Source: Thalassospira xiamenensis M-5 = DSM 17429
GTDB taxonomy: Bacteria > Pseudomonadota > Alphaproteobacteria > Rhodospirillales > Thalassospiraceae
Direction: 5' to 3'
DNA: 64,000 bases
NCBI RefSeq assembly: GCF_000300235.2
Contig: NZ_CP004388.1
Span: 4,286,001-4,350,000, forward strand
How positions within the stretch are numbered: the first letter of the stretch is position 1; each line of letters starts with the position of its first letter. Position numbers and translations under genes: made by a program. Shown here in pieces: positions 1 to 64,000 of the stretch. Below the pieces are notes generated by a model. It did no database searches, had not been told where the DNA came from, and saw nothing but the letters and a program-made list of their open reading frames with translations.

Positions 1-553
1 AAACGATGCCCTCCGCAGCCGCCTTTTCAACAAGCGACAATAAACGCGGGGCACGCGGATCAAGCGGATGGAAACGATGCCCAAATCCCGGAATATGTTT
101 GCCATGTTCGGCAATCTGATGATCCAGACCAGCAGCTGTCGCATCGGCCAGGCTTGCGCCGCTATCCATGCGCGCGGCAATATCGTGGTAAAGTCCGACA
201 GCCTGTTCGCCCGCCCCACCATGAACATCACCCAGAACATTTACAGCACTGGCCATCGCGTTATTCAACCCGACCCCGCAGGTCGCAGCCATTCGCGCGA
301 TTGCGATACTCGGTGCCTGCGGGCCGTGATCGACTGCCGCGACAAGCGCGGCCTCAAGCAAGGCTGCCTGTCCCTTTGATGGTAACTCACCGCGCGTCAT
401 CAACCAAATCATACCGGGGAAACTGATATTGCCGATCAGGTCCTCAATGGGGTAACCGCTGAAATGGATTTTCCCCGGTTCCATATCGATGATGGATGTT
501 TTCCACCAGTCGCTGACTTCGTTTTCAATGTCTTCTGCAGTTTTATCGCTCAT
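1..553 (-). CDS. Citryl-CoA lyase-like (short citrate-synthase fold) protein, C-terminus beyond window edge
   Basis: The reverse strand reads an open frame from ATG at 553 to the window edge (184 residues seen). It starts MSDKTAEDIENEV. The citrate-synthase landmarks are present: GDVHGGAGE with a catalytic-type His at 111 and PGFGHRFHP with His159. The first His comes about 150 residues earlier than in full-length citrate synthase, which fits the short lyase-type members that split citryl-CoA-like thioesters into acetyl-CoA and an oxoacid. The ATG overlaps the stop of the upstream CoA-transferase gene (ATGA), so the two are translationally coupled. The third catalytic residue lies outside the window. 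The exact substrate is inferred, not shown. Confidence 0.8.
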   Translation of the reverse strand, partial: MSDKTAEDIENEVSDWWKTSIIDMEPGKIHFSGYPIEDLIGNISFPGMIWLMTRGELPSKGQAALLEAALVAAVDHGPQAPSIAIARMAATCGVGLNNAMASAVNVLGDVHGGAGEQAVGLYHDIAARMDSGASLADATAAGLDHQIAEHGKHIPGFGHRFHPLDPRAPRLLSLVEKAAAEGIV

Positions 554-1767
554 AGCACGCCCTCGGCTTTCAAGGTGGCGACCTCCTCGGCGGAAAGACC
601 AAGAGTGGCCAGAATGGTTTCGTTGTCCTGTCCCAGAACCGGTGGCGGCGCATTAACCGAAGGCGCGTCGCCATTCATCTTGATACCGGTACGCAGAATG
701 CGGATGTCACGTTCGGCACCCGGTACATCGGTAAAATCGGCAAGCATCCCGCGATCAGCAATTTGCGGCAGCGAAAGGGCATGCGGCACGGTCAAAACCG
801 CGCCTGCCGGTACGCCAGCGGCGTTGAATTTTGAAACCCAGTGATCTGTTGGACGGGTTACGAGTATTCCTTCAAGCAGATCGCTTAGTTCCCTGCGATG
901 CGACAGGCGTTCCGTTCGGGTAATGAAACGCGGATCGATTTTCAGGTCTGGCAATTCCAGAACATCACAAACGGCTTCAAACTGTTCCTGTTTGTTTGCT
1001 GCAATGTTGATCTTGCCATCCTGTGTGCGGAAAGTACCCGACGGCGAGGATGTGAAATTATCGTTTCCGTTGGCTGTTGGCTGTTTCCCGGCGATCAGGA
1101 AATTCGACACCACCCACCCCATGGTGGCAATTACGGATTCCAGCATCGAAATATCGATAAAACTGCCCTTGCCTTCATTGCTTCCCATGGCACGCCCGGC
1201 AAGTGCCGCTGTGATTGCGTATGCGGCGGTAAGGCCCCCTATCGTGTCAGCCATCGGATATCCGACACGATAGGTTTCCTTATCTTCTTCGCCGGTGATT
1301 GTCATAATGCCCGAAAGCCCCTGCACGATCTGGTCATAGGCAGGCAGCTTTTTCATCGGTCCGGTTTGCCCGAAACCCGAAATCGCACAGTAAACCAGCG
1401 CCGGATTTACCCTCGACAGCACATCATAGCCAAGGTCAAGCCGATCCATCACGCCGGGTCGGAAATTTTCGACAACGACATCCGCCTTCGCGACCAGCTT
1501 TTTGAGTATTTCCTTACCGCGCGGATCCTTGAGGTTCAGCGTGACGGATCGTTTCCCGGCATTCTGCGCCATGAACGAAACCCCCATCAGCTTTTCATTC
1601 AATCCCTGATCCGCGCCCAATTGACGTGCAAGGTCCCCCCGACCGGGTGCTTCGACTTTGATGACATCAGCCCCCAGATGGGCAAGCTGATGGCAGCAAA
1701 ACGGGCCCGCCAGAACGTTGGTCAGGTCCAGAACGGTAATACCGGCAAGTGGTTTGGTCGTATCCAT
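550..1767 (-). CDS. Family III CoA-transferase (CaiB/BaiF type)
   Basis: 405 residues, full length for the family. It transfers CoA between an acyl-CoA donor and a carboxylic acid. The N-terminus LAGITVLDLTNVLAGPF, the block KVEAPGRGD and the NFRPGVMDRLDLGYD segment are typical. The likely nucleophilic Asp is D174 in GYPMADTIGG. It is coupled by a 4-nt overlap to the citryl-CoA lyase-like gene, so the predicted job is to make the CoA thioester that the lyase cleaves. It is divergent from an IclR regulator, with inverted half-sites just upstream. The acid and CoA donor cannot be read from the sequence; tricarboxylates are suggested by the nearby transporter. The protein start at 1767 sits 119 nt from the IclR start. 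Confidence 0.88.
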   Translation of the reverse strand: MDTTKPLAGITVLDLTNVLAGPFCCHQLAHLGADVIKVEAPGRGDLARQLGADQGLNEKLMGVSFMAQNAGKRSVTLNLKDPRGKEILKKLVAKADVVVENFRPGVMDRLDLGYDVLSRVNPALVYCAISGFGQTGPMKKLPAYDQIVQGLSGIMTITGEEDKETYRVGYPMADTIGGLTAAYAITAALAGRAMGSNEGKGSFIDISMLESVIATMGWVVSNFLIAGKQPTANGNDNFTSSPSGTFRTQDGKINIAANKQEQFEAVCDVLELPDLKIDPRFITRTERLSHRRELSDLLEGILVTRPTDHWVSKFNAAGVPAGAVLTVPHALSLPQIADRGMLADFTDVPGAERDIRILRTGIKMNGDAPSVNAPPPVLGQDNETILATLGLSAEEVATLKAEGVL

Positions 1768-1778
1768 GAGATTTCCTT

Positions 1779-1821
1779 AAATTCTGTCTGGTAGAATTTT
1801 GTTCTATTATATAGAATTTTG
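1779..1821. promoter_or_regulatory. Array of four alternating half-sites, probable IclR operator
   Basis: Between the divergent CoA-transferase and IclR genes are TTCTG (1782-1786), TAGAA (1792-1796), TTCTA (1802-1806) and TAGAA (1812-1816). Their centres are exactly 10 bp apart and their orientation alternates, giving overlapping palindromes such as TAGAA-N5-TTCTA and AAATTCT-N7-AGAATTT. One-turn spacing places all sites on one face of the helix, as expected for a dimer or tetramer regulator. Binding by the adjacent IclR protein is an inference. Confidence 0.55.
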
Positions 1822-1886
1822 ACCAATCACAAAACGCCCAATAACATTGCATCGGGTCCAACCGTCACGCGGAAATCGGATTAATC

Positions 1887-2567
1887 ATGTCAGAACAGAA
1901 TGTTAGCGCGGTTGAACGTGCCCTGGTCATTCTTGATGCCTTTACAGATCGCGACGCCGATCTTTCGCTCAAGGACCTTGCTGAACGCACAGGGATGTAT
2001 AAAAGCACGATCACCCGATTGGCTGGAACGCTGGAGTCGCGGGGGTTTCTGGCAATATCGGGGCGTGGACGTTACCGGCTGGGACCAGCATTGTGGCGTC
2101 TGGGGTCAATATATCGTCGTTCATTTCGTATGGATGACGTGGTTCGACCACATCTGTCGGCGCTTGTTTTGGCCAGCGGCGAAACAGCCTCTTTTTATGT
2201 GCCCGAAGGAGAAAACCGCCTGTGCCTGTTTCGCGAAAATTCCCCCAGCAGCCTGCGCCACCATCTGGAAGAAGGTGCGATACTCCCCTGTGATCGTGGC
2301 GCGGCCGGGCACGTGATACGCGCATGGGGTAATGGCGTCGATGATCATGCAATTGACGTTCTTGAAGCCGGTTTTTCCCAAAGCGAAGGCGAACGTGATC
2401 CGGATATATCAGCAATCGCAGTACCCGTTCTGGACCGGCAGAACAGGCTGCTTGGTGTTTTGACTCTTTCGGGACCGGTCAGCCGGTTCAATCAATCGAA
2501 ACGCAAGGAAGCACTTCTTTTCCTGAAGAAACATGCCCTTGAGTGTGGACGAGCATTGTCGGCATAA
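1887..2567 (+). CDS. IclR-family transcriptional regulator
   Basis: 226 residues. The N-terminal winged helix-turn-helix covers about residues 8-65 (SLKDLAERTGMYKSTITRLA), with the family's LESRGFL wing. The C-terminal IclR effector domain follows, with the ASGETASFYV and GAAGHVIRAW segments. IclR proteins usually sense small organic acids and control adjacent catabolic genes, including their own promoter. Its position between the CoA-transferase/lyase pair and the tricarboxylate transporter operon suggests it controls one or both. The start ATG at 1887 has only a weak GGAAAT ribosome site upstream. Confidence 0.92.
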   Translation: MSEQNVSAVERALVILDAFTDRDADLSLKDLAERTGMYKSTITRLAGTLESRGFLAISGRGRYRLGPALWRLGSIYRRSFRMDDVVRPHLSALVLASGETASFYVPEGENRLCLFRENSPSSLRHHLEEGAILPCDRGAAGHVIRAWGNGVDDHAIDVLEAGFSQSEGERDPDISAIAVPVLDRQNRLLGVLTLSGPVSRFNQSKRKEALLFLKKHALECGRALSA

Positions 2568-2893
2568 ACCGTTTTCCGCAGCGGCTTTTGCCGCATGATC
2601 ATAAATGCTGTGAACTTTTTTCACTCTGTTTGGTGCGATGACAGGTTGGTGACAGGTTTGCCTGTTACCGTCTTCGCGCTGCCGATCCGTCAGGTCGAAT
2701 GATCTGATATAAGGACAATCAAAAAGGATCATCGGCAAGGGAGGCCTTCAGCTGTTTGTTGTCATGGGGTACCGGCATGTCGCCGGAATGCAAGCGCAGC
2801 CAGACCTTCATTGCAGATGCCTTGTCCTGAACTGATCGGCCTGCCGCCAATCGGCGGCCAGGGAAGGTTTTTGTGTCTGGAGGAGACGACAAC
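2568..2893 (+). promoter_or_regulatory. Intergenic leader of the tct operon with two inverted repeats
   Basis: There is no gene in this 326-nt gap. It contains GGTGACAGG (2648-2656) facing CCTGTTACC (2661-2669) with a 4-nt loop and one mismatch. The first arm partly repeats the preceding GACAGGTT, forming a direct repeat. A second GC-rich repeat, GCCGCC-AATC-GGCGGC (2843-2858), lies 36 nt before the tctC start. These could be an operator, the end of the IclR transcript, or a leader attenuator; the sequence alone does not decide. Confidence 0.35.
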
Positions 2894-3892
2894 ATGACGA
2901 AGCTGACGATGTTCTCACGTCGCGGATTCTTGGCTGCAGCAACTGCTGTTGCCGTTTCAACTGCTGCATTTGGCGCCTTTGATGCCAAAGCGCAGGAAGT
3001 TAATGATATCCACTTCATCGTTCCGGGTGGTGCCGGCGGTGGCTGGGACAGCACTGCACGTGGTACCGGTGAAGCCCTGACCAAATCTGGTCTGGTCGGT
3101 ACGGCGTCATATGAAAACATGTCTGGCGGCGGTGGTGGTAAAGCCATTGCCTACATGATCGAAGCTGCAGATCGCCTCGACAACACCCTGATGGTCAACT
3201 CCACCCCGATCATCATCCGTTCTTTGACCGGCGTATTCCCGCAGTCGTTCCGTGACCTGACCCCGATTGCCGGTGTTGTTGCTGAATATGCCGCGTTTGG
3301 CGTTCCGGCTGACAGCCCTTACAAATCCTTTACTGATGTTGTCGAAGCGATCAAAGCTGATCCGAGCTCGGTCAAGTTTGGTGGCGGTTCGGTCCGCGGC
3401 GGTATGGATCACATTGTTGCGGCCTATGCTGTTCAGCAGGGCGGCGGTGATGCCAAACAGGTGAAATACATTCCTTACGACGCCGGTGGCAAAGCAATTG
3501 CCGGTCTCCTGTCGGGTGAAACCGAGGTCATTTCGACCGGTCTTGGCGAACTTCTTGAACTGCACAAAGCAGGTCAGATTCGTATTCTGGCTGTGACCTC
3601 GACCGATCGGATCGAAGTTGCTCCGGACGTTCCTTCGCTGGGTGAGCTTGGCATTAATGCTGAATTCATCAACTGGCGTGGTTATTTCGGTTCCCCGGCT
3701 CTTTCGGCTGAAAAGGCGGACGAATACGCCAAGATTCTGAAAGACGTTCAGGCAACCGAAGAATGGGAAGTCGTTCGCAAGCGTAACGGCTGGGAAAAGT
3801 TCTACAAGCCGCGTGCCGAGTTTTCCGCGTTCATGGAAAATCAGGAAAAAACGGTTGGCGATCTGATGCGTGAACTTGGCTTCCTGAAATAA
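2894..3892 (+). CDS. tctC: TctC-family periplasmic solute-binding protein of a tripartite tricarboxylate transporter
   Basis: 332 residues from ATG 2894, chosen because GGAGGAGA lies about 8 nt upstream and the signal peptide begins there; a GTG at 2873 would add seven residues. The signal carries a twin-arginine motif (SRRGFLAAA) and a cleavage region near AKAQEV, so export in folded form via Tat is possible. The mature protein opens NDIHFIVPGGAGGGWD, the hallmark of the TctC/Bug fold that captures organic acids such as citrate, in the periplasm. It is the first gene of tctC-tctB-tctA-mcp-abrB. Ligand identity cannot be predicted reliably from the sequence. Confidence 0.93.
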   Translation: MTKLTMFSRRGFLAAATAVAVSTAAFGAFDAKAQEVNDIHFIVPGGAGGGWDSTARGTGEALTKSGLVGTASYENMSGGGGGKAIAYMIEAADRLDNTLMVNSTPIIIRSLTGVFPQSFRDLTPIAGVVAEYAAFGVPADSPYKSFTDVVEAIKADPSSVKFGGGSVRGGMDHIVAAYAVQQGGGDAKQVKYIPYDAGGKAIAGLLSGETEVISTGLGELLELHKAGQIRILAVTSTDRIEVAPDVPSLGELGINAEFINWRGYFGSPALSAEKADEYAKILKDVQATEEWEVVRKRNGWEKFYKPRAEFSAFMENQEKTVGDLMRELGFLK

Positions 3893-3938
3893 GCCATCTC
3901 GACCTGCAATAAAAAAGACCTCTGAAGGAAACCACGCC

Positions 3939-4412
3939 ATGTCCATCAATCGTGACAAGTTCGGCGCACTGCTCTTTTTGTGCCTTGCGCTGATCTATGG
4001 CTATTATGTTCGCGATATCCCGCTTCTGTTCGGTGACGAAGATGCCCCGTTCAATGCCCGGACCCTCCCTAATGCCGTGGCGTGGGTACTGGGTGTGGTT
4101 TCCTTCGTCCAACTGGTACTGCCGGCCAATCGAGAGGCCGGCAGCCTCCTTGCCGCATTCCGCGGCATGAAATGGAAACCGGTCATCATGCTTGCCGCAT
4201 TGATGATCTTCTATGGCCTGACCATTCGCTATCTCGGCTTCCTGATCTCGACCACCATCTTCCTGATGGGCGGTTTTGCCGTTCTTGGCGAACGCCGCAT
4301 CAAGGTCCTGCTGGGTGCAGCCGTACCTGTCGTTTTCGTGTTCTGGTTCCTGCTGTCCCAGTTGATGGGGATTTATCTGGCACCGGGCGACATCTTCGAA
4401 ATGCTGGGCTAA
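3939..4412 (+). CDS. tctB: TctB-family small membrane subunit of the tripartite tricarboxylate transporter
   Basis: 157 residues with four or five hydrophobic segments (about residues 8-28, 50-66, 84-103, 106-122 and 128-150), the layout of the small TctB subunit that partners with TctA in the inner membrane. The start ATG at 3939 follows GAAGGAA. It lies 46 nt after tctC and 10 nt before tctA, and is in the same operon. TctB sequences are poorly conserved, so the call rests on size, topology and position between tctC and tctA. Confidence 0.9.
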   Translation: MSINRDKFGALLFLCLALIYGYYVRDIPLLFGDEDAPFNARTLPNAVAWVLGVVSFVQLVLPANREAGSLLAAFRGMKWKPVIMLAALMIFYGLTIRYLGFLISTTIFLMGGFAVLGERRIKVLLGAAVPVVFVFWFLLSQLMGIYLAPGDIFEMLG

Positions 4413-4422
4413 GGCGAAAGAA

Positions 4423-5958
4423 ATGCTTGAAGGAATTTTCTCCGGTCTTTCGACCGCAGTCATGCCGATCAACCTTCTGATGGTTGTTGTCGGTTGTTTT
4501 GCCGGTACCTTTATCGGCATGTTGCCTGGTCTTGGTCCGATCACGGCCATTGCGCTGATGATCCCGATCACCTATGGCTTTGATCCCTCTACCGGCCTGA
4601 TCCTTATGGCTGGTGTGTATTATGGCGCGATTTTTGGCGGGTCGACATCATCGATCCTGATCAATGCACCCGGCGTTGCCGGAACCGTTGCCACGGCGTT
4701 TGACGGTTACCCGATGGCTCAGCAGGGCCATGCCGGCAAGGCACTTGCCATTGCGGCCTATTCTTCCTTCTCTGGGGGCACGATCGCTGCCATCTTCCTT
4801 CTGGTTGCAGCACCGGCACTGGCTTCGGTTTCGCTGTCCTTCCAGTCGGCTGATTATTTTGCATTGATGGTTCTGGGCCTGACTGCCGTTTCCGCGTTCG
4901 CCGGAAAGGGACAGGTTCTGAAGGCAATCACGATGACCCTGTTTGGCATCATGCTATCAACCATCGGCACCGATCCGGCGGCTGGCGTTGCGCGCTTCAC
5001 CTTTGGCAGCATGGACCTTGTCGACGGCATCAGCTTCCTGTTGCTGGCGATGTCGACATTTGCCCTGTCCGAAGCCCTTCTGCAGATTCTGCGTCCGACC
5101 AAGGATACCCGTACTGACGAACAAAAAGCACTTAGAAACCTCGGCTCCATGAAGCTGACGAAGGAAGAGGTCAAAATCATGACCCCGGTCATCGCCCGCT
5201 CCTCGGTGCTTGGTTTCTTCACCGGCGTTCTTCCGGGTGCCGGTGCAACGATCGCGTCCTTCCTTGCCTATGGCCTTGAACGCAACCTGGCTAGTGCCAA
5301 GGAAAAGCTCAAGTTTGGCAAGGGATCAATCCGGGGTCTCACAGCACCGGAAACGGCAAACAACGCGGCATGTTCCGGTTCGTTCGTCCCGCTTCTAACG
5401 CTTGGTATCCCGGGTTCGGGAACCACTGCTGTGATGATGGGTGCGCTGATTTCTTATGGTGTTCAGCCAGGTCCGCGTCTGTTCGTCGAACAGCCTGACG
5501 TGTTCTGGTCGGTCATCATTTCGATGTATATCGGCAATATCGTTCTGCTGGTTCTGAACCTGCCGCTGATCCCGTACATCTCGCGTTTGCTGGCACTGCC
5601 GCAACAGTTGCTGGTTCCGTTCGTCCTGTTCTTCTCGCTGATCGGTGTTTATCTGGTGACGTTTAACACCATGGATATTCACATGATGGTCTTGGCCGCG
5701 GCAATTGCCATTGGCCTGCGCCTGTTGAATTATCCGATGGCACCCATGCTGCTGGGCTTCATCCTGGGCGAAATGATGGAAGAAAACCTGCGTCGCGCAT
5801 TGATGATCAGTGATGGTTCGATTTCCTTCCTTTGGGAACGCCCGATTACGCTTGTAATCCTGTTGATCAGCATTGCCTTCCTGTTGGCACCGCTTGTCGG
5901 GAACACCCGTCAGTGGTTGCGCAACCGCAAGGCCGTTCCGAACGACGGCGAAATGTAA
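4423..5958 (+). CDS. tctA: TctA-family large permease subunit of the tripartite tricarboxylate transporter
   Basis: 511 residues, about 11-12 membrane segments, standard TctA length. It shows the two glycine/proline-rich family signatures, [16 protein letters not shown] near the N-terminus and [16 protein letters not shown] in the second half, plus [14 protein letters not shown] and [15 protein letters not shown]. It forms the sodium- or proton-coupled channel through which the acid captured by TctC passes into the cytoplasm. Closely spaced with tctB (10 nt) and followed by a chemoreceptor gene after 35 nt. Confidence 0.95.
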
Positions 5959-5993
5959 GACCAAATATCTTCGACGCGAAGGATACAAAAGCG

Positions 5994-7676
5994 ATGCGTT
6001 TTCTCGATAATCTTTCAATCGGCCCGAAAACCCTTTTGGTTCCTGTTTTTCTGATGGTTGTGATCATTGCGATGGGTATCGCAACGGTTCTGACATTGGA
6101 AAGCGAAAAGGAAACGCTGAACAACCTTCGCGTCGAAGCTTATGAACGCCGTTCCGATGCGCTGACACTCAGTGACGCACTGAACGAAGCGCACGGAAGC
6201 CTTTTCCGGATTCTGACGTGGGATTCCAACGGCGTTAATGCCGCCGCGGTTCCCGAACTTCGCGAAAAGGCCGGTAATCTGTCTACCGAACTGGCCCCGC
6301 TTGCCGAACGTCTGGCAGAAGTCGGCGGCGATGAATTTACCACCGCCTACGACACCTATATGAACGAAGTCGATCAGTTCCTGATCGAAAGCGAGATGAA
6401 TATCTATGGCGCGCTTGAGGTTATTGCGCGTGCCGATGAGTCCTTCCGCGCACTGCAAGTACCGTTGCAGAAAATTCTCGTGCAGTCTCAGGAAGTTGCC
6501 ACCACATCATTTGGCAACGCCCAAGCGCAGGCCGAAACACTTCAGAAGGTCTTCGTCATTGTCGCGATTGTCGTGATCTTTGTCGCGGCAGTCGTTTCAG
6601 TTTTTGTTTCACGCCGTATTTCGCGCCCGATGACCGATCTTGCGCAACTGATCGAACAGATTTCCAAGGGTGACCTTGATGTGGAAATTCGTGGTGTGCA
6701 GCGCCGTGACGAGATTGGCGTGGTTGCGCGCTCGGTAACCGTTCTTCGCGATCAGTCAAAAGAAGCCGAAACACTGCGTCATGAACGCGAACGCGTGCGA
6801 AAGATAGAACGCGAACGCCAGCTTGAACTGGTTAAGGCAACCGACAATTTCCAGCGTGCCGTCCAGGAAGCTCTCGGCGGATTTGACCGTGAATTCGGGT
6901 CACTGAACGGCTCGGCAAACGACATGGAACAGATTGCAACATCGGCCACCGCACGTGCTGCTGATGCCAACCATCATTCCGAAGCTGTCCTGCATCATAT
7001 CGAGGCCGTATCACAAACCACCGCCAGCCTGTCAGAGGCCATCGGAGAAATTGGCCAGCAGGCACAGAAATCAGCCGAAGTTGCCGGACGCGCCCGCACT
7101 GAGAGTGAACATTCCCGCGCCCTGTTTGAACAGCTGACCGAAGCAACCCAGCGAATTGGTGATATTGTTACGCTGATCGAAGACATCGCCAACCAGACAA
7201 ACCTTCTGGCATTGAACGCAACGATCGAGGCAGCACGTGCCGGTGACGCAGGCAAAGGCTTTGCCGTTGTCGCAGGCGAGGTTAAAAACCTTGCATCACA
7301 AACCGCCCGCGCGACCGAGGATATTTCGGCACAGGTCGAAGAAATCCGCGGTCTGACAGACAATGTTGTCAGTGCTCTTGAATCCGTTGCCAATGTTATT
7401 GGTGAAGTTGATCAATCAGCCGCGGCCATTGCGGCGGCGGTGGAAGAACAACAAGCCTCGACCAATGGCATATCGACCAGCATCCATGATGCCAATGGTG
7501 GCATGCGAACGGTTGCCGATGCAGTTGGTGCATTGGACACGGAAACCGCCCGCGTTCACACCGGATCGGAAAACGTTTCGCGTGCGACAAACACCCTGAA
7601 TGCCGAAGCTGCCCGCCTGCGTGATGCGATCGACGGCTTCCTTGACCAGATCAACAAGAACAAGGCCGAGGCATAA
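5994..7676 (+). CDS. Methyl-accepting chemotaxis protein in the tct operon
   Basis: 560 residues from ATG 5994, chosen because GAAGGAT lies just upstream and membrane segment 1 begins about residue 12. A periplasmic four-helix-bundle-type sensor region covers about residues 36-185, membrane segment 2 about 186-208, then HAMP, then the cytoplasmic signalling domain with hairpin tip near residue 396 ([20 protein letters not shown]). That tip contacts CheA/CheW. It sits 35 nt after tctA and 2 nt before the AbrB-like gene, so it is probably co-transcribed. This suggests it guides swimming toward the transported acid, either directly or via loaded TctC. No C-terminal CheR-binding pentapeptide is seen. 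Confidence 0.93.
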
Positions 7677-7678
7677 TA

Positions 7679-8797
7679 ATGAGCGTCCCGCCGGAAAGGC
7701 CCGCAGACGACAGTTGGATCAACCGCCTTTCCAGCAGCCTCACCCCGAAATTTTTCAAAAACCTGTTTGTGGCACTTGGCATAGGGCTTGTGGGCGGGTT
7801 GATCGCACACGGCATCAATATGCCGCTTGCCTGGATGATGGGGCCAATGCTCGCGACATTTGTCGCCAGCCTGCTGCGTGTCCGCATGGGTATCCCGATG
7901 CGATTTCGCTCCGTTATTCTGGGTGTGATCGGCGTATTTCTCGGGGCATCCTTTACCCCAGATACCCTTGATCAGGCGGCCCGATGGCCGATCAGTATGA
8001 TTGCGGTTCTGCTTTACGTTCCGATCATCACGCTTGTTGTTACCTGGTTTTACAGCAAGGTCGCAAAACTTGATCCGGCAACGGCTTTGTTTTCAGCCAC
8101 ACCGGGCGGTTTGACGCCAATGGTGGTTCTGGGTGCCGCCGCAGGCGGCAACGAACAGGAAATCGCCCTCACACAGGGTTTACGCGTTCTGCTTCTGGTC
8201 ATGTCAGCACCATTGATCGTCCTTATGATCACCGGTGTCGTCGCAAGTGGTCATGGCGATAGCGAAGCCATCCAGATGACGTTGTCCGAGGGACTGATCA
8301 CGGCATTCTGTGCGATTGCAACCGTCCTGGTTTTCCGAAAAATCGGCATTCCCGCCGCCGAAATGACCGGCGCCATGATGGCCAGCATGGTTTTGCATGT
8401 AACCGGCCTTGTAGAGGGCAATCTGCCCGGATGGTTATTGGCCGGAAGCCTTCTGATTCTCGGCTCGGCAATTGGCAGTCGCTTTGCCGGGGTAAAGCTT
8501 TCCTTCCTCGCCCGTCTTGCAGGTTATTCGATCTTTGCCACTCTGCTGATCCTTGCCTTCACCGGCGGAGTGGCCTGGTTTGTTTCTGATTGGCTGGATC
8601 TTGATTATATTGCTGTTCTGCTCGCCTTCGCACCGGGTGGCGTTGCGGAAATGTCCCTTATCGCGCTGGCGCTGAATGTCGAACCAAGCTTTGTTGCTTT
8701 CCATCATATCGTCCGCATTTTCGAGATCGTATTGCTGGCACCACTCATGGCAAAGTGGTTCGAACGATATCGTCAAAAGCGTTTAAACAACCTTTAG
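7679..8797 (+). CDS. AbrB-family (COG3180-type) integral membrane protein
   Basis: 372 residues with about ten hydrophobic segments and two related halves, each carrying the family motif: TPGGLTPMVVLGAA in the first and APGGVAEMSLIALAL in the second. This is the AbrB membrane family, sometimes mislabelled as a regulator or ammonia monooxygenase; it is often linked to transport, but its biochemical role is not firmly known. The start lies 2 nt after the chemoreceptor stop, indicating operon membership with the tricarboxylate transporter. It could be an additional exchanger for the same substrate. Confidence 0.85.
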   Translation: MSVPPERPADDSWINRLSSSLTPKFFKNLFVALGIGLVGGLIAHGINMPLAWMMGPMLATFVASLLRVRMGIPMRFRSVILGVIGVFLGASFTPDTLDQAARWPISMIAVLLYVPIITLVVTWFYSKVAKLDPATALFSATPGGLTPMVVLGAAAGGNEQEIALTQGLRVLLLVMSAPLIVLMITGVVASGHGDSEAIQMTLSEGLITAFCAIATVLVFRKIGIPAAEMTGAMMASMVLHVTGLVEGNLPGWLLAGSLLILGSAIGSRFAGVKLSFLARLAGYSIFATLLILAFTGGVAWFVSDWLDLDYIAVLLAFAPGGVAEMSLIALALNVEPSFVAFHHIVRIFEIVLLAPLMAKWFERYRQKRLNNL

Positions 8798-8867
8798 TTA
8801 TAAAGCGTTGGCGTCTTACGATTAATTCGCTAATCTTTTCCTGCACATTCCGGGCGGGGAACAGAAA

Positions 8868-9533
8868 ATGCAAACGAGGCTTTCGGGGCGGAGCTCGCAA
8901 ACATTCGGCTTACACGGCCAAAGTCCTTTGCCGAAACGGCTCTTTGATCTTTCAGTTGCCACAACCTTACTTATCGCGGCCCTTCCTTTACTACTTTTGA
9001 TAGCGATAGCCCTGAAATGCGATCATCGTGGCCCCGTATTTTTCAAACAGGTTCGCATCGGGTATCTTGGCAGGCCTTTCAATATTTATAAGTTCTGCAC
9101 TCTTTGGGGTTCGATACGCCCGGACGGCACACCTCTGCCACCGACAAAATTCTGTAATTTCATTCGGCGCTGGGGTCTGGACGAGCTGCCGCAGCTTTTC
9201 AATATCGTTCGTGGTGATATGTCACTTGTCGGGCCGCGCCCGCATACACCAGCGGACAATCACGATTTCGCCCGGCACTTTGCGCTTTATAATGCACGCC
9301 ATCAGGTGCCACCTGGCATCACAGGTCTGGCCCAGATCAATGGTTGGCGCGGCCCAATTCAGTCCAGTTTTGATCTGAAAAGCCGCCTTGACTGTGATCT
9401 TCTCTATATCAACCAGCAATCTTTGACATCTGACATACTTATTTTGATCTGCACAGTCACGCGCCCTTGGTACTGGGTGAATGGCCCAAAGCGCACATCC
9501 CCTGAAACACTGTCATCATGTCGTACCGGATGA
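8868..9533 (+). CDS. Polyprenyl glycosyl-1-phosphate transferase (exopolysaccharide initiating sugar transferase)
   Basis: 221 residues. It has a short N-terminal tail, one hydrophobic hairpin about residues 28-50 (LFDLSVATTLLIAALPLLLL), then the catalytic domain typical of the WbaP/WcaJ/PglC-type family: KRLFDL, GPVFFKQVRIGYLG, RRWGLDELPQLFNI, MSLVGPRPH and PGITGLAQINGWRG. It loads the first sugar-phosphate onto undecaprenyl phosphate at the inner membrane. It lacks the multi-span N-terminal domain of WbaP, so it is the short form. It overlaps the following beta-barrel gene, and the three genes 8868-11291 look like one operon. Confidence 0.92.
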   Translation: MQTRLSGRSSQTFGLHGQSPLPKRLFDLSVATTLLIAALPLLLLIAIALKCDHRGPVFFKQVRIGYLGRPFNIYKFCTLWGSIRPDGTPLPPTKFCNFIRRWGLDELPQLFNIVRGDMSLVGPRPHTPADNHDFARHFALYNARHQVPPGITGLAQINGWRGPIQSSFDLKSRLDCDLLYINQQSLTSDILILICTVTRPWYWVNGPKRTSPETLSSCRTG

Positions 9534-10765
9534 AAAACGCTGGCTTTAAGACTGCTTCACTATGTTGCAGCATTCTGCTGGCCAACTGTTTCAATCCTGT
9601 GGCTTTTGCAAAGTCTGAAGCGACACAAAAGAACAGGCGAGATACAACAATTCAGCTTGGCCTTTTTGATTTGGTGCCATCGCTTTCGGTGACAGAGGAA
9701 TTCAACGACAATATTTTTCTGTCCGATAGCTACCAAAAGTCCGACACCATTAGCCGGGTAGTACCTGCTTTAACCTTGCAATCAAATTGGCAACGGGCCC
9801 GCTTACGACTTGAAGCTCTTGGTGATGCTGGGTTTTACGCCAAATCAGGCGAAGATGATTATCTGGATGGCGAACTTGGTGTTTCCGCCGGATCGGATAT
9901 CGGCCCGGCATTTGCTGTTGATGGCGATTTCCGTATCGCCAAAGGTCACGAAGATCGCGGCGGTGATGATATTCCGGCCGGTGCCAGCGAACCCGTCACC
10001 TATGACGAGAAAAATACTGAAATTGCCATTCGCTATTTTGCCGGTGATGTTCACTACCGAGCCGCCATGGCCTTTCGACAGCTTGATTTTGACGATACCG
10101 CGCTCACCAATGGGGGTATTGCCAATAATGATGATCGGGATCGGACTGAATTGCGGCTGATCATGCGGGCTTCTTATCAACTGGGACCAGGCCGCGAAGC
10201 TTATGGCGAGACCACCTTTAACCAGCGAGAATATGAAAATACCCCCGACGATCAGAGAATTTTTCGCAATTCAAACGGTTACCGATTGCTGGGCGGCATG
10301 ACATTTGACCTTACCGATTTGATTAAGGCCGATCTCGGGGCTGGATGGATGTCGCAAATTTATGAGGATTTCCGTTTGCAAAATAACGAAGGGTTTTCAC
10401 TTCGTGCCGCAACAACATGGAATATTACACGCATGACTGCGTTGGATTTCCGCGCCAAACGCGAAATCGGGGAAACCACCGTTACCGGTGCCAGCGGAAT
10501 TATCGGTGAAAGCTTCGATGCCGGTATTGAACATGAACTACGGCGCTGGCTAAGCATCCGCCTTAACGCTGGCTATCAGCAGGATCGGTTTGAGGGGGCA
10601 GGACGGACTGACAAAGTAACGCGCTTTGGCGGAGGTGTGCGTTATGAACTCAACCGTTTTACGGAACTGGATGGTTCCTGGCGATATGACCAGCGTAAAT
10701 CAAACGAAACCGGCCATGATTATCGCCGCAATCGCGCTTTGCTGACGCTTCGGTTGAAAATGTGA
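9530..10765 (+). CDS. Outer-membrane beta-barrel protein of an exopolysaccharide export cluster
   Basis: 411 residues from ATG 9530, which overlaps the stop of the sugar transferase (ATGA); an in-frame ATG at 9518 would add four residues. The N-terminal signal peptide ends near PVAFAKS. The rest consists of alternating amphipathic strands with a C-terminal aromatic/hydrophobic ending (LLTLRLKM), typical of the BBP2-type outer-membrane proteins found beside Wza-like exporters. The early segment LVPSLSVTEEFNDNIFLSD is characteristic. It is inferred to help polysaccharide pass the outer membrane. Function is by family and neighbours. Confidence 0.8.
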   Translation: MKNAGFKTASLCCSILLANCFNPVAFAKSEATQKNRRDTTIQLGLFDLVPSLSVTEEFNDNIFLSDSYQKSDTISRVVPALTLQSNWQRARLRLEALGDAGFYAKSGEDDYLDGELGVSAGSDIGPAFAVDGDFRIAKGHEDRGGDDIPAGASEPVTYDEKNTEIAIRYFAGDVHYRAAMAFRQLDFDDTALTNGGIANNDDRDRTELRLIMRASYQLGPGREAYGETTFNQREYENTPDDQRIFRNSNGYRLLGGMTFDLTDLIKADLGAGWMSQIYEDFRLQNNEGFSLRAATTWNITRMTALDFRAKREIGETTVTGASGIIGESFDAGIEHELRRWLSIRLNAGYQQDRFEGAGRTDKVTRFGGGVRYELNRFTELDGSWRYDQRKSNETGHDYRRNRALLTLRLKM

Positions 10766-10769
10766 TGTC

Positions 10770-11291
10770 ATGAAAAACATAATTCTGACTGCAATCCTTT
10801 TGTTCGCGGTTTCAGGTGGCGTTCATGCCCAGACCGTCTACACGATTGATAGCGGAGACGAACTGCGTATCACGGTTTTCGACGAGGAATCTCTTTCAGG
10901 TGATTTCTCGGTCGGTGCAGACGGATCCGTCACTCTGCCCCTGATCGGAACGGTTACCTTGCGCGACCTCACGCCACAAGCTGCACAGCAAACCATCGCC
11001 AACGTCCTTGCAGACGGTTATCTACGCCATCCCGTTGTATCCATTGATGTTCTTCATTTCCGCCCCGTCTATATTATTGGCGAAGTCAATGAGCCCGGTG
11101 AGTACGGGTATGCTTCAGGAATGAACGTATTGAATGCCGTCGCACTTGGTGGCGGTTACACTTATCGCGCCGATCAGGATGACATCATTATCATGCGTGG
11201 CCGCGACGATAATCGCGTCGAGATTCAGGCCAACGAGCAAAGCATTGTATTGCCTGGTGATATTATTCACATCACGGAACGGTATTTTTAA
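10770..11291 (+). CDS. Wza/VpsN-like polysaccharide export protein (short form)
   Basis: 173 residues. The signal peptide is about residues 1-20 (cleaved near VHAQ; no lipobox Cys). A Poly_export domain follows (YTIDSGDELRITVFDEESLS ... VTLPLIGTVTL), then one SLBB domain (RPVYIIGEVNEPGEYGYASG). It is half the size of E. coli Wza, has one SLBB domain and no C-terminal outer-membrane helix, so it may depend on the upstream beta-barrel protein for outer-membrane insertion. It starts 4 nt after that gene. No Wzc-type kinase or co-polymerase gene lies next to it. Confidence 0.9.
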   Translation: MKNIILTAILLFAVSGGVHAQTVYTIDSGDELRITVFDEESLSGDFSVGADGSVTLPLIGTVTLRDLTPQAAQQTIANVLADGYLRHPVVSIDVLHFRPVYIIGEVNEPGEYGYASGMNVLNAVALGGGYTYRADQDDIIIMRGRDDNRVEIQANEQSIVLPGDIIHITERYF

Positions 11292-11462
11292 AATTCGTTG
11301 TAAGCGAATAAGCGATCAATCTAATTGGAACGATTTCAAAAGATTGACGAAAAAATCTGTTTAAAGGTGAACCCCATCTTTACGGGCCGGTTTAACCATG
11401 ATGAAATCCGGTCACGCGCAAAAGCGCCCCACCAAGACAATGCGCATCTCAGGGAGCCCCGA

Positions 11463-13130
11463 ATGTCGAATACTGCGGAAATGCGTCACGGCGGACGCAT
11501 ACTGGTCGATCAACTTGCCCTTCATGGCTGCGAACGGGTTTATCTTGTTCCCGGTGAGAGCTATCTGGCTGTTCTCGATGGCCTGGTCGACCATCCCGAT
11601 ATAGAACCAATCATCTGCCGTCAGGAAGGCGGTGCCGCCATTATGGCCGAGGCGCACGGCAAACTGACCGGAAAACCCGGCATCTGCATGGTCACGCGCG
11701 GTCCAGGTGCAACCAATGCGTCGGCGGGCGTGCATGTCGCCCATCAGGACAGCACCCCGATGATCCTTCTGGTCGGTCAGATCGGGCGTGAAATGGTTGA
11801 TCGCGAAGCCTTTCAGGAAGTCGACTATCGCAAGATGTTCGAACCGCTTTGCAAGTGGGTTGCCCAGATCGACGACATCAACCGCATCCCGGAATATATC
11901 AGCCACGCCTATCATATCTCGACATCCGGTCGCCCCGGACCAGTCGTCCTTGCTCTGCCGGAAGATATGCTGTCATCTGCAGCCGCAGTTGCCGATGCCA
12001 AACCCTATGTCCCGATCGAAGCCAAAACTGCGCCCGAAGATGTCGCCCGGTTCCGCGGTGCGCTAGCAGATGCGAAACAGCCGATCATGATCGTTGGCGG
12101 TGGTGGATGGACCGTAGAAACCACCGAAAACCTTAAATCGTTTGCAAAACGAAACAATGTTGCGATCGCCACCAGTTTCCGCTGCCAGGACTATGTCCCG
12201 AACACACACAGCCATTTCATTGGCGATGTCGGCATCGGGATCAATCCGGAACTGGCGCAATTCATTCGCGAAAGCGACCTTGTGATCCTTGTCGGGTCGC
12301 GCATGGGGGAAATGACCAGTAGCGGTTACAGCCTGCTTGAAATTCCCTGCCCGAAACAGAAACTGATCCATGTTTACGCAGGCCCCGATGAATTGGGCCG
12401 TGTTTATCGCCCTGATATCGCAATCAATGCATCCCAACGATCATTCATCCGCGCCATCGCCATGATGGAACCGGTGGATGGAAGCGAACGCGAAGAACAG
12501 ATTGAAACGGCCCACACTTCATATCTGAAATTCTCGACCCCGCTTGACACGCCGGGCGATGTAAAGATGGCCCATGTCGTCGCACAGCTTCGCGAAATCC
12601 TGCCCGAAGACGCAATTGTGTCCAACGGGGCTGGCAACTATGCCGCCTTCCTGCATCGATTCTTCCGGTATGGCAAATATCGCACCGAGCTCGCACCGAC
12701 TTCGGGTTCGATGGGCTATGGCCTTCCAGCATCTGTAGCCGCCAAGCTGACCCACCCGGATCGCCCGTCGATCTGTCTTGCCGGTGACGGATGCTTTTTG
12801 ATGCACGGCCAGGAATTCGCAACCGCGGTTCAGTACGGTGCCAACATCATCGTGATCGTGGTCAATAACGGCATGTTCGGTACCATCCGCATGCATCAGG
12901 AACGCAATTATCCCGGTCGCGTTTCAGGCACCCAGCTGCACAACCCGGATTTTGCAGCCTACGCTGTCGCTTTTGGCGGACATGGCGAAACCGTTACCAA
13001 GACCGAAGATTTCGGACCGGCTTTTGAACGCGCCATGAATTCGGGAAAACCGGCGATTATCGAGGTACAGGTTGATCCGCAGGCCTTAACCCCGATCAAG
13101 ACACTGGATCAAATTCGCGCGGGCAGCTGA
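11463..13130 (+). CDS. Thiamine-diphosphate-dependent enzyme, acetolactate-synthase-like
   Basis: 555 residues from ATG 11463, preceded by AGGGAG; an upstream extension to 11325 looks non-coding. The three domains of the acetolactate synthase/pyruvate oxidase fold are present: an N-terminal PYR domain with the cofactor-activating Glu55 (RQEGGAA), a central domain with GGGGW, and a C-terminal PP domain with the metal/ThDP motif GDGCF...NN (about residues 440-470). It is not next to an ilvN-type regulatory subunit, so a catabolic 2-oxoacid carboligase or decarboxylase role is as likely as branched-chain amino acid synthesis. Substrate unknown. Confidence 0.85.
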   Translation: MSNTAEMRHGGRILVDQLALHGCERVYLVPGESYLAVLDGLVDHPDIEPIICRQEGGAAIMAEAHGKLTGKPGICMVTRGPGATNASAGVHVAHQDSTPMILLVGQIGREMVDREAFQEVDYRKMFEPLCKWVAQIDDINRIPEYISHAYHISTSGRPGPVVLALPEDMLSSAAAVADAKPYVPIEAKTAPEDVARFRGALADAKQPIMIVGGGGWTVETTENLKSFAKRNNVAIATSFRCQDYVPNTHSHFIGDVGIGINPELAQFIRESDLVILVGSRMGEMTSSGYSLLEIPCPKQKLIHVYAGPDELGRVYRPDIAINASQRSFIRAIAMMEPVDGSEREEQIETAHTSYLKFSTPLDTPGDVKMAHVVAQLREILPEDAIVSNGAGNYAAFLHRFFRYGKYRTELAPTSGSMGYGLPASVAAKLTHPDRPSICLAGDGCFLMHGQEFATAVQYGANIIVIVVNNGMFGTIRMHQERNYPGRVSGTQLHNPDFAAYAVAFGGHGETVTKTEDFGPAFERAMNSGKPAIIEVQVDPQALTPIKTLDQIRAGS

Positions 13131-13150
13131 TCTGTGAAGCTATGAAATAT

Positions 13151-13191
13151 GGCGAGGTCACTTACCAGTTGGCAGGGTGATCTCGCCCTTT
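13151..13191 (+). terminator. Rho-independent terminator of the ThDP enzyme gene, embedded in the convergent gene
   Basis: GGCGAGGTCAC (13151-13161) pairs with GTGATCTCGCC (13177-13187) with one G-T wobble and is followed by CTTTT. It lies just after the ThDP-enzyme stop and overlaps the last codons of the convergent nucleosidase gene. Confidence 0.6.
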
Positions 13192-13808
13192 TCAAGAGCC
13201 TTGCGCAATTTGGTAACTGCTTCTGCAAGCTTCTCGTCAATGACATGCAAATAAGCTGTCCAATCCGAAAGCTTTTTAAGCTCTTCCTTGCCATCAGAAA
13301 TTCCGCGCAGGCCGATCAAAGGTACGTCAAACTTCTGACAGACCCGCAAGATGGCATAGGTTTCCATATCCACCATATCGGCATCAATCGCGTCATAAGC
13401 GACACCCGATACAACGTTTGCGCCCGTAGACAAACGTGCTTCCGCGATACCTGGAATGCGATAAGGCAATTCCATAACTGCCGGAAGATTCAGATAGGGC
13501 GTAATCCCCTTCTCAAAACCAAGTGCTGAGCAATCCATATCGCGGTAAGACACAGATGACGCCTGATAAACCGCCGCCTGCTTAAGCGTGCGCGAACCTG
13601 CCGATCCAAGGGTTACCACCAGATCGGGCAAATCGCTCACCAATTTCAGCTCCGTCAAGGCTGCGCTCAGATTAAGTGCCGCCTCAACCGGACCGATGCC
13701 GATCATCAGTGGTTTGAACAGTTTTTCAAGATGAGGGCCATATTCCTGATTTGCCGCCATGGCAAACAGCACATTGGTTCCGGCAAAATCATGAAGATAT
13801 CCGTGCAT
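13158..13808 (-). CDS. 5'-methylthioadenosine/S-adenosylhomocysteine nucleosidase family protein
   Basis: 216 residues. It has the purine-nucleoside phosphorylase/MTAN fold: GIGPVEAAL, VVTLGSAG, and VDMETYAI with the ribose-binding Glu149. The catalytic Asp is D172 in GISDG, and an N-terminal acidic Glu22 (ANQEYG) sits where the family general acid lies. It hydrolyses MTA or SAH to adenine and a thio-sugar, recycling by-products of SAM chemistry in the cytoplasm. It is convergent with the ThDP enzyme and its 3' end is shared with that gene's terminator. Family annotation is solid; the preferred substrate is not determinable. Confidence 0.85.
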   Translation of the reverse strand: MHGYLHDFAGTNVLFAMAANQEYGPHLEKLFKPLMIGIGPVEAALNLSAALTELKLVSDLPDLVVTLGSAGSRTLKQAAVYQASSVSYRDMDCSALGFEKGITPYLNLPAVMELPYRIPGIAEARLSTGANVVSGVAYDAIDADMVDMETYAILRVCQKFDVPLIGLRGISDGKEELKKLSDWTAYLHVIDEKLAEAVTKLRKALEKGEITLPTGK

Positions 13809-13910
13809 GTCTCATCCATCTCATCTGCGATTGATCAAGATGCAGATTAGTGGTCAGAAAACGCTTTGCCAGCCCTTAATTGGGCGGATTTGAAAATATT
13901 CTTGGGAAAT

Positions 13911-13987
13911 TGGCGCACCCGACAGGATTCGAACCTGTGGCCTTTGCCTTCGGAGGGCAACGCTCTATCCAGCTGAGCTACGGGTGC
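13911..13987 (-). tRNA. tRNA-Arg (anticodon CCG)
   Basis: 77 nt on the reverse strand including an encoded CCA. The acceptor arms GCACCCG and CGGGTGC pair fully. There is a D arm with AGCTGGATA and a TTGCC-CTCCGAA-GGCAA anticodon arm, giving anticodon CCG, which reads Arg codon CGG. The T arm is ACAGG-TTCGAAT-CCTGT, and the discriminator base is G. Confidence 0.97.
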
Positions 13988-14128
13988 GCAATAGGCATCG
14001 GGCAGCACGACCCGAGCGGTTGGGTGATACAGGTTTTGTCCGTCGCGGGCAAGGATTTTTGACGGCCCCTGCCAATCAGCATCCTGTCGACCGTTTGGTT
14101 AAATTCTGGTTGCTGCATATCACAGCGA

Positions 14129-15865
14129 TCAGCTTTCGACATCACGTCGCTCATAGGGATCCCGTACGATCCAGGTCCCGTTCCATTCCCGGTCCTGTTC
14201 ACGGCGCTGCAGACGTTCCATTCGGTTAAGCATGAGCTGGGCGGCAAAATCGCTGCCGATACCCTCCTGAACTTCCTCAAACAGCGGTTGCGCCTTATCA
14301 AACTGGCCCTCGCGATAAAGCGCAATCGCCATCTCATAGGTTTTGCGCCACTCGCGACGTTCATCGCTCAGCTGTCCGGACTGCGCCAGCACTTCATAGA
14401 GATAGACCACATGCTCGGTCCCCAGCAGCACGACATGGTCAAGATCACGCATCTCGATTTCGCCGGCTGCCATGCTGGTGGTTTCATGCGACGCCAGAAT
14501 TTGCGTACCATAAATCCGGTTGGCCTTTTCAAGACGGTTGGCATAGTTCACACAGTCGCCGACCACCGTATAAGACCGTGATTTATCCGTCCCGATGGAG
14601 CCGACAACGACCTCGCCGGTTGCAATACCAACGCGAATATCAAGTCCGTGATCGCCAATCAGGTCGGCATATTTGGTCTTTAGCGCATTAAAGCGTGCCA
14701 CCTGCTCCAACGCTGCCAGACAGGCATGCCCGGCATGGCTTTTTTCCCCACAGAAGGGCGGGCCCCAGAAACCGATCACCCGGTCCCCGACAAAGTTATC
14801 AATAATGCCGCTGTGGTTGGCAATCGGTTCGGTCATGGCGGTCAGATAATCATTCAGAAAATCGACGAGTTTCTCGGGCGGGATATGCTCCGCCATCCAG
14901 TCAAAATTGGTCAGGTTGACGACGCTAACCGTCATTACACGCTTCTGCGAGGTCTCAAGCGCGGTTTCCTGCGACAGCAGGTTATTGATAATCTTTGGAT
15001 CAATATATTTGCCAAACCGTTCGCGCATCCGGAACCGGACACGTAATTCACGCGTCATTCGGTTAAAGGCATCCGCCAAACGGGCAAAATCGCCCTTGCC
15101 CTTGAAATCAAGGCTGGTATCGAGCTTTCCCGACTGCACGCTGTTTAACGCATTGGTCGTATCACGAACCGCTTTGACCACTGCCTGCGCCAGATAGTAG
15201 GCCAAGGAAATGCCAATCACCACCGCGGCCAGCATCATGATGAATTCGGCCTGGATCAGGAAATCTTCGCGGGCTGAGACATTTTCGACTGTTTCGCTGG
15301 AATATTTTTCCAGCAGCAAAATCTCGCTGCGCAGATCAAGCACGATATTGCGATGAATGCCACGCACCAGATTTTCCTGACGTTGCGCATCGTCAAGATC
15401 GCCATCGCGTACCCTGCCAAGCAGCCGTTCAACCCCCAGATTGAACTGGGCGGCAATATCGGCAAATTCACGCATCCGCACATCAAGATCAAGCAAGACG
15501 CCCTGATCAAAATGACCTGATGCCTGTGCCCGGCCAAGGGCTGCCGATGTGAACGCCTTGCGAAAAGCCTGTTCGATCTGGGTCTGCTTGGCATCAATTT
15601 CGATTTCGATGCCACTCAAAAGCGATGCATCCGGTCCTTCATTCTCGACCACACGCATATAACGGTCGATCAGCGAAATCTGCTCAAGCTGACGGGAACG
15701 CACATCGGAAAGCGCATCCTTCACCGGCGTGACATAGCGCGACACCGCTTCAAGATCGCCATTGATCCCCAACGACTGAATGACGGAGAACCCGGTAGCC
15801 ACCACAAGCCAAACGACAAAAAAGGCCGCGACACCCAGGAACTTCGCCCGAACGGTCCTTAGCAT
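14129..15865 (-). CDS. Membrane-bound class III adenylate/guanylate cyclase-like protein with HAMP domain
   Basis: 578 residues from ATG 15865, chosen for the upstream GGAGGA. Membrane helix 1 is about residues 10-32. A helical periplasmic sensor region runs to about 205, then membrane helix 2, HAMP (LNSVQSGKLDTSLDF) and a C-terminal cyclase domain. Several active-site positions differ from canonical cyclases. The first metal Asp is Asn317 (VVNLTNFD), the adenine-contacting Lys is Asn357 (DNFVGD), and the second base-contacting Asp is Ser431 (SRSYTVVGD). The second metal Asp361 and the Asn/Arg of VNYANRLE remain. It may be inactive, altered in substrate, or a regulatory partner. A tail of about 100 residues follows the cyclase domain. 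Confidence 0.88.
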   Translation of the reverse strand: MLRTVRAKFLGVAAFFVVWLVVATGFSVIQSLGINGDLEAVSRYVTPVKDALSDVRSRQLEQISLIDRYMRVVENEGPDASLLSGIEIEIDAKQTQIEQAFRKAFTSAALGRAQASGHFDQGVLLDLDVRMREFADIAAQFNLGVERLLGRVRDGDLDDAQRQENLVRGIHRNIVLDLRSEILLLEKYSSETVENVSAREDFLIQAEFIMMLAAVVIGISLAYYLAQAVVKAVRDTTNALNSVQSGKLDTSLDFKGKGDFARLADAFNRMTRELRVRFRMRERFGKYIDPKIINNLLSQETALETSQKRVMTVSVVNLTNFDWMAEHIPPEKLVDFLNDYLTAMTEPIANHSGIIDNFVGDRVIGFWGPPFCGEKSHAGHACLAALEQVARFNALKTKYADLIGDHGLDIRVGIATGEVVVGSIGTDKSRSYTVVGDCVNYANRLEKANRIYGTQILASHETTSMAAGEIEMRDLDHVVLLGTEHVVYLYEVLAQSGQLSDERREWRKTYEMAIALYREGQFDKAQPLFEEVQEGIGSDFAAQLMLNRMERLQRREQDREWNGTWIVRDPYERRDVES

Positions 15866-16024
15866 GCCGGTCCTGATCCTCCGAAAAACATGGCTGAAAG
15901 CACCACCAAATACGCAAAGGCGATAGGTGCCATATCGTGATGGTCGCACCGCGTAACAAGCATCGCAACCATATGCAACTGATTAAAAATGCTACCTGAT
16001 CGGTGATCCACGGTCAAAATGCAA

Positions 16025-17014
16025 TCAGTTGACCCGACACGAAAAATCCCGCGCGGTACCGCCACCCTTTATCCAACGTCCGATATCGCCGATCACCGTT
16101 GGCCCATTCAGGTCCCGCAACAGCATGTGATAGCCGTCGCGATAAAGACAAATCGTGCTTTGATCGCTATTTGACGCCCGCATGTTATCTGCAATCGCGG
16201 CAACCGCCCCCGGTGGAATAACCTGATCCTGCTGACCTGACATCAAAAGTGTCGGAATATCGATATCTCCACCGCGCTGATGCGCCAAATCCATCAAATC
16301 TGCCAGTCCTGCAACCATGTCGACCCGCACCGATTTCATCATGTACGGATCACGAGATAGACGACGAAGCATTTCTATATTGTCAGACGGCCATATATCA
16401 AGCCCCTGCCCCGACAGGGGCAACCACGGCAAACTATTGGAAATCATCGATAATGGCGCTGTCTGATACCATGGCATCATGTCGCGGTTCCAGACTGCCG
16501 GTGCGACCAGAATAACCCCGTCCATCCATTGGGGGCGCGACGCAGCTGTCACAATTGCAACTGCACCCCCCATCGAGTCCCCCATCAAATAGATCGGTCG
16601 CCCCGGATATCGCATGCGAAGAATGACGAGCATATCAGATGCATCATTGATCAGGCTTTGCGTTCCCGGCCAGAATGGCCGTGTCGCCGTGCGGCCAAAT
16701 CCGCGCTGATCATAGGCAAAAAGCGCAATATTTTCAGAAGCTAACGCCGTTCCGGCTTCGTCAAACGCGTTCGCATAATCGCCAAACCCATGCAGACCAA
16801 GGATTACCGCATCCGGATCATCAACCGGCCCCCAATACTGCAACGGCAAAGATGCCCCATCAGACGCCATAAACGCATTTTCGGTCATTCTAACGCTGGC
16901 GATCGGATCGCCAGCGGGAATTACCGTCGGCGCGCAGCCCGCCAGCCAAAATGCGAACCCAAGCCCGACAAACCACGACAATGCCTTCTGAATGTGATGA
17001 ATTGCCGTCCCCAA
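16025..17014 (-). CDS. Alpha/beta-hydrolase lipoprotein, monoacylglycerol lipase / lysophospholipase-like
   Basis: 329 residues. The N-terminal signal ends in a lipobox, WLAGC with Cys27, so it is probably lipid-anchored. The hydrolase triad is visible: nucleophile Ser147 in GDSMGG, Asp263 in GQQDQVIP and His296 in DGYHMLL. The oxyanion-hole region is LGLHGFGDY. It fits the Hydrolase_4/monoacylglycerol lipase group that cleaves lysophospholipids or monoglycerides; the true substrate is unknown. It stands between the cyclase-like gene and the ABC ATPase gene, all on the reverse strand, with gaps that suggest separate transcripts. Confidence 0.85.
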   Translation of the reverse strand: MGTAIHHIQKALSWFVGLGFAFWLAGCAPTVIPAGDPIASVRMTENAFMASDGASLPLQYWGPVDDPDAVILGLHGFGDYANAFDEAGTALASENIALFAYDQRGFGRTATRPFWPGTQSLINDASDMLVILRMRYPGRPIYLMGDSMGGAVAIVTAASRPQWMDGVILVAPAVWNRDMMPWYQTAPLSMISNSLPWLPLSGQGLDIWPSDNIEMLRRLSRDPYMMKSVRVDMVAGLADLMDLAHQRGGDIDIPTLLMSGQQDQVIPPGAVAAIADNMRASNSDQSTICLYRDGYHMLLRDLNGPTVIGDIGRWIKGGGTARDFSCRVN

Positions 17015-17049
17015 ATCATGTTGCTTTGCATTTACAGATCAAATTAAGG

Positions 17050-17087
17050 CCAAAAAACAAAACCCTGCAAGCAACTTGCAGGGTTTT
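17050..17087 (-). terminator. Terminator of the ABC ATPase gene
   Basis: Perfect 13-bp arms AAAACCCTGCAAG (17059-17071) and CTTGCAGGGTTTT (17075-17087) with a 3-nt loop. On the reverse strand the hairpin is followed by GTTTTTT. It lies 26 nt after the ABC gene stop. Confidence 0.85.
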
Positions 17088-17112
17088 GAAGGATGGTAAG
17101 ACGCCCCGAAAA

Positions 17113-18075
17113 TCAGGCCGCCTTGCCCGCACGGGCCTTGTCGTTATCACGAGTCAGCATCAGGAAGATATCTTCAAGATCGCCCTCCTCGATCGACAGG
17201 TCGGTAATCGCAAGACCGCAGCCCTGAATGGCGTTGAGAATTTCAGCCATCTGGGTGTTGCTGGGCCGGTAATTCAGCGCGATCTGGTTTGCGGCCTTAA
17301 GCTCAGCACCCCACGGGGTCAGTTCCTCGGGTACGGCATTGAGTGCATTTTTAACTGTCAGAATCAGGGTTTTATGATCGATACGACGCAGAAGACTGCG
17401 CTTGTCTTCATGGGCAATCACATTGCCCTTGTTGATGATCGCAATCTCGTCACAAAGCTCTTCGGCTTCTTCAAGGTAATGCGTGGTCAGAACAATCGTA
17501 ACGCCCGCCTTGTTCAGTTCCTTCACATAGGCCCAAAGCTGCTGACGCAGTTCGATATCAACCCCGGCCGTAGGTTCATCCAACACCAGAACCGGCGGCA
17601 TATGAACCATCGCCTTGCCGACAAGAAGACGTCGACGCATCCCGCCCGAAAGTGAGCGGGAATAGGAATCGGCCTTGTCAGACAGTCCAAGGGCGGCAAG
17701 AATCTCGTCCGTACGACGTTCCGCTTTGGGGACACCATACAGGCCTGCCTGCAATTCCATCGCCTGACGCGGCGTGAAAAATGCATCCAGATTAAGTTCC
17801 TGCGGCACGATCCCGATTGAACAACGCGCAGCACGCATTTCGGTTTCGATATCGTAGCCCCAGATTTTTGCCGTACCGCTTGTCTTGGTGACAAGACCAG
17901 CCAGTATATTGATAAAAGTGGACTTTCCGGCACCATTCGGACCAAGAAGGGCAAAGAAAGAACCGCGTGGAATTTTCAACGACACATTGTCCAGTGCCAG
18001 TTTTTCGCCGTTCGCACCCTTATAGAGCTTGGTCAGCCCTTCGACTTCGATGGCGTAGTCGGGCATTGCAGTCAT
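17113..18075 (-). CDS. ABC-2 type transporter ATP-binding protein (YadG/NodI-like), no adjacent permease
   Basis: 320 residues from ATG 18075, chosen because GGAGA lies upstream; the frame stays open to 18153. The Walker A motif is GPNGAGKST (about residues 45-53), the signature is LSGGMRRR and Walker B is VLVLDEPTAGVD. The C-terminal region of about 90 residues ends with DLEDIFLMLTRD, typical of the CcmA/NodI/YadG class. These ATPases energise ABC-2 exporters, often with a permease gene next door. Here the next gene upstream is on the other strand and the downstream neighbour is a hydrolase, so the membrane partner is encoded elsewhere. Confidence 0.9.
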   Translation of the reverse strand: MTAMPDYAIEVEGLTKLYKGANGEKLALDNVSLKIPRGSFFALLGPNGAGKSTFINILAGLVTKTSGTAKIWGYDIETEMRAARCSIGIVPQELNLDAFFTPRQAMELQAGLYGVPKAERRTDEILAALGLSDKADSYSRSLSGGMRRRLLVGKAMVHMPPVLVLDEPTAGVDIELRQQLWAYVKELNKAGVTIVLTTHYLEEAEELCDEIAIINKGNVIAHEDKRSLLRRIDHKTLILTVKNALNAVPEELTPWGAELKAANQIALNYRPSNTQMAEILNAIQGCGLAITDLSIEEGDLEDIFLMLTRDNDKARAGKAA

Positions 18076-18260
18076 GAATGCGTGATCTCCGCTCTTTTCC
18101 GCGTGGCTTGTTTGCGCTAAGACCATGCGGAAGTGTTGATTGAATATGCGCAATCGGTATCATCCCCATGAAAGCGGGGTCAATGGCTCTTGGACCTGTT
18201 TCAGGCCGATGATCAACCGATGGCAACACCGATGCCTGTGCTAACTGGGAAGCTGGATAT

Positions 18261-18440
18261 ATGAAGATCACCGAAGAAATCAAAGTCGGCAGCCTCAATG
18301 TTGCCTGTGACGGCGGCAAAGGTCACCTTGGCCATCCCACCGTTTACCTCAATCTTGAGGAAAAGGGCGAGGTGGTCTGCCCTTACTGCTCAAAGAAATA
18401 TATTTTCGACAAATCCCAGGCCGAGCACGCAGCCCATTAA
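18261..18440 (+). CDS. Small CHCC zinc-finger protein (zf-CHCC, NDUFS6-like)
   Basis: 59 residues, starting MKITEEIKVGSLNVACDGG. The Zn ligands are Cys16, a His in the GHLGHPTVYLNL segment (His22 or His25) and the pair Cys40/Cys43 in VVCPYCSKKY. This matches the short bacterial relatives of the mitochondrial complex I subunit NDUFS6, common in Alphaproteobacteria. A role in respiratory complex I assembly or Fe-S handling is inferred from the eukaryotic relative. It lies upstream of trpB, 143 nt away, where many relatives carry trpF. Confidence 0.85.
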   Translation: MKITEEIKVGSLNVACDGGKGHLGHPTVYLNLEEKGEVVCPYCSKKYIFDKSQAEHAAH

Positions 18441-18583
18441 TCTATTTTGCCTGACCACAGGTAAAAGGAACCAGCGCCCAAGCTGCCAATATCGTTGATC
18501 CCGGCAGCTTTTCGCTGACTTAATGACTGTCGCATGTCTTTGCCGTCGCGGCATTGTTCGCGGCACATCCACGGGGAAATCCT

Positions 18584-19807
18584 ATGACGTCTGCACCAAC
18601 CGCTCTTAACAGCTATCGTGCCCTTCCGGATCCGGACGGACATTTCGGCAATTTCGGGGGCCGCTTTGTCGCCGAGACCCTGATGCCGCTGATTCTCGAG
18701 CTTGAGCAGGCCTACAAGGATGCCAGGAAAGATCCGGCGTTTCAGAAAGAACTCGACTATTACCTGAAGCACTATGTCGGTCGCGCAAATCCGCTTTATT
18801 TCGCCGAACGCCTGACCGAACATCTTGGCGGTGCCAAGATCTATTTCAAGCGCGAGGACCTGAACCATACCGGCGCGCACAAGATCAATAACTGCATCGG
18901 TCAGATCCTTCTGGCCAAACGCATGGGCAAAACCCGCATCATCGCCGAAACCGGCGCAGGCCAGCACGGCGTTGCAACAGCGACGGTTTGCGCGCGCTTT
19001 GGTCTGCCCTGCACGGTTTATATGGGCTCGAAGGATATCGAACGTCAGTCGCCGAACGTTTTCCGCATGCGCCTGCTGGGTGCCGAAGTCAAACCAGTCA
19101 AATCCGGTTCCTGCTCGCTCAAGGATGCGATGAACGAGGCCCTTCGTGACTGGGTCACCAATGTCGAAGATACCTTCTACATCATCGGGACGGCGGCGGG
19201 TCCGCACCCCTATCCGGAACTGGTTCGCGATTTCCAATGCGTGATCGGCAACGAAGCCAAAGAACAGATTCTTGAGCAGGAAGGTCGCCTGCCCGATCAG
19301 GTAATCGCGGCCGTTGGTGGTGGATCAAACGCAATCGGTTTGTTCCACCCGTTCCTTGATGACAAGGATATCGAGGTGGTTGGTGTCGAAGCTGCCGGTC
19401 ATGGCGTGCACACCGGTAAACATGCCGCCAGCCTGAGCGCTGGAAAACCGGGCGTTTTGCACGGGAATCGCACCTATCTGCTGATGGATGACGACGGACA
19501 GATCAAAGAGGCCGACTCGATTTCGGCCGGTCTTGATTATCCCGGTATTGGGCCGGAACATAGCTGGCTTAAAGATATTGGTCGTGCGCGTTACGAGCCG
19601 ATCACCGACAAAGAAGCGCTGGAAGCTTTTAAACTTTGTTCGGAACTCGAAGGCATTATTCCCGCGCTGGAATGCAGTCACGCCATCGCGCAGATCATGA
19701 AAGAAGCCCCCAAAATGGGTAAAGACAAGATCATTCTCATGTGTCTGAGCGGCAGGGGCGACAAGGATATCTTTACCGTGGCCGAAGCACTGGGAGTAGA
19801 ACTGTGA
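18584..19807 (+). CDS. trpB: Tryptophan synthase beta subunit
   Basis: 407 residues from ATG 18584, with GGGGAAA upstream; a start at 18554 would add ten residues. The enzyme condenses indole with serine to tryptophan using PLP. The PLP lysine is Lys100 in [11 protein letters not shown], and the phosphate loop is [21 protein letters not shown] near the N-terminus is diagnostic of TrpB1. Its stop overlaps the trpA start (GTGA), so subunits of the alpha2-beta2 complex are translated in step. No trpF is seen upstream in this window. Confidence 0.98.
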
Positions 19808-20652
19808 GCGACGCAATCATCGGCGGCCAGGACCGCATCGCCAAACGTTTCGCGAAGCTCAAAGAAGAAGGTCGTGCCGGTCTGGTCACGTTCATCACCG
19901 CAGGTGATCCCGACCCGGAAGCATCGTTTGAAATCCTTAAAGCCCTGCCTGCGGCAGGTGCGGACGTCATCGAACTCGGTATGCCATTTACCGATCCGAT
20001 GGCGGATGGTCCCGCCATTCAGGAAGCCTCGATACGCGCCCTGGCAGCGGGGATGCATATGCGCAAGACCCTGTCGCTGGTCCGCGGTTTCCGTGATCAG
20101 GATCATGAAACGCCAATTATTCTGATGGGGTATTACAACCCGATTTATATTTATGGCGTGGCAGAGTTTCTTGAAGATGCCCGCAATGCCGGTGTTGATG
20201 GCCTGATCGTTGTTGATCTGCCGCCCGAAGAAGACGCCGAGCTTTGCGTCCCGACCGTGGAAAAAGGGTTGTCGTTCATTCGTCTGACGACACCGACCTC
20301 TGATGACAAGCGCCTGTCGAAACTCGTTCAGAATACGTCGGGCTTTGTTTATTATGTTTCAGTTGCCGGTGTTACCGGTGCCGGTTCAGCAACCAATGAC
20401 CAGATTGTTGAAGCGATGGCGCGTCTGCGTCGCCACACGGATCTTCCGATTGCAGTTGGCTTTGGCATCAAGAACGCGACCCAGGCCGCAGAGGTTGCCC
20501 GGCAGGCCGATGCTGCTGTGGTCGGCTCAGCAATCGTATCAAAAATTGCCGAAAGTCTTGACGAAAACGGCAAGGCCACCGATAAGACCGCCTCTATGGT
20601 CACAGGCCTTGTTCGCGAACTTGCAGACGGGGTACGCAACGCGCGTAAATAA
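19804..20652 (+). CDS. trpA: Tryptophan synthase alpha subunit
   Basis: 282 residues from a GTG at 19804 that overlaps the trpB stop by 4 nt; a longer frame back to 19741 lies inside trpB and is rejected. It cleaves indole-3-glycerol phosphate to indole, which is channelled to TrpB. The catalytic Glu57 ([16 protein letters not shown]) and Asp68 are present, as is the phosphate-binding GFGIKN segment. TIM barrel, usual length. It is followed 57 nt later by accD. Confidence 0.98.
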
Positions 20653-20709
20653 CGCTGCGCGCTGCCGTGAAATGACCGATATAGGCAAAACCAAGGATCA
20701 GTATCCGAT

Positions 20710-21645
20710 ATGTCGTGGCTGACAGAATTCGTCCGTCCCAAGATTCAGAAACTTGTTCGCCGCACCGAAGTGCCCGAAAATCTCTGGCATAAGTGCCCGT
20801 CTTGCGAACAGATGATCTTCCACCGTGACCTGGCAAAGAACAAACATGTTTGCCAGCATTGCGGCCATCACATGCGCATTTCCGCCAAGGAACGTCTGGA
20901 ACTCCTGTTCGATGATGGTAAATACCAGACCATCGAACTGCCGAACGTTCCGGTCGATCCGCTGAAATTCCGCGATCAGAAAAAGTACACCGACCGCCTG
21001 AAAGCAGCACAGGCCAAAGCAACCTATAAGGATGCACTGGCTGTTGCCCACGGGGAAGTCGGTGGCCATGCAACCGTCATTGCGGTATTCGATTTTTCCT
21101 TCATGGGCGGATCGATGGGTACTGCCGTTGGCGAAGGCATTGTTGCGGCTGCCGAACTGGCAACCGTTCAGGATGCGGCCCTCATCATCGTTCCGGCATC
21201 GGGCGGTGCACGCATGCAGGAAGGCATCCTTAGCCTGATGCAGATGGCGCGCACCACGGCCGCGATCGAGAAGGTCAAGGAAAAGGGCCTGCCCTATTTC
21301 GTCCTTCTGACCGATCCGACCACCGGTGGTGTTTCTGCATCCTTCGCCATGCTGGGTGACATCCAGATTGCCGAGCCAGGCGCACAGATCGGTTTTGCCG
21401 GTCGTCGCGTGATCGAAAACACCATTCGTGAAAAGCTTCCCGATGATTTCCAGACAGCAGAATATCTTCTGGATCACGGGATGGTCGATATGGTCGTGCC
21501 GCGCGGTGAGTTGAATGAAACCATCGGTCGCCTGATCGATATGATCCGCCGCACCAAGCCGGGTGCCGCGATCGTTCCGATCAAGGATGCAAAAAAGAAA
21601 CCCGCGAAAAAGGCCGAGACCGAAGGTGACAACGCCAAGAAGTGA
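20710..21645 (+). CDS. accD: Acetyl-CoA carboxylase carboxyltransferase subunit beta
   Basis: 311 residues. A four-cysteine Zn ribbon is formed by Cys29, Cys32, Cys48 and Cys51 (CPSCEQ...CQHCG). The crotonase-like carboxyltransferase core follows, with FMGGSMGTAVGEGI, PASGGARMQEG and TTGGVSASFAMLGD. With AccA it moves the carboxyl group from biotin to acetyl-CoA, the committed step of fatty-acid synthesis. A Lys-rich C-terminal tail ends EGDNAKK. It overlaps folC by 20 nt, the classic trpA-accD-folC order. Confidence 0.98.
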   Translation: MSWLTEFVRPKIQKLVRRTEVPENLWHKCPSCEQMIFHRDLAKNKHVCQHCGHHMRISAKERLELLFDDGKYQTIELPNVPVDPLKFRDQKKYTDRLKAAQAKATYKDALAVAHGEVGGHATVIAVFDFSFMGGSMGTAVGEGIVAAAELATVQDAALIIVPASGGARMQEGILSLMQMARTTAAIEKVKEKGLPYFVLLTDPTTGGVSASFAMLGDIQIAEPGAQIGFAGRRVIENTIREKLPDDFQTAEYLLDHGMVDMVVPRGELNETIGRLIDMIRRTKPGAAIVPIKDAKKKPAKKAETEGDNAKK

Positions 21646-22921
21646 CGCCATTCTTGCGCGTCTGGGCCAGCTTCATCCAAAAGTGATCGACCTTTCATTG
21701 GGTCGGATTACCCGCTTGCTCGACAAGCTGGGTAATCCGCACCTCAATCTGCCGCCAGTCATTCATCTGGCCGGAACCAATGGCAAGGGATCAACGCTGG
21801 CTTACCTGCGTGCCATCTATGAGGCCGCAGGCCTTCGTGTTCACACTTCGACCTCCCCGCACCTTGTTCGCTTTCACGAACGCATACGTCTGGCCGGTGA
21901 ACTGATCAGCGAAGACATACTGTGCGACCTTCTTGAAGAAGTCGAAGCAATCAATGATGGCGAACAGATAACCTTCTTTGAAATCACCCAGGCAGCAGCT
22001 TTTCTGGCCTATTCACGGGTTCCGGCAGACGTTGTTCTGCTTGAAACCGGTCTTGGCGGGCGGGTTGATGCATCCAACGTGATTGATAAACCGGCTTTGA
22101 CCGTCATTACACCGATCTCGCTTGATCATCAGGGGTTCCTTGGCGATACGATTGCCAAAATCGCCTTTGAAAAGGCCGGAATCATGAAGCCGGGTGTGCC
22201 GTGTGTACTTGCGCCTCAAAGCCTTGAGGCATTTGATACGCTTGCCCGCCACGCTGGCGATATAGGCAGCCCCCTGATCACGAATTTCGCCGTTACCGCC
22301 GAGCGCGAGGATGGCTTCACACTTCGTATCACCGAAGAAGAATTTGATCTGCCCTTGCCCGCCTTGCCCGGTCGCCATCAATTCATCAATGCCGCAACCG
22401 CCATTATTGCCGCCCGCAAGGCCGGTATTCCGAATATCGCAGGCCCGGATTTGGCAACGATTTCCCGCGGCATTACCCAAGCCAGTTGGCCCGCCCGCCT
22501 TCAGAAGCTGACCAAAGGCCCGCTGTGCGATGCCATGCCTGACAAATGCGACCTGGTTCTGGATGGTGGCCACAACATCGCCGCCGCAGAAGTCATCGCA
22601 GACTGGCTTTCCCGACAATCCACGAGTGAAACGGTTGTGATTATGGGAATGCTCGACAACAGGGATCCCATCGCATTTCTGCGGCCGCTGGCCCCGCATA
22701 TCGCATCATTTGCCGGGATTCCGATCCCGGGTGATCATGAAGTCCACAGTGCAGAAACATTGCGTGATGCTGCCGTTAAGGCCGGAATTGCCAATGCTTA
22801 TGCCTGTAACACGTTGAATGATGCGCTGGCAGTTCTGAAAAACAGCATCAATCAACCCAAAAGGGTTTTGATTTTGGGTTCGCTCTATCTGGCGGGTGTT
22901 GTTCTGGAAAATCACACCTGA
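21626..22921 (+). CDS. folC: Folylpolyglutamate synthase / dihydrofolate synthase
   Basis: 431 residues from a GTG at 21626 inside the accD 3' end; this gives the family's usual length. The ATP-binding loop GTNGKGST is near residue 50, and the Mur-ligase-type core has FEITQAAAFLAY, LLETGLGGRVDA and LDGGHN. It adds glutamate to dihydropteroate and to folates. The translation start is not certain because the Shine-Dalgarno is weak; coupling to accD translation is likely. Confidence 0.93.
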   Translation: MTTPRSDAILARLGQLHPKVIDLSLGRITRLLDKLGNPHLNLPPVIHLAGTNGKGSTLAYLRAIYEAAGLRVHTSTSPHLVRFHERIRLAGELISEDILCDLLEEVEAINDGEQITFFEITQAAAFLAYSRVPADVVLLETGLGGRVDASNVIDKPALTVITPISLDHQGFLGDTIAKIAFEKAGIMKPGVPCVLAPQSLEAFDTLARHAGDIGSPLITNFAVTAEREDGFTLRITEEEFDLPLPALPGRHQFINAATAIIAARKAGIPNIAGPDLATISRGITQASWPARLQKLTKGPLCDAMPDKCDLVLDGGHNIAAAEVIADWLSRQSTSETVVIMGMLDNRDPIAFLRPLAPHIASFAGIPIPGDHEVHSAETLRDAAVKAGIANAYACNTLNDALAVLKNSINQPKRVLILGSLYLAGVVLENHT

Positions 22922-22938
22922 ACTGACACATCCGGCAA

Positions 22939-23721
22939 TCAGATTTCCGGCAAACGCACTTTGCTGTGTACCGCGGATGAATTGCCGCCGCCCATACCAC
23001 TACCACTTGATGACCCGTCATCATCTTTACGCAGGCGAAGACTGCCAGCTTTGTGCACCTTGCGCCGGTCGCCGGTTACACCGGGCGGCAACCCACCCAA
23101 AGCAGTCTCTTGCGAAACCTGATTTCTGACTTGTCCGATCCGATCATAACGTTCGGCTTCACGCCGAACATTACGACCAGCAACCCATGTATAACCCAGC
23201 ACATAAAGCAGAAATCCACCAACCCCGATGGTCAGGGTCAGGAACTGCAAAACTGGCAGGAAGCTTCCGAATAGCTGTCCGCCGCCGTAAATCATGAAAA
23301 TGCAAACCGCCGCTACGGGTGCCAACGCAAGAAAGAATATCCCGCGCACCTTGTGACGGATCGGCCCGTAATGCATCAACATCGCATAAAACAGATACAT
23401 CAGCGCGATGAACACGACGAGCTTGATCAGCAGCACAAAATGGTCGGCCGCAGGAAGGCGCTGATTGCGATCATAAACGCCAAAAACCACGAACAGACCG
23501 TGCAGGAAAAACCCGAAAATCCCAAAAGTAATCAGAAAGCGCAGCCACGAGGACACGCTAAAAAATCTGCGCCATCCCGATCCGTTGGATCGCGCAACCC
23601 GTTCAGCTTTCCTGATTTTTTTGTGCCGATTTGCCAGCTTCATGTCGTCATGAAGCTGGCGCGTCGGTTCTGCGGTTTCAATGCCGATGCCTTGCGGCTT
23701 GAAAACCGGTTTATCTTCCAT
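22939..23721 (-). CDS. Four-helix membrane protein of unknown function
   Basis: About 260 residues if it starts at ATG 23721 (MEDKPVF); the frame stays open to 23898 but the added stretch does not look conserved. A charged N-terminal segment (HKKIRKAERVAR) is followed by four hydrophobic helices at about residues 57-82, 93-115, 123-145 and 152-180. An 80-residue cytoplasmic-type tail is basic and then Ser/Gly-rich (GSSSGSGMGGGNSS). I do not recognise the family. It is convergent with folC (17 nt between stops). No catalytic motif is visible. Confidence 0.6.
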   Translation of the reverse strand: MEDKPVFKPQGIGIETAEPTRQLHDDMKLANRHKKIRKAERVARSNGSGWRRFFSVSSWLRFLITFGIFGFFLHGLFVVFGVYDRNQRLPAADHFVLLIKLVVFIALMYLFYAMLMHYGPIRHKVRGIFFLALAPVAAVCIFMIYGGGQLFGSFLPVLQFLTLTIGVGGFLLYVLGYTWVAGRNVRREAERYDRIGQVRNQVSQETALGGLPPGVTGDRRKVHKAGSLRLRKDDDGSSSGSGMGGGNSSAVHSKVRLPEI

Positions 23722-24020
23722 CGCCGGCAATGACCGGTTCTCCCGTTTCCCAGAGCGAAGTTGCACCACCATCAACCATATCAATCCCTTTGCATCCTGA
23801 TAAGCCCAAAGCGACATGCTGCCGTAAATGGCAGGAATCATATCCTGATCAAAATTTCGTTTTGATTTCGATATGATATTGGAGACGCCTGCAACCAACT
23901 GACAGGCTCCTGTCAGGAGTAAAGCCAGAAACAGGCGGTATATTCCCGCTTTCGACGATGCCCCACTCGACTTAGCCGACCGGATCGGGCATTCTGCGGA
24001 CCATCAAATCAAATGAATGA
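23722..24020. other. Intergenic region between the membrane protein and polA
   Basis: About 300 nt between divergent genes. It includes a possible N-terminal extension of the leftward membrane protein (23722-23898). The stretch before polA has several overlapping ATGs (24013, 24017, 24021) but no clear Shine-Dalgarno. No hairpin or known motif stands out. Confidence 0.4.
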
Positions 24021-26861
24021 ATGAGCATTAGACGCATGACAGATTCTGCGCCATCCACCAGCAAATCCCCCCGCCGCGTCGTTCTGGTTGACGGGTCCGG
24101 CTTTATCTTCCGGGCCTTTCACGCCTTGCCACCAATGACAAGCCCCGACGGTACGCCGGTGAATGCAGTGTATGGCTTCTGCACCATGCTGATGAAATTG
24201 CGCGAAGACACCAAGCCTGATCACATGGCGGTTATCTTCGATACCAAGGGAAAATCGTTCAGAAACGATTTCTATCCCGAATACAAGGCGCACCGTCCGC
24301 CGCCCCCGGAAGAATTAGTCCCCCAGTTCGGGCTTATCCGTGATGCAACGCGTGCCTTCAACCTGCCTTCGATCGAACTTGAAGGGTACGAGGCCGATGA
24401 CCTGATCGCGACCTATGCCCGACAGGCTGAAGCCGAAGGTTCCGATGTGATTATCGTGTCTTCGGACAAGGACCTGATGCAACTTGTCACGGACCGGGTG
24501 CAAATGTTTGATGCGATGAAGAATCGCACCATTGGCGCGCCGGAAGTTCTGGAAAAATTCGGCGTCACACCGGATAAGGTCATTGATATCCAGGCATTGG
24601 CTGGCGATTCCGTTGATAACGTACCCGGTGTGCCCGGCATCGGTATCAAAACCGCAGCCCAACTGATTGATGAATATGGCGATCTGGATGGCTTGCTGGA
24701 ACGTGCAGGAGAAATCAAGCAACCCAAACGCCGTGAAAAATTGATCGAGAATGCCGAACTGGCTCGCATTTCGCGCGATCTGGTGACCCTCAAAACCGAC
24801 GTTCCGGTTGTCGAGAAACTTGATGGTTTTGAGCTGCGCGAACCTGATCCTGATGTTCTTTTAAGCTTTGTTTCAACACATGGCTTTAAATCACTGATTT
24901 CTAAAATAAAGGCAAAGTTCGGTGGCTCTGTTGATGCAGACGGCGTTGTGGAGCCGGGAACCGGTGTCAATGATATCAGCGTTGAAAAGGCAGAATATGA
25001 ATTGATGCAGGATGAAGATCGCCTAAAGCACTGGATTTCAATGGCCGAATATGCCGGTACGGTTGCTGTCGATACCGAAACCACATCACTGAATGCCCAT
25101 CAGGCCAAACTGGTTGGCATTTCGCTTTCGACCGAACCGGGCAATGGCTGCTATATCCCTGTTGGGCACGGACAGGGTCATGGTGAAAGTGGCGAAGCAC
25201 AGGGTGGATTTGATTTTGATGCCCCCGCCGAGGCACCGACAGAAATCGAAGTGCCAAAGCAAATCCCGCTGGATCGCGCGATTGCCTTGCTCAAACCCCT
25301 TCTGGAAGACCCGGGTGTTCTCAAGGTCGGCCAGAACCTGAAATACGATATGATCGTATTGTCCCGTCACGGCATTAATGTCGCCCCGATAGACGACACC
25401 ATGGTGCTGTCCTATGTTCTGGACGGCACAAGCCACGGCCATGGCATGGATGAATTGGCCGAACTGCATCTGGATTACAAACCGATCAAGTTTTCCGATG
25501 TTTGCGGATCAGGCAAAACACAGATCACCTTTGATCAGGTCCCGCTCGACAAGGCGCTTGATTACGCCGCCGAAGACGCCGATATCACGCTGCGCCTGCA
25601 TCGACTTCTAAAGCCGCGGATTGCACAGGAACACATGGCCAGCGTTTATGAAACGCTGGATCGGCCACTCGTCCCTGTACTGGCCAAAATGGAGAGCCTT
25701 GGCATCCGTATTGATGCCGACAAGCTCAAAACCCTGTCGAATGACTTTGCCAAGCGGATGGCTGCCCTTGAAGAAACCATCCATGAAATGGCCGGTGAAC
25801 CGTTCAATCTGGGCAGCCCAAAACAGCTTGGCGAAATCCTGTTTGAAAAGATGAGCCTGCCGGGCGGGAAAAAAACCAAAACCGGTGCATGGCAGACCGG
25901 CGCGGACGTTCTTGAAGCATTGGCGGCTCAGGGACATGACCTGCCGACCAAAATCCTTGAATGGCGGCAGCTTTCAAAGCTCAAAAGCACCTATACCGAT
26001 GCTCTTGCCAATCACATTAATCCTGAAACCGGCCGCGTCCACACAAGCTACGGCCAGACCAATGTGAATACCGGTCGCCTTTCGTCAAACGATCCCAACC
26101 TGCAAAACATCCCGATCAGAAGCGAGGAAGGCCGTAAAATCCGTACCGCCTTTATCTCGGAGCCCGGCTGTAAACTGATTTCTGCCGACTATTCGCAGAT
26201 CGAGTTGCGCCTTCTGGCGCATGTGGCCGAAATCGATGCCCTTCGTGATGCCTTTAAAAACGGCGAGGATATCCATGCCGCCACGGCATCCAAGGTGTTT
26301 GGTGTTCCGATTGAAGGCATGGATCCGATGGTCCGCCGCAAAGCCAAGGCCATCAATTTCGGCATCATTTACGGGATTTCGGCCTTTGGCCTCGCCAACC
26401 AGCTTGGTATCCCGCAAAAAGAAGCCAAAGCCTTTATCGAAGCCTATTTCGAAATTTATCCCGGCATTCGCGATTATATGGAACAGGCAAAAGACTTCGC
26501 CAAAAAGCATGGCTTTGTCAGAACTCTGTTTGGCCGTCATATTCATATCAACGGCATTAATGATAAAAACGGGATGCGGCGAAGCTTCGGCGAACGTGCG
26601 GCCATCAACGCCCCTATTCAGGGCGGTGCCGCTGACATCATCAAACGCGCCATGATTGCCGTTCCCGGTGCCCTTCTTGATGCGGGGCTTAAAACCCGCA
26701 TGCTGCTTCAGGTTCATGATGAATTGATTTTCGAGGCCCCCGAAGATGAAACCGAAAAGGCCGTTAAGGTGATCCGCGAGGTTATGGAAAATGCCGCACA
26801 CCTGTCCGTACCGCTTATCGCAGATGCCGGTATCGGGGATAGCTGGGCGGATGCACACTGA
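24021..26861 (+). CDS. polA: DNA polymerase I
   Basis: 946 residues if it starts at ATG 24021; ATG 24036 (MTDSAPSTS) is an equally possible start. It has the N-terminal 5'-nuclease domain (VLVDGSGFIFRAFHALPPM), then a 3'-5' exonuclease domain that retains its acidic motif (AVDTETTSLN), so proofreading is probably active. The C-terminal family A polymerase carries motif A DYSQIELRLLAHV, motif B RRKAKAINFGIIYG and motif C QVHDELIFE. It fills gaps and removes RNA primers. Monocistronic; ends at a strong bidirectional terminator shared with dapB. Confidence 0.97.
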   Translation: MSIRRMTDSAPSTSKSPRRVVLVDGSGFIFRAFHALPPMTSPDGTPVNAVYGFCTMLMKLREDTKPDHMAVIFDTKGKSFRNDFYPEYKAHRPPPPEELVPQFGLIRDATRAFNLPSIELEGYEADDLIATYARQAEAEGSDVIIVSSDKDLMQLVTDRVQMFDAMKNRTIGAPEVLEKFGVTPDKVIDIQALAGDSVDNVPGVPGIGIKTAAQLIDEYGDLDGLLERAGEIKQPKRREKLIENAELARISRDLVTLKTDVPVVEKLDGFELREPDPDVLLSFVSTHGFKSLISKIKAKFGGSVDADGVVEPGTGVNDISVEKAEYELMQDEDRLKHWISMAEYAGTVAVDTETTSLNAHQAKLVGISLSTEPGNGCYIPVGHGQGHGESGEAQGGFDFDAPAEAPTEIEVPKQIPLDRAIALLKPLLEDPGVLKVGQNLKYDMIVLSRHGINVAPIDDTMVLSYVLDGTSHGHGMDELAELHLDYKPIKFSDVCGSGKTQITFDQVPLDKALDYAAEDADITLRLHRLLKPRIAQEHMASVYETLDRPLVPVLAKMESLGIRIDADKLKTLSNDFAKRMAALEETIHEMAGEPFNLGSPKQLGEILFEKMSLPGGKKTKTGAWQTGADVLEALAAQGHDLPTKILEWRQLSKLKSTYTDALANHINPETGRVHTSYGQTNVNTGRLSSNDPNLQNIPIRSEEGRKIRTAFISEPGCKLISADYSQIELRLLAHVAEIDALRDAFKNGEDIHAATASKVFGVPIEGMDPMVRRKAKAINFGIIYGISAFGLANQLGIPQKEAKAFIEAYFEIYPGIRDYMEQAKDFAKKHGFVRTLFGRHIHINGINDKNGMRRSFGERAAINAPIQGGAADIIKRAMIAVPGALLDAGLKTRMLLQVHDELIFEAPEDETEKAVKVIREVMENAAHLSVPLIADAGIGDSWADAH

Positions 26862-26892
26862 TCAGTTCAATATCCAGATCCTTAATCATGAC

Positions 26893-26922
26893 AAAAGCCC
26901 CGGCAGTACTGCCGGGGCTTTT
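26893..26922. terminator. Bidirectional terminator between polA and dapB
   Basis: A perfectly palindromic 30-nt stretch: AAAAGCCCCGGCA (26893-26905), GTAC loop, TGCCGGGGCTTTT (26910-26922). It has a T-run at either end and sits between convergent polA and dapB. Confidence 0.9.
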
Positions 26923-26949
26923 GCGTAAAATGCATCGATTGGCGATGGT

Positions 26950-27750
26950 TTATAGACCCAGAACGTCACGCATTGAATAAAGACCGGGCTTCTTGCCCTC
27001 GGCCCATTTCGCGGCATGTACCGCCCCCTTGGCGAAAACTTCGCGTGATGATGCCTTATGAGTAATTTCGATCCGCTCACCCTCGCAGGCAAAAACAACC
27101 GTATGGTCGCCCACAACGTCGCCACCACGCAGCGTTGCAAAGCCAATGGTGCCGTTTTCGCGTGCGCCGGTATGCCCGTCGCGTGAGCGCACCGAAACCG
27201 CATCCAGATCGACCCCACGGCCCTTTGCCGCCGCTTCGCCAAGGCCAAGTGCCGTGCCGGAAGGTGCATCAACCTTATGCTTGTGGTGCATTTCAACGAT
27301 TTCAATATCAGCCGTATCCTTATCAAGGATCGCCGCAACCTTCTCGACCAGCGCAAAGGCAAGGTTCACACCGACACTCATATTCGGTGCGAAAATGATG
27401 GTTGCTGTTTTGGCTGCGACCTTAAGCTCTGCTTTCTGATCATTCGAAAGCCCGGTCGTGCCAATCACAAGGATTTTACCGGTTTCGGCTGCCAGCTTGG
27501 CATGGTTCATGGTTGCCGCCGGTGCGGTGAAGTCAATCACCGCATCAACAGCTTCAAACAATGCCTTGGGATCGTCACCTACCAGAACACCGCTTTCTTC
27601 CAGACCGGCAATCAGGGTGACGTCCTTGCCAACAAAAGGGCTGTCTGGCAGATCGGTACCACCGCCAACCTCGCAGCCTTTGGTTTTAGATGCTTCATTG
27701 ACCAGCATCCGCCCCATACGGCCGGCACATCCGACAATTCCGATCTTCAT
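26950..27750 (-). CDS. dapB: 4-hydroxy-tetrahydrodipicolinate reductase
   Basis: 266 residues from ATG 27750, preceded by AGGAGA. The N-terminal Rossmann motif is GIVGCAGRMGR (residues 4-14). The catalytic HHKHK block at about 155-159 is followed by DAPSGTA. It makes tetrahydrodipicolinate in the lysine/diaminopimelate pathway, needed for peptidoglycan. It lies downstream of dnaK-dnaJ on the same strand, separated by a terminator hairpin, so its transcription is probably independent. Confidence 0.97.
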   Translation of the reverse strand: MKIGIVGCAGRMGRMLVNEASKTKGCEVGGGTDLPDSPFVGKDVTLIAGLEESGVLVGDDPKALFEAVDAVIDFTAPAATMNHAKLAAETGKILVIGTTGLSNDQKAELKVAAKTATIIFAPNMSVGVNLAFALVEKVAAILDKDTADIEIVEMHHKHKVDAPSGTALGLGEAAAKGRGVDLDAVSVRSRDGHTGARENGTIGFATLRGGDVVGDHTVVFACEGERIEITHKASSREVFAKGAVHAAKWAEGKKPGLYSMRDVLGL

Positions 27751-27821
27751 TTCCGCGTCTCCTAGCAACAAAGCGTGCAAATCATGCCTTTGCTTTAGCA
27801 CAGGCCTCTAACCGCGCAAAA

Positions 27822-27851
27822 CAAAACCCCCGACACGTCCGCCGGGGGTTT
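27822..27851 (-). terminator. Terminator downstream of dnaJ
   Basis: AAACCCCCG (27824-27832) pairs with CGGGGGTTT (27843-27851). On the reverse strand the hairpin is followed by TTTTGTTTTG, so it terminates dnaJ transcription 30 nt after the stop. Confidence 0.85.
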
Positions 27852-27881
27852 GAATTTCAGACTGAAATGCTGTGTTTGAAC

Positions 27882-29027
27882 CTAGTCGGTCAGGTCTTTC
27901 CAGATTTCCTTCATCTTGGAAAAGAAACCTTCGCTTTCCGGGTTACTGCCCTCTTCGCGCGAAATCTCGTCAAACTCTTTCAAAAGTTCTTTCTGCCGCT
28001 CGGTCAGTCTGACAGGGGTTTCGACACTGATTTCAACGAACATGTCACCACGCGCCTGCGACCGCAGGATGGTCATGCCCTTACCGCGCAGACGCAGTTG
28101 CTGTCCCGATTGCGTACCTTCCGGGATATTGATCCGGGTGCGCGTCCCCTCGATTGTTGGCACCTCAATGGTGCCGCCAAGGGCTGCCTTGCTCATTGGG
28201 ATCGGAATCCGGCAGTACAGGTTCGCCCCGTCGCGCTGGAAGAAGCGATGGTTCTGGATATCTAGGAAGATATACAGATCACCTGCCGGTGCACCATTGG
28301 CACCGGCTTCACCTTCGCCCGCCAGACGAATACGAGTACCATCCTCAACACCGGCCGGAATCGTCACCGACAGGGTCTTTTCCTGCTCAACGCGGCCAAC
28401 ACCATGACAGGATTTGCAAGGATTCTTGATAATTTTGCCTTTGCCATGACAGCTCGGGCAGGTGCGCTCGATCGTAAAGAAGCCCTGCTGCGCGCGGACC
28501 TTGCCGTGACCATTACAGGTCGGACAGGTTACCGGCTGCGAACCGGCCTCCGCACCGCTGCCATGGCATTCTTCACAGGCAACCGACCCCGGAATGGTGA
28601 TCTCGGCCTTTTTGCCTTCAAACGCTTCTTCAAGCGAAATCGCCATATTGTAGCGAAGGTCGGCCCCGCGCGACGATCCACCACCACGGCGGCCACCGCC
28701 CATGGCACCGAAAATCTCGTCGAAAACGTCGGCAAACCCGCCGCCGCCGAAACCACCGCCAAAGCCGCCCCCGAAACCACCGGCACCGCCCGGCCCACCT
28801 TGCTCAAACGCAGCGTGACCAAAACGGTCATAGGCAGCACGCTTTTCCTGATCTTTCAGGACTTCATAGGCTTCGTTAACTTGCTTGAATTTTACTTCGG
28901 CTTCGGTATCGCCCGGATTTTTATCCGGATGATACTTCATCGCCTGTTTACGATAGGCGCTTTTGAGCGCGGCAGCATCGGCGTCTTTGCCAACACCCAA
29001 CAGCTCGTAATAATCTTCTTTCGCCAT
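27882..29027 (-). CDS. dnaJ: Chaperone DnaJ
   Basis: 381 residues from ATG 29027 with GGAG upstream. The J domain has HPD at residues 33-35, followed by a Gly/Phe-rich linker. Four CxxCxGxG zinc repeats follow ([32 protein letters not shown]), then the substrate-binding C-terminal domains. It delivers unfolded proteins to DnaK and stimulates its ATPase. The dnaK-dnaJ gap of 104 nt contains a strong hairpin with 12-bp arms. Confidence 0.98.
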
Positions 29028-29046
29028 CTGTAACTCCGAAACACGG

Positions 29047-29087
29047 TCGGGCCGTTCCCGCAATTCTCTGCGTCCGGAACGGCCCGA
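29047..29087. other. Strong intergenic hairpin between dnaK and dnaJ
   Basis: TCGGGCCGTTCC (29047-29058) pairs perfectly with GGAACGGCCCGA (29076-29087), with a 17-nt loop. In the dnaK-dnaJ transcript the T/A-rich run lies on the 5' side of the stem, so it is not a standard terminator in that direction. It could protect the dnaK mRNA 3' end or act as a partial terminator or processing site. Confidence 0.7.
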
Positions 29088-29131
29088 TTTTTATTTACAG
29101 GGCGTCGTTCAAGACGACCTCTGCGGTCGCC

Positions 29132-31045
29132 TTACTTGTCTTTTTTGCTGTCATCGACTTCTTCGAAGTCGGCATCAACAACACCGTCATCGGCCTGTGC
29201 GGATGCGTCAGCAGATTCACCTTCACCACCTTCTTCGGCCTGCTGTGCCTGATACATGGCTTCGCCAAGTTTCATTGCAGCCTGCTGAAGTTCGTTGACC
29301 TTCGTGGTGATTGCTTCCGGATCTTCACCGTCCTTGGCTTCTTTAAGCGCAGAAAGAGCGTCTTCGATCATTGATTTCGCCCCGGCATCAACCTTGTCAC
29401 CGTGTTCGGCAAGGTTTTTCTCAGTCGAATGAATGACGGCTTCCGCCTGGTTACGGGCTTCGACAAGCGCTTTGCGCTTTTTGTCGGATTCCGCATTGGC
29501 TTCGGCATCCTTGACCATTTTTTCGATCTCGTCATCGCCAAGACCACCAGATGCCTGAATACGGATCTGCTGTTCCTTGTTGGTCGCCTTGTCTTTGGCA
29601 GACACGTTGACGATACCGTTGGCATCAATGTCAAAGGTCACTTCGATCTGCGGAACCCCACGCGGTGCCGGCGGGATACCGACCAGATCAAACTGGCCAA
29701 GCATCTTGTTGTCGGCAGCCATTTCACGTTCGCCCTGGAAGACGCGGATGGTCACGGCCGTCTGGTTGTCTTCAGCGGTCGAGAAGGTCTGCGACTTACG
29801 GGTCGGGATCGTGGTGTTACGGTCGATCAGACGGGTGAACACGCCGCCAAGGGTTTCAATACCCAGCGACAGCGGGGTCACGTCAAGCAGAAGAACGTCT
29901 TTGACGTCGCCCTGCAAAACGCCACCCTGAATTGCTGCACCAAGGGCAACAACTTCGTCCGGGTTTACACCTTTGTGCGGCTCACGACCGAAGAACTCTT
30001 TAACGCGTTCCTGAACCTTCGGCATACGGGTCATGCCGCCAACCAGGATAACATCGTCGATTTCGCCTGCAGTAATGCCAGCATCTTTAAGCGCGGCCTT
30101 ACACGGGGTCATCGTGCGTTCGATCAGATCACCCACCAGACCTTCAAGCTTCGCACGCGACAGCTTGATGTTGAGGTGTTTCGGACCAGATGCATCAGCC
30201 GTGATGAACGGCAGGTTGACGTCGGTCTGCATCGACGAGGAAAGCTCGATCTTGGCTTTCTCTGCGGCTTCTTTCAGACGCTGCAGGGCCAGACGATCTT
30301 TGCGCAGGTCGATCTGCTGTTCTTTTTTGAACTCGTCAGCAAGATAGTCAATGATCTGTTTGTCGAAGTCTTCACCACCAAGGAAAGTATCGCCGTTGGT
30401 TGACTTAACTTCAAAGACACCGTCGCCGATTTCCAGAACCGAGACGTCAAAGGTACCGCCACCAAGGTCATAAACGACCACGGTGCCACCATCTTTCTTG
30501 TCCAGACCATATGCCAGTGCTGCTGCAGTCGGCTCGTTGATGATACGCTTTACTTCGAGACCGGCAATTTTACCGGCGTCCTTGGTTGCCTGACGCTGGC
30601 TGTCGTTGAAATATGCCGGAACGGTAATAACGGCTTCGGTTACCGGTTCACCCAGATGGGCTTCTGCGGTTTCCTTCATTTTCTGAAGCACCATGGCTGC
30701 GATCTGGCTCGGTGCCATTTTCTCGCCATTGACTTCAACCCATGCATCACCATTGTCACCCGCGACAATTTTGTACGGGACAAGGTCTTTGTCTTTTTCG
30801 ACTTCCGGGTCACCATAACGACGACCGATCAGACGTTTAATCGCAAACAGGGTGTTTTCCGGGTTGGTCACTGCCTGGCGTTTCGCAGGCTGACCGACAA
30901 GGCGCTCACCGTCATTGGTGAATGCAACCATCGACGGAGTGGTACGGGCACCTTCGCTGTTCTCGATCACGCGGCCTTCTTTGCCGTCCATGACTGCGAC
31001 GCAGGAGTTGGTGGTGCCAAGGTCGATACCGATAATCTTGCCCAT
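29132..31045 (-). CDS. dnaK: Chaperone DnaK (Hsp70)
   Basis: 637 residues, full length. It starts [21 protein letters not shown]-type with GAGGAAC upstream. The ATPase motifs are [12 protein letters not shown] and [11 protein letters not shown]. The substrate-binding domain has the [14 protein letters not shown] block, and the C-terminal acidic tail ends in [15 protein letters not shown]. It folds and refolds proteins with DnaJ and GrpE; grpE is also in this window (58424). A heat-shock-type promoter lies 124-155 nt upstream. Confidence 0.99.
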
Positions 31046-31149
31046 AGTAAGTTCCTCTTTTAGCGGCCGGTCCGTCCCGCAGCCTTCACGATCTTAAGCG
31101 CTGCGCAGGACCTCCTGGGACCAATGGTTTTAATAGTCTCAAAATTCGT

Positions 31150-31163
31150 GGGGTAATTACCCC
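31150..31163. promoter_or_regulatory. 14-bp perfect palindrome at the dnaK transcription start region
   Basis: GGGGTAATTACCCC is a perfect dyad located about 6 nt past the predicted -10 element of the dnaK promoter, so it overlaps the expected start of transcription. It is not a CIRCE element. Operator function is inferred from position. Confidence 0.4.
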
Positions 31164-31168
31164 GCGCA

Positions 31169-31200
31169 CCTATATATGAAAGTCATCAAAAACTCGCAAG
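31169..31200 (-). promoter_or_regulatory. RpoH-type heat-shock promoter of dnaK
   Basis: On the reverse strand CTTG (31200-31197) is followed after 18 nt by CATATATAGG (31178-31169). The alphaproteobacterial sigma-32 pattern is CTTG then CYTATNTNNG with about 17-18 nt between, so all but one specified base fit. It sits 124 nt upstream of the dnaK start codon. Confidence 0.65.
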
Positions 31201-31419
31201 CGGTGAAAACGGGGAATCTCGGGTGAATTTTACTCTGAAACGTGTATTTCGGTGTCCTGAACCGGTTCCAACACCGTTTTCCCGAACGAAATTACATCTT
31301 TTCCAGCTGTTTGCGCGGACAAGGTTAATGAAATTCGCTGGAAGCATATCGGGGTTGCCGACACAGCAAAACCACTCAAAGAATCTCGAGAACCCGCTTC
31401 AAACCTCGACTTTCACTAA
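31201..31419. other. Remaining intergenic region between dnaK promoter and DUF2244 gene
   Basis: About 220 nt. A short rightward open frame (31223-31456) has no ribosome site or recognisable product and overlaps the DUF2244 gene. I see nothing else in it. Confidence 0.4.
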
Positions 31420-31920
31420 TCACACGGCCCGAGGATCGGGACTGCATCGAGCCTGACGCAGCAGGCGATCAAGCTTGCCGGCAAGATCAGTCTTTTCTTC
31501 CGCACCCAGAAATCCCGCAATCTCGAAACGCTTTCCATGCGATCGCAAATAAAGTTCGCATTGGTCATCATCACCCCGTTCAAGCACCACCTGAAGCCAA
31601 TAGGGTTGAAAATCAAATTCCTGTCGCGTCCCGCGCGCCGAAATTCTGGTGACCCGCAAATTGCCGTGACGCAATTCAATCCGCTCCTCCGCCCGTGCTG
31701 CACGGAAACTGAAATAAAAGGCAAGCGACAATAGTATCACGTCAACACCAAGAAAACCGATCACCGGCCACGCCCCGACCAACCAGAAAATAAGACCGAT
31801 AGTCGATGTGACACACGCCATCGCAATAACGATATTGCGTGCCGCCCGCCTGCCAAGCGAACGCGGCGGATGCAGATTAACCCGAAATATCGGCTTTTCT
31901 GTTCTTGGTACGGCTGGCAT
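31420..31920 (-). CDS. DUF2244 membrane protein
   Basis: 166 residues from ATG 31920. It opens MPAVPRTEKPIFRVNLHPPRSLG-type, then two adjacent hydrophobic helices (about residues 29-50 and 53-72), then a soluble C-terminal part with WLQVVLERGDDD and LYLRSHGKRFEIAGFLGAEEK. This pattern is the DUF2244 family, which is typically next to nth in Alphaproteobacteria, as here (divergent). Function is unknown. The terminal RLLRQARCSPDP is variable. Confidence 0.82.
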   Translation of the reverse strand: MPAVPRTEKPIFRVNLHPPRSLGRRAARNIVIAMACVTSTIGLIFWLVGAWPVIGFLGVDVILLSLAFYFSFRAARAEERIELRHGNLRVTRISARGTRQEFDFQPYWLQVVLERGDDDQCELYLRSHGKRFEIAGFLGAEEKTDLAGKLDRLLRQARCSPDPRAV

Positions 31921-32121
31921 GGCTATCAACCGGTTTGCGGCATTTCCAATGTTTCAATTCTGGAACGCTTCCAGATCTGTCGCAATCAAAATTCGACCTT
32001 TGCAAAGCAGCCGTTTATATATGCTGATAGCAGGAGATCAGATCAGGAATGCGGAAAGTCAACCGTCCCTTATCCCGGAAATGACCGCAAAAATGCGGCA
32101 TCAACACAGAGACGAAAATCC

Positions 32122-32775
32122 ATGTCCCGCCCGATGAGCAAAACCGCCATAGAAGAATTTTTTCAGCGTCTTTCGGATGCCGACCCGGAACCTAAGGGGG
32201 AGCTGGATTACACCAATCCCTATACGCTTCTGGTCGCTGTTGCACTATCAGCGCAGGCAACAGATGTTGGTGTCAACAAGGCCACCAAAAAGCTGTTCCA
32301 GATCGTCGAAACCCCGCAGGACATGCTTGACCTTGGCGAAGAAGCCCTGATCGAACACATCAAAACCATTGGGCTCTATCGCGGCAAGGCCAAGAATGTC
32401 ATGGCTGCTGCACGCATTCTTGTTGAAAAACATGGCGGGATCGTCCCCAACGATCAGGATGCGCTTGAAGAATTGCCCGGCGTTGGTCGCAAAACAGCCA
32501 ACGTTGTCCGCAACATTGCTTGGGGCGAACACACGATGGCTGTTGATACCCATATTTTCCGGCTCGGTAACCGGACGGGGATGGCAAACGGCAAAAACGT
32601 GCTCGCTGTTGAAAAGGGTCTTTTGAAAAAGGTCCCGTCACGCTTCATGAACCATGCCCATCACTGGCTGATCCTGCATGGTCGTTATATTTGCAAGGCA
32701 CGCAAACCACGCTGTGGTGACTGCATCGTCAATGACCTGTGCAATTACAAAGACAAAACACCCGCCGAAGCATAA
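32122..32775 (+). CDS. nth: Endonuclease III
   Basis: 217 residues from ATG 32122; ATG 32134 is an alternative. A base-excision DNA glycosylase/AP lyase for oxidised pyrimidines. The helix-hairpin-helix carries catalytic Lys124 (LPGVGRKTANVV), with Asp142 in AVDTHIFRLGNR. The 4Fe-4S cluster is bound by Cys191, Cys198, Cys201 and Cys207 in the spacing C-x6-C-x2-C-x5-C. The gene's last codons form one arm of the terminator shared with the convergent LpoA-like gene. Confidence 0.97.
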   Translation: MSRPMSKTAIEEFFQRLSDADPEPKGELDYTNPYTLLVAVALSAQATDVGVNKATKKLFQIVETPQDMLDLGEEALIEHIKTIGLYRGKAKNVMAAARILVEKHGGIVPNDQDALEELPGVGRKTANVVRNIAWGEHTMAVDTHIFRLGNRTGMANGKNVLAVEKGLLKKVPSRFMNHAHHWLILHGRYICKARKPRCGDCIVNDLCNYKDKTPAEA

Positions 32776-32788
32776 TCGGCGGGTGTTT
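32756..32788. terminator. Bidirectional terminator overlapping the nth stop codon
   Basis: AAACACCCGCCGA (32756-32768) pairs perfectly with TCGGCGGGTGTTT (32776-32788). The 7-nt loop contains the nth stop codon TAA (32773-32775). On the reverse strand it is followed by TGTCTTTG, so it can also end the LpoA-like transcript. Confidence 0.8.
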
Positions 32789-32822
32789 GAGAGCGTAACA
32801 GCAGTCTCCAAATCCGAACAGA

Positions 32823-34268
32823 TCAGAAAACCTGATCGAATGCAGCAGGTGCCGGTGCGACAACCTTTGCGCCATCAGGCTGGATTTGCATAACTGCATA
32901 GCCACGTTCCGAACGTCCCTGAGCCGTCAGACGGAAAATACCGTCCACCCCGACAAACCCGTTCGGGTTCGTAACAGCTTCGTTGGTCATCTGACCGGAA
33001 TCGCGCGACAGCACAGCGGCAAGGGCCGCACTGTCATAGGCAAGGCTCGAAATACGCGGGGGTTGTTCACCAAAGGTCCGCTGGAAGCGATCCGAGAACA
33101 GTTTCCAGTTTTCGGGATCCGGTGCAGCAAAAATGCCGCCCTTAAGTGCCGGCTCGGAAAACAGGCCCGGATCATTCCAGCCGAATGTCCCGATAAACTG
33201 AACCTGCGCACCATCGACATCAAAATAGGCCAACAGTGCAGAAACCTGACGGAGCTCGCCACCGGTTGCCGGCAGGATCAACGCGTCAAAATCAAGTTCA
33301 CCAAGTGTATCGACACCTTCCAAACGCTTCAAAGCACGTTGGGATGCTGCCGAACCATCGGCCTGCAACTCGCGTTTACGTGCCCGCAAGTTTGCCCGTC
33401 TGGCATCATAATTGGCAAAATCACGAATTGTCTGTTCCAGATTTTCCGACCCCGGTGCATAGAACGCGACCCGGCCAAGGCTGCCACCGACACGTGAAAC
33501 AACACCCTGCAATGCGCCTGCGATCTGGCGCCCATAGTCGTTTTGCGGCAGCAGGGCTGCAAATCGGTATTTACCCTGTGTTGTTGCATAGCCAGCAGCA
33601 CGCGCAATCTGGTCTTCGGGGACAAAGCCGTTAACCCAGACACCGCTTTCGGCAACCCGCTGATTGTTCGAAAATGCGATTACCGGAACACCGGCGGCCT
33701 TGGCGATTTCACTGGCACCGCTAACCGATTCGGCAAAAAGCGGGCCAAGAATCATCTTTGCCCCGGCATTGATCGCCTGATGGGCTGCGGCCTGCCCACC
33801 CTGATAAGTTCCTGCCGTGTCAATCGGCATCAGGACGAAATCGTCACCGGCAACATCAAACATTGCAAGTTCGGCCGCATGGCGCATCGCCCGGCCAAGC
33901 TCCTCGTTTGGCCCGGAAAGCGGCAGCAGAAGTGCAACGCGCTTTTCATTTAATGCCGCTTCATCGTTATAAAGCGTCAGAATCTCCTGACCCTCTCCCT
34001 CCGGCAGGGCGGCATCGCCCGGCCAAGGGTTGGCATCCGTAATAAGCCCCTGATCGGGGGCTCTGGTCGGATCGTTTGCAGGGTTATTTGCCGTTTCCAC
34101 AGGCGCCCCATCCCGTTGCATGCCCAACAGGTCCGTGATACTCGTGGTCGCGTTACATGCCGCAAGCCCCAGCGAAAGGACCACCACAGATGCCGTCCGG
34201 CGCGCGACCCGGCACCATGCCGAATTCCCGTCCTGATTCTGCAACGGATGACGTTTCGGAAAACCCAC
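32823..34268 (-). CDS. LpoA/YraM-like penicillin-binding protein activator lipoprotein
   Basis: About 481 residues from a GTG at 34268, chosen because GGGAGG lies 5 nt upstream. A long N-terminus leads to a signal segment and lipobox LAAC (Cys38). The rest is a periplasmic-binding-protein fold: VALLLPLSGPNEELG, INAGAKMILGPLFAESV and VIAFSNNQRVAESG. In E. coli the LpoA (YraM) relative stimulates PBP1A; direct evidence is lacking for the alphaproteobacterial form. Divergent from rsmI with overlapping 5' ends; together with yraN and the BON gene it recalls the yraL-yraM-yraN-yraP neighbourhood. Confidence 0.85.
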   Translation of the reverse strand: MGFPKRHPLQNQDGNSAWCRVARRTASVVVLSLGLAACNATTSITDLLGMQRDGAPVETANNPANDPTRAPDQGLITDANPWPGDAALPEGEGQEILTLYNDEAALNEKRVALLLPLSGPNEELGRAMRHAAELAMFDVAGDDFVLMPIDTAGTYQGGQAAAHQAINAGAKMILGPLFAESVSGASEIAKAAGVPVIAFSNNQRVAESGVWVNGFVPEDQIARAAGYATTQGKYRFAALLPQNDYGRQIAGALQGVVSRVGGSLGRVAFYAPGSENLEQTIRDFANYDARRANLRARKRELQADGSAASQRALKRLEGVDTLGELDFDALILPATGGELRQVSALLAYFDVDGAQVQFIGTFGWNDPGLFSEPALKGGIFAAPDPENWKLFSDRFQRTFGEQPPRISSLAYDSAALAAVLSRDSGQMTNEAVTNPNGFVGVDGIFRLTAQGRSERGYAVMQIQPDGAKVVAPAPAAFDQVF

Positions 34269-35194
34269 TCTCACCTCCCGATAGCTCGTTTCGCACGCAG
34301 GGTAATGCGCGCGACGGATCAAGTAAACCAGATGAACGACACTTGCCACTTTCATCAGGTCTTTATCTTGTCGCTACTCCAATCGGTAATTTGGGCGATA
34401 TTACGTTTCGTGCGCTCGATATCCTCAAACGTGCCGATATTATCCTGTGTGAAGACACCAGAACATCGGGCAAGTTGTTGTCGCGATATGGCGTAAAAAC
34501 CAAACGGATCGCCTATCACGAACATAACGCCGCCAAAATGCGCCCCGAAATCATGGAACGCCTTGGCAAGGGACAGGGGCTTGCGCTGATTTCGGATGCC
34601 GGAACGCCCCTGATCAACGATCCCGGCTACAAACTGGTCCGTGATTGCAAGGCAGAAGGCTTCAATGTCACTGCTGCCCCCGGCGCCTCGTCACCGATTG
34701 TGGCTCTTATTTTATCGGGACTTCCCAGTGACCACTTCTTTTATGCTGGCTTCCTACCCCCCAAGACATCGGCACGCAAAAAGGAACTGGCACGATTTTC
34801 AAGCATTCCCGGAAGCCTGATCTTTCTTGAGAGTCCCAAACGACTGGCAAGCAGTCTTGCCGATATGGCTGAAATGCTGGGCGAAGCGCGCGAAGCAGCC
34901 GTCACCCGCGAACTCACAAAAATGTTTGAGGAAGTTCGAACCGGAACACTTGGCAATCTGGCGGCTCATTACGCCACCGAAGGCGCGCCCAAGGGCGAAA
35001 TCATTGTTGTTGTCGGGCCGCAGAATGAACAGGACGCCGAACCCGACGCCGATGACATTGATGCGCGCCTGATCGGACTTCTGAAAACCCTGCGTACCAA
35101 AGAAGCCGCCGATCAGTTGGCCAAGGAAACCGGCCTTAAAAAGCGTGATCTTTATAATCGGGCGCTTGAACTTTCCAAACCATCCAGGGGATAG
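34217..35194 (+). CDS. rsmI: 16S rRNA (cytidine-1402-2'-O)-methyltransferase
   Basis: 325 residues from ATG 34217; the frame is open to 34157. The conserved part begins at LSSGLYLVATPIGNLGDIT (about residue 46), so the first 45 residues are an unusual extension or the true start is a later TTG (near 34343). Family motifs are LCEDTRTSGKLL, YHEHNA, ISDAGTPLINDPG and FFYAGFLPPK. It 2'-O-methylates C1402 in the ribosomal P site. The proposed start lies inside the divergent LpoA-like gene by about 50 nt. Followed 2 nt later by yraN. Confidence 0.93.
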   Translation: MPNSRPDSATDDVSENPLSPPDSSFRTQGNARDGSSKPDERHLPLSSGLYLVATPIGNLGDITFRALDILKRADIILCEDTRTSGKLLSRYGVKTKRIAYHEHNAAKMRPEIMERLGKGQGLALISDAGTPLINDPGYKLVRDCKAEGFNVTAAPGASSPIVALILSGLPSDHFFYAGFLPPKTSARKKELARFSSIPGSLIFLESPKRLASSLADMAEMLGEAREAAVTRELTKMFEEVRTGTLGNLAAHYATEGAPKGEIIVVVGPQNEQDAEPDADDIDARLIGLLKTLRTKEAADQLAKETGLKKRDLYNRALELSKPSRG

Positions 35195-35196
35195 CC

Positions 35197-35580
35197 ATGA
35201 AATCCGCCCGGACAACACGCGACACAGGCCGATCTGATCGTCGCAAGGCCGAGCAGGCCGGTAGACGTGCTGAATGGTTATGCGCAATGTGGCTTCGGCT
35301 ATGCGGTTATCGTATTCTCCAAACCCGGTATCGCTGCCCGGTCGGCGAAATCGATATCATCGTCAAAAAAGGCAATCTGATCGCCGCAATCGAAGTCAAA
35401 AATCGCGCTAACCTCGACGATGCACTGCATGCTTTGCGCCCCAAACAGCAACAACGCATTGCCCGCGCTCTTTCAAACTTCGCCTCAAACATAGGGCATC
35501 ATGGCGATTTGCGGTTTGACATCATAGCCGTACGGAACGGCTGGCGTATCAGGCATTTGAAAAACGCCTGGATGCTGTGA
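35197..35580 (+). CDS. yraN: YraN/UPF0102 family protein
   Basis: 127 residues. It has a restriction-endonuclease-like fold with GEIDIIVKKG and EVKNR (the acidic/Lys catalytic-type pair), plus RILQTRYRCPVGEID. The basic N-terminus precedes AEQAGRRAEWLCAMWL. The precise role is unknown; the family sits next to rsmI in many Proteobacteria, as here with 2 nt between. The gene probably shares the rsmI transcript. Confidence 0.9.
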   Translation: MKSARTTRDTGRSDRRKAEQAGRRAEWLCAMWLRLCGYRILQTRYRCPVGEIDIIVKKGNLIAAIEVKNRANLDDALHALRPKQQQRIARALSNFASNIGHHGDLRFDIIAVRNGWRIRHLKNAWML

Positions 35581-35589
35581 TCAGATTAA

Positions 35590-35997
35590 TCACGGATGCA
35601 TCTTTGCGCCCTTGATGATTTTGTCAGTCACCCGTTTTTCCGCGCGCAAAGCAATTCCGACCGCTTTGGCATCCTCTGGCGAGAACTGCCCGAAAGCATC
35701 GCGATTGGCTTCGTCATGACCGGTTGAAAACATTTCCTCGACATAAAGCGATGTGGTTACCCCACGCTCAAGGGCACGGCGGTGAATCTTTGCCATTGTC
35801 GCGGCATCAGCCGACAGAACGATCACCGGTTGGCGGGACAAGGGGTTATAGATATTATTGTCACGGTCTTTATAGGGTTCCCCGATGATTTCGGGAAACT
35901 GGGCGACAATACCGCTCATTAAAAATGCCGTCACATTCAGCGATTGCCAATTTTCGAGATCATTGCGAAGAACAATGGCGACTTTGGTATCAAACAT
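35590..35997 (-). CDS. DUF2000 family protein
   Basis: 135 residues from ATG 35997; a GTG at 36003 is an alternative. The protein starts MFDTKVAIVLRNDLENWQSL and has PVIVLSADAATMAKIHRRA and the YVEEMFSTGHDEANR segment, all typical of DUF2000. Function unknown; it resembles small peptidyl-tRNA-hydrolase-like folds. It is divergent from an AraC regulator 50 nt away, which may control it. Confidence 0.8.
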   Translation of the reverse strand: MFDTKVAIVLRNDLENWQSLNVTAFLMSGIVAQFPEIIGEPYKDRDNNIYNPLSRQPVIVLSADAATMAKIHRRALERGVTTSLYVEEMFSTGHDEANRDAFGQFSPEDAKAVGIALRAEKRVTDKIIKGAKMHP

Positions 35998-36046
35998 TTG
36001 CACATCCGTTGATTTTCAGGTTCGGGAGGTTGTCGGAAAAACCGTA

Positions 36047-36910
36047 ATGCTGGATTCTGTAAACCAAACCCCATCAGACGGTCTTGAACGTTTGTGCAAA
36101 CCGCGCGAGCACTTCATTTCTGCGGCCCCGCTGCCGGGGATCGAGCGAATGGAAGCCCTTTTCTTTGGTAATATGTTTGCCCCCCATCGCCACGATACCT
36201 ATGCGCTGGGCATCACCATGCAGGGCGTTCAGACCTTCAACTATCGCGGCTCTTCCTGTGCCAGTCAGCCCGGTAATGTGATCATCCTTCACCCCGACGA
36301 GGTCCATGACGGAGGTGCAGGAACCGAGGACGGTTTGCGCTATCGCATGCTTTATCTCGAACCATCACTGCTACGGCAGGGCCTTGGCACGGATACGGCT
36401 TCCCTGCCCTTTGTTTCTGATCCCGTCATTGCCGACTCGCAGCTGGCAGCAACCCTTGCCTCAATGCTCGCCCATCTTGATGAAGATGTTGATCCCCTTC
36501 TGATAGATCAATTTATCTCTGACATCGCCACCGGCCTTGCGCAGCACGCCAAAAACTCAATGAAACCGATTGGCTTTCTGGCGTTGGAACACATGGAACG
36601 GGCCAAACAATATCTTGAAGACAACTTTGATCGCCCGGTACAGTCCGCCGAGCTTGAAGAGGTCACGGGGCTTGATAGATATCGTCTTATCCGTCAATTC
36701 CGTGCCTGTTTTGGGACAACACCATATCGTTATCTGATGATGCGTCGCCTGCAAAAAGCCCGCATCCTTATCAGCCTTCGCCAGCCGCTGGTCGATATTG
36801 CGGGTGATACCGGATTTGCTGATCAAAGCCATCTTAATCGGCATTTCAAACGTGCATTTGGTATCACACCCGGCCGTTGGGCCGAACTCACATGCGAAAA
36901 AAGTCATTAA
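36047..36910 (+). CDS. AraC-family transcriptional regulator
   Basis: 287 residues from ATG 36047, with GGAAAA upstream; the frame is open to 35885 within the DUF2000 gene and that part is rejected. The N-terminal cupin-type sensor has FAPHRHDTYALGITMQGVQTF and PGNVIILHPDEVHDG. The C-terminal double helix-turn-helix has LIRQFRACFGTTPYRYL and ADQSHLNRHFKRAFGITPGR. It is divergent from DUF2000 and the effector is unknown. This pair interrupts the rsmI-yraN/BON gene order. Confidence 0.93.
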   Translation: MLDSVNQTPSDGLERLCKPREHFISAAPLPGIERMEALFFGNMFAPHRHDTYALGITMQGVQTFNYRGSSCASQPGNVIILHPDEVHDGGAGTEDGLRYRMLYLEPSLLRQGLGTDTASLPFVSDPVIADSQLAATLASMLAHLDEDVDPLLIDQFISDIATGLAQHAKNSMKPIGFLALEHMERAKQYLEDNFDRPVQSAELEEVTGLDRYRLIRQFRACFGTTPYRYLMMRRLQKARILISLRQPLVDIAGDTGFADQSHLNRHFKRAFGITPGRWAELTCEKSH

Positions 36911-37006
36911 TCGGTCAAACCGCGCTTCGAGTTTAAAACTCCTTAACCGGCTGCGCTCATATTGGCAGTTGAGACGACGGGGGAACGCGGGGCGAGAAAC
37001 CGATAG

Positions 37007-37663
37007 ATGACATTGCTGTCACGCACATTGCGACGGTCAAAGGGCCGTATTGTTAAAGTCAGGAATTATATTGCGCAGGCAGGACCCGTTCTGGTGATCC
37101 TTGCTTTTATGCCACTTGCGGGGTGCACGTCTCTTGCAGTGGGTGCAGGTGCAACTGCCGGTGTGGCCGCCCTACAGGAACGCGGATTTGGCGGCGCGGT
37201 CAGCGATACCGCAATCACGGCCGAGATCTGGCAGAAGTTCCTGACCGAAGACGAAAACCTGTTTCGCCGGATCGAAATCGAAGTAGTTGAGGGGGAAGTT
37301 CTGCTTGCCGGAACGGTTGAAAATACCGACAGCGAACTTAAAGCGGTCGAACTGGCCTGGCAGGTCAATGGCGTAAACCGTGTCATCAACGAAATCAATG
37401 TCGGTCAAGGCAGCAGTTTAATGGACAGCGCCAGTGATCTTTTGATCACGACCCGCATCAAAACCGCACTGATGTTTGACACAGACGTCTATGCGATTAA
37501 CTACAGTGTCGAAACCATCAATGGTACCGTCCATATCATGGGCATCGCGCAAAGCGAACATGAGCGCAACCTTGTCATCTCTCATGCACGCGCTACCAGT
37601 TATGTCAGACGCGTCGTCAGTCATGTAAGACTTAAGGACGACCCACAACGCCAGAGGACCTGA
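37007..37663 (+). CDS. BON-domain lipoprotein (DolP/YraP-like)
   Basis: 218 residues. The signal peptide ends in a lipobox LAGC (Cys40). Two BON domains follow, about residues 65-130 (AEIWQKFLTEDENLFRRIEI ... VNGVNRVINEI) and 140-215 (TTRIKTALMFDTDVYAINYS). In E. coli DolP supports outer-membrane integrity. The start ATG 37007 has no strong ribosome site. Its stop is followed within 3 nt by the predicted start of the SirB1-like gene. Confidence 0.88.
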   Translation: MTLLSRTLRRSKGRIVKVRNYIAQAGPVLVILAFMPLAGCTSLAVGAGATAGVAALQERGFGGAVSDTAITAEIWQKFLTEDENLFRRIEIEVVEGEVLLAGTVENTDSELKAVELAWQVNGVNRVINEINVGQGSSLMDSASDLLITTRIKTALMFDTDVYAINYSVETINGTVHIMGIAQSEHERNLVISHARATSYVRRVVSHVRLKDDPQRQRT

Positions 37664-37665
37664 GC

Positions 37666-38676
37666 ATTATTATTGATCGGGAAAAGGACATCACAGCAAA
37701 AGATCGCCAATGGCTTACCGATTACGGTAACGGCCAATATCCCGATGCAACTGCGGCCGAGGCCGCTTTGCATTTTGCACGGTTAAACGACCCCAGCCGG
37801 GATATTGCACCTTATATCGATTTGCTTGAAGCCATTTCTGGTGATGTCCGCAACCGGATTGGCTCCCTATCTGCGCAATCAAGAGATGAAGATGGCCGTG
37901 CCGTCGTCGACCTAATCGTGCAGGCCATGCAGGATGTTATCCCCGGTCACTATCAGTTTCAGGGCGATGCGGAAAATTATGACGATATCGCCAATGCAGA
38001 TTTGATGTCGGTCATTGATCGAAAGCGCGGTCTTCCTGTGGCGCTCGCATTGCTTTACGTACATGTCGCAAAACGTTGCCAGATAGAGATCACGGGCATC
38101 GATTTTCCTGGTCACTTTCTGCTGCGTCTGCAATCCGGGGGGGCGCGAAGAATGATCGATCCCTTCCATGGCGGCATCACATTGGGTTCTGCCGAGTTAC
38201 GCGAGTTGTTGAAGGCGTTTCAGGGGCTAGATGCAGAACTGCAACCCGCTCACTATCGTGAAGCATCTGATATTGCGATATTGTTACGACTTCAAAACAA
38301 TATAAAGGTTAGGGCCCTTCGGCGGGGCGAGCTGGCCCTCGCCGCGCGTGTGATTGACAACAGTTTGCTGATTGCACCTGACCATGACGGGCTTTGGCAT
38401 CAGCTCGGCGCGCTTTACGCCCGCCTGCACGAAGATGCAAAAGCACTCCATGCCTTCACCCGGTTCGTTGAACTGTGTAAGAACCCGATGCATCGGGCCC
38501 GCATAAGTGCTGTTGTCGAAGAACTGCGTGATCGCCTCGGTCATCAATCTTCTGACCGCAAGAATGACACGCGCGACGTGCCAAATTCAGATACGCCAGT
38601 GCAGCTATATCCGATCCGGTCGCAAAACACGGATCACAAAAATCCCTCGGACAATCCTGATTCCGGTCAACCCTGA
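37666..38676 (+). CDS. SirB1/transglutaminase-like TPR protein, probably with a non-standard start
   Basis: The frame is open through the BON gene's stop. Coding-looking sequence (DRQWLTDYGNGQYPDATAAE) extends upstream of the first standard codon, a TTG at 37768. An ATT at 37666 lies 7 nt after AGAGGA, and a CTG overlaps the BON stop at 37660. I place the start at 37666 (336 residues); a TTG start gives 302. Core motifs: IDRKRGLPVALALLYVHVA, GIDFPGHFLLRL, MIDPFHGG, then helical repeats (LIAPDHDGLWHQLGALYARL). A polar tail of about 45 residues follows. Family members resemble SirB1; role unclear. Confidence 0.75.
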   Translation: MIIDREKDITAKDRQWLTDYGNGQYPDATAAEAALHFARLNDPSRDIAPYIDLLEAISGDVRNRIGSLSAQSRDEDGRAVVDLIVQAMQDVIPGHYQFQGDAENYDDIANADLMSVIDRKRGLPVALALLYVHVAKRCQIEITGIDFPGHFLLRLQSGGARRMIDPFHGGITLGSAELRELLKAFQGLDAELQPAHYREASDIAILLRLQNNIKVRALRRGELALAARVIDNSLLIAPDHDGLWHQLGALYARLHEDAKALHAFTRFVELCKNPMHRARISAVVEELRDRLGHQSSDRKNDTRDVPNSDTPVQLYPIRSQNTDHKNPSDNPDSGQP

Positions 38677-39291
38677 ACTCCTCAGTAGTGTCAAGGCACG
38701 GGGAAGCCACTTCAGACTTAACCGCTATTTTCCCAGTACAAGATTGATTGTATATTCCTATATTATATTTTTTAGGAATTTTATGTATATCTAGATGAAG
38801 ACATACCAGTCTGTTTGAATTTTAACACGCCTCTTATCTTCGCTAATTTCATAATTAAGATAAATAAAACGATCTTATAGTGAGATTTATGAGTAGCAAC
38901 AGAGCGCTAAAGACATCACATCGGCAAACAATAGGTAAAGAGCCCTCATCATGCCTTGGAGGAGTCAAAAAGCGCGGTTTTCTGCGCATCGTGGAATCGG
39001 CGACCAGGGTGTGACGAATCAATTTCCGACAATGGCAAAAAATTTCGGTCAACAAAGATTGAATTGATTTCGGAAAGCCGCGTGAAAAACTACGGATGCA
39101 GTTTTTCACGTCCTTAACGCAGGGTTAAAAGACCGGACGCGAAACGGTCGCGATGCTTGCACCGCGATTTTCATTCTCTATACTCCCGCTCCAGATCATC
39201 CGACCCATAAAGGCGATGGCAGCCAAGCACTATGACTTGCCGAACCTTGACTGTCGGGAAATACCGAAAAAAGCTTAGGAAATTCAAGTCA
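38677..39291. other. 615-nt intergenic region with an AT-rich core and inverted repeats
   Basis: No convincing gene. Bases 38740-38880 are markedly AT-rich compared with the surroundings and hold an inverted repeat ATTCCTA (38754-38760) / TAGGAAT (38773-38779). A perfect 11-bp hairpin, CGTGAAAAACT (39081-39091) with AGTTTTTCACG (39100-39110), lies 180 nt before the adenosine-kinase start. A leftward open frame (38855-39109) shows no recognisable protein. Confidence 0.5.
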
Positions 39292-40281
39292 ATGAGTGAC
39301 ACCAAATTCGACGTCGTCGGAATCGGCAATGCCATTGTCGACGTTCTTTCTCACTGCAAGGAAGAAGACCTTGGCCGTTTGAACCTTGTAAAGAACGCCA
39401 TGACTCTGATCGACGCCGAAACCGCCGACAGTCTTTACGCCCAAATGGGCCCTGGCCTTGAAATGTCCGGTGGATCCGCTGGCAATACCATGGCGGGGAT
39501 TGCGGCCCTTGGTGCCAAAGGTGCTTATATTGGCAAGGTGCGTAACGATCAACTGGGTGAGGTTTTCCGCCACGATATCCGTGCCATCGGCGTTTCCTTT
39601 AATTCGACCCCGGCAACAAGCGGCTCCCCAACGGCGCGCTGCCTGATTTTCGTGACACCGGATGGTCATCGTACCATGAATACCTTCCTTGGTGCCTGCA
39701 CGGAGCTTGGCCCGGATGATATCGATGCCGAACTGATCGCATCGGCCAAGGTCACCTACATGGAAGGATATCTTTGGGATCGGCCCGAAGCGAAGGAAGC
39801 TTTCATCAAGGCCGCACAGGTCGCGCACGATGCCGGACGACAGGTTTCGATCAGCCTGTCTGATTCCTTCTGTGTCGACCGTCATCGTGAATCGTTCCGC
39901 GATCTGGTCCATAATCATATCGACGTACTGTTTGCCAACGAAGACGAGATCAAATCGCTTTACGAGGTCGACACCTTCGAAGAAGCCCTGGCGGAAGTCC
40001 GTAAACACTGCAAAGTCGCAGCCCTGACCCGCAGTGAAAAAGGTTCGGTCATTGTATCGGATGACGAAGTCATACAGGTTGATGCCGAACCGGTTGCCCG
40101 CGTGATTGACACCACCGGCGCAGGTGATCTTTTCGCATCGGGCTTCCTTTATGGCTACACACGTGGCGATAGTCTTGCGACATGTGGTCGCCTTGGCTCG
40201 ATTTGTGCTGCCGAAGTGATTTCGCATATGGGCGCACGCCCCGATGCAGACCTTAAGGAACTGGTTGCGAAGACTCTTTGA
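39292..40281 (+). CDS. PfkB-family carbohydrate/adenosine kinase
   Basis: 329 residues from ATG 39292 with AGGAAA upstream; an ATG at 39232 is rejected. It begins DVVGIGNAIVDVL, has SGGSAGNTMAGIAALG and ends with the catalytic DTTGAGDLFASGFLYGY block near residues 277-293. This group (adenosine kinase type of the PfkB superfamily) is common in Rhodospirillales and phosphorylates a ribonucleoside such as adenosine. Single gene followed by a strong terminator. The exact substrate is inferred. Confidence 0.88.
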   Translation: MSDTKFDVVGIGNAIVDVLSHCKEEDLGRLNLVKNAMTLIDAETADSLYAQMGPGLEMSGGSAGNTMAGIAALGAKGAYIGKVRNDQLGEVFRHDIRAIGVSFNSTPATSGSPTARCLIFVTPDGHRTMNTFLGACTELGPDDIDAELIASAKVTYMEGYLWDRPEAKEAFIKAAQVAHDAGRQVSISLSDSFCVDRHRESFRDLVHNHIDVLFANEDEIKSLYEVDTFEEALAEVRKHCKVAALTRSEKGSVIVSDDEVIQVDAEPVARVIDTTGAGDLFASGFLYGYTRGDSLATCGRLGSICAAEVISHMGARPDADLKELVAKTL

Positions 40282-40310
40282 CCCTTCGCCATGGTTTCAC
40301 GATAAAATTC

Positions 40311-40348
40311 ACGGGACGGCAACATTTGGTTGCCGTCCCGTTTCTTTT
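40311..40348 (+). terminator. Terminator of the adenosine-kinase-like gene
   Basis: ACGGGACGGCAAC (40311-40323) pairs perfectly with GTTGCCGTCCCGT (40329-40341) around a 5-nt loop, followed by TTCTTTT. Confidence 0.9.
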
Positions 40349-40705
40349 GTAGCAATTGCCGGTATTCTGCCGTTTTGCAATGCACACAAAGATTGACTTT
40401 CTCCAGTTAATAGCGCAAGAACCCGGCATTGCATAAAAATCAACCCCGCATGGCATGCACAAGGCTGGTCATTCGCCTCGACATTGGCTATGACAGGGCG
40501 GCTTCCGAGCCAAACTGCAATTTGTCTTTTGGGCCAGTAAACATTCAGCATGTGCAGTGCTGCGCTAATGCGCGGGTTTGAACTTGCCGACCGGGCAACA
40601 CCGGTCCTGCGGCAGCTGAATATCTACTGGCCTTGAAACTTTTACTGACCGATGCGCAAGGGATGTATCCCGGCGCGCGGCATTTTTATTCTGGAGTCCG
40701 CGCCA
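40349..40705 (+). other. Intergenic leader before typA
   Basis: About 360 nt without a convincing gene. TTGACT (40393-40398) resembles a -35 element but no good -10 is paired with it. TGCAATGC (40376-40383) and GCATTGCA (40426-40433) form a spaced inverted repeat. I see nothing stronger. Confidence 0.3.
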
Positions 40706-42526
40706 ATGAACTTGCGCAATATCGCCATTATCGCACACGTCGACCATGGCAAAACCACTCTCGTCGACGCGATGTTCCGTCAATCCGGTGTTTATCGTGA
40801 CAACCAGCGTGTTGATGAACGCGCCATGGACAGTAACGATCTGGAACGCGAACGCGGCATCACCATCATGGCAAAGCCGACCGCAATTCAGTGGGGCGAT
40901 ACGCGTATCAATATCGTCGATACCCCGGGCCACGCCGATTTCGGTGGTGAAGTCGAACGTATCCTGTCGATGGTTGACGGTGTTGTTCTGCTGGTTGACT
41001 CGGCCGAAGGCCCGATGCCACAGACCAAATTCGTTCTGGGTAAAGCCCTGAAACTCGGCCTGAAGCCGATCGTGATCATCAACAAGATCGACCGCCCGGA
41101 CCAACGCGCAGAAGAAGTTCTCGACGAGATATTTGATCTGTTCGTGTCGCTCGAAGCCAATGACGAACAGCTTGATTTCCCGGTTCTGTATGCCTCCGGT
41201 CGTGATGGCTGGGCTGCCGAGGCACCGGAAGGCCCGAAAGAAAACCTGACACCGCTGATGAACCTGGTTCTGAACTATGTTCCGGCACCGAAGGCAGAAG
41301 TTGACGCGCCGTTCGCAATGATTGCGACCATGCTGCATGCTGACAACTTCCTTGGCCGTATCCTGACTGGCCGTGTCGCACAGGGCCGCGCAAAACTTAA
41401 CATGCCGGTCAAGGTTCTGCGTGGTGATGGCACTGTCGAAACCGGTCGTCTTTCAAAATTGATGGGTTTCCGTGGTCTTGATCGTGTCCCGCAGGAAGAA
41501 GCTGTTGCTGGCGACATCATCGCGATTGCCGGTCTGACCGACGCAACCGTTGCCGACACCATCTGCGCACCGGAAGTCACCAGTGCAATTTCAAGCCAGC
41601 CGATTGATCCGCCGACCCTTGCCATGACTTTCTCGGTCAACAACTCTCCGCTTGCTGGGCAGGAAGGCGACAAGGTTACATCGCGCATGATCCGTGCCCG
41701 TCTGGAACGCGAAGTCGAAGGCAACATTGCCATTCAGCTGTCGGAAACCGCGGATAAGGACGCCTTTGAAGTCGCAGGTCGTGGTGAACTTCAGCTTGGC
41801 GTTCTGATCGAAACCATGCGTCGCGAAGGTTACGAACTGTCGATCTCGCGTCCGCGCGTTCTGATCAAGGAAATCGACGGCGTCCTGTCCGAGCCGTTTG
41901 AAGAAGTCCAGGTCGACGTGGACGAAGAATTTGCCGGTGCCGTCGTTGAAAAGATGAGCCTGCGCAAGGCCGAAATGACCGACATGCGCTCAAGCGGTGG
42001 CGGCAAGACCCGTATCATGTTCCTGGCACCGTCGCGTGGCCTGATCGGTTATCATGGCGAATTCCTGACCGATACCCGCGGTACCGGCGTGATGAACCGT
42101 GTGTTCCATTCCTATGGTCCGGTCAAAGGTTCGATTGCAGGTCGTCGTAATGGTGTTCTGATTTCGAACGATCAGGGCGATGCGGTTGCCTATGCCCTTT
42201 GGGGGCTGGAAGATCGCGGTTCGATGTTCATCAATCCGGGCGAACGTGTCTATGAAGGCATGATCATCGGCGAACACAACCGCAACAACGACCTTGAAGT
42301 TAACATTCTCAAGGGTAAAAAACTGACCAACGTCCGCGCATCGGGCAAGGATGATGCCATTACCCTGACCCCGCCGCGTCGTATGTCGCTTGAAGAAGCG
42401 CTGGCTTATATCCAGAACGACGAACTGGTCGAAGTTACCCCGCAAAGCATCCGTATTCGCAAGCTGCACCTCGACCCGAACGTGCGCAAACGCGAAAGCC
42501 GCAAATCGGAATCCGAAACCGTTTAA
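40706..42526 (+). CDS. typA: Ribosome-associated GTPase TypA/BipA
   Basis: 606 residues from ATG 40706 with GGAG upstream. GTPase motifs: G1 AHVDHGKTT, G2 RGITIMAKP, G3 DTPGHADFGGE, G4 INKIDRPD. It then has EF-G-like domains and the TypA C-terminal domain (YHGEFLTDTRGTGVMNRVFH). It assists 50S assembly and stress adaptation. The 3' region has three hairpins in a row, the second of which is a terminator. Confidence 0.98.
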   Translation: MNLRNIAIIAHVDHGKTTLVDAMFRQSGVYRDNQRVDERAMDSNDLERERGITIMAKPTAIQWGDTRINIVDTPGHADFGGEVERILSMVDGVVLLVDSAEGPMPQTKFVLGKALKLGLKPIVIINKIDRPDQRAEEVLDEIFDLFVSLEANDEQLDFPVLYASGRDGWAAEAPEGPKENLTPLMNLVLNYVPAPKAEVDAPFAMIATMLHADNFLGRILTGRVAQGRAKLNMPVKVLRGDGTVETGRLSKLMGFRGLDRVPQEEAVAGDIIAIAGLTDATVADTICAPEVTSAISSQPIDPPTLAMTFSVNNSPLAGQEGDKVTSRMIRARLEREVEGNIAIQLSETADKDAFEVAGRGELQLGVLIETMRREGYELSISRPRVLIKEIDGVLSEPFEEVQVDVDEEFAGAVVEKMSLRKAEMTDMRSSGGGKTRIMFLAPSRGLIGYHGEFLTDTRGTGVMNRVFHSYGPVKGSIAGRRNGVLISNDQGDAVAYALWGLEDRGSMFINPGERVYEGMIIGEHNRNNDLEVNILKGKKLTNVRASGKDDAITLTPPRRMSLEEALAYIQNDELVEVTPQSIRIRKLHLDPNVRKRESRKSESETV

Positions 42527-42548
42527 ACCGGTTTGGATCGTGATTTAG

Positions 42549-42574
42549 AAGGGTCGCCTGCTTGGGCGGCCCTT
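42549..42574 (+). terminator. First hairpin after typA
   Basis: AAGGGTCGCC (42549-42558) pairs with GGCGGCCCTT (42565-42574), one T-G wobble. The following TATACATT is a weak T tract, so termination here would be partial. Confidence 0.5.
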
Positions 42575-42584
42575 ATACATTGAG

Positions 42585-42620
42585 AGGCACGAACATTTGC
42601 TATGATGTTCGTGCCTTTTT
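42585..42620 (+). terminator. Terminator of typA
   Basis: AGGCACGAACAT (42585-42596) pairs perfectly with ATGTTCGTGCCT (42605-42616), followed by TTTT. A canonical intrinsic terminator. Confidence 0.9.
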
Positions 42621-42628
42621 CATCAGGG

Positions 42629-42691
42629 GTCTCGTCCCGAAGTCGACATTGTCTGCGCCTATAGCTGACAATGTCGACTTCGGGACGAGAC
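42629..42691. repeat. 63-nt element with perfect 25-bp inverted arms
   Basis: The left arm 42629-42653 starts GTCTCGTCCCGAAG and ends CATTGTC. The right arm 42667-42691 is its exact reverse complement, and the 13-nt loop is TGCGCCTATAGCT. No T tract follows in either orientation, so it is not a plain terminator. It stands between the typA terminator and the AmpG-like gene, 84 nt before that start. It might be a REP/MITE-like repeat or a structured leader RNA; no copy is seen elsewhere in the window. Confidence 0.75.
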
Positions 42692-42774
42692 ATACAATCG
42701 CCTACACCGTTTCGGCATTCCTTAACGTGTTTCCCCTAATTTCGCACAAGGCCGCATTCAGACGGGGAATATCC

Positions 42775-44355
42775 ATGCACGACACAGCCTTGCGCAGTTG
42801 GGGTGATTCATTTCGGGCGTTCATTCATCCACGCGTGATTACCATGCTGTTCATGGGACTGTCGGCCGGGATTCCCATCCTGCTGATTTTCTCAACCCTG
42901 TCGATCTGGCTACGCGAAGCCGGCGTGGAACGTTCTACCGTCACCTATTTCAGCTGGGCCGCCCTTGGTTATTCTTTCAAATTTGTCTGGGCCCCCCTTA
43001 TTGACCGGCTGCCGTTCCCGATTTTGCATGGTGCTCTTGGACGTCGGCGAAGCTGGCTGATTATTGCCCAATGTGCCATTATCGGCGCCATCCTTTGGAT
43101 GGGCTTTACCGATCCGGCCGAAAACCTGACTACTATGGCCTTTGCTGCTGTTGCGCTTGGCTTTGCATCGGCAACACAGGACATCGTGATTGACGCCTAT
43201 CGCATCGAGGCAGCAGATACCGACCTGCAAGCCATGATGAGCTCGGCCTATATCGGTGGGTATCGTATCGGAATGATTGTCGCCGGTGCCGGAGCATTGA
43301 CCATTGCCGGACTATTTGAGGCCGAAGGCAGTTATGAGCCGATTGCTTGGACAATTGCCTATGGCTGCATGGCTCTGGCCATGGGGATCGGCGTTATCAC
43401 CACGCTGATCATTCGCGAACCCACCGTAAATCGGACTGACAGCAAGTATTTTCATAAAACATCCGATTACGGTCGTTTCCTTCTGATGTTTGCGCTGACT
43501 GTGATCGCCTTCATCATTGCCAACATCTATGCCAGCGACCTGACCGAGCCATTAAAAACGGCTTTAGTCGAAAACGGAATGATCGACGGACTGGCTGGTT
43601 TCATCGCCGGGTTTCTCAAACTAGCCATCTCTGTCGCAGCCGCAATCCTTTTCGCATGGCTGACCACACGTATCGGCGTAACCCCAACCGGCATGGTTCA
43701 GGAAACCTATGTCGCACCGGTTAAGGATTTCATCGACCGCTATGGCAAGGCTGCGATAGTTGTGCTGGCACTCATTGGCGTCTATCGGATTGCCGATATC
43801 GTCATGGGGGTCATGGCCAATGTTTTCTATACCGATCTGGGCTTTTCCAAGGAAGAAATAGCAGCTGTTTCCAAAACATTTGGCCTGTTCATGACCATCG
43901 CAGGCAGCTTCCTTGGCGGTCTTCTTTCGGTTCGCTACGGGGTCGTGCGTATCCTGTTTCTTGGCGCACTTCTCTCGGCAATTACCAACATCCTGTTTGC
44001 AATTATGGCTCATCTGGGCCCGAACACGATCATGTTTGCCGGTGTGATTATGGCCGACAACCTGTCAGGTGGTCTTGCAACAGCCGCCTTCATCGCCTAC
44101 CTGTCGGGCCTGACCAATATTTCCTTTACTGCCATGCAATATGCGATCTTTAGCTCAATCATGACCCTGTTCCCCAAAATCCTTGCCGGATTTTCGGGCA
44201 GTGTCGTCGATGCGCTCGGTTACAGCTGGTTCTTTATCGGCACAGCCCTGATTGGCATACCCGTGCTGTATCTCGTTGTCCTGGCCGGTAGGCTGATGAC
44301 ACAGAATACCGCAGAAAAAGCCGCGCACGCAGCAGCGATAACCGAAGACGGCTAA
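42775..44355 (+). CDS. AmpG-like MFS permease (muropeptide transporter family)
   Basis: 526 residues from ATG 42775, with GGGGAA upstream; an earlier frame from 42562 would run through the hairpins and is rejected. The AmpG-type signature is GIPILLIFSTLSIWLREAGV, followed by YSFKFVWAPLIDRLPFP and GRRRSWLI. About 12-14 helices. Family members import anhydro-muropeptides for cell-wall recycling. It has a large inserted region (residues 220-290). Monocistronic, with a shared terminator at its end. Confidence 0.85.
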   Translation: MHDTALRSWGDSFRAFIHPRVITMLFMGLSAGIPILLIFSTLSIWLREAGVERSTVTYFSWAALGYSFKFVWAPLIDRLPFPILHGALGRRRSWLIIAQCAIIGAILWMGFTDPAENLTTMAFAAVALGFASATQDIVIDAYRIEAADTDLQAMMSSAYIGGYRIGMIVAGAGALTIAGLFEAEGSYEPIAWTIAYGCMALAMGIGVITTLIIREPTVNRTDSKYFHKTSDYGRFLLMFALTVIAFIIANIYASDLTEPLKTALVENGMIDGLAGFIAGFLKLAISVAAAILFAWLTTRIGVTPTGMVQETYVAPVKDFIDRYGKAAIVVLALIGVYRIADIVMGVMANVFYTDLGFSKEEIAAVSKTFGLFMTIAGSFLGGLLSVRYGVVRILFLGALLSAITNILFAIMAHLGPNTIMFAGVIMADNLSGGLATAAFIAYLSGLTNISFTAMQYAIFSSIMTLFPKILAGFSGSVVDALGYSWFFIGTALIGIPVLYLVVLAGRLMTQNTAEKAAHAAAITEDG

Positions 44356-44381
44356 CCAACAGTTATTCATCAAGGCAAAAT

Positions 44382-44416
44382 AAAACCGGGCACCACATAA
44401 TGGCACCCGGTTTCAG
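44382..44416. terminator. Terminator between the AmpG-like gene and ptsN
   Basis: AAACCGGG (44383-44390) pairs with CCCGGTTT (44406-44413) around a loop that itself has a small inner stem (CC/GG). It sits between the convergent genes and has A/T runs on both sides. Confidence 0.75.
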
Positions 44417-44436
44417 ATCTTCTGATGTCACGACGC

Positions 44437-44946
44437 TCAGGCGGCCTGTTCAGCCTCATCCTGTGTCAGCAGTGCATAGATTGCATCCGCAGAACCCGCA
44501 CCGCGCAACTTGTCGCACATGCCCTGATTACGCAGAAGGCGGGAAATACGCGCCAGTGCTTTCAGGTGATCTGCACCAGCTTCTTCCGGGGCAATCAGCA
44601 TGCAAAACAAATCGACAGGATGTTCGTCAACGGCATCGAACTCAATCGGGTTCTGAGCACGCGCAAAGATCATGTGCAACCGGTCAAGATCCGCCAGCTT
44701 GCCGTGCGGAATCGCGACACCACCACCTACGCCGGTGCTGCCAAGTTTTTCACGGTCAAGCAAAACGGAAAAAATCTCGCCCGCTTCACGCCCGGTGACG
44801 TCAGCTGCCTTTTCGGCAAGTTCCTCAAGGACAGCCTTTTTCGCACCGGACCGCAGGGCCGGTATTACCCCCGAAGGGGAAAGAATCGATGATATGTCCA
44901 TTTTTCGCGTTGCGTTGTTTGGCTCGGAAGAATCTGTGTCCGTCAC
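44437..44946 (-). CDS. ptsN: Nitrogen-regulatory PTS enzyme IIA (IIA-Ntr)
   Basis: 169 residues from a GTG at 44946 that overlaps the hpf stop (GTGA), with AAGGAGG upstream. An internal start at 44901 would give the shorter MDISSILSP form usual in the family. The phosphorylated His is H81 in VAIPHGKL. It receives phosphate from the NPr/EI-Ntr chain and regulates potassium, nitrogen and envelope functions. Last gene of rpoN-hpf-ptsN; neighbours rpoN as in most Proteobacteria. Confidence 0.96.
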   Translation of the reverse strand: MTDTDSSEPNNATRKMDISSILSPSGVIPALRSGAKKAVLEELAEKAADVTGREAGEIFSVLLDREKLGSTGVGGGVAIPHGKLADLDRLHMIFARAQNPIEFDAVDEHPVDLFCMLIAPEEAGADHLKALARISRLLRNQGMCDKLRGAGSADAIYALLTQDEAEQAA

Positions 44947-45539
44947 GCTGCACCAGCCTCCTTATCGGATGGGTCAAGCCACCCGATATTGCCGTCAGCA
45001 CGACGATATACAACATTCAATCCGCCATGTTTGCCATTCCGGAACATAAGTGCCGGAATGTCCCCCAAGTCGAGCCGCATAACAGCTTCTCCAACAGAGA
45101 GCGTATCAATGCGATCCGATGTTTCAGCGACGATCACAGGCTCGAAGCCGTTGACATGTTCGTCATCAGAATGATCGTCGTCTTCCTGTGCGATCACATA
45201 ATGTGTCGCATCAATTCTTGCCTGCTCATACTGATCACGGTTGGTATGATGGTCACGCAGACGCCGCTTGTAGCGTCGCAACTGTTTAGCGACACGATCA
45301 CAGGCGGAATCGAAGGCAGGATACACTTCATTCGCTGATGCCTTCGCCTGAACCAACATGCCCTTGCCGACATGGACCGATATCTGCGTGATGTAGAGAT
45401 GCGCCTCTTTGGTGATGGTCACCGTTGCTTCGATCGCGTGATCGAAATATTTCTCTACCGCAGGGTCCAACGTCTCGACGACGTGTTGACGGAGTGCGTT
45501 ACCAACGTCGAGTTGTTTACCAATAACCGTAATTTGCAT
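44943..45539 (-). CDS. hpf: Long-form ribosome hibernation promoting factor
   Basis: 198 residues from ATG 45539 with a GGGGAT site upstream; an earlier start at 45599 adds 20 residues. The S30AE domain is about residues 1-100 (MQITVIGKQLDVG...), then an acidic linker, then the C-terminal dimerisation domain (DTLSVGEAVMRLDLGDIPAL). The long form drives 100S ribosome dimers in stationary phase. Coupled by overlap to ptsN. Confidence 0.95.
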   Translation of the reverse strand: MQITVIGKQLDVGNALRQHVVETLDPAVEKYFDHAIEATVTITKEAHLYITQISVHVGKGMLVQAKASANEVYPAFDSACDRVAKQLRRYKRRLRDHHTNRDQYEQARIDATHYVIAQEDDDHSDDEHVNGFEPVIVAETSDRIDTLSVGEAVMRLDLGDIPALMFRNGKHGGLNVVYRRADGNIGWLDPSDKEAGAA

Positions 45540-45701
45540 GGATCGCCTATCCCCAGTTGAGTGACTTCCCAGTACATATGGACATTCAGTGCCCCTCAAT
45601 CAGGAGGCCGCACCATATTCCCTCGTTAATGCCAAGTCAACATTTGGGTATTATTGCTGAATATACAATACCTTAAGGTATATTTTGCAGTGTTTGACTG
45701 G

Positions 45702-47270
45702 CTAGGAAACCCGCGACTTTTTTTCGCGCCGTCGCTGGACCGACGAGGGAATTCTCATCGCTTCGCGGTATTTTGCCACTGTTCGGCGGGCGATGTCGAT
45801 CCCTTCCTTTTGAAGCAGCTCGACAAGTTTGTCATCAGACAAAATCTTTTTCGGATCTTCCCCGTCTATCAATGACTTGATGCGATGACGAACAGATTCA
45901 GAAGAATGCGCATCTCCGCCATCCGCAGATGAAATTGCCGTGGTGAAAAAGTACTTCAACTCGTAAACGCCACGCGGGGTCGCCATAAACTTGCCATTGG
46001 TCACCCGTGAAACCGTGCTTTCATGCATGCCGATTGCTTCGGCGATATCGCGCAGGATCAACGGGCGCAAGTGCGACACGCCGTAATTGAAGAATCCATC
46101 CTGCTGACGCACGATCTCGCTTGCGACTTTCATGATCGTGGTAGCACGTTGATGCAGTGCCTTTACCAGCCAATTGGCGTTCTGAAGCTTCTCGCTAAGA
46201 AAACTTCGTTCCTCGCGATTACGCAGCCCCTGTCCTATCTTTACGGCGTAATCCTCGTTCACCAATACGCGCGGCAATGCATCGCTGTTCAGTTCAAGAT
46301 GCCAGTTGCCGCTTCCGGCTGCGCGCATCAGAACATCGGGAATGACCGGCGTTGCCGGTTCCCCATCGGCGGTTCGCCCCGGACGCGGATCAAGGGTGCG
46401 AATTTCGGAAATCATGTCCGAAAGATCATCGGTATCCACGCCGCATATCCGGCGCAAGCGATCAAATTCACGACGCGCAAGCAAATCCAGATTAGCCAGC
46501 AACGCTGCCATCGCTGGATCAAACCGATTAAGCTCACGCAATTGCAGTTCGAGGCATTGGGCAAGGTCGCGGGCGAAGATGCCCACTGGCTCAAATCCCT
46601 GCATAACGGCAAGAACGCGCAATACATCGCTCATTTCGCATTCAAGTGCCTCGGCAACCTCTTCAAGCGGCCCGGCGACATAGCCATTTTCATCAAGCAT
46701 ATCGATCAGGTAGCTGCCAATCATGCGTGAAATGGCATCCGCAAACGCGATGTTAAGCTGATCATCAAGTGACTGACGAAGTGTCGCCTTGTCGGCAAGC
46801 GTCTGTTCCAGGCCAGGCAGATCTTCGCCGCTGCCTCCACCACCCGTTCCACCGCTATAGGGCGACGAATAATCATGGTTTCCGGCAACCGGGGCACCAT
46901 CGGGAGTGATTTCACCTTCGCCGTTGTAAAGGGCATCTGGCGCACAATCGAGCGGACCGGAATCGCCGGTGCTCATGGTTTCACTTGACGTCAGGCGGTC
47001 GGTGCCAAAACGATCTTCTCGATCAGAAAAATCATCGCTGGTACGGGAATCGATACCCTGATCGCCATTCCCGACTGCCCCGTCACCTGTTTCGGCAAAG
47101 GTTTGCCCCGGATCTGCGCGTTCCAGCAGCGGATTTTCCAGCAATTCACTATCGATGAAATTGGAAAGTTCGATGTTGTTAAATTGCAGCAGTTTGATCG
47201 CCTGCTGCAACTGAGGCGTCATGACGAGAGACTGAGACTGACGAAGATCAAGCCGCGCCTTCAGGGCCAT
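45702..47270 (-). CDS. rpoN: RNA polymerase sigma-54 factor
   Basis: 522 residues. The N-terminal activator-interacting region is Gln-rich (SQSLVMTPQLQQAIKLLQ), an acidic linker follows, then the core-binding domain. The DNA-binding part ends with the RpoN box ARRTVAKYRE near residue 500. It directs transcription of nitrogen, motility and other enhancer-dependent genes. It follows lptB with a 49-nt gap and precedes hpf by about 160 nt. Confidence 0.98.
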   Translation of the reverse strand: MALKARLDLRQSQSLVMTPQLQQAIKLLQFNNIELSNFIDSELLENPLLERADPGQTFAETGDGAVGNGDQGIDSRTSDDFSDREDRFGTDRLTSSETMSTGDSGPLDCAPDALYNGEGEITPDGAPVAGNHDYSSPYSGGTGGGGSGEDLPGLEQTLADKATLRQSLDDQLNIAFADAISRMIGSYLIDMLDENGYVAGPLEEVAEALECEMSDVLRVLAVMQGFEPVGIFARDLAQCLELQLRELNRFDPAMAALLANLDLLARREFDRLRRICGVDTDDLSDMISEIRTLDPRPGRTADGEPATPVIPDVLMRAAGSGNWHLELNSDALPRVLVNEDYAVKIGQGLRNREERSFLSEKLQNANWLVKALHQRATTIMKVASEIVRQQDGFFNYGVSHLRPLILRDIAEAIGMHESTVSRVTNGKFMATPRGVYELKYFFTTAISSADGGDAHSSESVRHRIKSLIDGEDPKKILSDDKLVELLQKEGIDIARRTVAKYREAMRIPSSVQRRREKKSRVS

Positions 47271-47319
47271 TATGAACTACCCCTCGTCAATCCGAACCCC
47301 CTAGAAACAAGGTGTGTGA

Positions 47320-48147
47320 TCAAAGGCTGAAACGATCACCCAGATAAACCCTTCTGACATCGTCATTTCTGACGATTTCGTCAGGACCACCTTCCATCAA
47401 AACCCGACCGTCATGCAAGATATATGCCCGGTCAATGATGTCCAGAGTCTCGCGCACATTGTGGTCGGTAATCAAGACCCCAATGCCACGATCTTTCAGA
47501 TGACGTACAAGATCGCGAATATCACCGACCGCAATCGGGTCAATCCCAGCCAGCGGCTCGTCCAGCAGAACGAAGTTCGGATGGGCCGCAAGGGCACGTG
47601 CAATCTCGCAACGGCGGCGTTCCCCACCCGACAGGGCAAGGGCAGGAGTGCGGCGCAAATGCTCGATGGCAAATTCCGCCAAAAGATCTTCCAGGTTCTG
47701 TTCACGCTTGATCCGGTCATCTTCCACGACCTCCAGAACCGCCATGATGTTCTGTTCGACCGTCATCCCGCGGAAAATCGATGCTTCCTGCGGCAAATAA
47801 CCGATTCCCATGCGTGCACGCTGATACATCGGCATCATGGTGATATCGCGCCCATCAAGCGAAATATTCCCCCGATCCGGAGAAATCAGACCCGTGATGA
47901 TATAAAAACTGGTTGTCTTTCCGGCGCCATTTGGTCCGAGAAGGCCGACGGCTTCGCCGCGTTGTACCGACATCGACACGTCTTTAAGCACCGGTCGCTT
48001 CTTGAAGCTCTTGCCAAGATTGTGCGCCACCAGCCCCTTGTTGGCTGTCACCAGCCGCGGGCCCGTACCGGAGGATGCATTGCTGCCACTACCGGTCTTT
48101 GGTGCATGTGTGTTGTCGGATTTTCCGCTTTTGCGCGACCAGAACAA
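47320..48147 (-). CDS. lptB: LPS export ABC transporter ATP-binding protein LptB
   Basis: 275 residues. The ATPase core is canonical: Walker [10 protein letters not shown] (about 71-79), signature LSGGERRR, Walker [13 protein letters not shown] and switch His in [11 protein letters not shown]. An extra N-terminal segment of about 35 residues (Ser/Gly/Lys-rich) precedes it and is absent from E. coli LptB. It powers the LptBFG transporter that pulls LPS from the inner membrane. Placed directly after lptA. Confidence 0.97.
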
Positions 48148-48162
48148 ATTCCCGACCCTTCG

Positions 48163-49026
48163 TCAGTTGCCATTCCCGGATTGGCCCGGGCTGTTTTCGT
48201 CGTCTTTTTCCGGCACAAGCAAACCGCGAACGCGGCTTTTGCCATCGCCATTTCCGCTGGCGGTCAATCGGCTGACACCTGTATTCAGGTCGACAACAGC
48301 GCGATCCCCATTCAGCTGGTTCTCGCCGCGCGTGATCTTAACCGATCCGACAAGGGTTGCGATACCCGTTTTCGCATCATAAACGCCTTGATTGCCAACC
48401 ACAAAATCGGTTGACGTTCGGATGGTAACATTTCCATCACCGTCAATGCGGCTCAGTTCGTTTTCGCCATTCTTGCCTGCTTCGAACCGTGCCGTCAGAA
48501 CATCACCGCGAAGGGTACGATCATCGGCAACGGCAACCGCATTACCACGTGCAACCGCCATACGTTCGGTTTCCCAGTATTCAAGGCTTTCTTCAGCGGT
48601 CAGGGTTTCATTGGGTGTTTTGTATCGCAGATCTTTACCCGTCAAAACGACAACGGCATCGTCAATGTCATAAATCGCCTGATCACCGGTTGCGACATCG
48701 GTTTCTGAAGACAGTTTTACGTTGCCCGTGGCAATGATACGGTAAATCTCGCTTTGACCGTCACGATCCCGATAAAGGGCACGCAGTTCATCTGCGTCCA
48801 CACGGGAATTGCCGCGTTTAGCCACCGCATTACCTCGCGCAATCAGGACCTGCTCGTTACGACGCCATTCAATGCCGTTATCGGATTCGACCTCAAGCCC
48901 CCCGCTTCCACTTTGGGCAAGACCAAGTGGATCGGCATATGCCGCCACTGAGGGAACCAGCAGCGCGCCCCCAAAAACTGTCGCCATCAAAAAACGGCGC
49001 ACCGCAAAACGCGCAACTGCGATCAT
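48163..49026 (-). CDS. lptA: LPS transport periplasmic protein LptA
   Basis: 287 residues. Signal peptide residues 1-32 (cleaved near AYADP). Two OstA-type repeats follow, beginning GIEWRRNEQVLIARGNAVA. The rest is beta-rich (TVRTSTDFVV-type strands) and it is longer than E. coli LptA (185). It forms the periplasmic bridge that carries LPS between the membranes. It overlaps lptC by 4 nt (ATGA). Confidence 0.9.
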   Translation of the reverse strand: MIAVARFAVRRFLMATVFGGALLVPSVAAYADPLGLAQSGSGGLEVESDNGIEWRRNEQVLIARGNAVAKRGNSRVDADELRALYRDRDGQSEIYRIIATGNVKLSSETDVATGDQAIYDIDDAVVVLTGKDLRYKTPNETLTAEESLEYWETERMAVARGNAVAVADDRTLRGDVLTARFEAGKNGENELSRIDGDGNVTIRTSTDFVVGNQGVYDAKTGIATLVGSVKITRGENQLNGDRAVVDLNTGVSRLTASGNGDGKSRVRGLLVPEKDDENSPGQSGNGN

Positions 49027-49730
49027 GATTTACCTTTCAAAGCACTATCGAAAATCACCAGACGAGCATTCCCCAAAAAGCGGATCACGGCACCCTTGTC
49101 CTCAAGCTCAAACCCGGTGTCAGATTTGATCGTCCCGAACGGTCCCTGTCCATCGACAGGTTCATTGCCTTTGGCACTGCCGCTATTCAATGCGATCTCG
49201 GCCTGCTCGGTATGAATTTCAAACCCCTGATCGTGATACATATTCACGGTCCCGACCAGATCAAGCAATTCATCGGACTGGGTATAAAAACCTTCATCCG
49301 CCGTAAGTGCAATCCACGAACCATCTTCAAGCGTTATATCAGCCTGCGGTGCATCAAGATGCACATGTGCCAGCCGCTCGCCGCTTTCCGGTTGCTCAAC
49401 CGCGTCGTTGGCTGTGACGGTGAAGGGTTGCTTATTCCCATCCACGCCAAAAAAGCGCGGATTGCTCATGGTAACATTTTCCATCAAATCATCGGGTGTG
49501 GTCGAAAAGCCAAGACGAAAACCGCTTTCCTGAACCTTCTCGATTTGTGGCCACAGCACAACAAGAGCAACAAGCGATGCCGCAATCAACGGCAGCACAA
49601 GTTTCAGCATGTTAACGATCGAACGGCGAAACGGATTGATTCGCACGTCCCGCCGCCCGGACGGAAGACGATCGTTCATGCGCGCATTACGCGCGGCCCT
49701 CTCGATCTCGGCCTTCCGTTCTTCGCTCAT
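49023..49730 (-). CDS. lptC: LPS export protein LptC
   Basis: 235 residues. A basic N-terminal stretch (residues 1-38), a single membrane helix at about 41-62 (LKLVLPLIAASLVALVVLW), then a periplasmic OstA-like beta-jellyroll (NPRFFGVDGNKQPFTVTA). It passes LPS from LptBFG to LptA. It starts 3 nt after the kdsD stop and overlaps lptA by 4 nt. Confidence 0.92.
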   Translation of the reverse strand: MSEERKAEIERAARNARMNDRLPSGRRDVRINPFRRSIVNMLKLVLPLIAASLVALVVLWPQIEKVQESGFRLGFSTTPDDLMENVTMSNPRFFGVDGNKQPFTVTANDAVEQPESGERLAHVHLDAPQADITLEDGSWIALTADEGFYTQSDELLDLVGTVNMYHDQGFEIHTEQAEIALNSGSAKGNEPVDGQGPFGTIKSDTGFELEDKGAVIRFLGNARLVIFDSALKGKS

Positions 49731-49733
49731 GGA

Positions 49734-50732
49734 TTACGCAACCCCCAAACGCAGAAGGTCATGAATATGCACAAGGCCAACCGGCTTGCCTGCATCATCA
49801 ACGACAAACAAGGCCGTGATGCTGCGATCATTCATAATCGCAAGTGCCTCGACAGCCAGAACATCGGATTTGGTCGCCTTGGGATTGGGTGTCATCACAT
49901 CACCGACCCGCATTGCCACCAGATTGTCTGCCATATGCCTGCGTAGATCACCATCCGTTACGATACCGCTCATCACGCCTGTATCGTCGAGCACACCGAC
50001 ACAGCCAAATGACTTGCCAGTCATGATGACCAATGCCTCGGACATCAGCGCATTTTCCCCAATAAGTGGAATATCCGCAACGTCATGCATAACGTCACTA
50101 ACACGCAGCAATCGCTGCCCCAGTTTGCCACCAGGGTGGAATGTGCGGAAATCATCGGCGCTGAAACCACGACGCTCCATCAAAGTCACAGCAAGCGCAT
50201 CGGCAAAAGCCAGCATCGCTGTCGTCGACGTCGTCGGTGCCTGCCTGTTCGGGCAGGCTTCCGGGCTATTGGGCAGAATCAGCGGATAATCACATTGAGC
50301 TGCCAGCGAACTTTCCGGACGCCGGGTCATACCGATCAACGGCACGTTAAAGCGGCGCGTATACGCGATGATATCTGACAGTTCTGGTGTTTCGCCTGAA
50401 TTCGACAGGGCCAAGACGGCATCATTCTTGCCGATCATCCCCAAATCGCCATGGCTGGCTTCAGCCGGATGCACAAAGAAGGATGGCGTTCCTGTCGAGG
50501 CAAAAGTTGCTGCGATCTTTTTGGCAATATGACCACTTTTACCCATGCCGGTTACGACAAGGCGGCCCGCAAGGCTCTCGATCAGATCGATTGCCTTGCA
50601 AAAATCGCCGTTTAAGGATTTTGCAAGATCACTGAGTGCATCGGCTTCAATTGCCAGAACCCGGCGGGCGACTTCAAGGTCTTTCTCCGATGCCGGTTCA
50701 GGCGTGTTTTGCGGTTTCGGGGTCACTGTCAT
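49734..50732 (-). CDS. kdsD: Arabinose-5-phosphate isomerase (KdsD/KpsF)
   Basis: 332 residues. The SIS domain (VVTGMGKSGHIAKKIAATF, HGDLGMIGKNDAVLALSNSGET) is followed by a CBS pair (about residues 210-330). It interconverts ribulose-5-phosphate and arabinose-5-phosphate, the first step of Kdo synthesis, supplying LPS. Its place before lptC fits the LPS role. It starts 194 nt from the rnd stop. Confidence 0.96.
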   Translation of the reverse strand: MTVTPKPQNTPEPASEKDLEVARRVLAIEADALSDLAKSLNGDFCKAIDLIESLAGRLVVTGMGKSGHIAKKIAATFASTGTPSFFVHPAEASHGDLGMIGKNDAVLALSNSGETPELSDIIAYTRRFNVPLIGMTRRPESSLAAQCDYPLILPNSPEACPNRQAPTTSTTAMLAFADALAVTLMERRGFSADDFRTFHPGGKLGQRLLRVSDVMHDVADIPLIGENALMSEALVIMTGKSFGCVGVLDDTGVMSGIVTDGDLRRHMADNLVAMRVGDVMTPNPKATKSDVLAVEALAIMNDRSITALFVVDDAGKPVGLVHIHDLLRLGVA

Positions 50733-50926
50733 CAGTTTCTTTATGCGTTTCCCGGCGGAACTAACTACGGGGAAAGATGGGCGGGATCATCTGCACTGGC
50801 AAGCGACAAAAGCAACGATCAGGTTAATGATGTCGGAAGGGATCATTCCCTTACGCCAAATGCCGTTGACGCAGAATTAACAATGCAGGCTCACCAGGAA
50901 AAATTTCAACACACCAAAAAGGCAAA

Positions 50927-51538
50927 TCAGTGGGCAAAAATGTCTGTCTCTTCCCAGCCAGCAAGATCAAGTGTCGCCCGTGTCGGCAGGAACTCAAAAC
51001 AGGCCTGGGCCAGTTCCGTTCTTCCTTCGCGCGCCAAACGACGATCAAGCTCTTCCTTGGCCTTGTGCAGATACAGCACATCGGACGCGGCATATGCGAT
51101 CTGTTCATCTGACAGATCAGAAGAACCCCAGTCAGAGCTTTGCTGTTGCTTGTCGAGGTTGATTCCAACCAGCTCCCTTACAAGGTCTTTTAAACCATGG
51201 CGGTCGGTGTAGGTGCGCACGAGTTTGGATGCAATCTTGGTGCAATAGACTGGTGCACACCGCACACCAAGATACTTGTCCATCACAGCAATATCGAACC
51301 GCCCAAAGTGAAACAGCTTCAAAACCGACGGATCGGACAAAAGCTTTTTAAGGTTGGGCGCTTCGTAGCTTTCCACGTCAAACTTCACCAGATGAGCATC
51401 GCCATCCCCCGCCGAAAGCTGGACCACACAAAGACGATCACGATGCGGATTAAGGCCCATGGTTTCACTGTCAATGGCAACGGTTTTGCCAAGATCAAGC
51501 CCGTCGGGCAAGTCTCCATGATGAAGGAAATTGGTCAT
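50927..51538 (-). CDS. rnd: Ribonuclease D-like 3'-5' exonuclease (short form)
   Basis: 203 residues, only the DEDDy exonuclease domain; E. coli RNase D has about 375 with two HRDC domains. Motif I is AIDSETMGL (Asp23, Glu25), motif II HFGRFDIAVM, motif III YAASDVLYL. The short form is typical of Alphaproteobacteria, and its tRNA-processing role is inferred. Upstream of kdsD on the same strand. Confidence 0.9.
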   Translation of the reverse strand: MTNFLHHGDLPDGLDLGKTVAIDSETMGLNPHRDRLCVVQLSAGDGDAHLVKFDVESYEAPNLKKLLSDPSVLKLFHFGRFDIAVMDKYLGVRCAPVYCTKIASKLVRTYTDRHGLKDLVRELVGINLDKQQQSSDWGSSDLSDEQIAYAASDVLYLHKAKEELDRRLAREGRTELAQACFEFLPTRATLDLAGWEETDIFAH

Positions 51539-51659
51539 CGCAATTCTCCAGAATGCTGGTTTGACGCTGTATTAACACAGCATTACCAACGTCGCGATGC
51601 AAAAGACTCACCAAGATCAGCTTTTTGCGTCAATGAAATTTCGCAAAAAGCCCAATCAA

Positions 51660-52919
51660 TCACACAGATTTAACCTGATGTTTTTCAGACAAGCGCAACG
51701 CAGCAACGGCAACAGCAATCGAATTCCACGCAACAATCGCAGGCCAATTTGAAAATGCACTTTGTGTTGCCGCCAACGGAAATAAGGACAGAACCAGCGT
51801 ACCGAAATACAAACCAGCGACCAGACTTTGGCGATCCCCGTTCCGGAAATGGCGCAGCCCAGCCCAAACAAGTATTCCAACAAAAGCCAACCAAGGCAAA
51901 GTGCCCAGTAATCCAGTATCCGACAACCATTCTACATAGAAGTTATGCGGATGGGGATGACATTCGCTAATCAAGCCTTGTGCTTCGTAACTCGGACAAA
52001 CGAGACCAAAGTTTCCCATACCGGTCCCGGTAATAGGATGTTCCGCAAACAAGCGCCAACCAAGTGATGTCAGCTCACCATAGATCGAATTGCTATAGTC
52101 ACTGACAACATTCCCGAGCGCCATAACCCGTGCAAGAATGCGATCACTCAATATAAGAAGTGCGCCGATTCCACCCACAACAAGAGCAGCGATTGCCGCT
52201 GCAGCATGGCGGCTTTTTCCACCAACAAAAAACAAGCCAATCAAACCGGAACCAACCGCCAAAAGGGTCAGCACACTTGCAGTGCGTTCACCGCTCAGAA
52301 AAATAATTGCAAGCAAAAAGGGGAAAGTCGCCAAGCTGATACGAAAGATATTTTGTTTTGAAGTCGAAATGCATAAGGCGCAAGCCAATGTGATCGTCGC
52401 AAAGCCAGTCTTAGCAAGGTATATTCCGATATTCGGTCGATCTAGCGGACCCGTAAGCCGACCGGTCATCAGCTGCCCCCCCAACAGGGAATAACCGACA
52501 AAGAACTGATAAAACGCGTCAGCAACCGCTACAGCAGCCGTTATCATAAAAGCCTTGCAAACCCATCGAACAGCTTTCTCATCAGCGAGAATCCAACGCG
52601 TTACTGCCGCATAGAAAATCACAAACCGTATCCAGCTCGCTGATCGCCCGAAACTTTTGCCAGTAAATTCGGCAAAGGGTGAAACCAGTAAATTCAGGAT
52701 CAGCCAGATCATCAAAAGGATCGCGATATCTACTTCTCGCACCCAATACCAATCCCGGTACACGGCACTACGCACGAGAAACAACAGTCCGATTAAAACC
52801 AAAGCACCATCAGAAACGCCACGCGCAAACAACAGGAAGGCTGGGATCGTGCAAAGGAGGAATGTCGCAGCAATATGCATACGGCGATCAAACACACTGG
52901 AAGACTGGGCGGAAATCAC
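51660..52919 (-). CDS. O-antigen ligase/polymerase family membrane protein
   Basis: 419 residues, about 11-12 hydrophobic helices. The Wzy_C-type loop has WRLFAEHPITGTGMGNF and HPHNFYVEWLSDTGLLG, the conserved His region of WaaL/Wzy proteins. The start is a GTG at 52919 overlapping the glycosyltransferase stop. It joins or polymerises glycan repeat units at the periplasmic face; which reaction cannot be told from the sequence. The local GC appears lower than in neighbours. Confidence 0.88.
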   Translation of the reverse strand: MISAQSSSVFDRRMHIAATFLLCTIPAFLLFARGVSDGALVLIGLLFLVRSAVYRDWYWVREVDIAILLMIWLILNLLVSPFAEFTGKSFGRSASWIRFVIFYAAVTRWILADEKAVRWVCKAFMITAAVAVADAFYQFFVGYSLLGGQLMTGRLTGPLDRPNIGIYLAKTGFATITLACALCISTSKQNIFRISLATFPFLLAIIFLSGERTASVLTLLAVGSGLIGLFFVGGKSRHAAAAIAALVVGGIGALLILSDRILARVMALGNVVSDYSNSIYGELTSLGWRLFAEHPITGTGMGNFGLVCPSYEAQGLISECHPHPHNFYVEWLSDTGLLGTLPWLAFVGILVWAGLRHFRNGDRQSLVAGLYFGTLVLSLFPLAATQSAFSNWPAIVAWNSIAVAVAALRLSEKHQVKSV

Positions 52920-53866
52920 GGTTTGATCGGCCTCCTGATGCCGGAAATTTGTTCAAAAACAGGCACGAAGCGGTTCAAACTCGTTGAATCAGCAGGGCCA
53001 ATAGAAAGTTTGTTTGCCAGATATTGAAGCTGAAGATCAAGCCAATTGAACGGCGCACCATCACGCTTGGCTTTACGTGCAGCAGAAATACATTTGCCAA
53101 ACACTTTGCGACGCTTCGCCAAGCCCAGCTCGGGATGGGCGCGTAAAAAGTTTGCATAGGCAAAAAAACGATCATGATGTTGCTGCATTTTATTTGCCGA
53201 GAGGTGACTACCTGCGTCCGGAACAAGTGTCACAACCATGTCGGCATCAACGACCCGACGACCATGGTATGACAATCTCAAAGGCAAAGACTCGTCCTGA
53301 ATGAAGATGTCAGGGTCGCATCCCCCTGATTTTTCAAACAACTTCCTCTCAACCAGCCAAGTCATTCTAACCATGCCACGGCCTAAAATCCGCTCCAAGG
53401 CATCATCAAATATCTTGGCATCAATATTGTTGCCAATCATGTCGATGTTTGCCCGGGCAATTATTGCGTCAGTCTTTCGTCCGCGGCCATGCACCATGTC
53501 AGCATCGTATTCTTCGGCAAGCCGGAGCATGCAGGAAACCGCATCGGGCGCCAGAAGCTCGTCACAATCAAATAACGCAAGATATTTGCCACGCGCGCGT
53601 TCCGCGCCCTGATTTAGCCGGATCGCGGGACCGGCATTGTCATCATTGGCAATGACGCAAACAAAATCGTACTGCTTTGCAAAACCCTCCAAAACAGCAC
53701 GCGAGCCATCGGTTGACGCATCATCGACAAATATCACCTCGCACGAAAATCCACCCTGTTGCGCAAGCAATGTCTCAAAAAAATGCGGCAAAGCATTTTC
53801 CTTGTTGAACACCGGCAGTACAAAACTGACATCAGGCATCATGCCATCACAAGGAGAGGAAATCAT
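52916..53866 (-). CDS. Family 2 glycosyltransferase
   Basis: 316 residues from ATG 53866 with a GAGAG site; earlier or later ATGs exist. The GT-A fold starts SFVLPVFNKENALPHFFETL and carries VIFVDDASTDGS and LALFDCDELLAP with the metal-binding acidic motif. It adds a sugar to a polysaccharide or LPS precursor; donor and acceptor unknown. Coupled to the ligase-like gene (4-nt overlap), so the pair is a small envelope glycan unit between rnd and tRNA-Leu. Confidence 0.88.
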   Translation of the reverse strand: MISSPCDGMMPDVSFVLPVFNKENALPHFFETLLAQQGGFSCEVIFVDDASTDGSRAVLEGFAKQYDFVCVIANDDNAGPAIRLNQGAERARGKYLALFDCDELLAPDAVSCMLRLAEEYDADMVHGRGRKTDAIIARANIDMIGNNIDAKIFDDALERILGRGMVRMTWLVERKLFEKSGGCDPDIFIQDESLPLRLSYHGRRVVDADMVVTLVPDAGSHLSANKMQQHHDRFFAYANFLRAHPELGLAKRRKVFGKCISAARKAKRDGAPFNWLDLQLQYLANKLSIGPADSTSLNRFVPVFEQISGIRRPIKP

Positions 53867-53971
53867 CACAACTCTCAACTATGCAGATACTTCGTCGTCT
53901 TAACACAGTGCTTGATGCGCCGCGACGCAAAAGTCATGTGTATCTAGGGCTTTAAAGGTCCTAAAACGACA

Positions 53972-54003
53972 ATACCCCAGCACATTGACGATGTGCTGGG
54001 GTA

Positions 54004-54004
<1 letters not shown>
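53972..54004 (-). terminator. Terminator directly after tRNA-Leu
   Basis: ATACCCCAGCACAT (53972-53985) pairs perfectly with ATGTGCTGGGGTAT (53991-54004), loop of 5 nt. On the reverse strand it begins in the tRNA 3' CCA and is followed by TGTCGTTTT. Confidence 0.8.
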
Positions 54005-54090
<86 letters not shown>

Positions 54091-54259
54091 ATAGGGGCTT
54101 GTGGTATTTACCCGGCGGAACCCGCCGGAACGGGGCGCAATATACGCTGCCAAACTTCAGTGTCAACAACCTTTTTGAGGGTTTTGCAAAACGCGTCTTT
54201 GAAAATCGCCCACCGTCGCAAGACATAAGGAAAATCTTGATTTTCCCACTCATCCGCGA

Positions 54260-55453
54260 TCACGCCGAATGGTCGAACAAGTATCTGAGAACCCCGTTCA
54301 AACGGTTCCGCCCCTGATCGGTCGTGCTCAATCCTGCCTGATCGCAAATCAGATCGCCCGACGCAATCAGGGTTTCAAGCCGTTCTGAATCCAATGCCTC
54401 GCGCGGGGCTTTGCCAATAATCCGCTCGAAGCGTCCCACCGGAATCGGTTCATTCAGGCGCAGCCCCATCATCACCATTTCAATAAGGCGTTCATCCGCA
54501 ACCAAAGCGGTTTCTTCCTGCGTGCCATGTCCCTGCTTTTCCACACGGTCAAGCCAGATTTCCGGCGCACGATGACGGCGCACCGCCATTGGTTTCGTGC
54601 TGCCATCTGGCTGAATCACGGCTTCGCGGCCATGTGCACCCGGACCAATGCCAAGATAATCGCCATAGCGCCAGTATACGAGGTTATGGCGGCTTTCCTG
54701 CCCGGGTCGGGCATGGTTCGAAACCTCGTAGCAACTATAACCGGCGGCTTTGGTTTCTTCCTGGGTGATTTCATAAAGATCGGTCGCAAGATCTTCATCG
54801 GGTACAACGAGATCACCGCGCTGATGCAAGGTATGGAACTGCGTTCCCGGTTCGATCGTCAACTGATAAAGCGAAATATGACCGCGCGCGATCTCAAGTG
54901 CTTCGCGCAGCTCCTGACGCCAGGCTTTCGGATCATGTTCGGGCCGGGCATAAATCAGATCGAACGAAAACCGGTCAAACACATTCGCCGCAACATCAAG
55001 AGCACGCATGGCTTCAGCCGCATTGTGCACCCGCCCCAGAAATTTAAGATCGCGGTCATTGAGCGCCTGAATACCAATTGAGACCCGGTTGATGCCATTG
55101 GTAGCAAAGGCCGAAAACCGGTTGATTTCAACCGTACCCGGATTGGCTTCAAGCGTGATTTCGATGTCATCGGTTACCGGCCAGAAGGTTTTGATATCGG
55201 CGATCAGGGCCCCTGCGGTTTCCGGATCCATTAGCGACGGTGTCCCACCACCAAAGAATACCGATCCGACCGTGCGGCCGGGATGACGCGCAGCACCTGC
55301 GGCAAGTTCCGCACGCAATGCCGACCTCCAGCGCGCATGATCAACCTTGTCAGCAACATGACTATTGAAGTCGCAATAGGGACATTTCGACAGGCAAAAC
55401 GGCCAATGGATATAGATGCCAAACGGGACAGCTTCTGCGGTTGCTAGGGACAC
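54260..55453 (-). CDS. hemW: Radical SAM heme chaperone HemW
   Basis: 397 residues from a GTG at 55453; a GTG at 55498 would add fifteen. The radical SAM cluster motif is CLSKCPYC (Cys20, Cys24, Cys27), and HWPFC and GGGTPSLMD are diagnostic. It is followed by the C-terminal HemN-type domain. It carries heme to target enzymes rather than acting as coproporphyrinogen oxidase. Sits after rdgB on the same strand (rph-rdgB-hemW). Confidence 0.94.
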   Translation of the reverse strand: MSLATAEAVPFGIYIHWPFCLSKCPYCDFNSHVADKVDHARWRSALRAELAAGAARHPGRTVGSVFFGGGTPSLMDPETAGALIADIKTFWPVTDDIEITLEANPGTVEINRFSAFATNGINRVSIGIQALNDRDLKFLGRVHNAAEAMRALDVAANVFDRFSFDLIYARPEHDPKAWRQELREALEIARGHISLYQLTIEPGTQFHTLHQRGDLVVPDEDLATDLYEITQEETKAAGYSCYEVSNHARPGQESRHNLVYWRYGDYLGIGPGAHGREAVIQPDGSTKPMAVRRHRAPEIWLDRVEKQGHGTQEETALVADERLIEMVMMGLRLNEPIPVGRFERIIGKAPREALDSERLETLIASGDLICDQAGLSTTDQGRNRLNGVLRYLFDHSA

Positions 55454-55566
55454 GCGGTTCTCGATCTTCGACTGCGGGAAAGACGGATAAAGTAACACGC
55501 ACCACCGATAGTTACATCAGCGATGCGTGCATAGGTTCGATGCAGGCAGTTAGCCGCCTAAAATCC

Positions 55567-56163
55567 TTACACGAAGCAAGCCTTGACCAGCTGGCGAAAC
55601 GCATCCGCGCGATGGCTCATTGCATGTTTCTGTGCCGGGTCCATTTCCCCAAAGGTCTGCTCATAACCTTTTGGCTGGAAAATCGGATCATAGCCGAAAC
55701 CGTGACGGCCACGTTTGGGCCAAACGATTTCACCTTCAACACGACCTTCAAAATTCTCCACATGACCGTCTGGCCAAGCCAGAGACAAGGCGCAGATAAA
55801 GGCCGCCCGACGGTCAGGATGGCTCCCGATCCCGTTCTGGACCTTTTCCATCGCCATATCAAAATCCTTGTCCGGCCCGGCCCAACGCGCTGAATAAATA
55901 CCCGGCGCCCCATCAAGGGCGGAAACCGCCATGCCGCTATCATCAGACAGGGCTGGCAGATTGGCGGCCTTTGCTGCCGCCAACGACTTCAGTTGAGCAT
56001 TGCCAATAAAACTGTTTTCGGTTTCTTCGGGTTCGGGAAGATTCAAATCGCCTGCTGAAACCACTTCGATCCCGAACGGATCAAGCAGTTCGGCAATCTC
56101 CTTGATCTTGCCTTTGTTGTGGCTGGCGATAACGAGTTTTTTTTCCGTAAAGCGACGGGCCAT
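55567..56163 (-). CDS. rdgB: Non-canonical purine NTP pyrophosphatase
   Basis: 198 residues from ATG 56163. It begins [19 protein letters not shown] and has [25 protein letters not shown] and [12 protein letters not shown], typical of RdgB/HAM1. It hydrolyses dITP and XTP to keep altered bases out of DNA. 99 nt after rph; rph-rdgB-hemW is a frequent cluster. Confidence 0.97.
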
Positions 56164-56262
56164 GATGCTGCCTAGAGATATTCGGGTCGTTAAGACGAAG
56201 ACGGCTGAAAACCGCAAAAACAATATCGGGCGAACCATATCCAGGCTCGCCCGAATAAATTC

Positions 56263-56979
56263 TTAGATGCCAATCGCTGCTCGCTGTTTGGCAAACAGTT
56301 CCTTGCAGCCTTTTTCCGCCAGTTCAAACATCTTGTCATAAGCAGAACGATCAAACGGCACATCTTCCGCAGTCGCCTGAACCTCAACAATGCCGCCACT
56401 GCCCGCCAGAACAAAGTTCGCATCCGCACCCGCATTGCTGTCTTCGGCATAATCAAGATCAAGAACCGCTTCACCCTGATAAATACCGCACGAAATTGCG
56501 GCAACCGGCTGATTCAACGGGATTTCCTTGATCAGGCCAAGACGGCGTACGCCCTGAAACGCCAAATGGGCCGCAACATAGGCACCCGTGATTGATGCGG
56601 TGCGTGTTCCGCCATCAGCCTGGATAACATCGCAATCAAGGCGCATCTGCATTTCACCCATGCCCTTAAGGTCAGCGACCGCACGGATCGAACGCCCTAT
56701 CAGGCGCTGAATTTCCTGGGTCCGACCCGACTGGCCACCGCGTGCGGCTTCGCGCTGCATGCGGCTGTCGGTTGCACGCGGCAGCATGCCATATTCTGCA
56801 GTGATCCAACCCTTGCCGGAATTACGCATCCAGCCTGGCACCTTGTCCTCGACCGTCGCGGTACAAATCACATGGGTATCGCCAAATTTAATCAGGCAGG
56901 AGCCCTCTGCATATTTGGAAACACCTGTCTCAATGGAAACGTCGCGAAGCTGATCGAAATTACGGCCGGATGGACGCAT
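56263..56979 (-). CDS. rph: Ribonuclease PH
   Basis: 238 residues. It starts [19 protein letters not shown], carries the phosphate-binding [19 protein letters not shown] region (Arg-rich) and ends with the [11 protein letters not shown] segment. It trims tRNA 3' ends phosphorolytically. Divergent from hrcA with a 336-nt intergenic region. Confidence 0.98.
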
Positions 56980-57315
56980 GGGGTCTGAACCTCTTTGTTC
57001 TGGGTCGGATCAACCTGCATGGCTGATCAACGATGGCTGAAATTGCGGCCAAAGCTACTGAGCATCGTATCAAAGGTCCAGCAGTTTCCCCGAAAATAAC
57101 GGCAAAATCCCAGCAACACCATGCCTCAGATCCACGCGCAAAAACCATAAATGGCACTCGATTCGCGACGAATTCAAAGATTTGGCAAGACTAACTTCCT
57201 GATTGATACCATCGTTTTCCCGTCCACCAGCTATCACCAATCTGCCAGCTTCATTGACGCCTGCCCGACACCTTACTAAATTCCACGCTACACATTTGGT
57301 TTTGACAGGTTTGAC
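56980..57315. promoter_or_regulatory. Divergent intergenic region rph/hrcA
   Basis: 336 nt. No CIRCE element (TTAGCACTC-N9-GAGTGCTAA) is present. A sigma-70-like promoter for hrcA-grpE is seen: TTGACG (57254-57259), 17-nt spacer, TAAATT (57277-57282). No other hairpin or operator stands out. Confidence 0.5.
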
Positions 57316-58374
57316 ATGGCGCTGTTTGACGACACATTGCTGGGCGACATGAACGCACGATCCCGCGAAGTCTTTCGCCAGATCGTAGATGCTTATGTCG
57401 AAACCGGCGAACCGATCGGATCTCGATCCATCGCACGCCGCATGTCAGAAAACCTCTCGGCGGCGACCATCCGCAATGTCATGTCCGATCTTGAGGAAAT
57501 GGGGCTTCTGGTTGCTCCCCATGTTTCGGCCGGTCGATTGCCAAGCGAGAAAGGCCTGCGTCTTTTCGTCAATGCCCTGATGGAAGTCGGTGATCTGCCA
57601 AATGCCGAGCGCGATCAATTGACCAAAAATTGCGAGCAGGCCGGATATTCCCTTGATCAGATGCTGGGCGAGGCCACAAGTATGCTTTCGGGGCTGTCAC
57701 GCTGTGCAGGGCTTGTGGTTGCACCGAAAACCGATGGAATCCGTTTAAAACAGATTGAATTTGTTGCGCTTTCGCCGGGCAAGGTCCTTGCGGTTCTGGT
57801 TTCGCAGACCGGTAATGTTGAAAACCGTATCCTTGATGTTCCGCCCGATTTGCCGACCTCGGCATTGACAGAAGCATCGAACTATCTAAATACCCGGTTG
57901 GCCGGAAAGACACTTGATGACGCCCGGCAATTGATGAGTTTGGAACGCGACCGCATCAAACAGGAACTCGACGAATTGTCGGCTGGACTGATTGATGCCG
58001 GACTTGCGACATGGGCCGGCGGGGTCAAGGGTTCGTCCCTGATCGTAAAGGGCCAGTCGCAATTGCTTGAAAATATCGACACGATCGAACAGCTCGAAAC
58101 CGTAAGAAGGCTGTTCAACGTGCTCGAAGCACGCGATCAGATGATTGAATTGCTTGATGTCACCACGATTGCCCAAGGTGTGCAGATTTTCATCGGGTCC
58201 GAGAACAAATTGTTCGGCGGATCGGGGCTTTCGATGGTGATTTCGCCCTATCAGAATGCCGAAGGCAGCATTGTGGGCGCAATCGGGGTTGTCGGGCCGA
58301 CCCGGATCAATTATGCCCGGATCATTCCGCTGGTCGATTACACCGCCAAGCTGGTCGGGCGACTGATTGGATAA
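57316..58374 (+). CDS. hrcA: Heat-inducible transcriptional repressor HrcA
   Basis: 352 residues. The winged helix part is about residues 15-75 (SREVFRQIVDAYVETGEPIG, SAATIRNVMSDLEEMGLL). The C-terminal HrcA domain has VVTTVL-like strands and GSENKLFGGSGLSMVISPY. It represses groESL-type genes by binding CIRCE. It lies 49 nt before grpE, the usual hrcA-grpE order. Confidence 0.97.
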   Translation: MALFDDTLLGDMNARSREVFRQIVDAYVETGEPIGSRSIARRMSENLSAATIRNVMSDLEEMGLLVAPHVSAGRLPSEKGLRLFVNALMEVGDLPNAERDQLTKNCEQAGYSLDQMLGEATSMLSGLSRCAGLVVAPKTDGIRLKQIEFVALSPGKVLAVLVSQTGNVENRILDVPPDLPTSALTEASNYLNTRLAGKTLDDARQLMSLERDRIKQELDELSAGLIDAGLATWAGGVKGSSLIVKGQSQLLENIDTIEQLETVRRLFNVLEARDQMIELLDVTTIAQGVQIFIGSENKLFGGSGLSMVISPYQNAEGSIVGAIGVVGPTRINYARIIPLVDYTAKLVGRLIG

Positions 58375-58423
58375 ACGTTGGCGCTGCGTGTCAGGCCACA
58401 CAAATTGAAGGTACAGGTTAGCC

Positions 58424-59065
58424 ATGTCGGAAACCGCAAAGAACAACCAGGACGATCTGCATGATGCCGCGTCGGCAGAAGAAACTGCCGCAGAGGATGT
58501 CGTCTCAGAAGCAACCGAAGCCGAAGGTGGCGAAGCCACCACAGATCCGGTTGCAGCACTTGAAGCAGAAGTTGCTGAGTTGAAAGACCGCCTATTGCGC
58601 GCCGCCGCCGAGGTGGAAAACACGCGCCGTCGCGCGAAGAAAGACGTCGAGGACGCCGGGAACTATGCGATTACCAAATTTGCCCGCGAACTGCTTGATG
58701 TAGGTGACAACCTCCGCCGCGCCCTTGAGGCTGCTGGCGACACGTCCAATGCCGACCCGACGATGAAAAAGCTGGTTGAAGGCGTTGAAATGACCGAACA
58801 GACGCTTCTTAAGGCACTGGAAAAGAACGGCGTTGAAAAGCTTGAACCGCTTGGGGAAAAACTTGATCCCAATCATCATCAAGCCGTGTTTGAAATGCCA
58901 AATCCTGCTTATCCAGACGGCCATGTCGCCCAGGTAATGCAGGCCGGTTACGTGCTCAAAGGTCGCCTTTTGCGCCCGGCAATGGTCGGGGTCACCAAAA
59001 ACCCCGCCGGTCAGGAAGCCGCAAAAAACGACGAACCTGGCAGCAATGTTGACACCTCTGCCTGA
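58424..59065 (+). CDS. grpE: Nucleotide exchange factor GrpE
   Basis: 213 residues. An acidic disordered N-terminus (residues 1-45) leads to the long coiled coil (LEAEVAELKDRLLRAAAEVEN) and the C-terminal beta domain (PNPAYPDGHVAQVMQAGYVL). It releases ADP from DnaK. Ends with a Glu/Asn/Asp-rich tail and a terminator about 60 nt on. Confidence 0.97.
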   Translation: MSETAKNNQDDLHDAASAEETAAEDVVSEATEAEGGEATTDPVAALEAEVAELKDRLLRAAAEVENTRRRAKKDVEDAGNYAITKFARELLDVGDNLRRALEAAGDTSNADPTMKKLVEGVEMTEQTLLKALEKNGVEKLEPLGEKLDPNHHQAVFEMPNPAYPDGHVAQVMQAGYVLKGRLLRPAMVGVTKNPAGQEAAKNDEPGSNVDTSA

Positions 59066-59124
59066 TAGCGCTGGCTGATTTCTGGTCGGGAATCCGCAAA
59101 CCGGTTTTGAAAGATCAAATATTT

Positions 59125-59165
59125 AAACGGCCCTGCCATTTTCACGGCGGGCCGTTTTATTTTGT
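59125..59165 (+). terminator. Terminator after grpE
   Basis: AAACGGCCC (59125-59133) pairs with GGGCCGTTT (59149-59157), with an inner GCC/GGC extension after a bulge, followed by TATTTTG. Confidence 0.8.
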
Positions 59166-59216
59166 CCATTTCGGGTCTAATCTGGCTTGGTTGCAACAAT
59201 GACATCGGAACACGCC

Positions 59217-59969
59217 ATGCCGTTTCGTCCTGACATTATCAATATTCTGCGCGATGAAGCCGCAACGATTGTTATCTTGACCGGGGCCGGTATTTCGAAG
59301 GAAAGCGGCCTGCATACCTTCCGCGACCCAGATGGTATCTGGGCAAAATATGACATTTCCGAAGTCGCAACGCCTGAGGCATTCATCAACAATCCCGATC
59401 TCGTACATCACTTTTACAATGACAGACGCGCAGGGCTGCCTGACCCTGCGATACAGCCAAACAAGGCGCATCTTGCCCTTGCCCGGCTCGAAACCAGATG
59501 GCCAAGCGACGTTCTGCTGGTAACCCAAAATATCGACGATCTCCATTACCGCGCCGGATCAAAAAACCTTATCCATATGCATGGCGAATTGCTGAAAATC
59601 CGCTGCAATCATTGCGGGCTTCTGACGGTCTGGTCTGCCCCACTGGGACGAGACACTCCCTGTACCTCCTGCACCAAAATCGGGGGCCTACGCCCACACG
59701 TTGTCTGGTTCGGGGAAATGCCGCTTGAAATGGAACGCATTTATGCTGCTCTTTACAAATGTGGCCTATTCATTTCCATCGGCACATCAGGGAACGTTTA
59801 TCCGGCTGCCGGGTTCGTCCAAATCGCCAGTGAAGAAGCTGGTGCAGAAACGGTCGAGATCAACCTGGAACCTGGTTCCGGGGCGTCCTTGTTTGATCAC
59901 AGTTCATATGGCCTGGCGACTGAATTGGTTCCGGCACTGGTCGACAGCCTATTGATGGATCAAGTCTGA
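59217..59969 (+). CDS. cobB: Sirtuin-type NAD-dependent deacylase (CobB, class III)
   Basis: 250 residues from ATG 59217; ATG 59199 or TTG 59187 would extend it. NAD motif LTGAGISKESG, TQNIDDLHYRAG, catalytic His122 (HMHGEL), Zn ligands Cys130, Cys133, Cys149, Cys152. Tyr67 and Arg70 (FYNDRR) form the Y-x-x-R pair that marks class III sirtuins with desuccinylase/demalonylase activity. Convergent with the ArsR regulator. Confidence 0.93.
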   Translation: MPFRPDIINILRDEAATIVILTGAGISKESGLHTFRDPDGIWAKYDISEVATPEAFINNPDLVHHFYNDRRAGLPDPAIQPNKAHLALARLETRWPSDVLLVTQNIDDLHYRAGSKNLIHMHGELLKIRCNHCGLLTVWSAPLGRDTPCTSCTKIGGLRPHVVWFGEMPLEMERIYAALYKCGLFISIGTSGNVYPAAGFVQIASEEAGAETVEINLEPGSGASLFDHSSYGLATELVPALVDSLLMDQV

Positions 59970-59975
59970 CAACTA

Positions 59976-60656
59976 TTAACTATCGCACAGCGCCTTGAAG
60001 TTGCGTTCGCCTTTGGGGCTGAAAATCACCACACGCGACTCCTTACTTCGCTGTGCCCAGCCCAGATCATAAAACCGGTCCAGTAACGCTGCACCAAACG
60101 AACCTGCCAAATGAGATTGTCGGGCGCTCCAATCCAGGCATTCCCGGCAAAGCGGCCTGCGGCTGGTGCGCAGTTCATTCAGATTAATCCCGAACGCCTC
60201 GGCGAAATCTGCACCGGCATCTGTCAAAGCCACGCCATTATGATCTGTCGAAATCAGTTTGCGGGTCTCAAGCCCCGAAAACAGGGCAACCCCCATTTCT
60301 CCGGCCAAATGATCATAGCAAACACGTGCCTTGCGCAATGCCGGGTCCTTCGGCCCGGTTCGGACCCGATTATGTCCGACCCGGCTGGCAATCCCCATCA
60401 GGACTTCCAATGCCTCGACAATATCGGGGCCCGAAAGCGTAAAATAACGATGCCGCCCCTGCTTTCGCGGGATAACGATCTGACCAGCCTCAAGCTTTGC
60501 AAGATGTGAACTCGCCGTTTGCGGCGTCACACCGGCCTCCTGTGCAAGTTCGGCCGCGGTCAGCGCGCGGCCACTCATCAGGGCGGTCAACATGTTCGCG
60601 CGTGCCGGATCGCCAAGCAATGCAGCCACGCGGGCAATATCGGGTCCTTCTTTCAT
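59976..60656 (-). CDS. ArsR-type winged-helix regulator with C-terminal extension
   Basis: 226 residues. The N-terminal ArsR DNA-binding domain (ALLGDPARANMLTALMSG, LAQEAGVTPQTASSHLAKLE, QGRHRYFTL) is about twice the size of a plain ArsR protein. The C-terminal part ends in CRECLDWSARQSHLAGSFGAALL and GWAQRSKESRVVIFSPKG, with a pair of Cys (CREC) that could be a ligand site. Divergent from the EamA/NIPSNAP/ABM operon with 76 nt between; likely its repressor. Confidence 0.85.
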   Translation of the reverse strand: MKEGPDIARVAALLGDPARANMLTALMSGRALTAAELAQEAGVTPQTASSHLAKLEAGQIVIPRKQGRHRYFTLSGPDIVEALEVLMGIASRVGHNRVRTGPKDPALRKARVCYDHLAGEMGVALFSGLETRKLISTDHNGVALTDAGADFAEAFGINLNELRTSRRPLCRECLDWSARQSHLAGSFGAALLDRFYDLGWAQRSKESRVVIFSPKGERNFKALCDS

Positions 60657-60732
60657 AGTTCGATATTAATCGAAGCATTGGTCGCCAGCAATCGGTTATT
60701 TGTTCAGAATTGCCCCTGCCCCGGAGATCCGA

Positions 60733-61650
60733 ATGACATCGTCCAAAATATTGCTGCCCCTTGAAATTGGTTTACTGACTTTGCTCGCCCTGCTTTGGGG
60801 ATCGTCGTATCTGTTTATCAGAATCGCCCTAACCGACATCCCACCGATTACGCTGATTGCGATCAGGGTTGGCATCGCATCGCTGTTTCTTCTCGTCGTC
60901 ATGTTCTGCCGTAGCGAACGTTTTCCGCGCGATGGCAAGGTTATCGGCACATTGCTGATCCAGTCGGTTTTCAACAGTCTCGGCGCATGGACAATTCTTG
61001 CTTGGGGACAGCAACATGTCGAAAGCGGCCTTGCCAGTGTGCTTAATTCAACATCACCGGTTTTTGTTTTCCTGATCACGACCCTTCTGACACGGCATGA
61101 ACGGGTTGACCGGTTTCGTCTTGCCGGAGCGTGCCTTGGCGTTGCTGGTGTGGTTCTGATTGTCGGCCCCGGTGTGATTATCGGACTAGGGCAGCATGTG
61201 GGAGGGCAGCTTGCCGTTCTGGCCGGAGCGATCCTCTATGCCGGAGCAGCAATCTATGGCAAGCGCTTCAGCACCCTGCCCGCAACCGTTACCGCCGCCG
61301 CAACCATGATCTGGGCCAGCACCTTTCTGATCCCGGCCAGTCTGGTGCTGGATCGACCCTGGAACTTGACACCGTCAACGTCCGCCATTCTTGCAACGCT
61401 TGCCCTGTCGGTTTTTTGCACAGCAATCGCTTTGCTGATCTATTTCAGGCTGTTACGCACGCTTGGCTCAATGGGTGTTGCCAGTCAAAGCTACCTGCGT
61501 GCCGGGATCGGCGTCGTGCTTGGCAGCCTGTTGCTTGGCGAAACCATAAGTTCCCCGGTTCTTGCTGGAATCCTCTGCACGCTTGTCGGCGTCGCAATCA
61601 TCAATCTGCCGCGCACATTCTGGCGACAGTCACCCTTTCCTAAATCGTAA
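60733..61650 (+). CDS. EamA-family (DMT) exporter
   Basis: 305 residues from ATG 60733 with GGAG upstream. Ten hydrophobic helices in two EamA repeats: [20 protein letters not shown] in the first, [16 protein letters not shown] in the second. Family members often export amino acids or metabolites. First gene of a probable operon with NIPSNAP and ABM-like genes, divergent from the ArsR regulator. Confidence 0.9.
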
Positions 61651-61679
61651 AATCGTCTCCCAATAAGGATATAAAGCCA

Positions 61680-62009
61680 ATGATCACGTGTTTCATCCGC
61701 TATGAAATCGACCCTTATAAGAAGAATGCTTTTGTGGAATATGCGCGTAACTGGGGCGAAGCAATTCCACGATGCGGTGCTGATCTGGTCGGCTATTTCG
61801 CGCCTCATGAAGGAACAATATCGACTGCTTACGCAGTTTATCATTTGCCGGATCTGGCAGCATATGAAGCCTATCGCGCCCGCCTGTCACAAGACCCACT
61901 GGGGCGTGAAAACTATCAGTTCGCCCAACGTGAAAAATTCATCCTGCGCGAAGAACGCCAGTTTTTCAAAATCGCCTCTACCCCGCATGCGGAGCTGGTC
62001 AAGCCATGA
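61680..62009 (+). CDS. NIPSNAP-family protein
   Basis: 109 residues. [20 protein letters not shown] and the [20 protein letters not shown] segment match the NIPSNAP family of dimeric alpha/beta-barrel proteins, whose function is poorly known. Starts 29 nt after the EamA gene with AAGGATA upstream and overlaps the next gene by 4 nt. Confidence 0.85.
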
Positions 62010-62359
62010 TTGCCGTCATTTTCGAAGTCCTGCCTAACCCGCAACATCGTAACGAATATTTCTCGATCGCAAAAGACCTCCGGCCGGTACTTGAAACAAT
62101 CGACGGTTTCATTTCCATCGAACGGTTCGAAAGCCTTAACGAGCCGGGCAAGGTTCTGTCTCTTTCGTTCTGGCGCGATGAAGAAGCCGTCATGGCATGG
62201 CGCAATGTCAGTGAACACCGCATTGCACAGCACAAAGGCCGTAACCGGATTTTCGACAATTATCGTCTGCGGGTCGCCCATGTCATGCGTGATTATGGAA
62301 TGCATGAACGGGCCGAAACACCCGATGATTCCCGCAAGCAACACGACGACAGTTCATAA
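62006..62359 (+). CDS. Antibiotic-biosynthesis monooxygenase (ABM) domain protein
   Basis: 117 residues. Dimeric alpha/beta-barrel fold: [39 protein letters not shown] and [14 protein letters not shown]. Fold members oxidise or bind small aromatics or heme. Overlaps the NIPSNAP gene (ATGA), so the two are translationally coupled and may act together. The tail (residues 100-117) is polar. Confidence 0.88.
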
Positions 62360-62386
62360 TGGATAAACAGGTTTTCCGAAGAAAGG

Positions 62387-63331
62387 CTAAACTTTCGCCG
62401 TTGCGGCCTTGCGATTTCCATCACTTTCATCATCTTCGGCGGGCACAACCGAAACCGGTTTTGCCCCGCCTCTGTAATCCAGCAAGGCAACCGCCAGCAC
62501 GACAATCGCCGCCCCGACAAAAATCACCGGCACCGGAAGCATGTCAAAGAAGATCAGATCCATTGCTACAGAAAACGGCAAGGCCGTATAGGCTGCGGGC
62601 GAAATGACACTGGCATCCGCAACCCGAACAGCCCGCAGAACCATGTAGTTGGTCAGCATGGCAAAGAAACCTGCACCCGCAGAATAAAGCCAGTCAGACA
62701 AGGCCGCCGGTTGCCACATGATGACGGCAACCGGCACCCAGATCACGATGGCGACAATCTGGGGCCAGAACAGCATGGAGAAATTCGTCTCGGTCCGGGT
62801 CAGAACCTTGGCATAAAGCGTTTGCGCGGAAAAACAGAACGCCCCGATCAGGGCTGCGGCAACCCCCAATGGAACGCCAAATCCGTCCATTTTGGGAACG
62901 CACATTACCCAAACGCCAACAAGTCCAAGAAGGGTTGCGATTACTTTACGTGCCGTCAACTGCTCGCCAAGAATCACAACGGCAAGCATCACGGTCAGCA
63001 AGGCCTCAATGAACAGATAGGCATTTACCTCGGCAATACTCATCTGGCGAAGGGCAAAGAACACAAAAAACAACGATCCGTACCAAAGAACGCCGCGCGC
63101 CAGATGCGCATAAGGTCGCTTGGTCCGGATCGACCTGGTGCCAATAAACATCAGGATGATCACGAACACAGCCACCGTCGTCACTGCACGCATCGCGAGA
63201 ATTTGTGCAGTCGGCACATCATGGGATACCAGCTTGGCACAGACATCGACAAAAACGCCCGATGCCATCGCCGCCGTCATCCACAAAACGCCGCGAAAAT
63301 TGCCGCTGAGGCGCAAAAGCGTCCCGGTCAT
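62387..63331 (-). CDS. Second EamA-family (DMT) transporter
   Basis: 314 residues from ATG 63331 (upstream AGGTG); the frame extends to 63400. About ten hydrophobic helices: GVLWMTAAMASGVFVDVCAK and KVIATLLGLVGVWVMCVPKM. Substrate unknown. Convergent with the ABM gene, divergent from the LysR gene. The C-terminal tail is charged. Confidence 0.9.
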   Translation of the reverse strand: MTGTLLRLSGNFRGVLWMTAAMASGVFVDVCAKLVSHDVPTAQILAMRAVTTVAVFVIILMFIGTRSIRTKRPYAHLARGVLWYGSLFFVFFALRQMSIAEVNAYLFIEALLTVMLAVVILGEQLTARKVIATLLGLVGVWVMCVPKMDGFGVPLGVAAALIGAFCFSAQTLYAKVLTRTETNFSMLFWPQIVAIVIWVPVAVIMWQPAALSDWLYSAGAGFFAMLTNYMVLRAVRVADASVISPAAYTALPFSVAMDLIFFDMLPVPVIFVGAAIVVLAVALLDYRGGAKPVSVVPAEDDESDGNRKAATAKV

Positions 63332-63574
63332 CACCTGATCCTGATCTCTGGAATTAAAGTGGGTTTCCGACAGCGGGGAGACTGCTGCGGGGTGGCGCAA
63401 GGAGACTATCTATCGATCAGCCGGAAACCCTTTTCATTCGGCAGTGTGCCCGCAAAAATTGAAAAATGCGAATGAGGAGTTTTCAGCCATTGATGAGAAT
63501 TTTTTGCCCCAAACCACATTCAGGCCTGTTACACAGGAATAAACTCTAAAAACCCTGTCCCACGGAAATGTTCG
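63332..63574. promoter_or_regulatory. Divergent region between the EamA gene and the LysR gene
   Basis: 243 nt, no gene. LysR regulators typically bind such regions, but I see no clear T-N11-A box that stands out. Confidence 0.3.
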
Positions 63575-64000
63575 ATGCGCCGCAAACTGCCCCCCTTACG
63601 CGCGCTTGTCGCTTTTGAAGCCACCGCCCGCCATCAAAGTGTGAAGGCAGCGGCGGAAGAATTGCATGTCACCCAAAGTGCGATCAGCCATCAATTGCGT
63701 CAGCTTGAAGAATGTCTTGGCGTTGTCCTGTTTGTTCGCAAGGGACGCGGGCTCAGTCTGACCAAATCGGCAACCCGTCTGCTCCCGCGCCTGACAGAAG
63801 CCCTTGATGGCATTGCCGATATCACCGGCGAAGTCGGGCCCGACAAGGGCAAGGCGATCCGTATAGGCGCATTGGCAACCCCTGCCTTGACCGTTCTGTT
63901 AAACGAGCTTGGTGACCTGCAGGCCCGTATGCCTGCCGATATTCCCGTTCAGTTTCGCAAGATCGAATTTGATGATGATCTTGATCCACTTGAAATCGAC
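63575..64000 (+). CDS. LysR-family regulator (GcvA-like), C-terminus beyond window edge
   Basis: 142 residues seen from ATG 63575. The DNA-binding helix-turn-helix is LRALVAFEATARHQSVKAAA then HVTQSAISHQLRQLEE, followed by the start of the effector domain (IRIGALATPALTVLL). GcvA-type opening (MRRKLPPLRALVAFEA). Divergent from the EamA transporter, which it may regulate. The remainder is outside the window. Confidence 0.92.
   Translation, partial: MRRKLPPLRALVAFEATARHQSVKAAAEELHVTQSAISHQLRQLEECLGVVLFVRKGRGLSLTKSATRLLPRLTEALDGIADITGEVGPDKGKAIRIGALATPALTVLLNELGDLQARMPADIPVQFRKIEFDDDLDPLEID

Follow-up and report, generated by a model that had tools for sequence, protein, structure and literature searches.

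The window, i.e. the whole 64,000-nucleotide stretch of the Thalassospira xiamenensis M-5 genome analysed here, opens with eight genes whose identity and order, as claimed in a first-pass annotation, are borne out by profile searches (Table 1). They encode a citryl-CoA-lyase-like enzyme, a CoA-transferase (CaiB), an IclR-family regulator, TctC, TctB, TctA, a chemoreceptor and an AbrB-like membrane protein. The caiB and lyase genes overlap by 4 bp, and the gaps along tctCBA-mcp-abrB, which had been claimed as one transporter operon, are 46, 10, 35 and 2 bp in order. TctA, TctB and TctC exceed their Pfam cut-offs and are encoded in a single operon, as in a tripartite tricarboxylate transporter. 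The tctC gene most likely starts at ATG 2894, from which a Tat-like signal can be read (GTG 2873 is less favoured), and the mcp start is placed at 5994. Further genes of the neighbourhood lie beyond the window edge: an SBP_bac gene, a TctD-like response regulator (named by reading alone) and a TctE-like 2CSK_N kinase, i.e. TctDE-type control genes beside tct, which the earlier annotation lacked because of their location. A thiamine-diphosphate (TPP) enzyme gene at 11325-13130 of the window was ruled out as part of the module: it belongs to the PRK08199 subfamily (878 bits) and, by reading, lies behind polysaccharide-like genes.

Table 1. Features of the locus (window coordinates, or coordinates of the whole-genome locus L004 where so prefixed)
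Feature	Position	Strand	Remarks
Citryl-CoA-lyase-like enzyme (proposed homocitryl-CoA lyase)	1..553	-	truncated by window edge
Complete lyase gene	L004:15705-16553	-	282 aa (whole genome)
CaiB/BaiF family III CoA-transferase	550..1767	-	PF02515, 394 bits
Candidate IclR operator, TTCTA-N5-TAGAA half-site array	1782..1826	.	between caiB and iclR
IclR-family regulator	1887..2567	+	profile matches
TctC periplasmic binding protein, Tat-like signal	2894..3892	+	PF03401, 75 bits
TctB small membrane subunit	3939..4412	+	PF07331
TctA large membrane subunit	4423..5958	+	PF01970, 509 bits
Chemoreceptor, periplasmic helical-bundle sensor domain	5994..7676	+	HAMP + MCPsignal
AbrB-like membrane protein (Gneg_AbrB_dup)	7679..8797	+	PF05145, 276 bits; TIGR03082, 224 bits
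2CSK_N (TctE-like) kinase	L004:10504-11910		over 2CSK_N cut-off
TctD-like response regulator	L004:11907-12572		between SBP_bac and kinase genes; named by reading alone

The lyase belongs to the curated family NF004864 (472.5 bits, cut-off 261), and its nearest solved structure, both by sequence and by fold, is the Hydrogenobacter citryl-CoA lyase (6hxp). Residues H76, H111, H159, R167, D212, R237 and R254 are invariant in 116 of 116 aligned rows; the alignment and the tree leave out 15 of the 17 Thalassospira-type lyases as near copies. The invariant residues include the His/His/Asp triad of citrate synthase (H111, H159 and D212) and carboxylate-binding arginines (R167 and R237), roles that we take to carry over by homology, less surely for R254. 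The same lyase occurs in quinate/shikimate loci with the inspected catalytic residues unchanged, and no alignment position separates such ring-context lyases from other classes at 80% purity. On the lyase tree, ring contexts need four changes, of which at least three are forced by well-supported branches.

The CoA-transferase is matched by PF02515 over positions 1-366 of 366, which assigns it to family III, and the Asp of its A-Y-D motif, whose role we presume from the family, aligns with two solved relatives. It falls below the named equivalogs (succinate--glutarate, oxalate and mesaconate transferase; best 297.6 bits, cut-off 750). The best NCBIfam model is succinate--glutarate CoA-transferase, and the nearest solved relative is succinate--hydroxymethylglutarate CoA-transferase (9br6). 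The nearest models of the IclR regulator are PcaR/PcaU/PobR and BhcR, all below cut-offs. At 0-1 mismatch, TTCTA-N5-TAGAA occurs in the genome only at the array between caiB and iclR; hits at two mismatches are noise because a reversed control gives more of them than the pattern. The core of the array is kept in 17 of 17 Thalassospira-type loci while its flanks diverge. The regulator thus seems to control caiB-lyase and not tctCBA, judging from the position of this candidate operator.

We compared the surroundings of the lyase in 130 loci, which comprise 80 (the best 80 of 191), 23, 15 and 12 (12 of 29 plasmid records); some contigs are short, L033 and L165, whose lyases are identical, probably come from a single genome, and the window's own locus, L169 (a second Pectobacterium stretch), L232 and L233 stand outside the set. 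Each neighbour was given the identity of its best phmmer match among selected reference proteins, under thresholds set by hand. In 117 of the 130 loci, CaiB is no further than 300 bp from the lyase, more often than chance would give. A CoA-acylating aldehyde dehydrogenase (ALDH) is present in five loci without adjacent CaiB and within 9 kb in none of the 117 CaiB-adjacent ones, i.e. the two alternate; perhaps two independent events are involved because four of the five loci come from one lyase clade and the other is from Pelagibacterium. Eight loci show neither an adjacent CaiB nor the acylating ALDH; among these, L079 has a weak second CaiB, under threshold, adjoining the lyase, and in L114 and L176 a CaiB lies at a greater distance.

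Of 25 alphaproteobacterial genomes with the lyase, 7 have TctA within about 9 kb of it (0.59 expected), as do 8 of the 12 from the order to which G010 belongs (0.45 expected). The expectation assumes even TctA placement in a 20-kb interval, TctA flags were assigned by hand, and the counts become 6/24 and 7/11 without the centre genomes G000 and G010. Among 385 alphaproteobacterial genomes, a TctC orthologue occurs in 19, the lyase in 25 and both in 11 (p about 4e-10); with the own genus removed, nine genomes have both (p 3e-8). For 8 of the 11 shared genomes, the assembly places the TctC and lyase loci at a distance from each other, although for two of these (G443 and G613) the distance is unsure because the lyase is near a contig end. 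A tctC-tctB-tctA-caiB-lyase operon is found in six of nine lyase genomes of 1.6-2.3 Mb and also in Ruegeria. No lyase match was found in 8 of the 19 genomes with the TctC orthologue, and 14 of the 25 lyase genomes are without such a TctC. Elsewhere the lyase was found in 1 of 295 genomes in the order of the Pectobacterium genome G001 (G001 alone; 1 of 25 Pectobacterium genomes), 1 of 247 in the phylum of G003 (G003 alone) and 5 of 200 in the order of G008. These adjacency and co-occurrence statistics, a check that the first-pass annotation had suggested, indicate that TctCBA works together with the lyase and the CoA-transferase as a single functional unit. Adjacency, TctA enrichment and TctC-lyase co-occurrence therefore support well the succession in which an imported acid becomes a CoA thioester and is split.

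The other contexts of the lyase bear on the identity of this acid. Quinate/shikimate loci with the lyase contain genes for shikimate dehydrogenase, a QuiC-like protein and a TPP enzyme. The run in Azoarcus KH32C encodes HPPD-like and isomerase-like proteins, CaiB, the lyase, the TPP enzyme, shikimate dehydrogenase and 3-dehydroquinate dehydratase, a gene set also present in L072, L077 and L078. The isomerase-like protein corresponds to the N-terminal part of QuiC and the HPPD-like protein to its C-terminal part, both far below cut-off, and the relatives' proteins that were scanned score 131-330 bits against QuiC (NF042435, cut-off 1200), i.e. they are QuiC-like paralogues or parts. The TRAP transporter loci L126, L127 and L129 combine a QuiC-like protein, acylating ALDH, TPP enzyme and lyase, with shikimate dehydrogenase also in L126. 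Ring gene sets are uneven: L123 is without QuiC, L124 is without ALDH, TPP and isomerase-like genes, and L120 has TRAP only. Genome searches, which score the best few candidates per genome (6 of 11 for G636 and 6 of 9 for G548), gave one lyase match each in G636 and G548: in G636 it is in ring locus L129, and a tct locus elsewhere (L228) encodes a CaiB (58% identical); in G548 it is in the TRAP-type L120, with a separate Tct/CaiB locus (L223). One Pectobacterium genome has the order IclR-CaiB-lyase-DASS-2-oxoglutarate dehydrogenase E1-E2-E3, where DASS is a symporter; a search of E. coli with the DASS-dehydrogenase stretch gave query coverage of at most 29%, in the E1 part, among the best 8 of 5376 records. 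Amidohydro_2 and SMP-30 family genes occur at 15 and 8 of 113 non-Thalassospira loci, respectively; these lactonase-like assignments hold at superfamily level (69-76 bits, cut-off 400). The glycine-cleavage genes that follow the lyase in Oceaniradius look like bystanders, as do the PmbA/TldD and inositol-phosphatase genes that precede tctC in L224.

The module is real, and its substrate is probably homocitrate or a near homologue rather than citrate, as far as gene contexts can tell. More fully, we see about an even chance that it serves to sense, import, activate and cleave a tricarboxylic acid built around a HOOC-CH2-C(OH)(COOH)-R centre, for which homocitrate (R = CH2CH2COOH), or else a close homologue, is the likeliest candidate. 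We infer the module's substrate, CoA donor, ligands, regulatory targets and reaction direction as follows: (i) TctD/TctE with a binding protein, and in this genus also the chemoreceptor, would sense the acid; (ii) TctCBA would import it; (iii) CaiB would transfer CoA to the CH2-COOH arm, with succinyl-CoA as the probable donor; (iv) the citrate-synthase-fold lyase would split the thioester into acetyl-CoA and a 2-oxoacid, which for homocitryl-CoA would be 2-oxoglutarate; and (v) the IclR protein would regulate caiB-lyase. Activation by the transferase followed by cleavage to acetyl-CoA and an oxoacid is the best reading. The first-pass annotation had proposed this import, activation and cleavage, which the linkage statistics uphold, but its idea of a two-enzyme alternative to citrate lyase finds no support given the quinate/shikimate, acylating-ALDH, 2-oxoglutarate dehydrogenase and lactonase-like contexts. 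Because of these contexts, with ALDH replacing CaiB in some, we prefer a C7 homocitrate-type acid and 2-oxoglutarate to citrate and oxaloacetate; genomic context argues that NF004864 lyases cleave the CoA thioester of a homologue of citrate. In addition, citrate or aconitate may be among the cargoes of this TctC because its orthologue occurs without a lyase match in some genomes, as counted above.

A broader proposal, for which we rate the prospects somewhat below even, is that homocitrate is a bacterial carbon source and that NF004864 "citryl-CoA lyases" are homocitryl-CoA lyases ending two routes: (i) uptake of the free acid by TctCBA, or with an orphan TctC, followed by CaiB; and (ii) a non-aromatising, oxygen-independent quinate/shikimate pathway of other bacteria. 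In the latter, 3-dehydroquinate would be dehydrated to a cyclic dione, which the thiamine enzyme would open to the homocitrate skeleton as homocitrate semialdehyde or acid; homocitryl-CoA, which in some bacteria the CoA-acylating ALDH would yield directly, would then be cleaved to acetyl-CoA and 2-oxoglutarate. The TPP enzyme of ring loci resembles acetolactate synthase more than cyclohexane-1,2-dione hydrolase; the way in which the ring would open is therefore only proposed, and the far arm may carry a hydroxyl. Homocitrate is known to us only as an intermediate of biosynthesis and as a ligand in the nitrogenase cofactor, and we know of no report of it as an abundant marine nutrient.

Alternatively, the acid could be citrate itself, with CaiB forming citryl-CoA and the lyase releasing acetyl-CoA and oxaloacetate. 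The family name and fold of the lyase (NF004864, 6hxp and ATP-citrate lyase modules) agree with this, several characterised TctCBA systems described in PMC5812351 carry citrate, and the TctDE-like neighbour resembles the citrate-responsive BctDE described there. We consider it unlikely: the genome has two aconitase matches, so that citrate, once imported, can feed straight into the TCA cycle and its splitting would presumably be a futile cycle in an aerobe, and citrate leaves the ring, ALDH, lactonase-like and dehydrogenase contexts of the lyase unexplained. A scan of ten genes, the eight described here plus two neighbours, found no CitD, CitE or CitF domain, on which ground citrate lyase was rejected, and no prpB or prpC of the 2-methylcitrate cycle.

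We see equally low odds for a different 2-hydroxy acid that shares the HOOC-CH2-C(OH)(COOH)-R centre (2-methylcitrate, citramalate, hydroxylated homocitrate or a 2-alkylmalate) and would give acetyl-CoA and a different 2-oxoacid. A direct thiamine-enzyme cut of dehydroquinate without dehydration would leave a far-arm hydroxyl, PrpF and aconitase-like genes adjoin the TctC orthologue in one genome (G598), and accessory enzymes differ at some loci (SDR and FAA hydrolase in L113). Citramalate and alkylmalates are nonetheless disfavoured because the invariant R237 and, less surely, R254 fit a second carboxylate in the oxoacid, if their presumed roles hold. Finally, that caiB-lyase-iclR and tctCBA-mcp-abrB are merely two unrelated neighbouring operons is very improbable and largely refuted: separate promoters are likely (326 bp precede tctC and the candidate IclR operator is only at caiB) and 52 and 86 of 113 non-Thalassospira loci are without TctC and TctA, respectively, within 9 kb, but one co-directional tctCBA-caiB-lyase operon occurs in several lineages, the association persists though Tct gene order varies between loci, and the enrichment and co-occurrence statistics speak for a link.

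Several known systems resemble the proposed homocitrate module. CcsAB + Ccl of Hydrogenobacter thermophilus, in which CcsAB performs ATP-driven citryl-CoA ligation, shares the lyase fold and the probable chemistry (a citrate-type CoA thioester split into acetyl-CoA and an oxoacid), whereas the module would activate by CoA transfer, is tied to uptake and catabolism and probably acts on another acid. The itaconate pathway (Ict-Ich-Ccl) likewise pairs a CaiB-type CoA-transferase with a lyase releasing acetyl-CoA, but there the lyase is a CitE/HpcH-type TIM barrel and does not have the citrate-synthase fold; with no hydratase among the window genes scanned either, an itaconate-type pathway was rejected. 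Compared with the QuiC route from quinate/shikimate to protocatechuate, to which the TRAP transporter, shikimate dehydrogenase and QuiC-like proteins of the Chelatococcus locus link the relatives' ring loci by homology, those loci add the TPP enzyme, ALDH and/or CaiB, and lyase, whereas the window region has uptake and proposed terminal steps only. In the TctCBA/TctDE and BctCBA/BctDE citrate uptake systems, the tripartite transporter likewise has a 2CSK_N kinase and regulator alongside (PMC5812351); the module adds CaiB-lyase, IclR, the SBP_bac protein, the AbrB-like protein and the chemoreceptor, and its TctC is in a divergent orthologous group. Titles and abstract starts yielded no literature on this module or on homocitrate catabolism, which, with subscription literature mostly uncovered, is no proof of absence. 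If our reading is true, (i) the protein name on 191 relatives (one species-level scan) is wrong in substrate; (ii) homocitrate gains a catabolic route; (iii) quinate and shikimate gain a second, oxygenase-independent fate that gives acetyl-CoA and 2-oxoglutarate directly; and (iv) this bears on plant-acid use by denitrifying, marine and plant-associated bacteria.

Accessory genes of the locus differ in their spread. The chemoreceptor gene is genus-specific, occurring at 17 of 17 Thalassospira-type loci and none of the 113 others. Residues 1-261 of the protein are modelled as all-helical (pLDDT 70); structure comparison gave no match below E 0.001, the weak ones being to four-helix sensor domains (e.g. 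Vc1313, Tar and PcaY_PP). Among the 113 non-Thalassospira lyase loci, the AbrB-like gene is also present at 7, a TctE-like gene at 12 and an SBP gene at 12, the last two together at 11. The TctC encoded at the Desulfuromusa lyase locus shares 53.9% identity with that of the window, and the one in L156 shares 56.5%.

The genes of the locus, a citryl-CoA-lyase-like enzyme (hereafter lyase), a family III CoA-transferase (CaiB), an IclR regulator, the tripartite tricarboxylate transporter TctCBA, a chemoreceptor (MCP) and AbrB, were rightly grouped in the first-pass annotation, and their names are upheld by Pfam and NCBIfam.

Features of the lyase locus (L004, stretch spanning the window edge)
Gene	Position	Strand	Named by
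lyase	window 1-553, cut by edge; complete (282 aa) at L004:15705-16553	minus	Pfam/NCBIfam
caiB	window 550-1767	minus	Pfam/NCBIfam
iclR	window 1887-2567	plus	Pfam/NCBIfam
tctC	window 2894-3892	plus	Pfam/NCBIfam
tctB then tctA	between tctC and mcp	plus	Pfam/NCBIfam
mcp	window 5994-7676	plus	Pfam/NCBIfam
abrB	window 7679-8797	plus	Pfam/NCBIfam
ECF-type sigma and anti-sigma factor-like	L004:14364-15700	plus	reading

Outside the window, outward from the lyase, lie the anti-sigma/sigma-like pair, an SBP_bac gene, a TctD-like regulator (named by reading) and a TctE-like kinase with 2CSK_N (SBP and kinase named by Pfam scan). The sigma/anti-sigma pair separates the lyase from the SBP gene, which in 17 other Thalassospira-type loci overlaps the lyase or stops within about 40 bp of it. 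Past abrB (window 8868-13130), sugar transferase-, beta-barrel protein- and polysaccharide export protein-like genes (by reading) and then a PRK08199-type thiamine-diphosphate (TPP) enzyme appear to have no connection with the module. The window spans G000:C1:4286001-4350000 of a 4.77 Mb genome, of which a second transporter locus (L006, G000:C1:4250001-4262000) holds a TctC match, with gamma-glutamyltransferase, TctA, TctB, a GntR-type regulator and an Asp/Glu racemase-like gene as neighbours (by reading).

In the module as read here, a CoA-transferase and a tripartite transporter would feed a cleavage of the citryl-CoA-lyase type. We compared 130 lyase loci, i.e. the best 80 of 191 relatives in named genomes (top identities 93-94%, to Thalassospira), the loci of the sampled genomes and 12 of 29 plasmid records. 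In 117 of the 130, CaiB is no further than 300 bp from the lyase, and the gene set is complete in all 17 Thalassospira-type loci. Within 9 kb of the lyase, the other 113 loci contain CaiB (104), IclR (62), TctC (61), TctA (27), TctE-like (12) and AbrB (7) genes, and none contains an MCP. Seven of 25 sampled genomes have TctA close to the lyase (0.59 expected, p 8e-7), as do 8 of 12 in a second genome sample (0.45 expected, p 4e-10). A tctC-tctB-tctA-caiB-lyase run occurs in Ruegeria and in six of nine lyase genomes of 1.6-2.3 Mb, four of these six having divergent SBP/TctE/TctD-like genes beside it. Among 385 alphaproteobacteria, a TctC orthologue (at least 52% identity to the window's TctC; next match 42%) is present in 19, the lyase in 25 and both in 11 (Fisher p 4e-10; nine shared and p 3e-8 without the own genus). 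This co-occurrence is not mere linkage, because the two loci are separate in the assembly in 8 of the 11 shared genomes (in two of the eight, the lyase stands close to the end of its contig). Adjacency, TctA enrichment and co-occurrence thus bear out the proposed coupling of lyase and CaiB with TctCBA, which is well supported.

As to which acid is split, the first-pass annotation took the pair as an alternative to citrate lyase; citrate itself is improbable, and there is about an even chance that the acid is homocitrate or closely homologous to it. Four lines of evidence argue against citrate: (i) quinate/shikimate ('ring-type') lyase loci; (ii) a CoA-acylating aldehyde dehydrogenase (ALDH); (iii) 2-oxoglutarate dehydrogenase, in the order IclR-CaiB-lyase-DASS symporter-2-oxoglutarate dehydrogenase E1-E2-E3 of a single genome, Pectobacterium aroidearum; and (iv) lactonase-like genes, assigned at superfamily level, in the 113 non-Thalassospira loci (Amidohydro_2 in 15, SMP-30 family in 8). 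The last fit a homocitrate-type acid because homocitrate forms a gamma-lactone and citrate cannot. To our knowledge, free homocitrate in the sea is undocumented.

In Azoarcus sp. KH32C, codirectional genes encode an HPPD-like protein, a sugar-phosphate-isomerase-like protein, a CoA transferase, the lyase, a TPP enzyme, shikimate dehydrogenase and type I 3-dehydroquinate dehydratase; Aromatoleum/Azoarcus loci L072, L077 and L078 have the same set. The isomerase-like and HPPD-like proteins match the N-terminal (156 bits) and C-terminal (131 bits) parts of QuiC, respectively, against a cut-off of 1200. In an alphaproteobacterial clade, L126, L127 and L129 combine a TRAP transporter, a QuiC-like fusion, the lyase, the isomerase-like protein, ALDH and the TPP enzyme, L126 additionally with shikimate dehydrogenase; sets are reduced in L123 (without QuiC), L124 (without isomerase-like, ALDH and TPP genes) and L120 (TRAP only). 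Pelagibacterium L053 has TRAP, shikimate dehydrogenase (above cut-off), ALDH, the TPP enzyme and the lyase, and a Chelatococcus quinate/shikimate-type locus has TRAP, shikimate dehydrogenase and QuiC-like parts homologous to those of ring-type lyase loci. The Azoarcus TPP enzyme is 69% identical to that of Pelagibacterium and 65% to that of L126; acetolactate synthase is its closer relative (275 bits, against 170 for cyclohexane-1,2-dione hydrolase). The TPP enzyme is lyase-linked: in the plasmid collection, each of the three records that match it at E 1e-120, one being that of the query itself, carries the lyase no more than about 5 kb away.

The ring-locus ALDH belongs to the CoA-acylating kind (5j78 is the closest solved structure; best model SauS, 425 bits, cut-off 600). 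It occurs in five loci, all without adjacent CaiB, and within 9 kb in none of the 117 CaiB loci. The exchange may represent two events, since four of the five loci form a single lyase clade. Both enzymes would yield the thioester required by the lyase; against this, eight of the 130 loci have neither an adjacent CaiB nor the acylating ALDH. Loci with an ordinary-type ALDH next to a TPP enzyme (Methylobacterium nodulans, Streptomyces, Nonomuraea) do carry CaiB.

H76, H111, H159, R167, D212, R237 and R254 are invariant in all 116 aligned lyases, across all contexts, and no alignment position parts ring-type from Tct-type or lactonase-type lyases at 80% purity in each. On the lyase tree, ring contexts need four changes, at least three by well-supported branches. 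Genome G636 has one lyase match (E 1e-60), which belongs to ring locus L129; another of its loci, L228, combines TctDE-like genes, SBP and TctCBA with a CaiB that shares 58% identity with that of the window. G548 is similarly split between TRAP-type L120, where no ring genes were seen, and L223 (CaiB 62% identical). Since both genomes keep lyase and Tct/CaiB loci apart, a single lyase seems to serve the imported acid and a second feeder.

In the putative ring route, 3-dehydroquinate would be dehydrated away from C1 to 1-hydroxy-3,4-dioxocyclohexane-1-carboxylate; a hydrolytic cut between both carbonyls plus oxidation would give HOOC-CH2-C(OH)(COOH)-CH2-CH2-COOH, i.e. homocitrate, and a CoA thioester on its CH2-COOH arm would yield acetyl-CoA and 2-oxoglutarate. 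The oxygen-free balance would be quinate + CoA + 2 NAD+ -> acetyl-CoA + 2-oxoglutarate + 2 NADH. Alternatively, the TPP enzyme could cut undehydrated dehydroquinate, so that the far-arm hydroxyl would stay, with the near arm and acetyl-CoA step unchanged. No description of a homocitrate-based, non-aromatizing quinate/shikimate pathway was found among the papers listed for the searchable literature. The Cupriavidus metallidurans CH34 genome paper states that the citryl-CoA synthetase/lyase route is not encoded (PMC2864759); despite this, NC_007974.2:718650-719465 holds a lyase 73% identical to that of Pectobacterium.

The transporter may carry several tricarboxylates, because no lyase match is seen in 8 of the 19 genomes with a TctC orthologue, such a TctC is missing from 14 of the 25 lyase genomes, and in G598 (L225) the orthologue has an aconitase-like gene and PrpF as neighbours, which suggests an aconitate-type substrate there. 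Aconitase-like genes are also near the lyase on plasmids of Agrobacterium larrymoorei and Rhodococcus koreensis (L175 and L179). Elsewhere in G598 (L113), GFO/IDH/MocA-like, SDR and FAA-hydrolase genes precede CaiB-lyase, perhaps as another ring or sugar-acid feeder.

A TTCTA/TAGAA half-site array with 10-bp spacing lies between caiB and iclR (window 1782-1826). Its core is kept in all 17 Thalassospira-type loci with divergent flanks, the rest of the genome has no second match with 0-1 mismatch, and nothing like it lies upstream of tctC. For these reasons it is most likely that IclR acts on caiB-lyase and on its own gene, and that TctDE governs the transporter, for which BctDE is a precedent (PMC5812351). 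The exact TTCTA-N5-TAGAA-N5-TTCTA array is also present in two Pseudomonas loci (L034 and L035), so this candidate IclR operator may extend past the genus.
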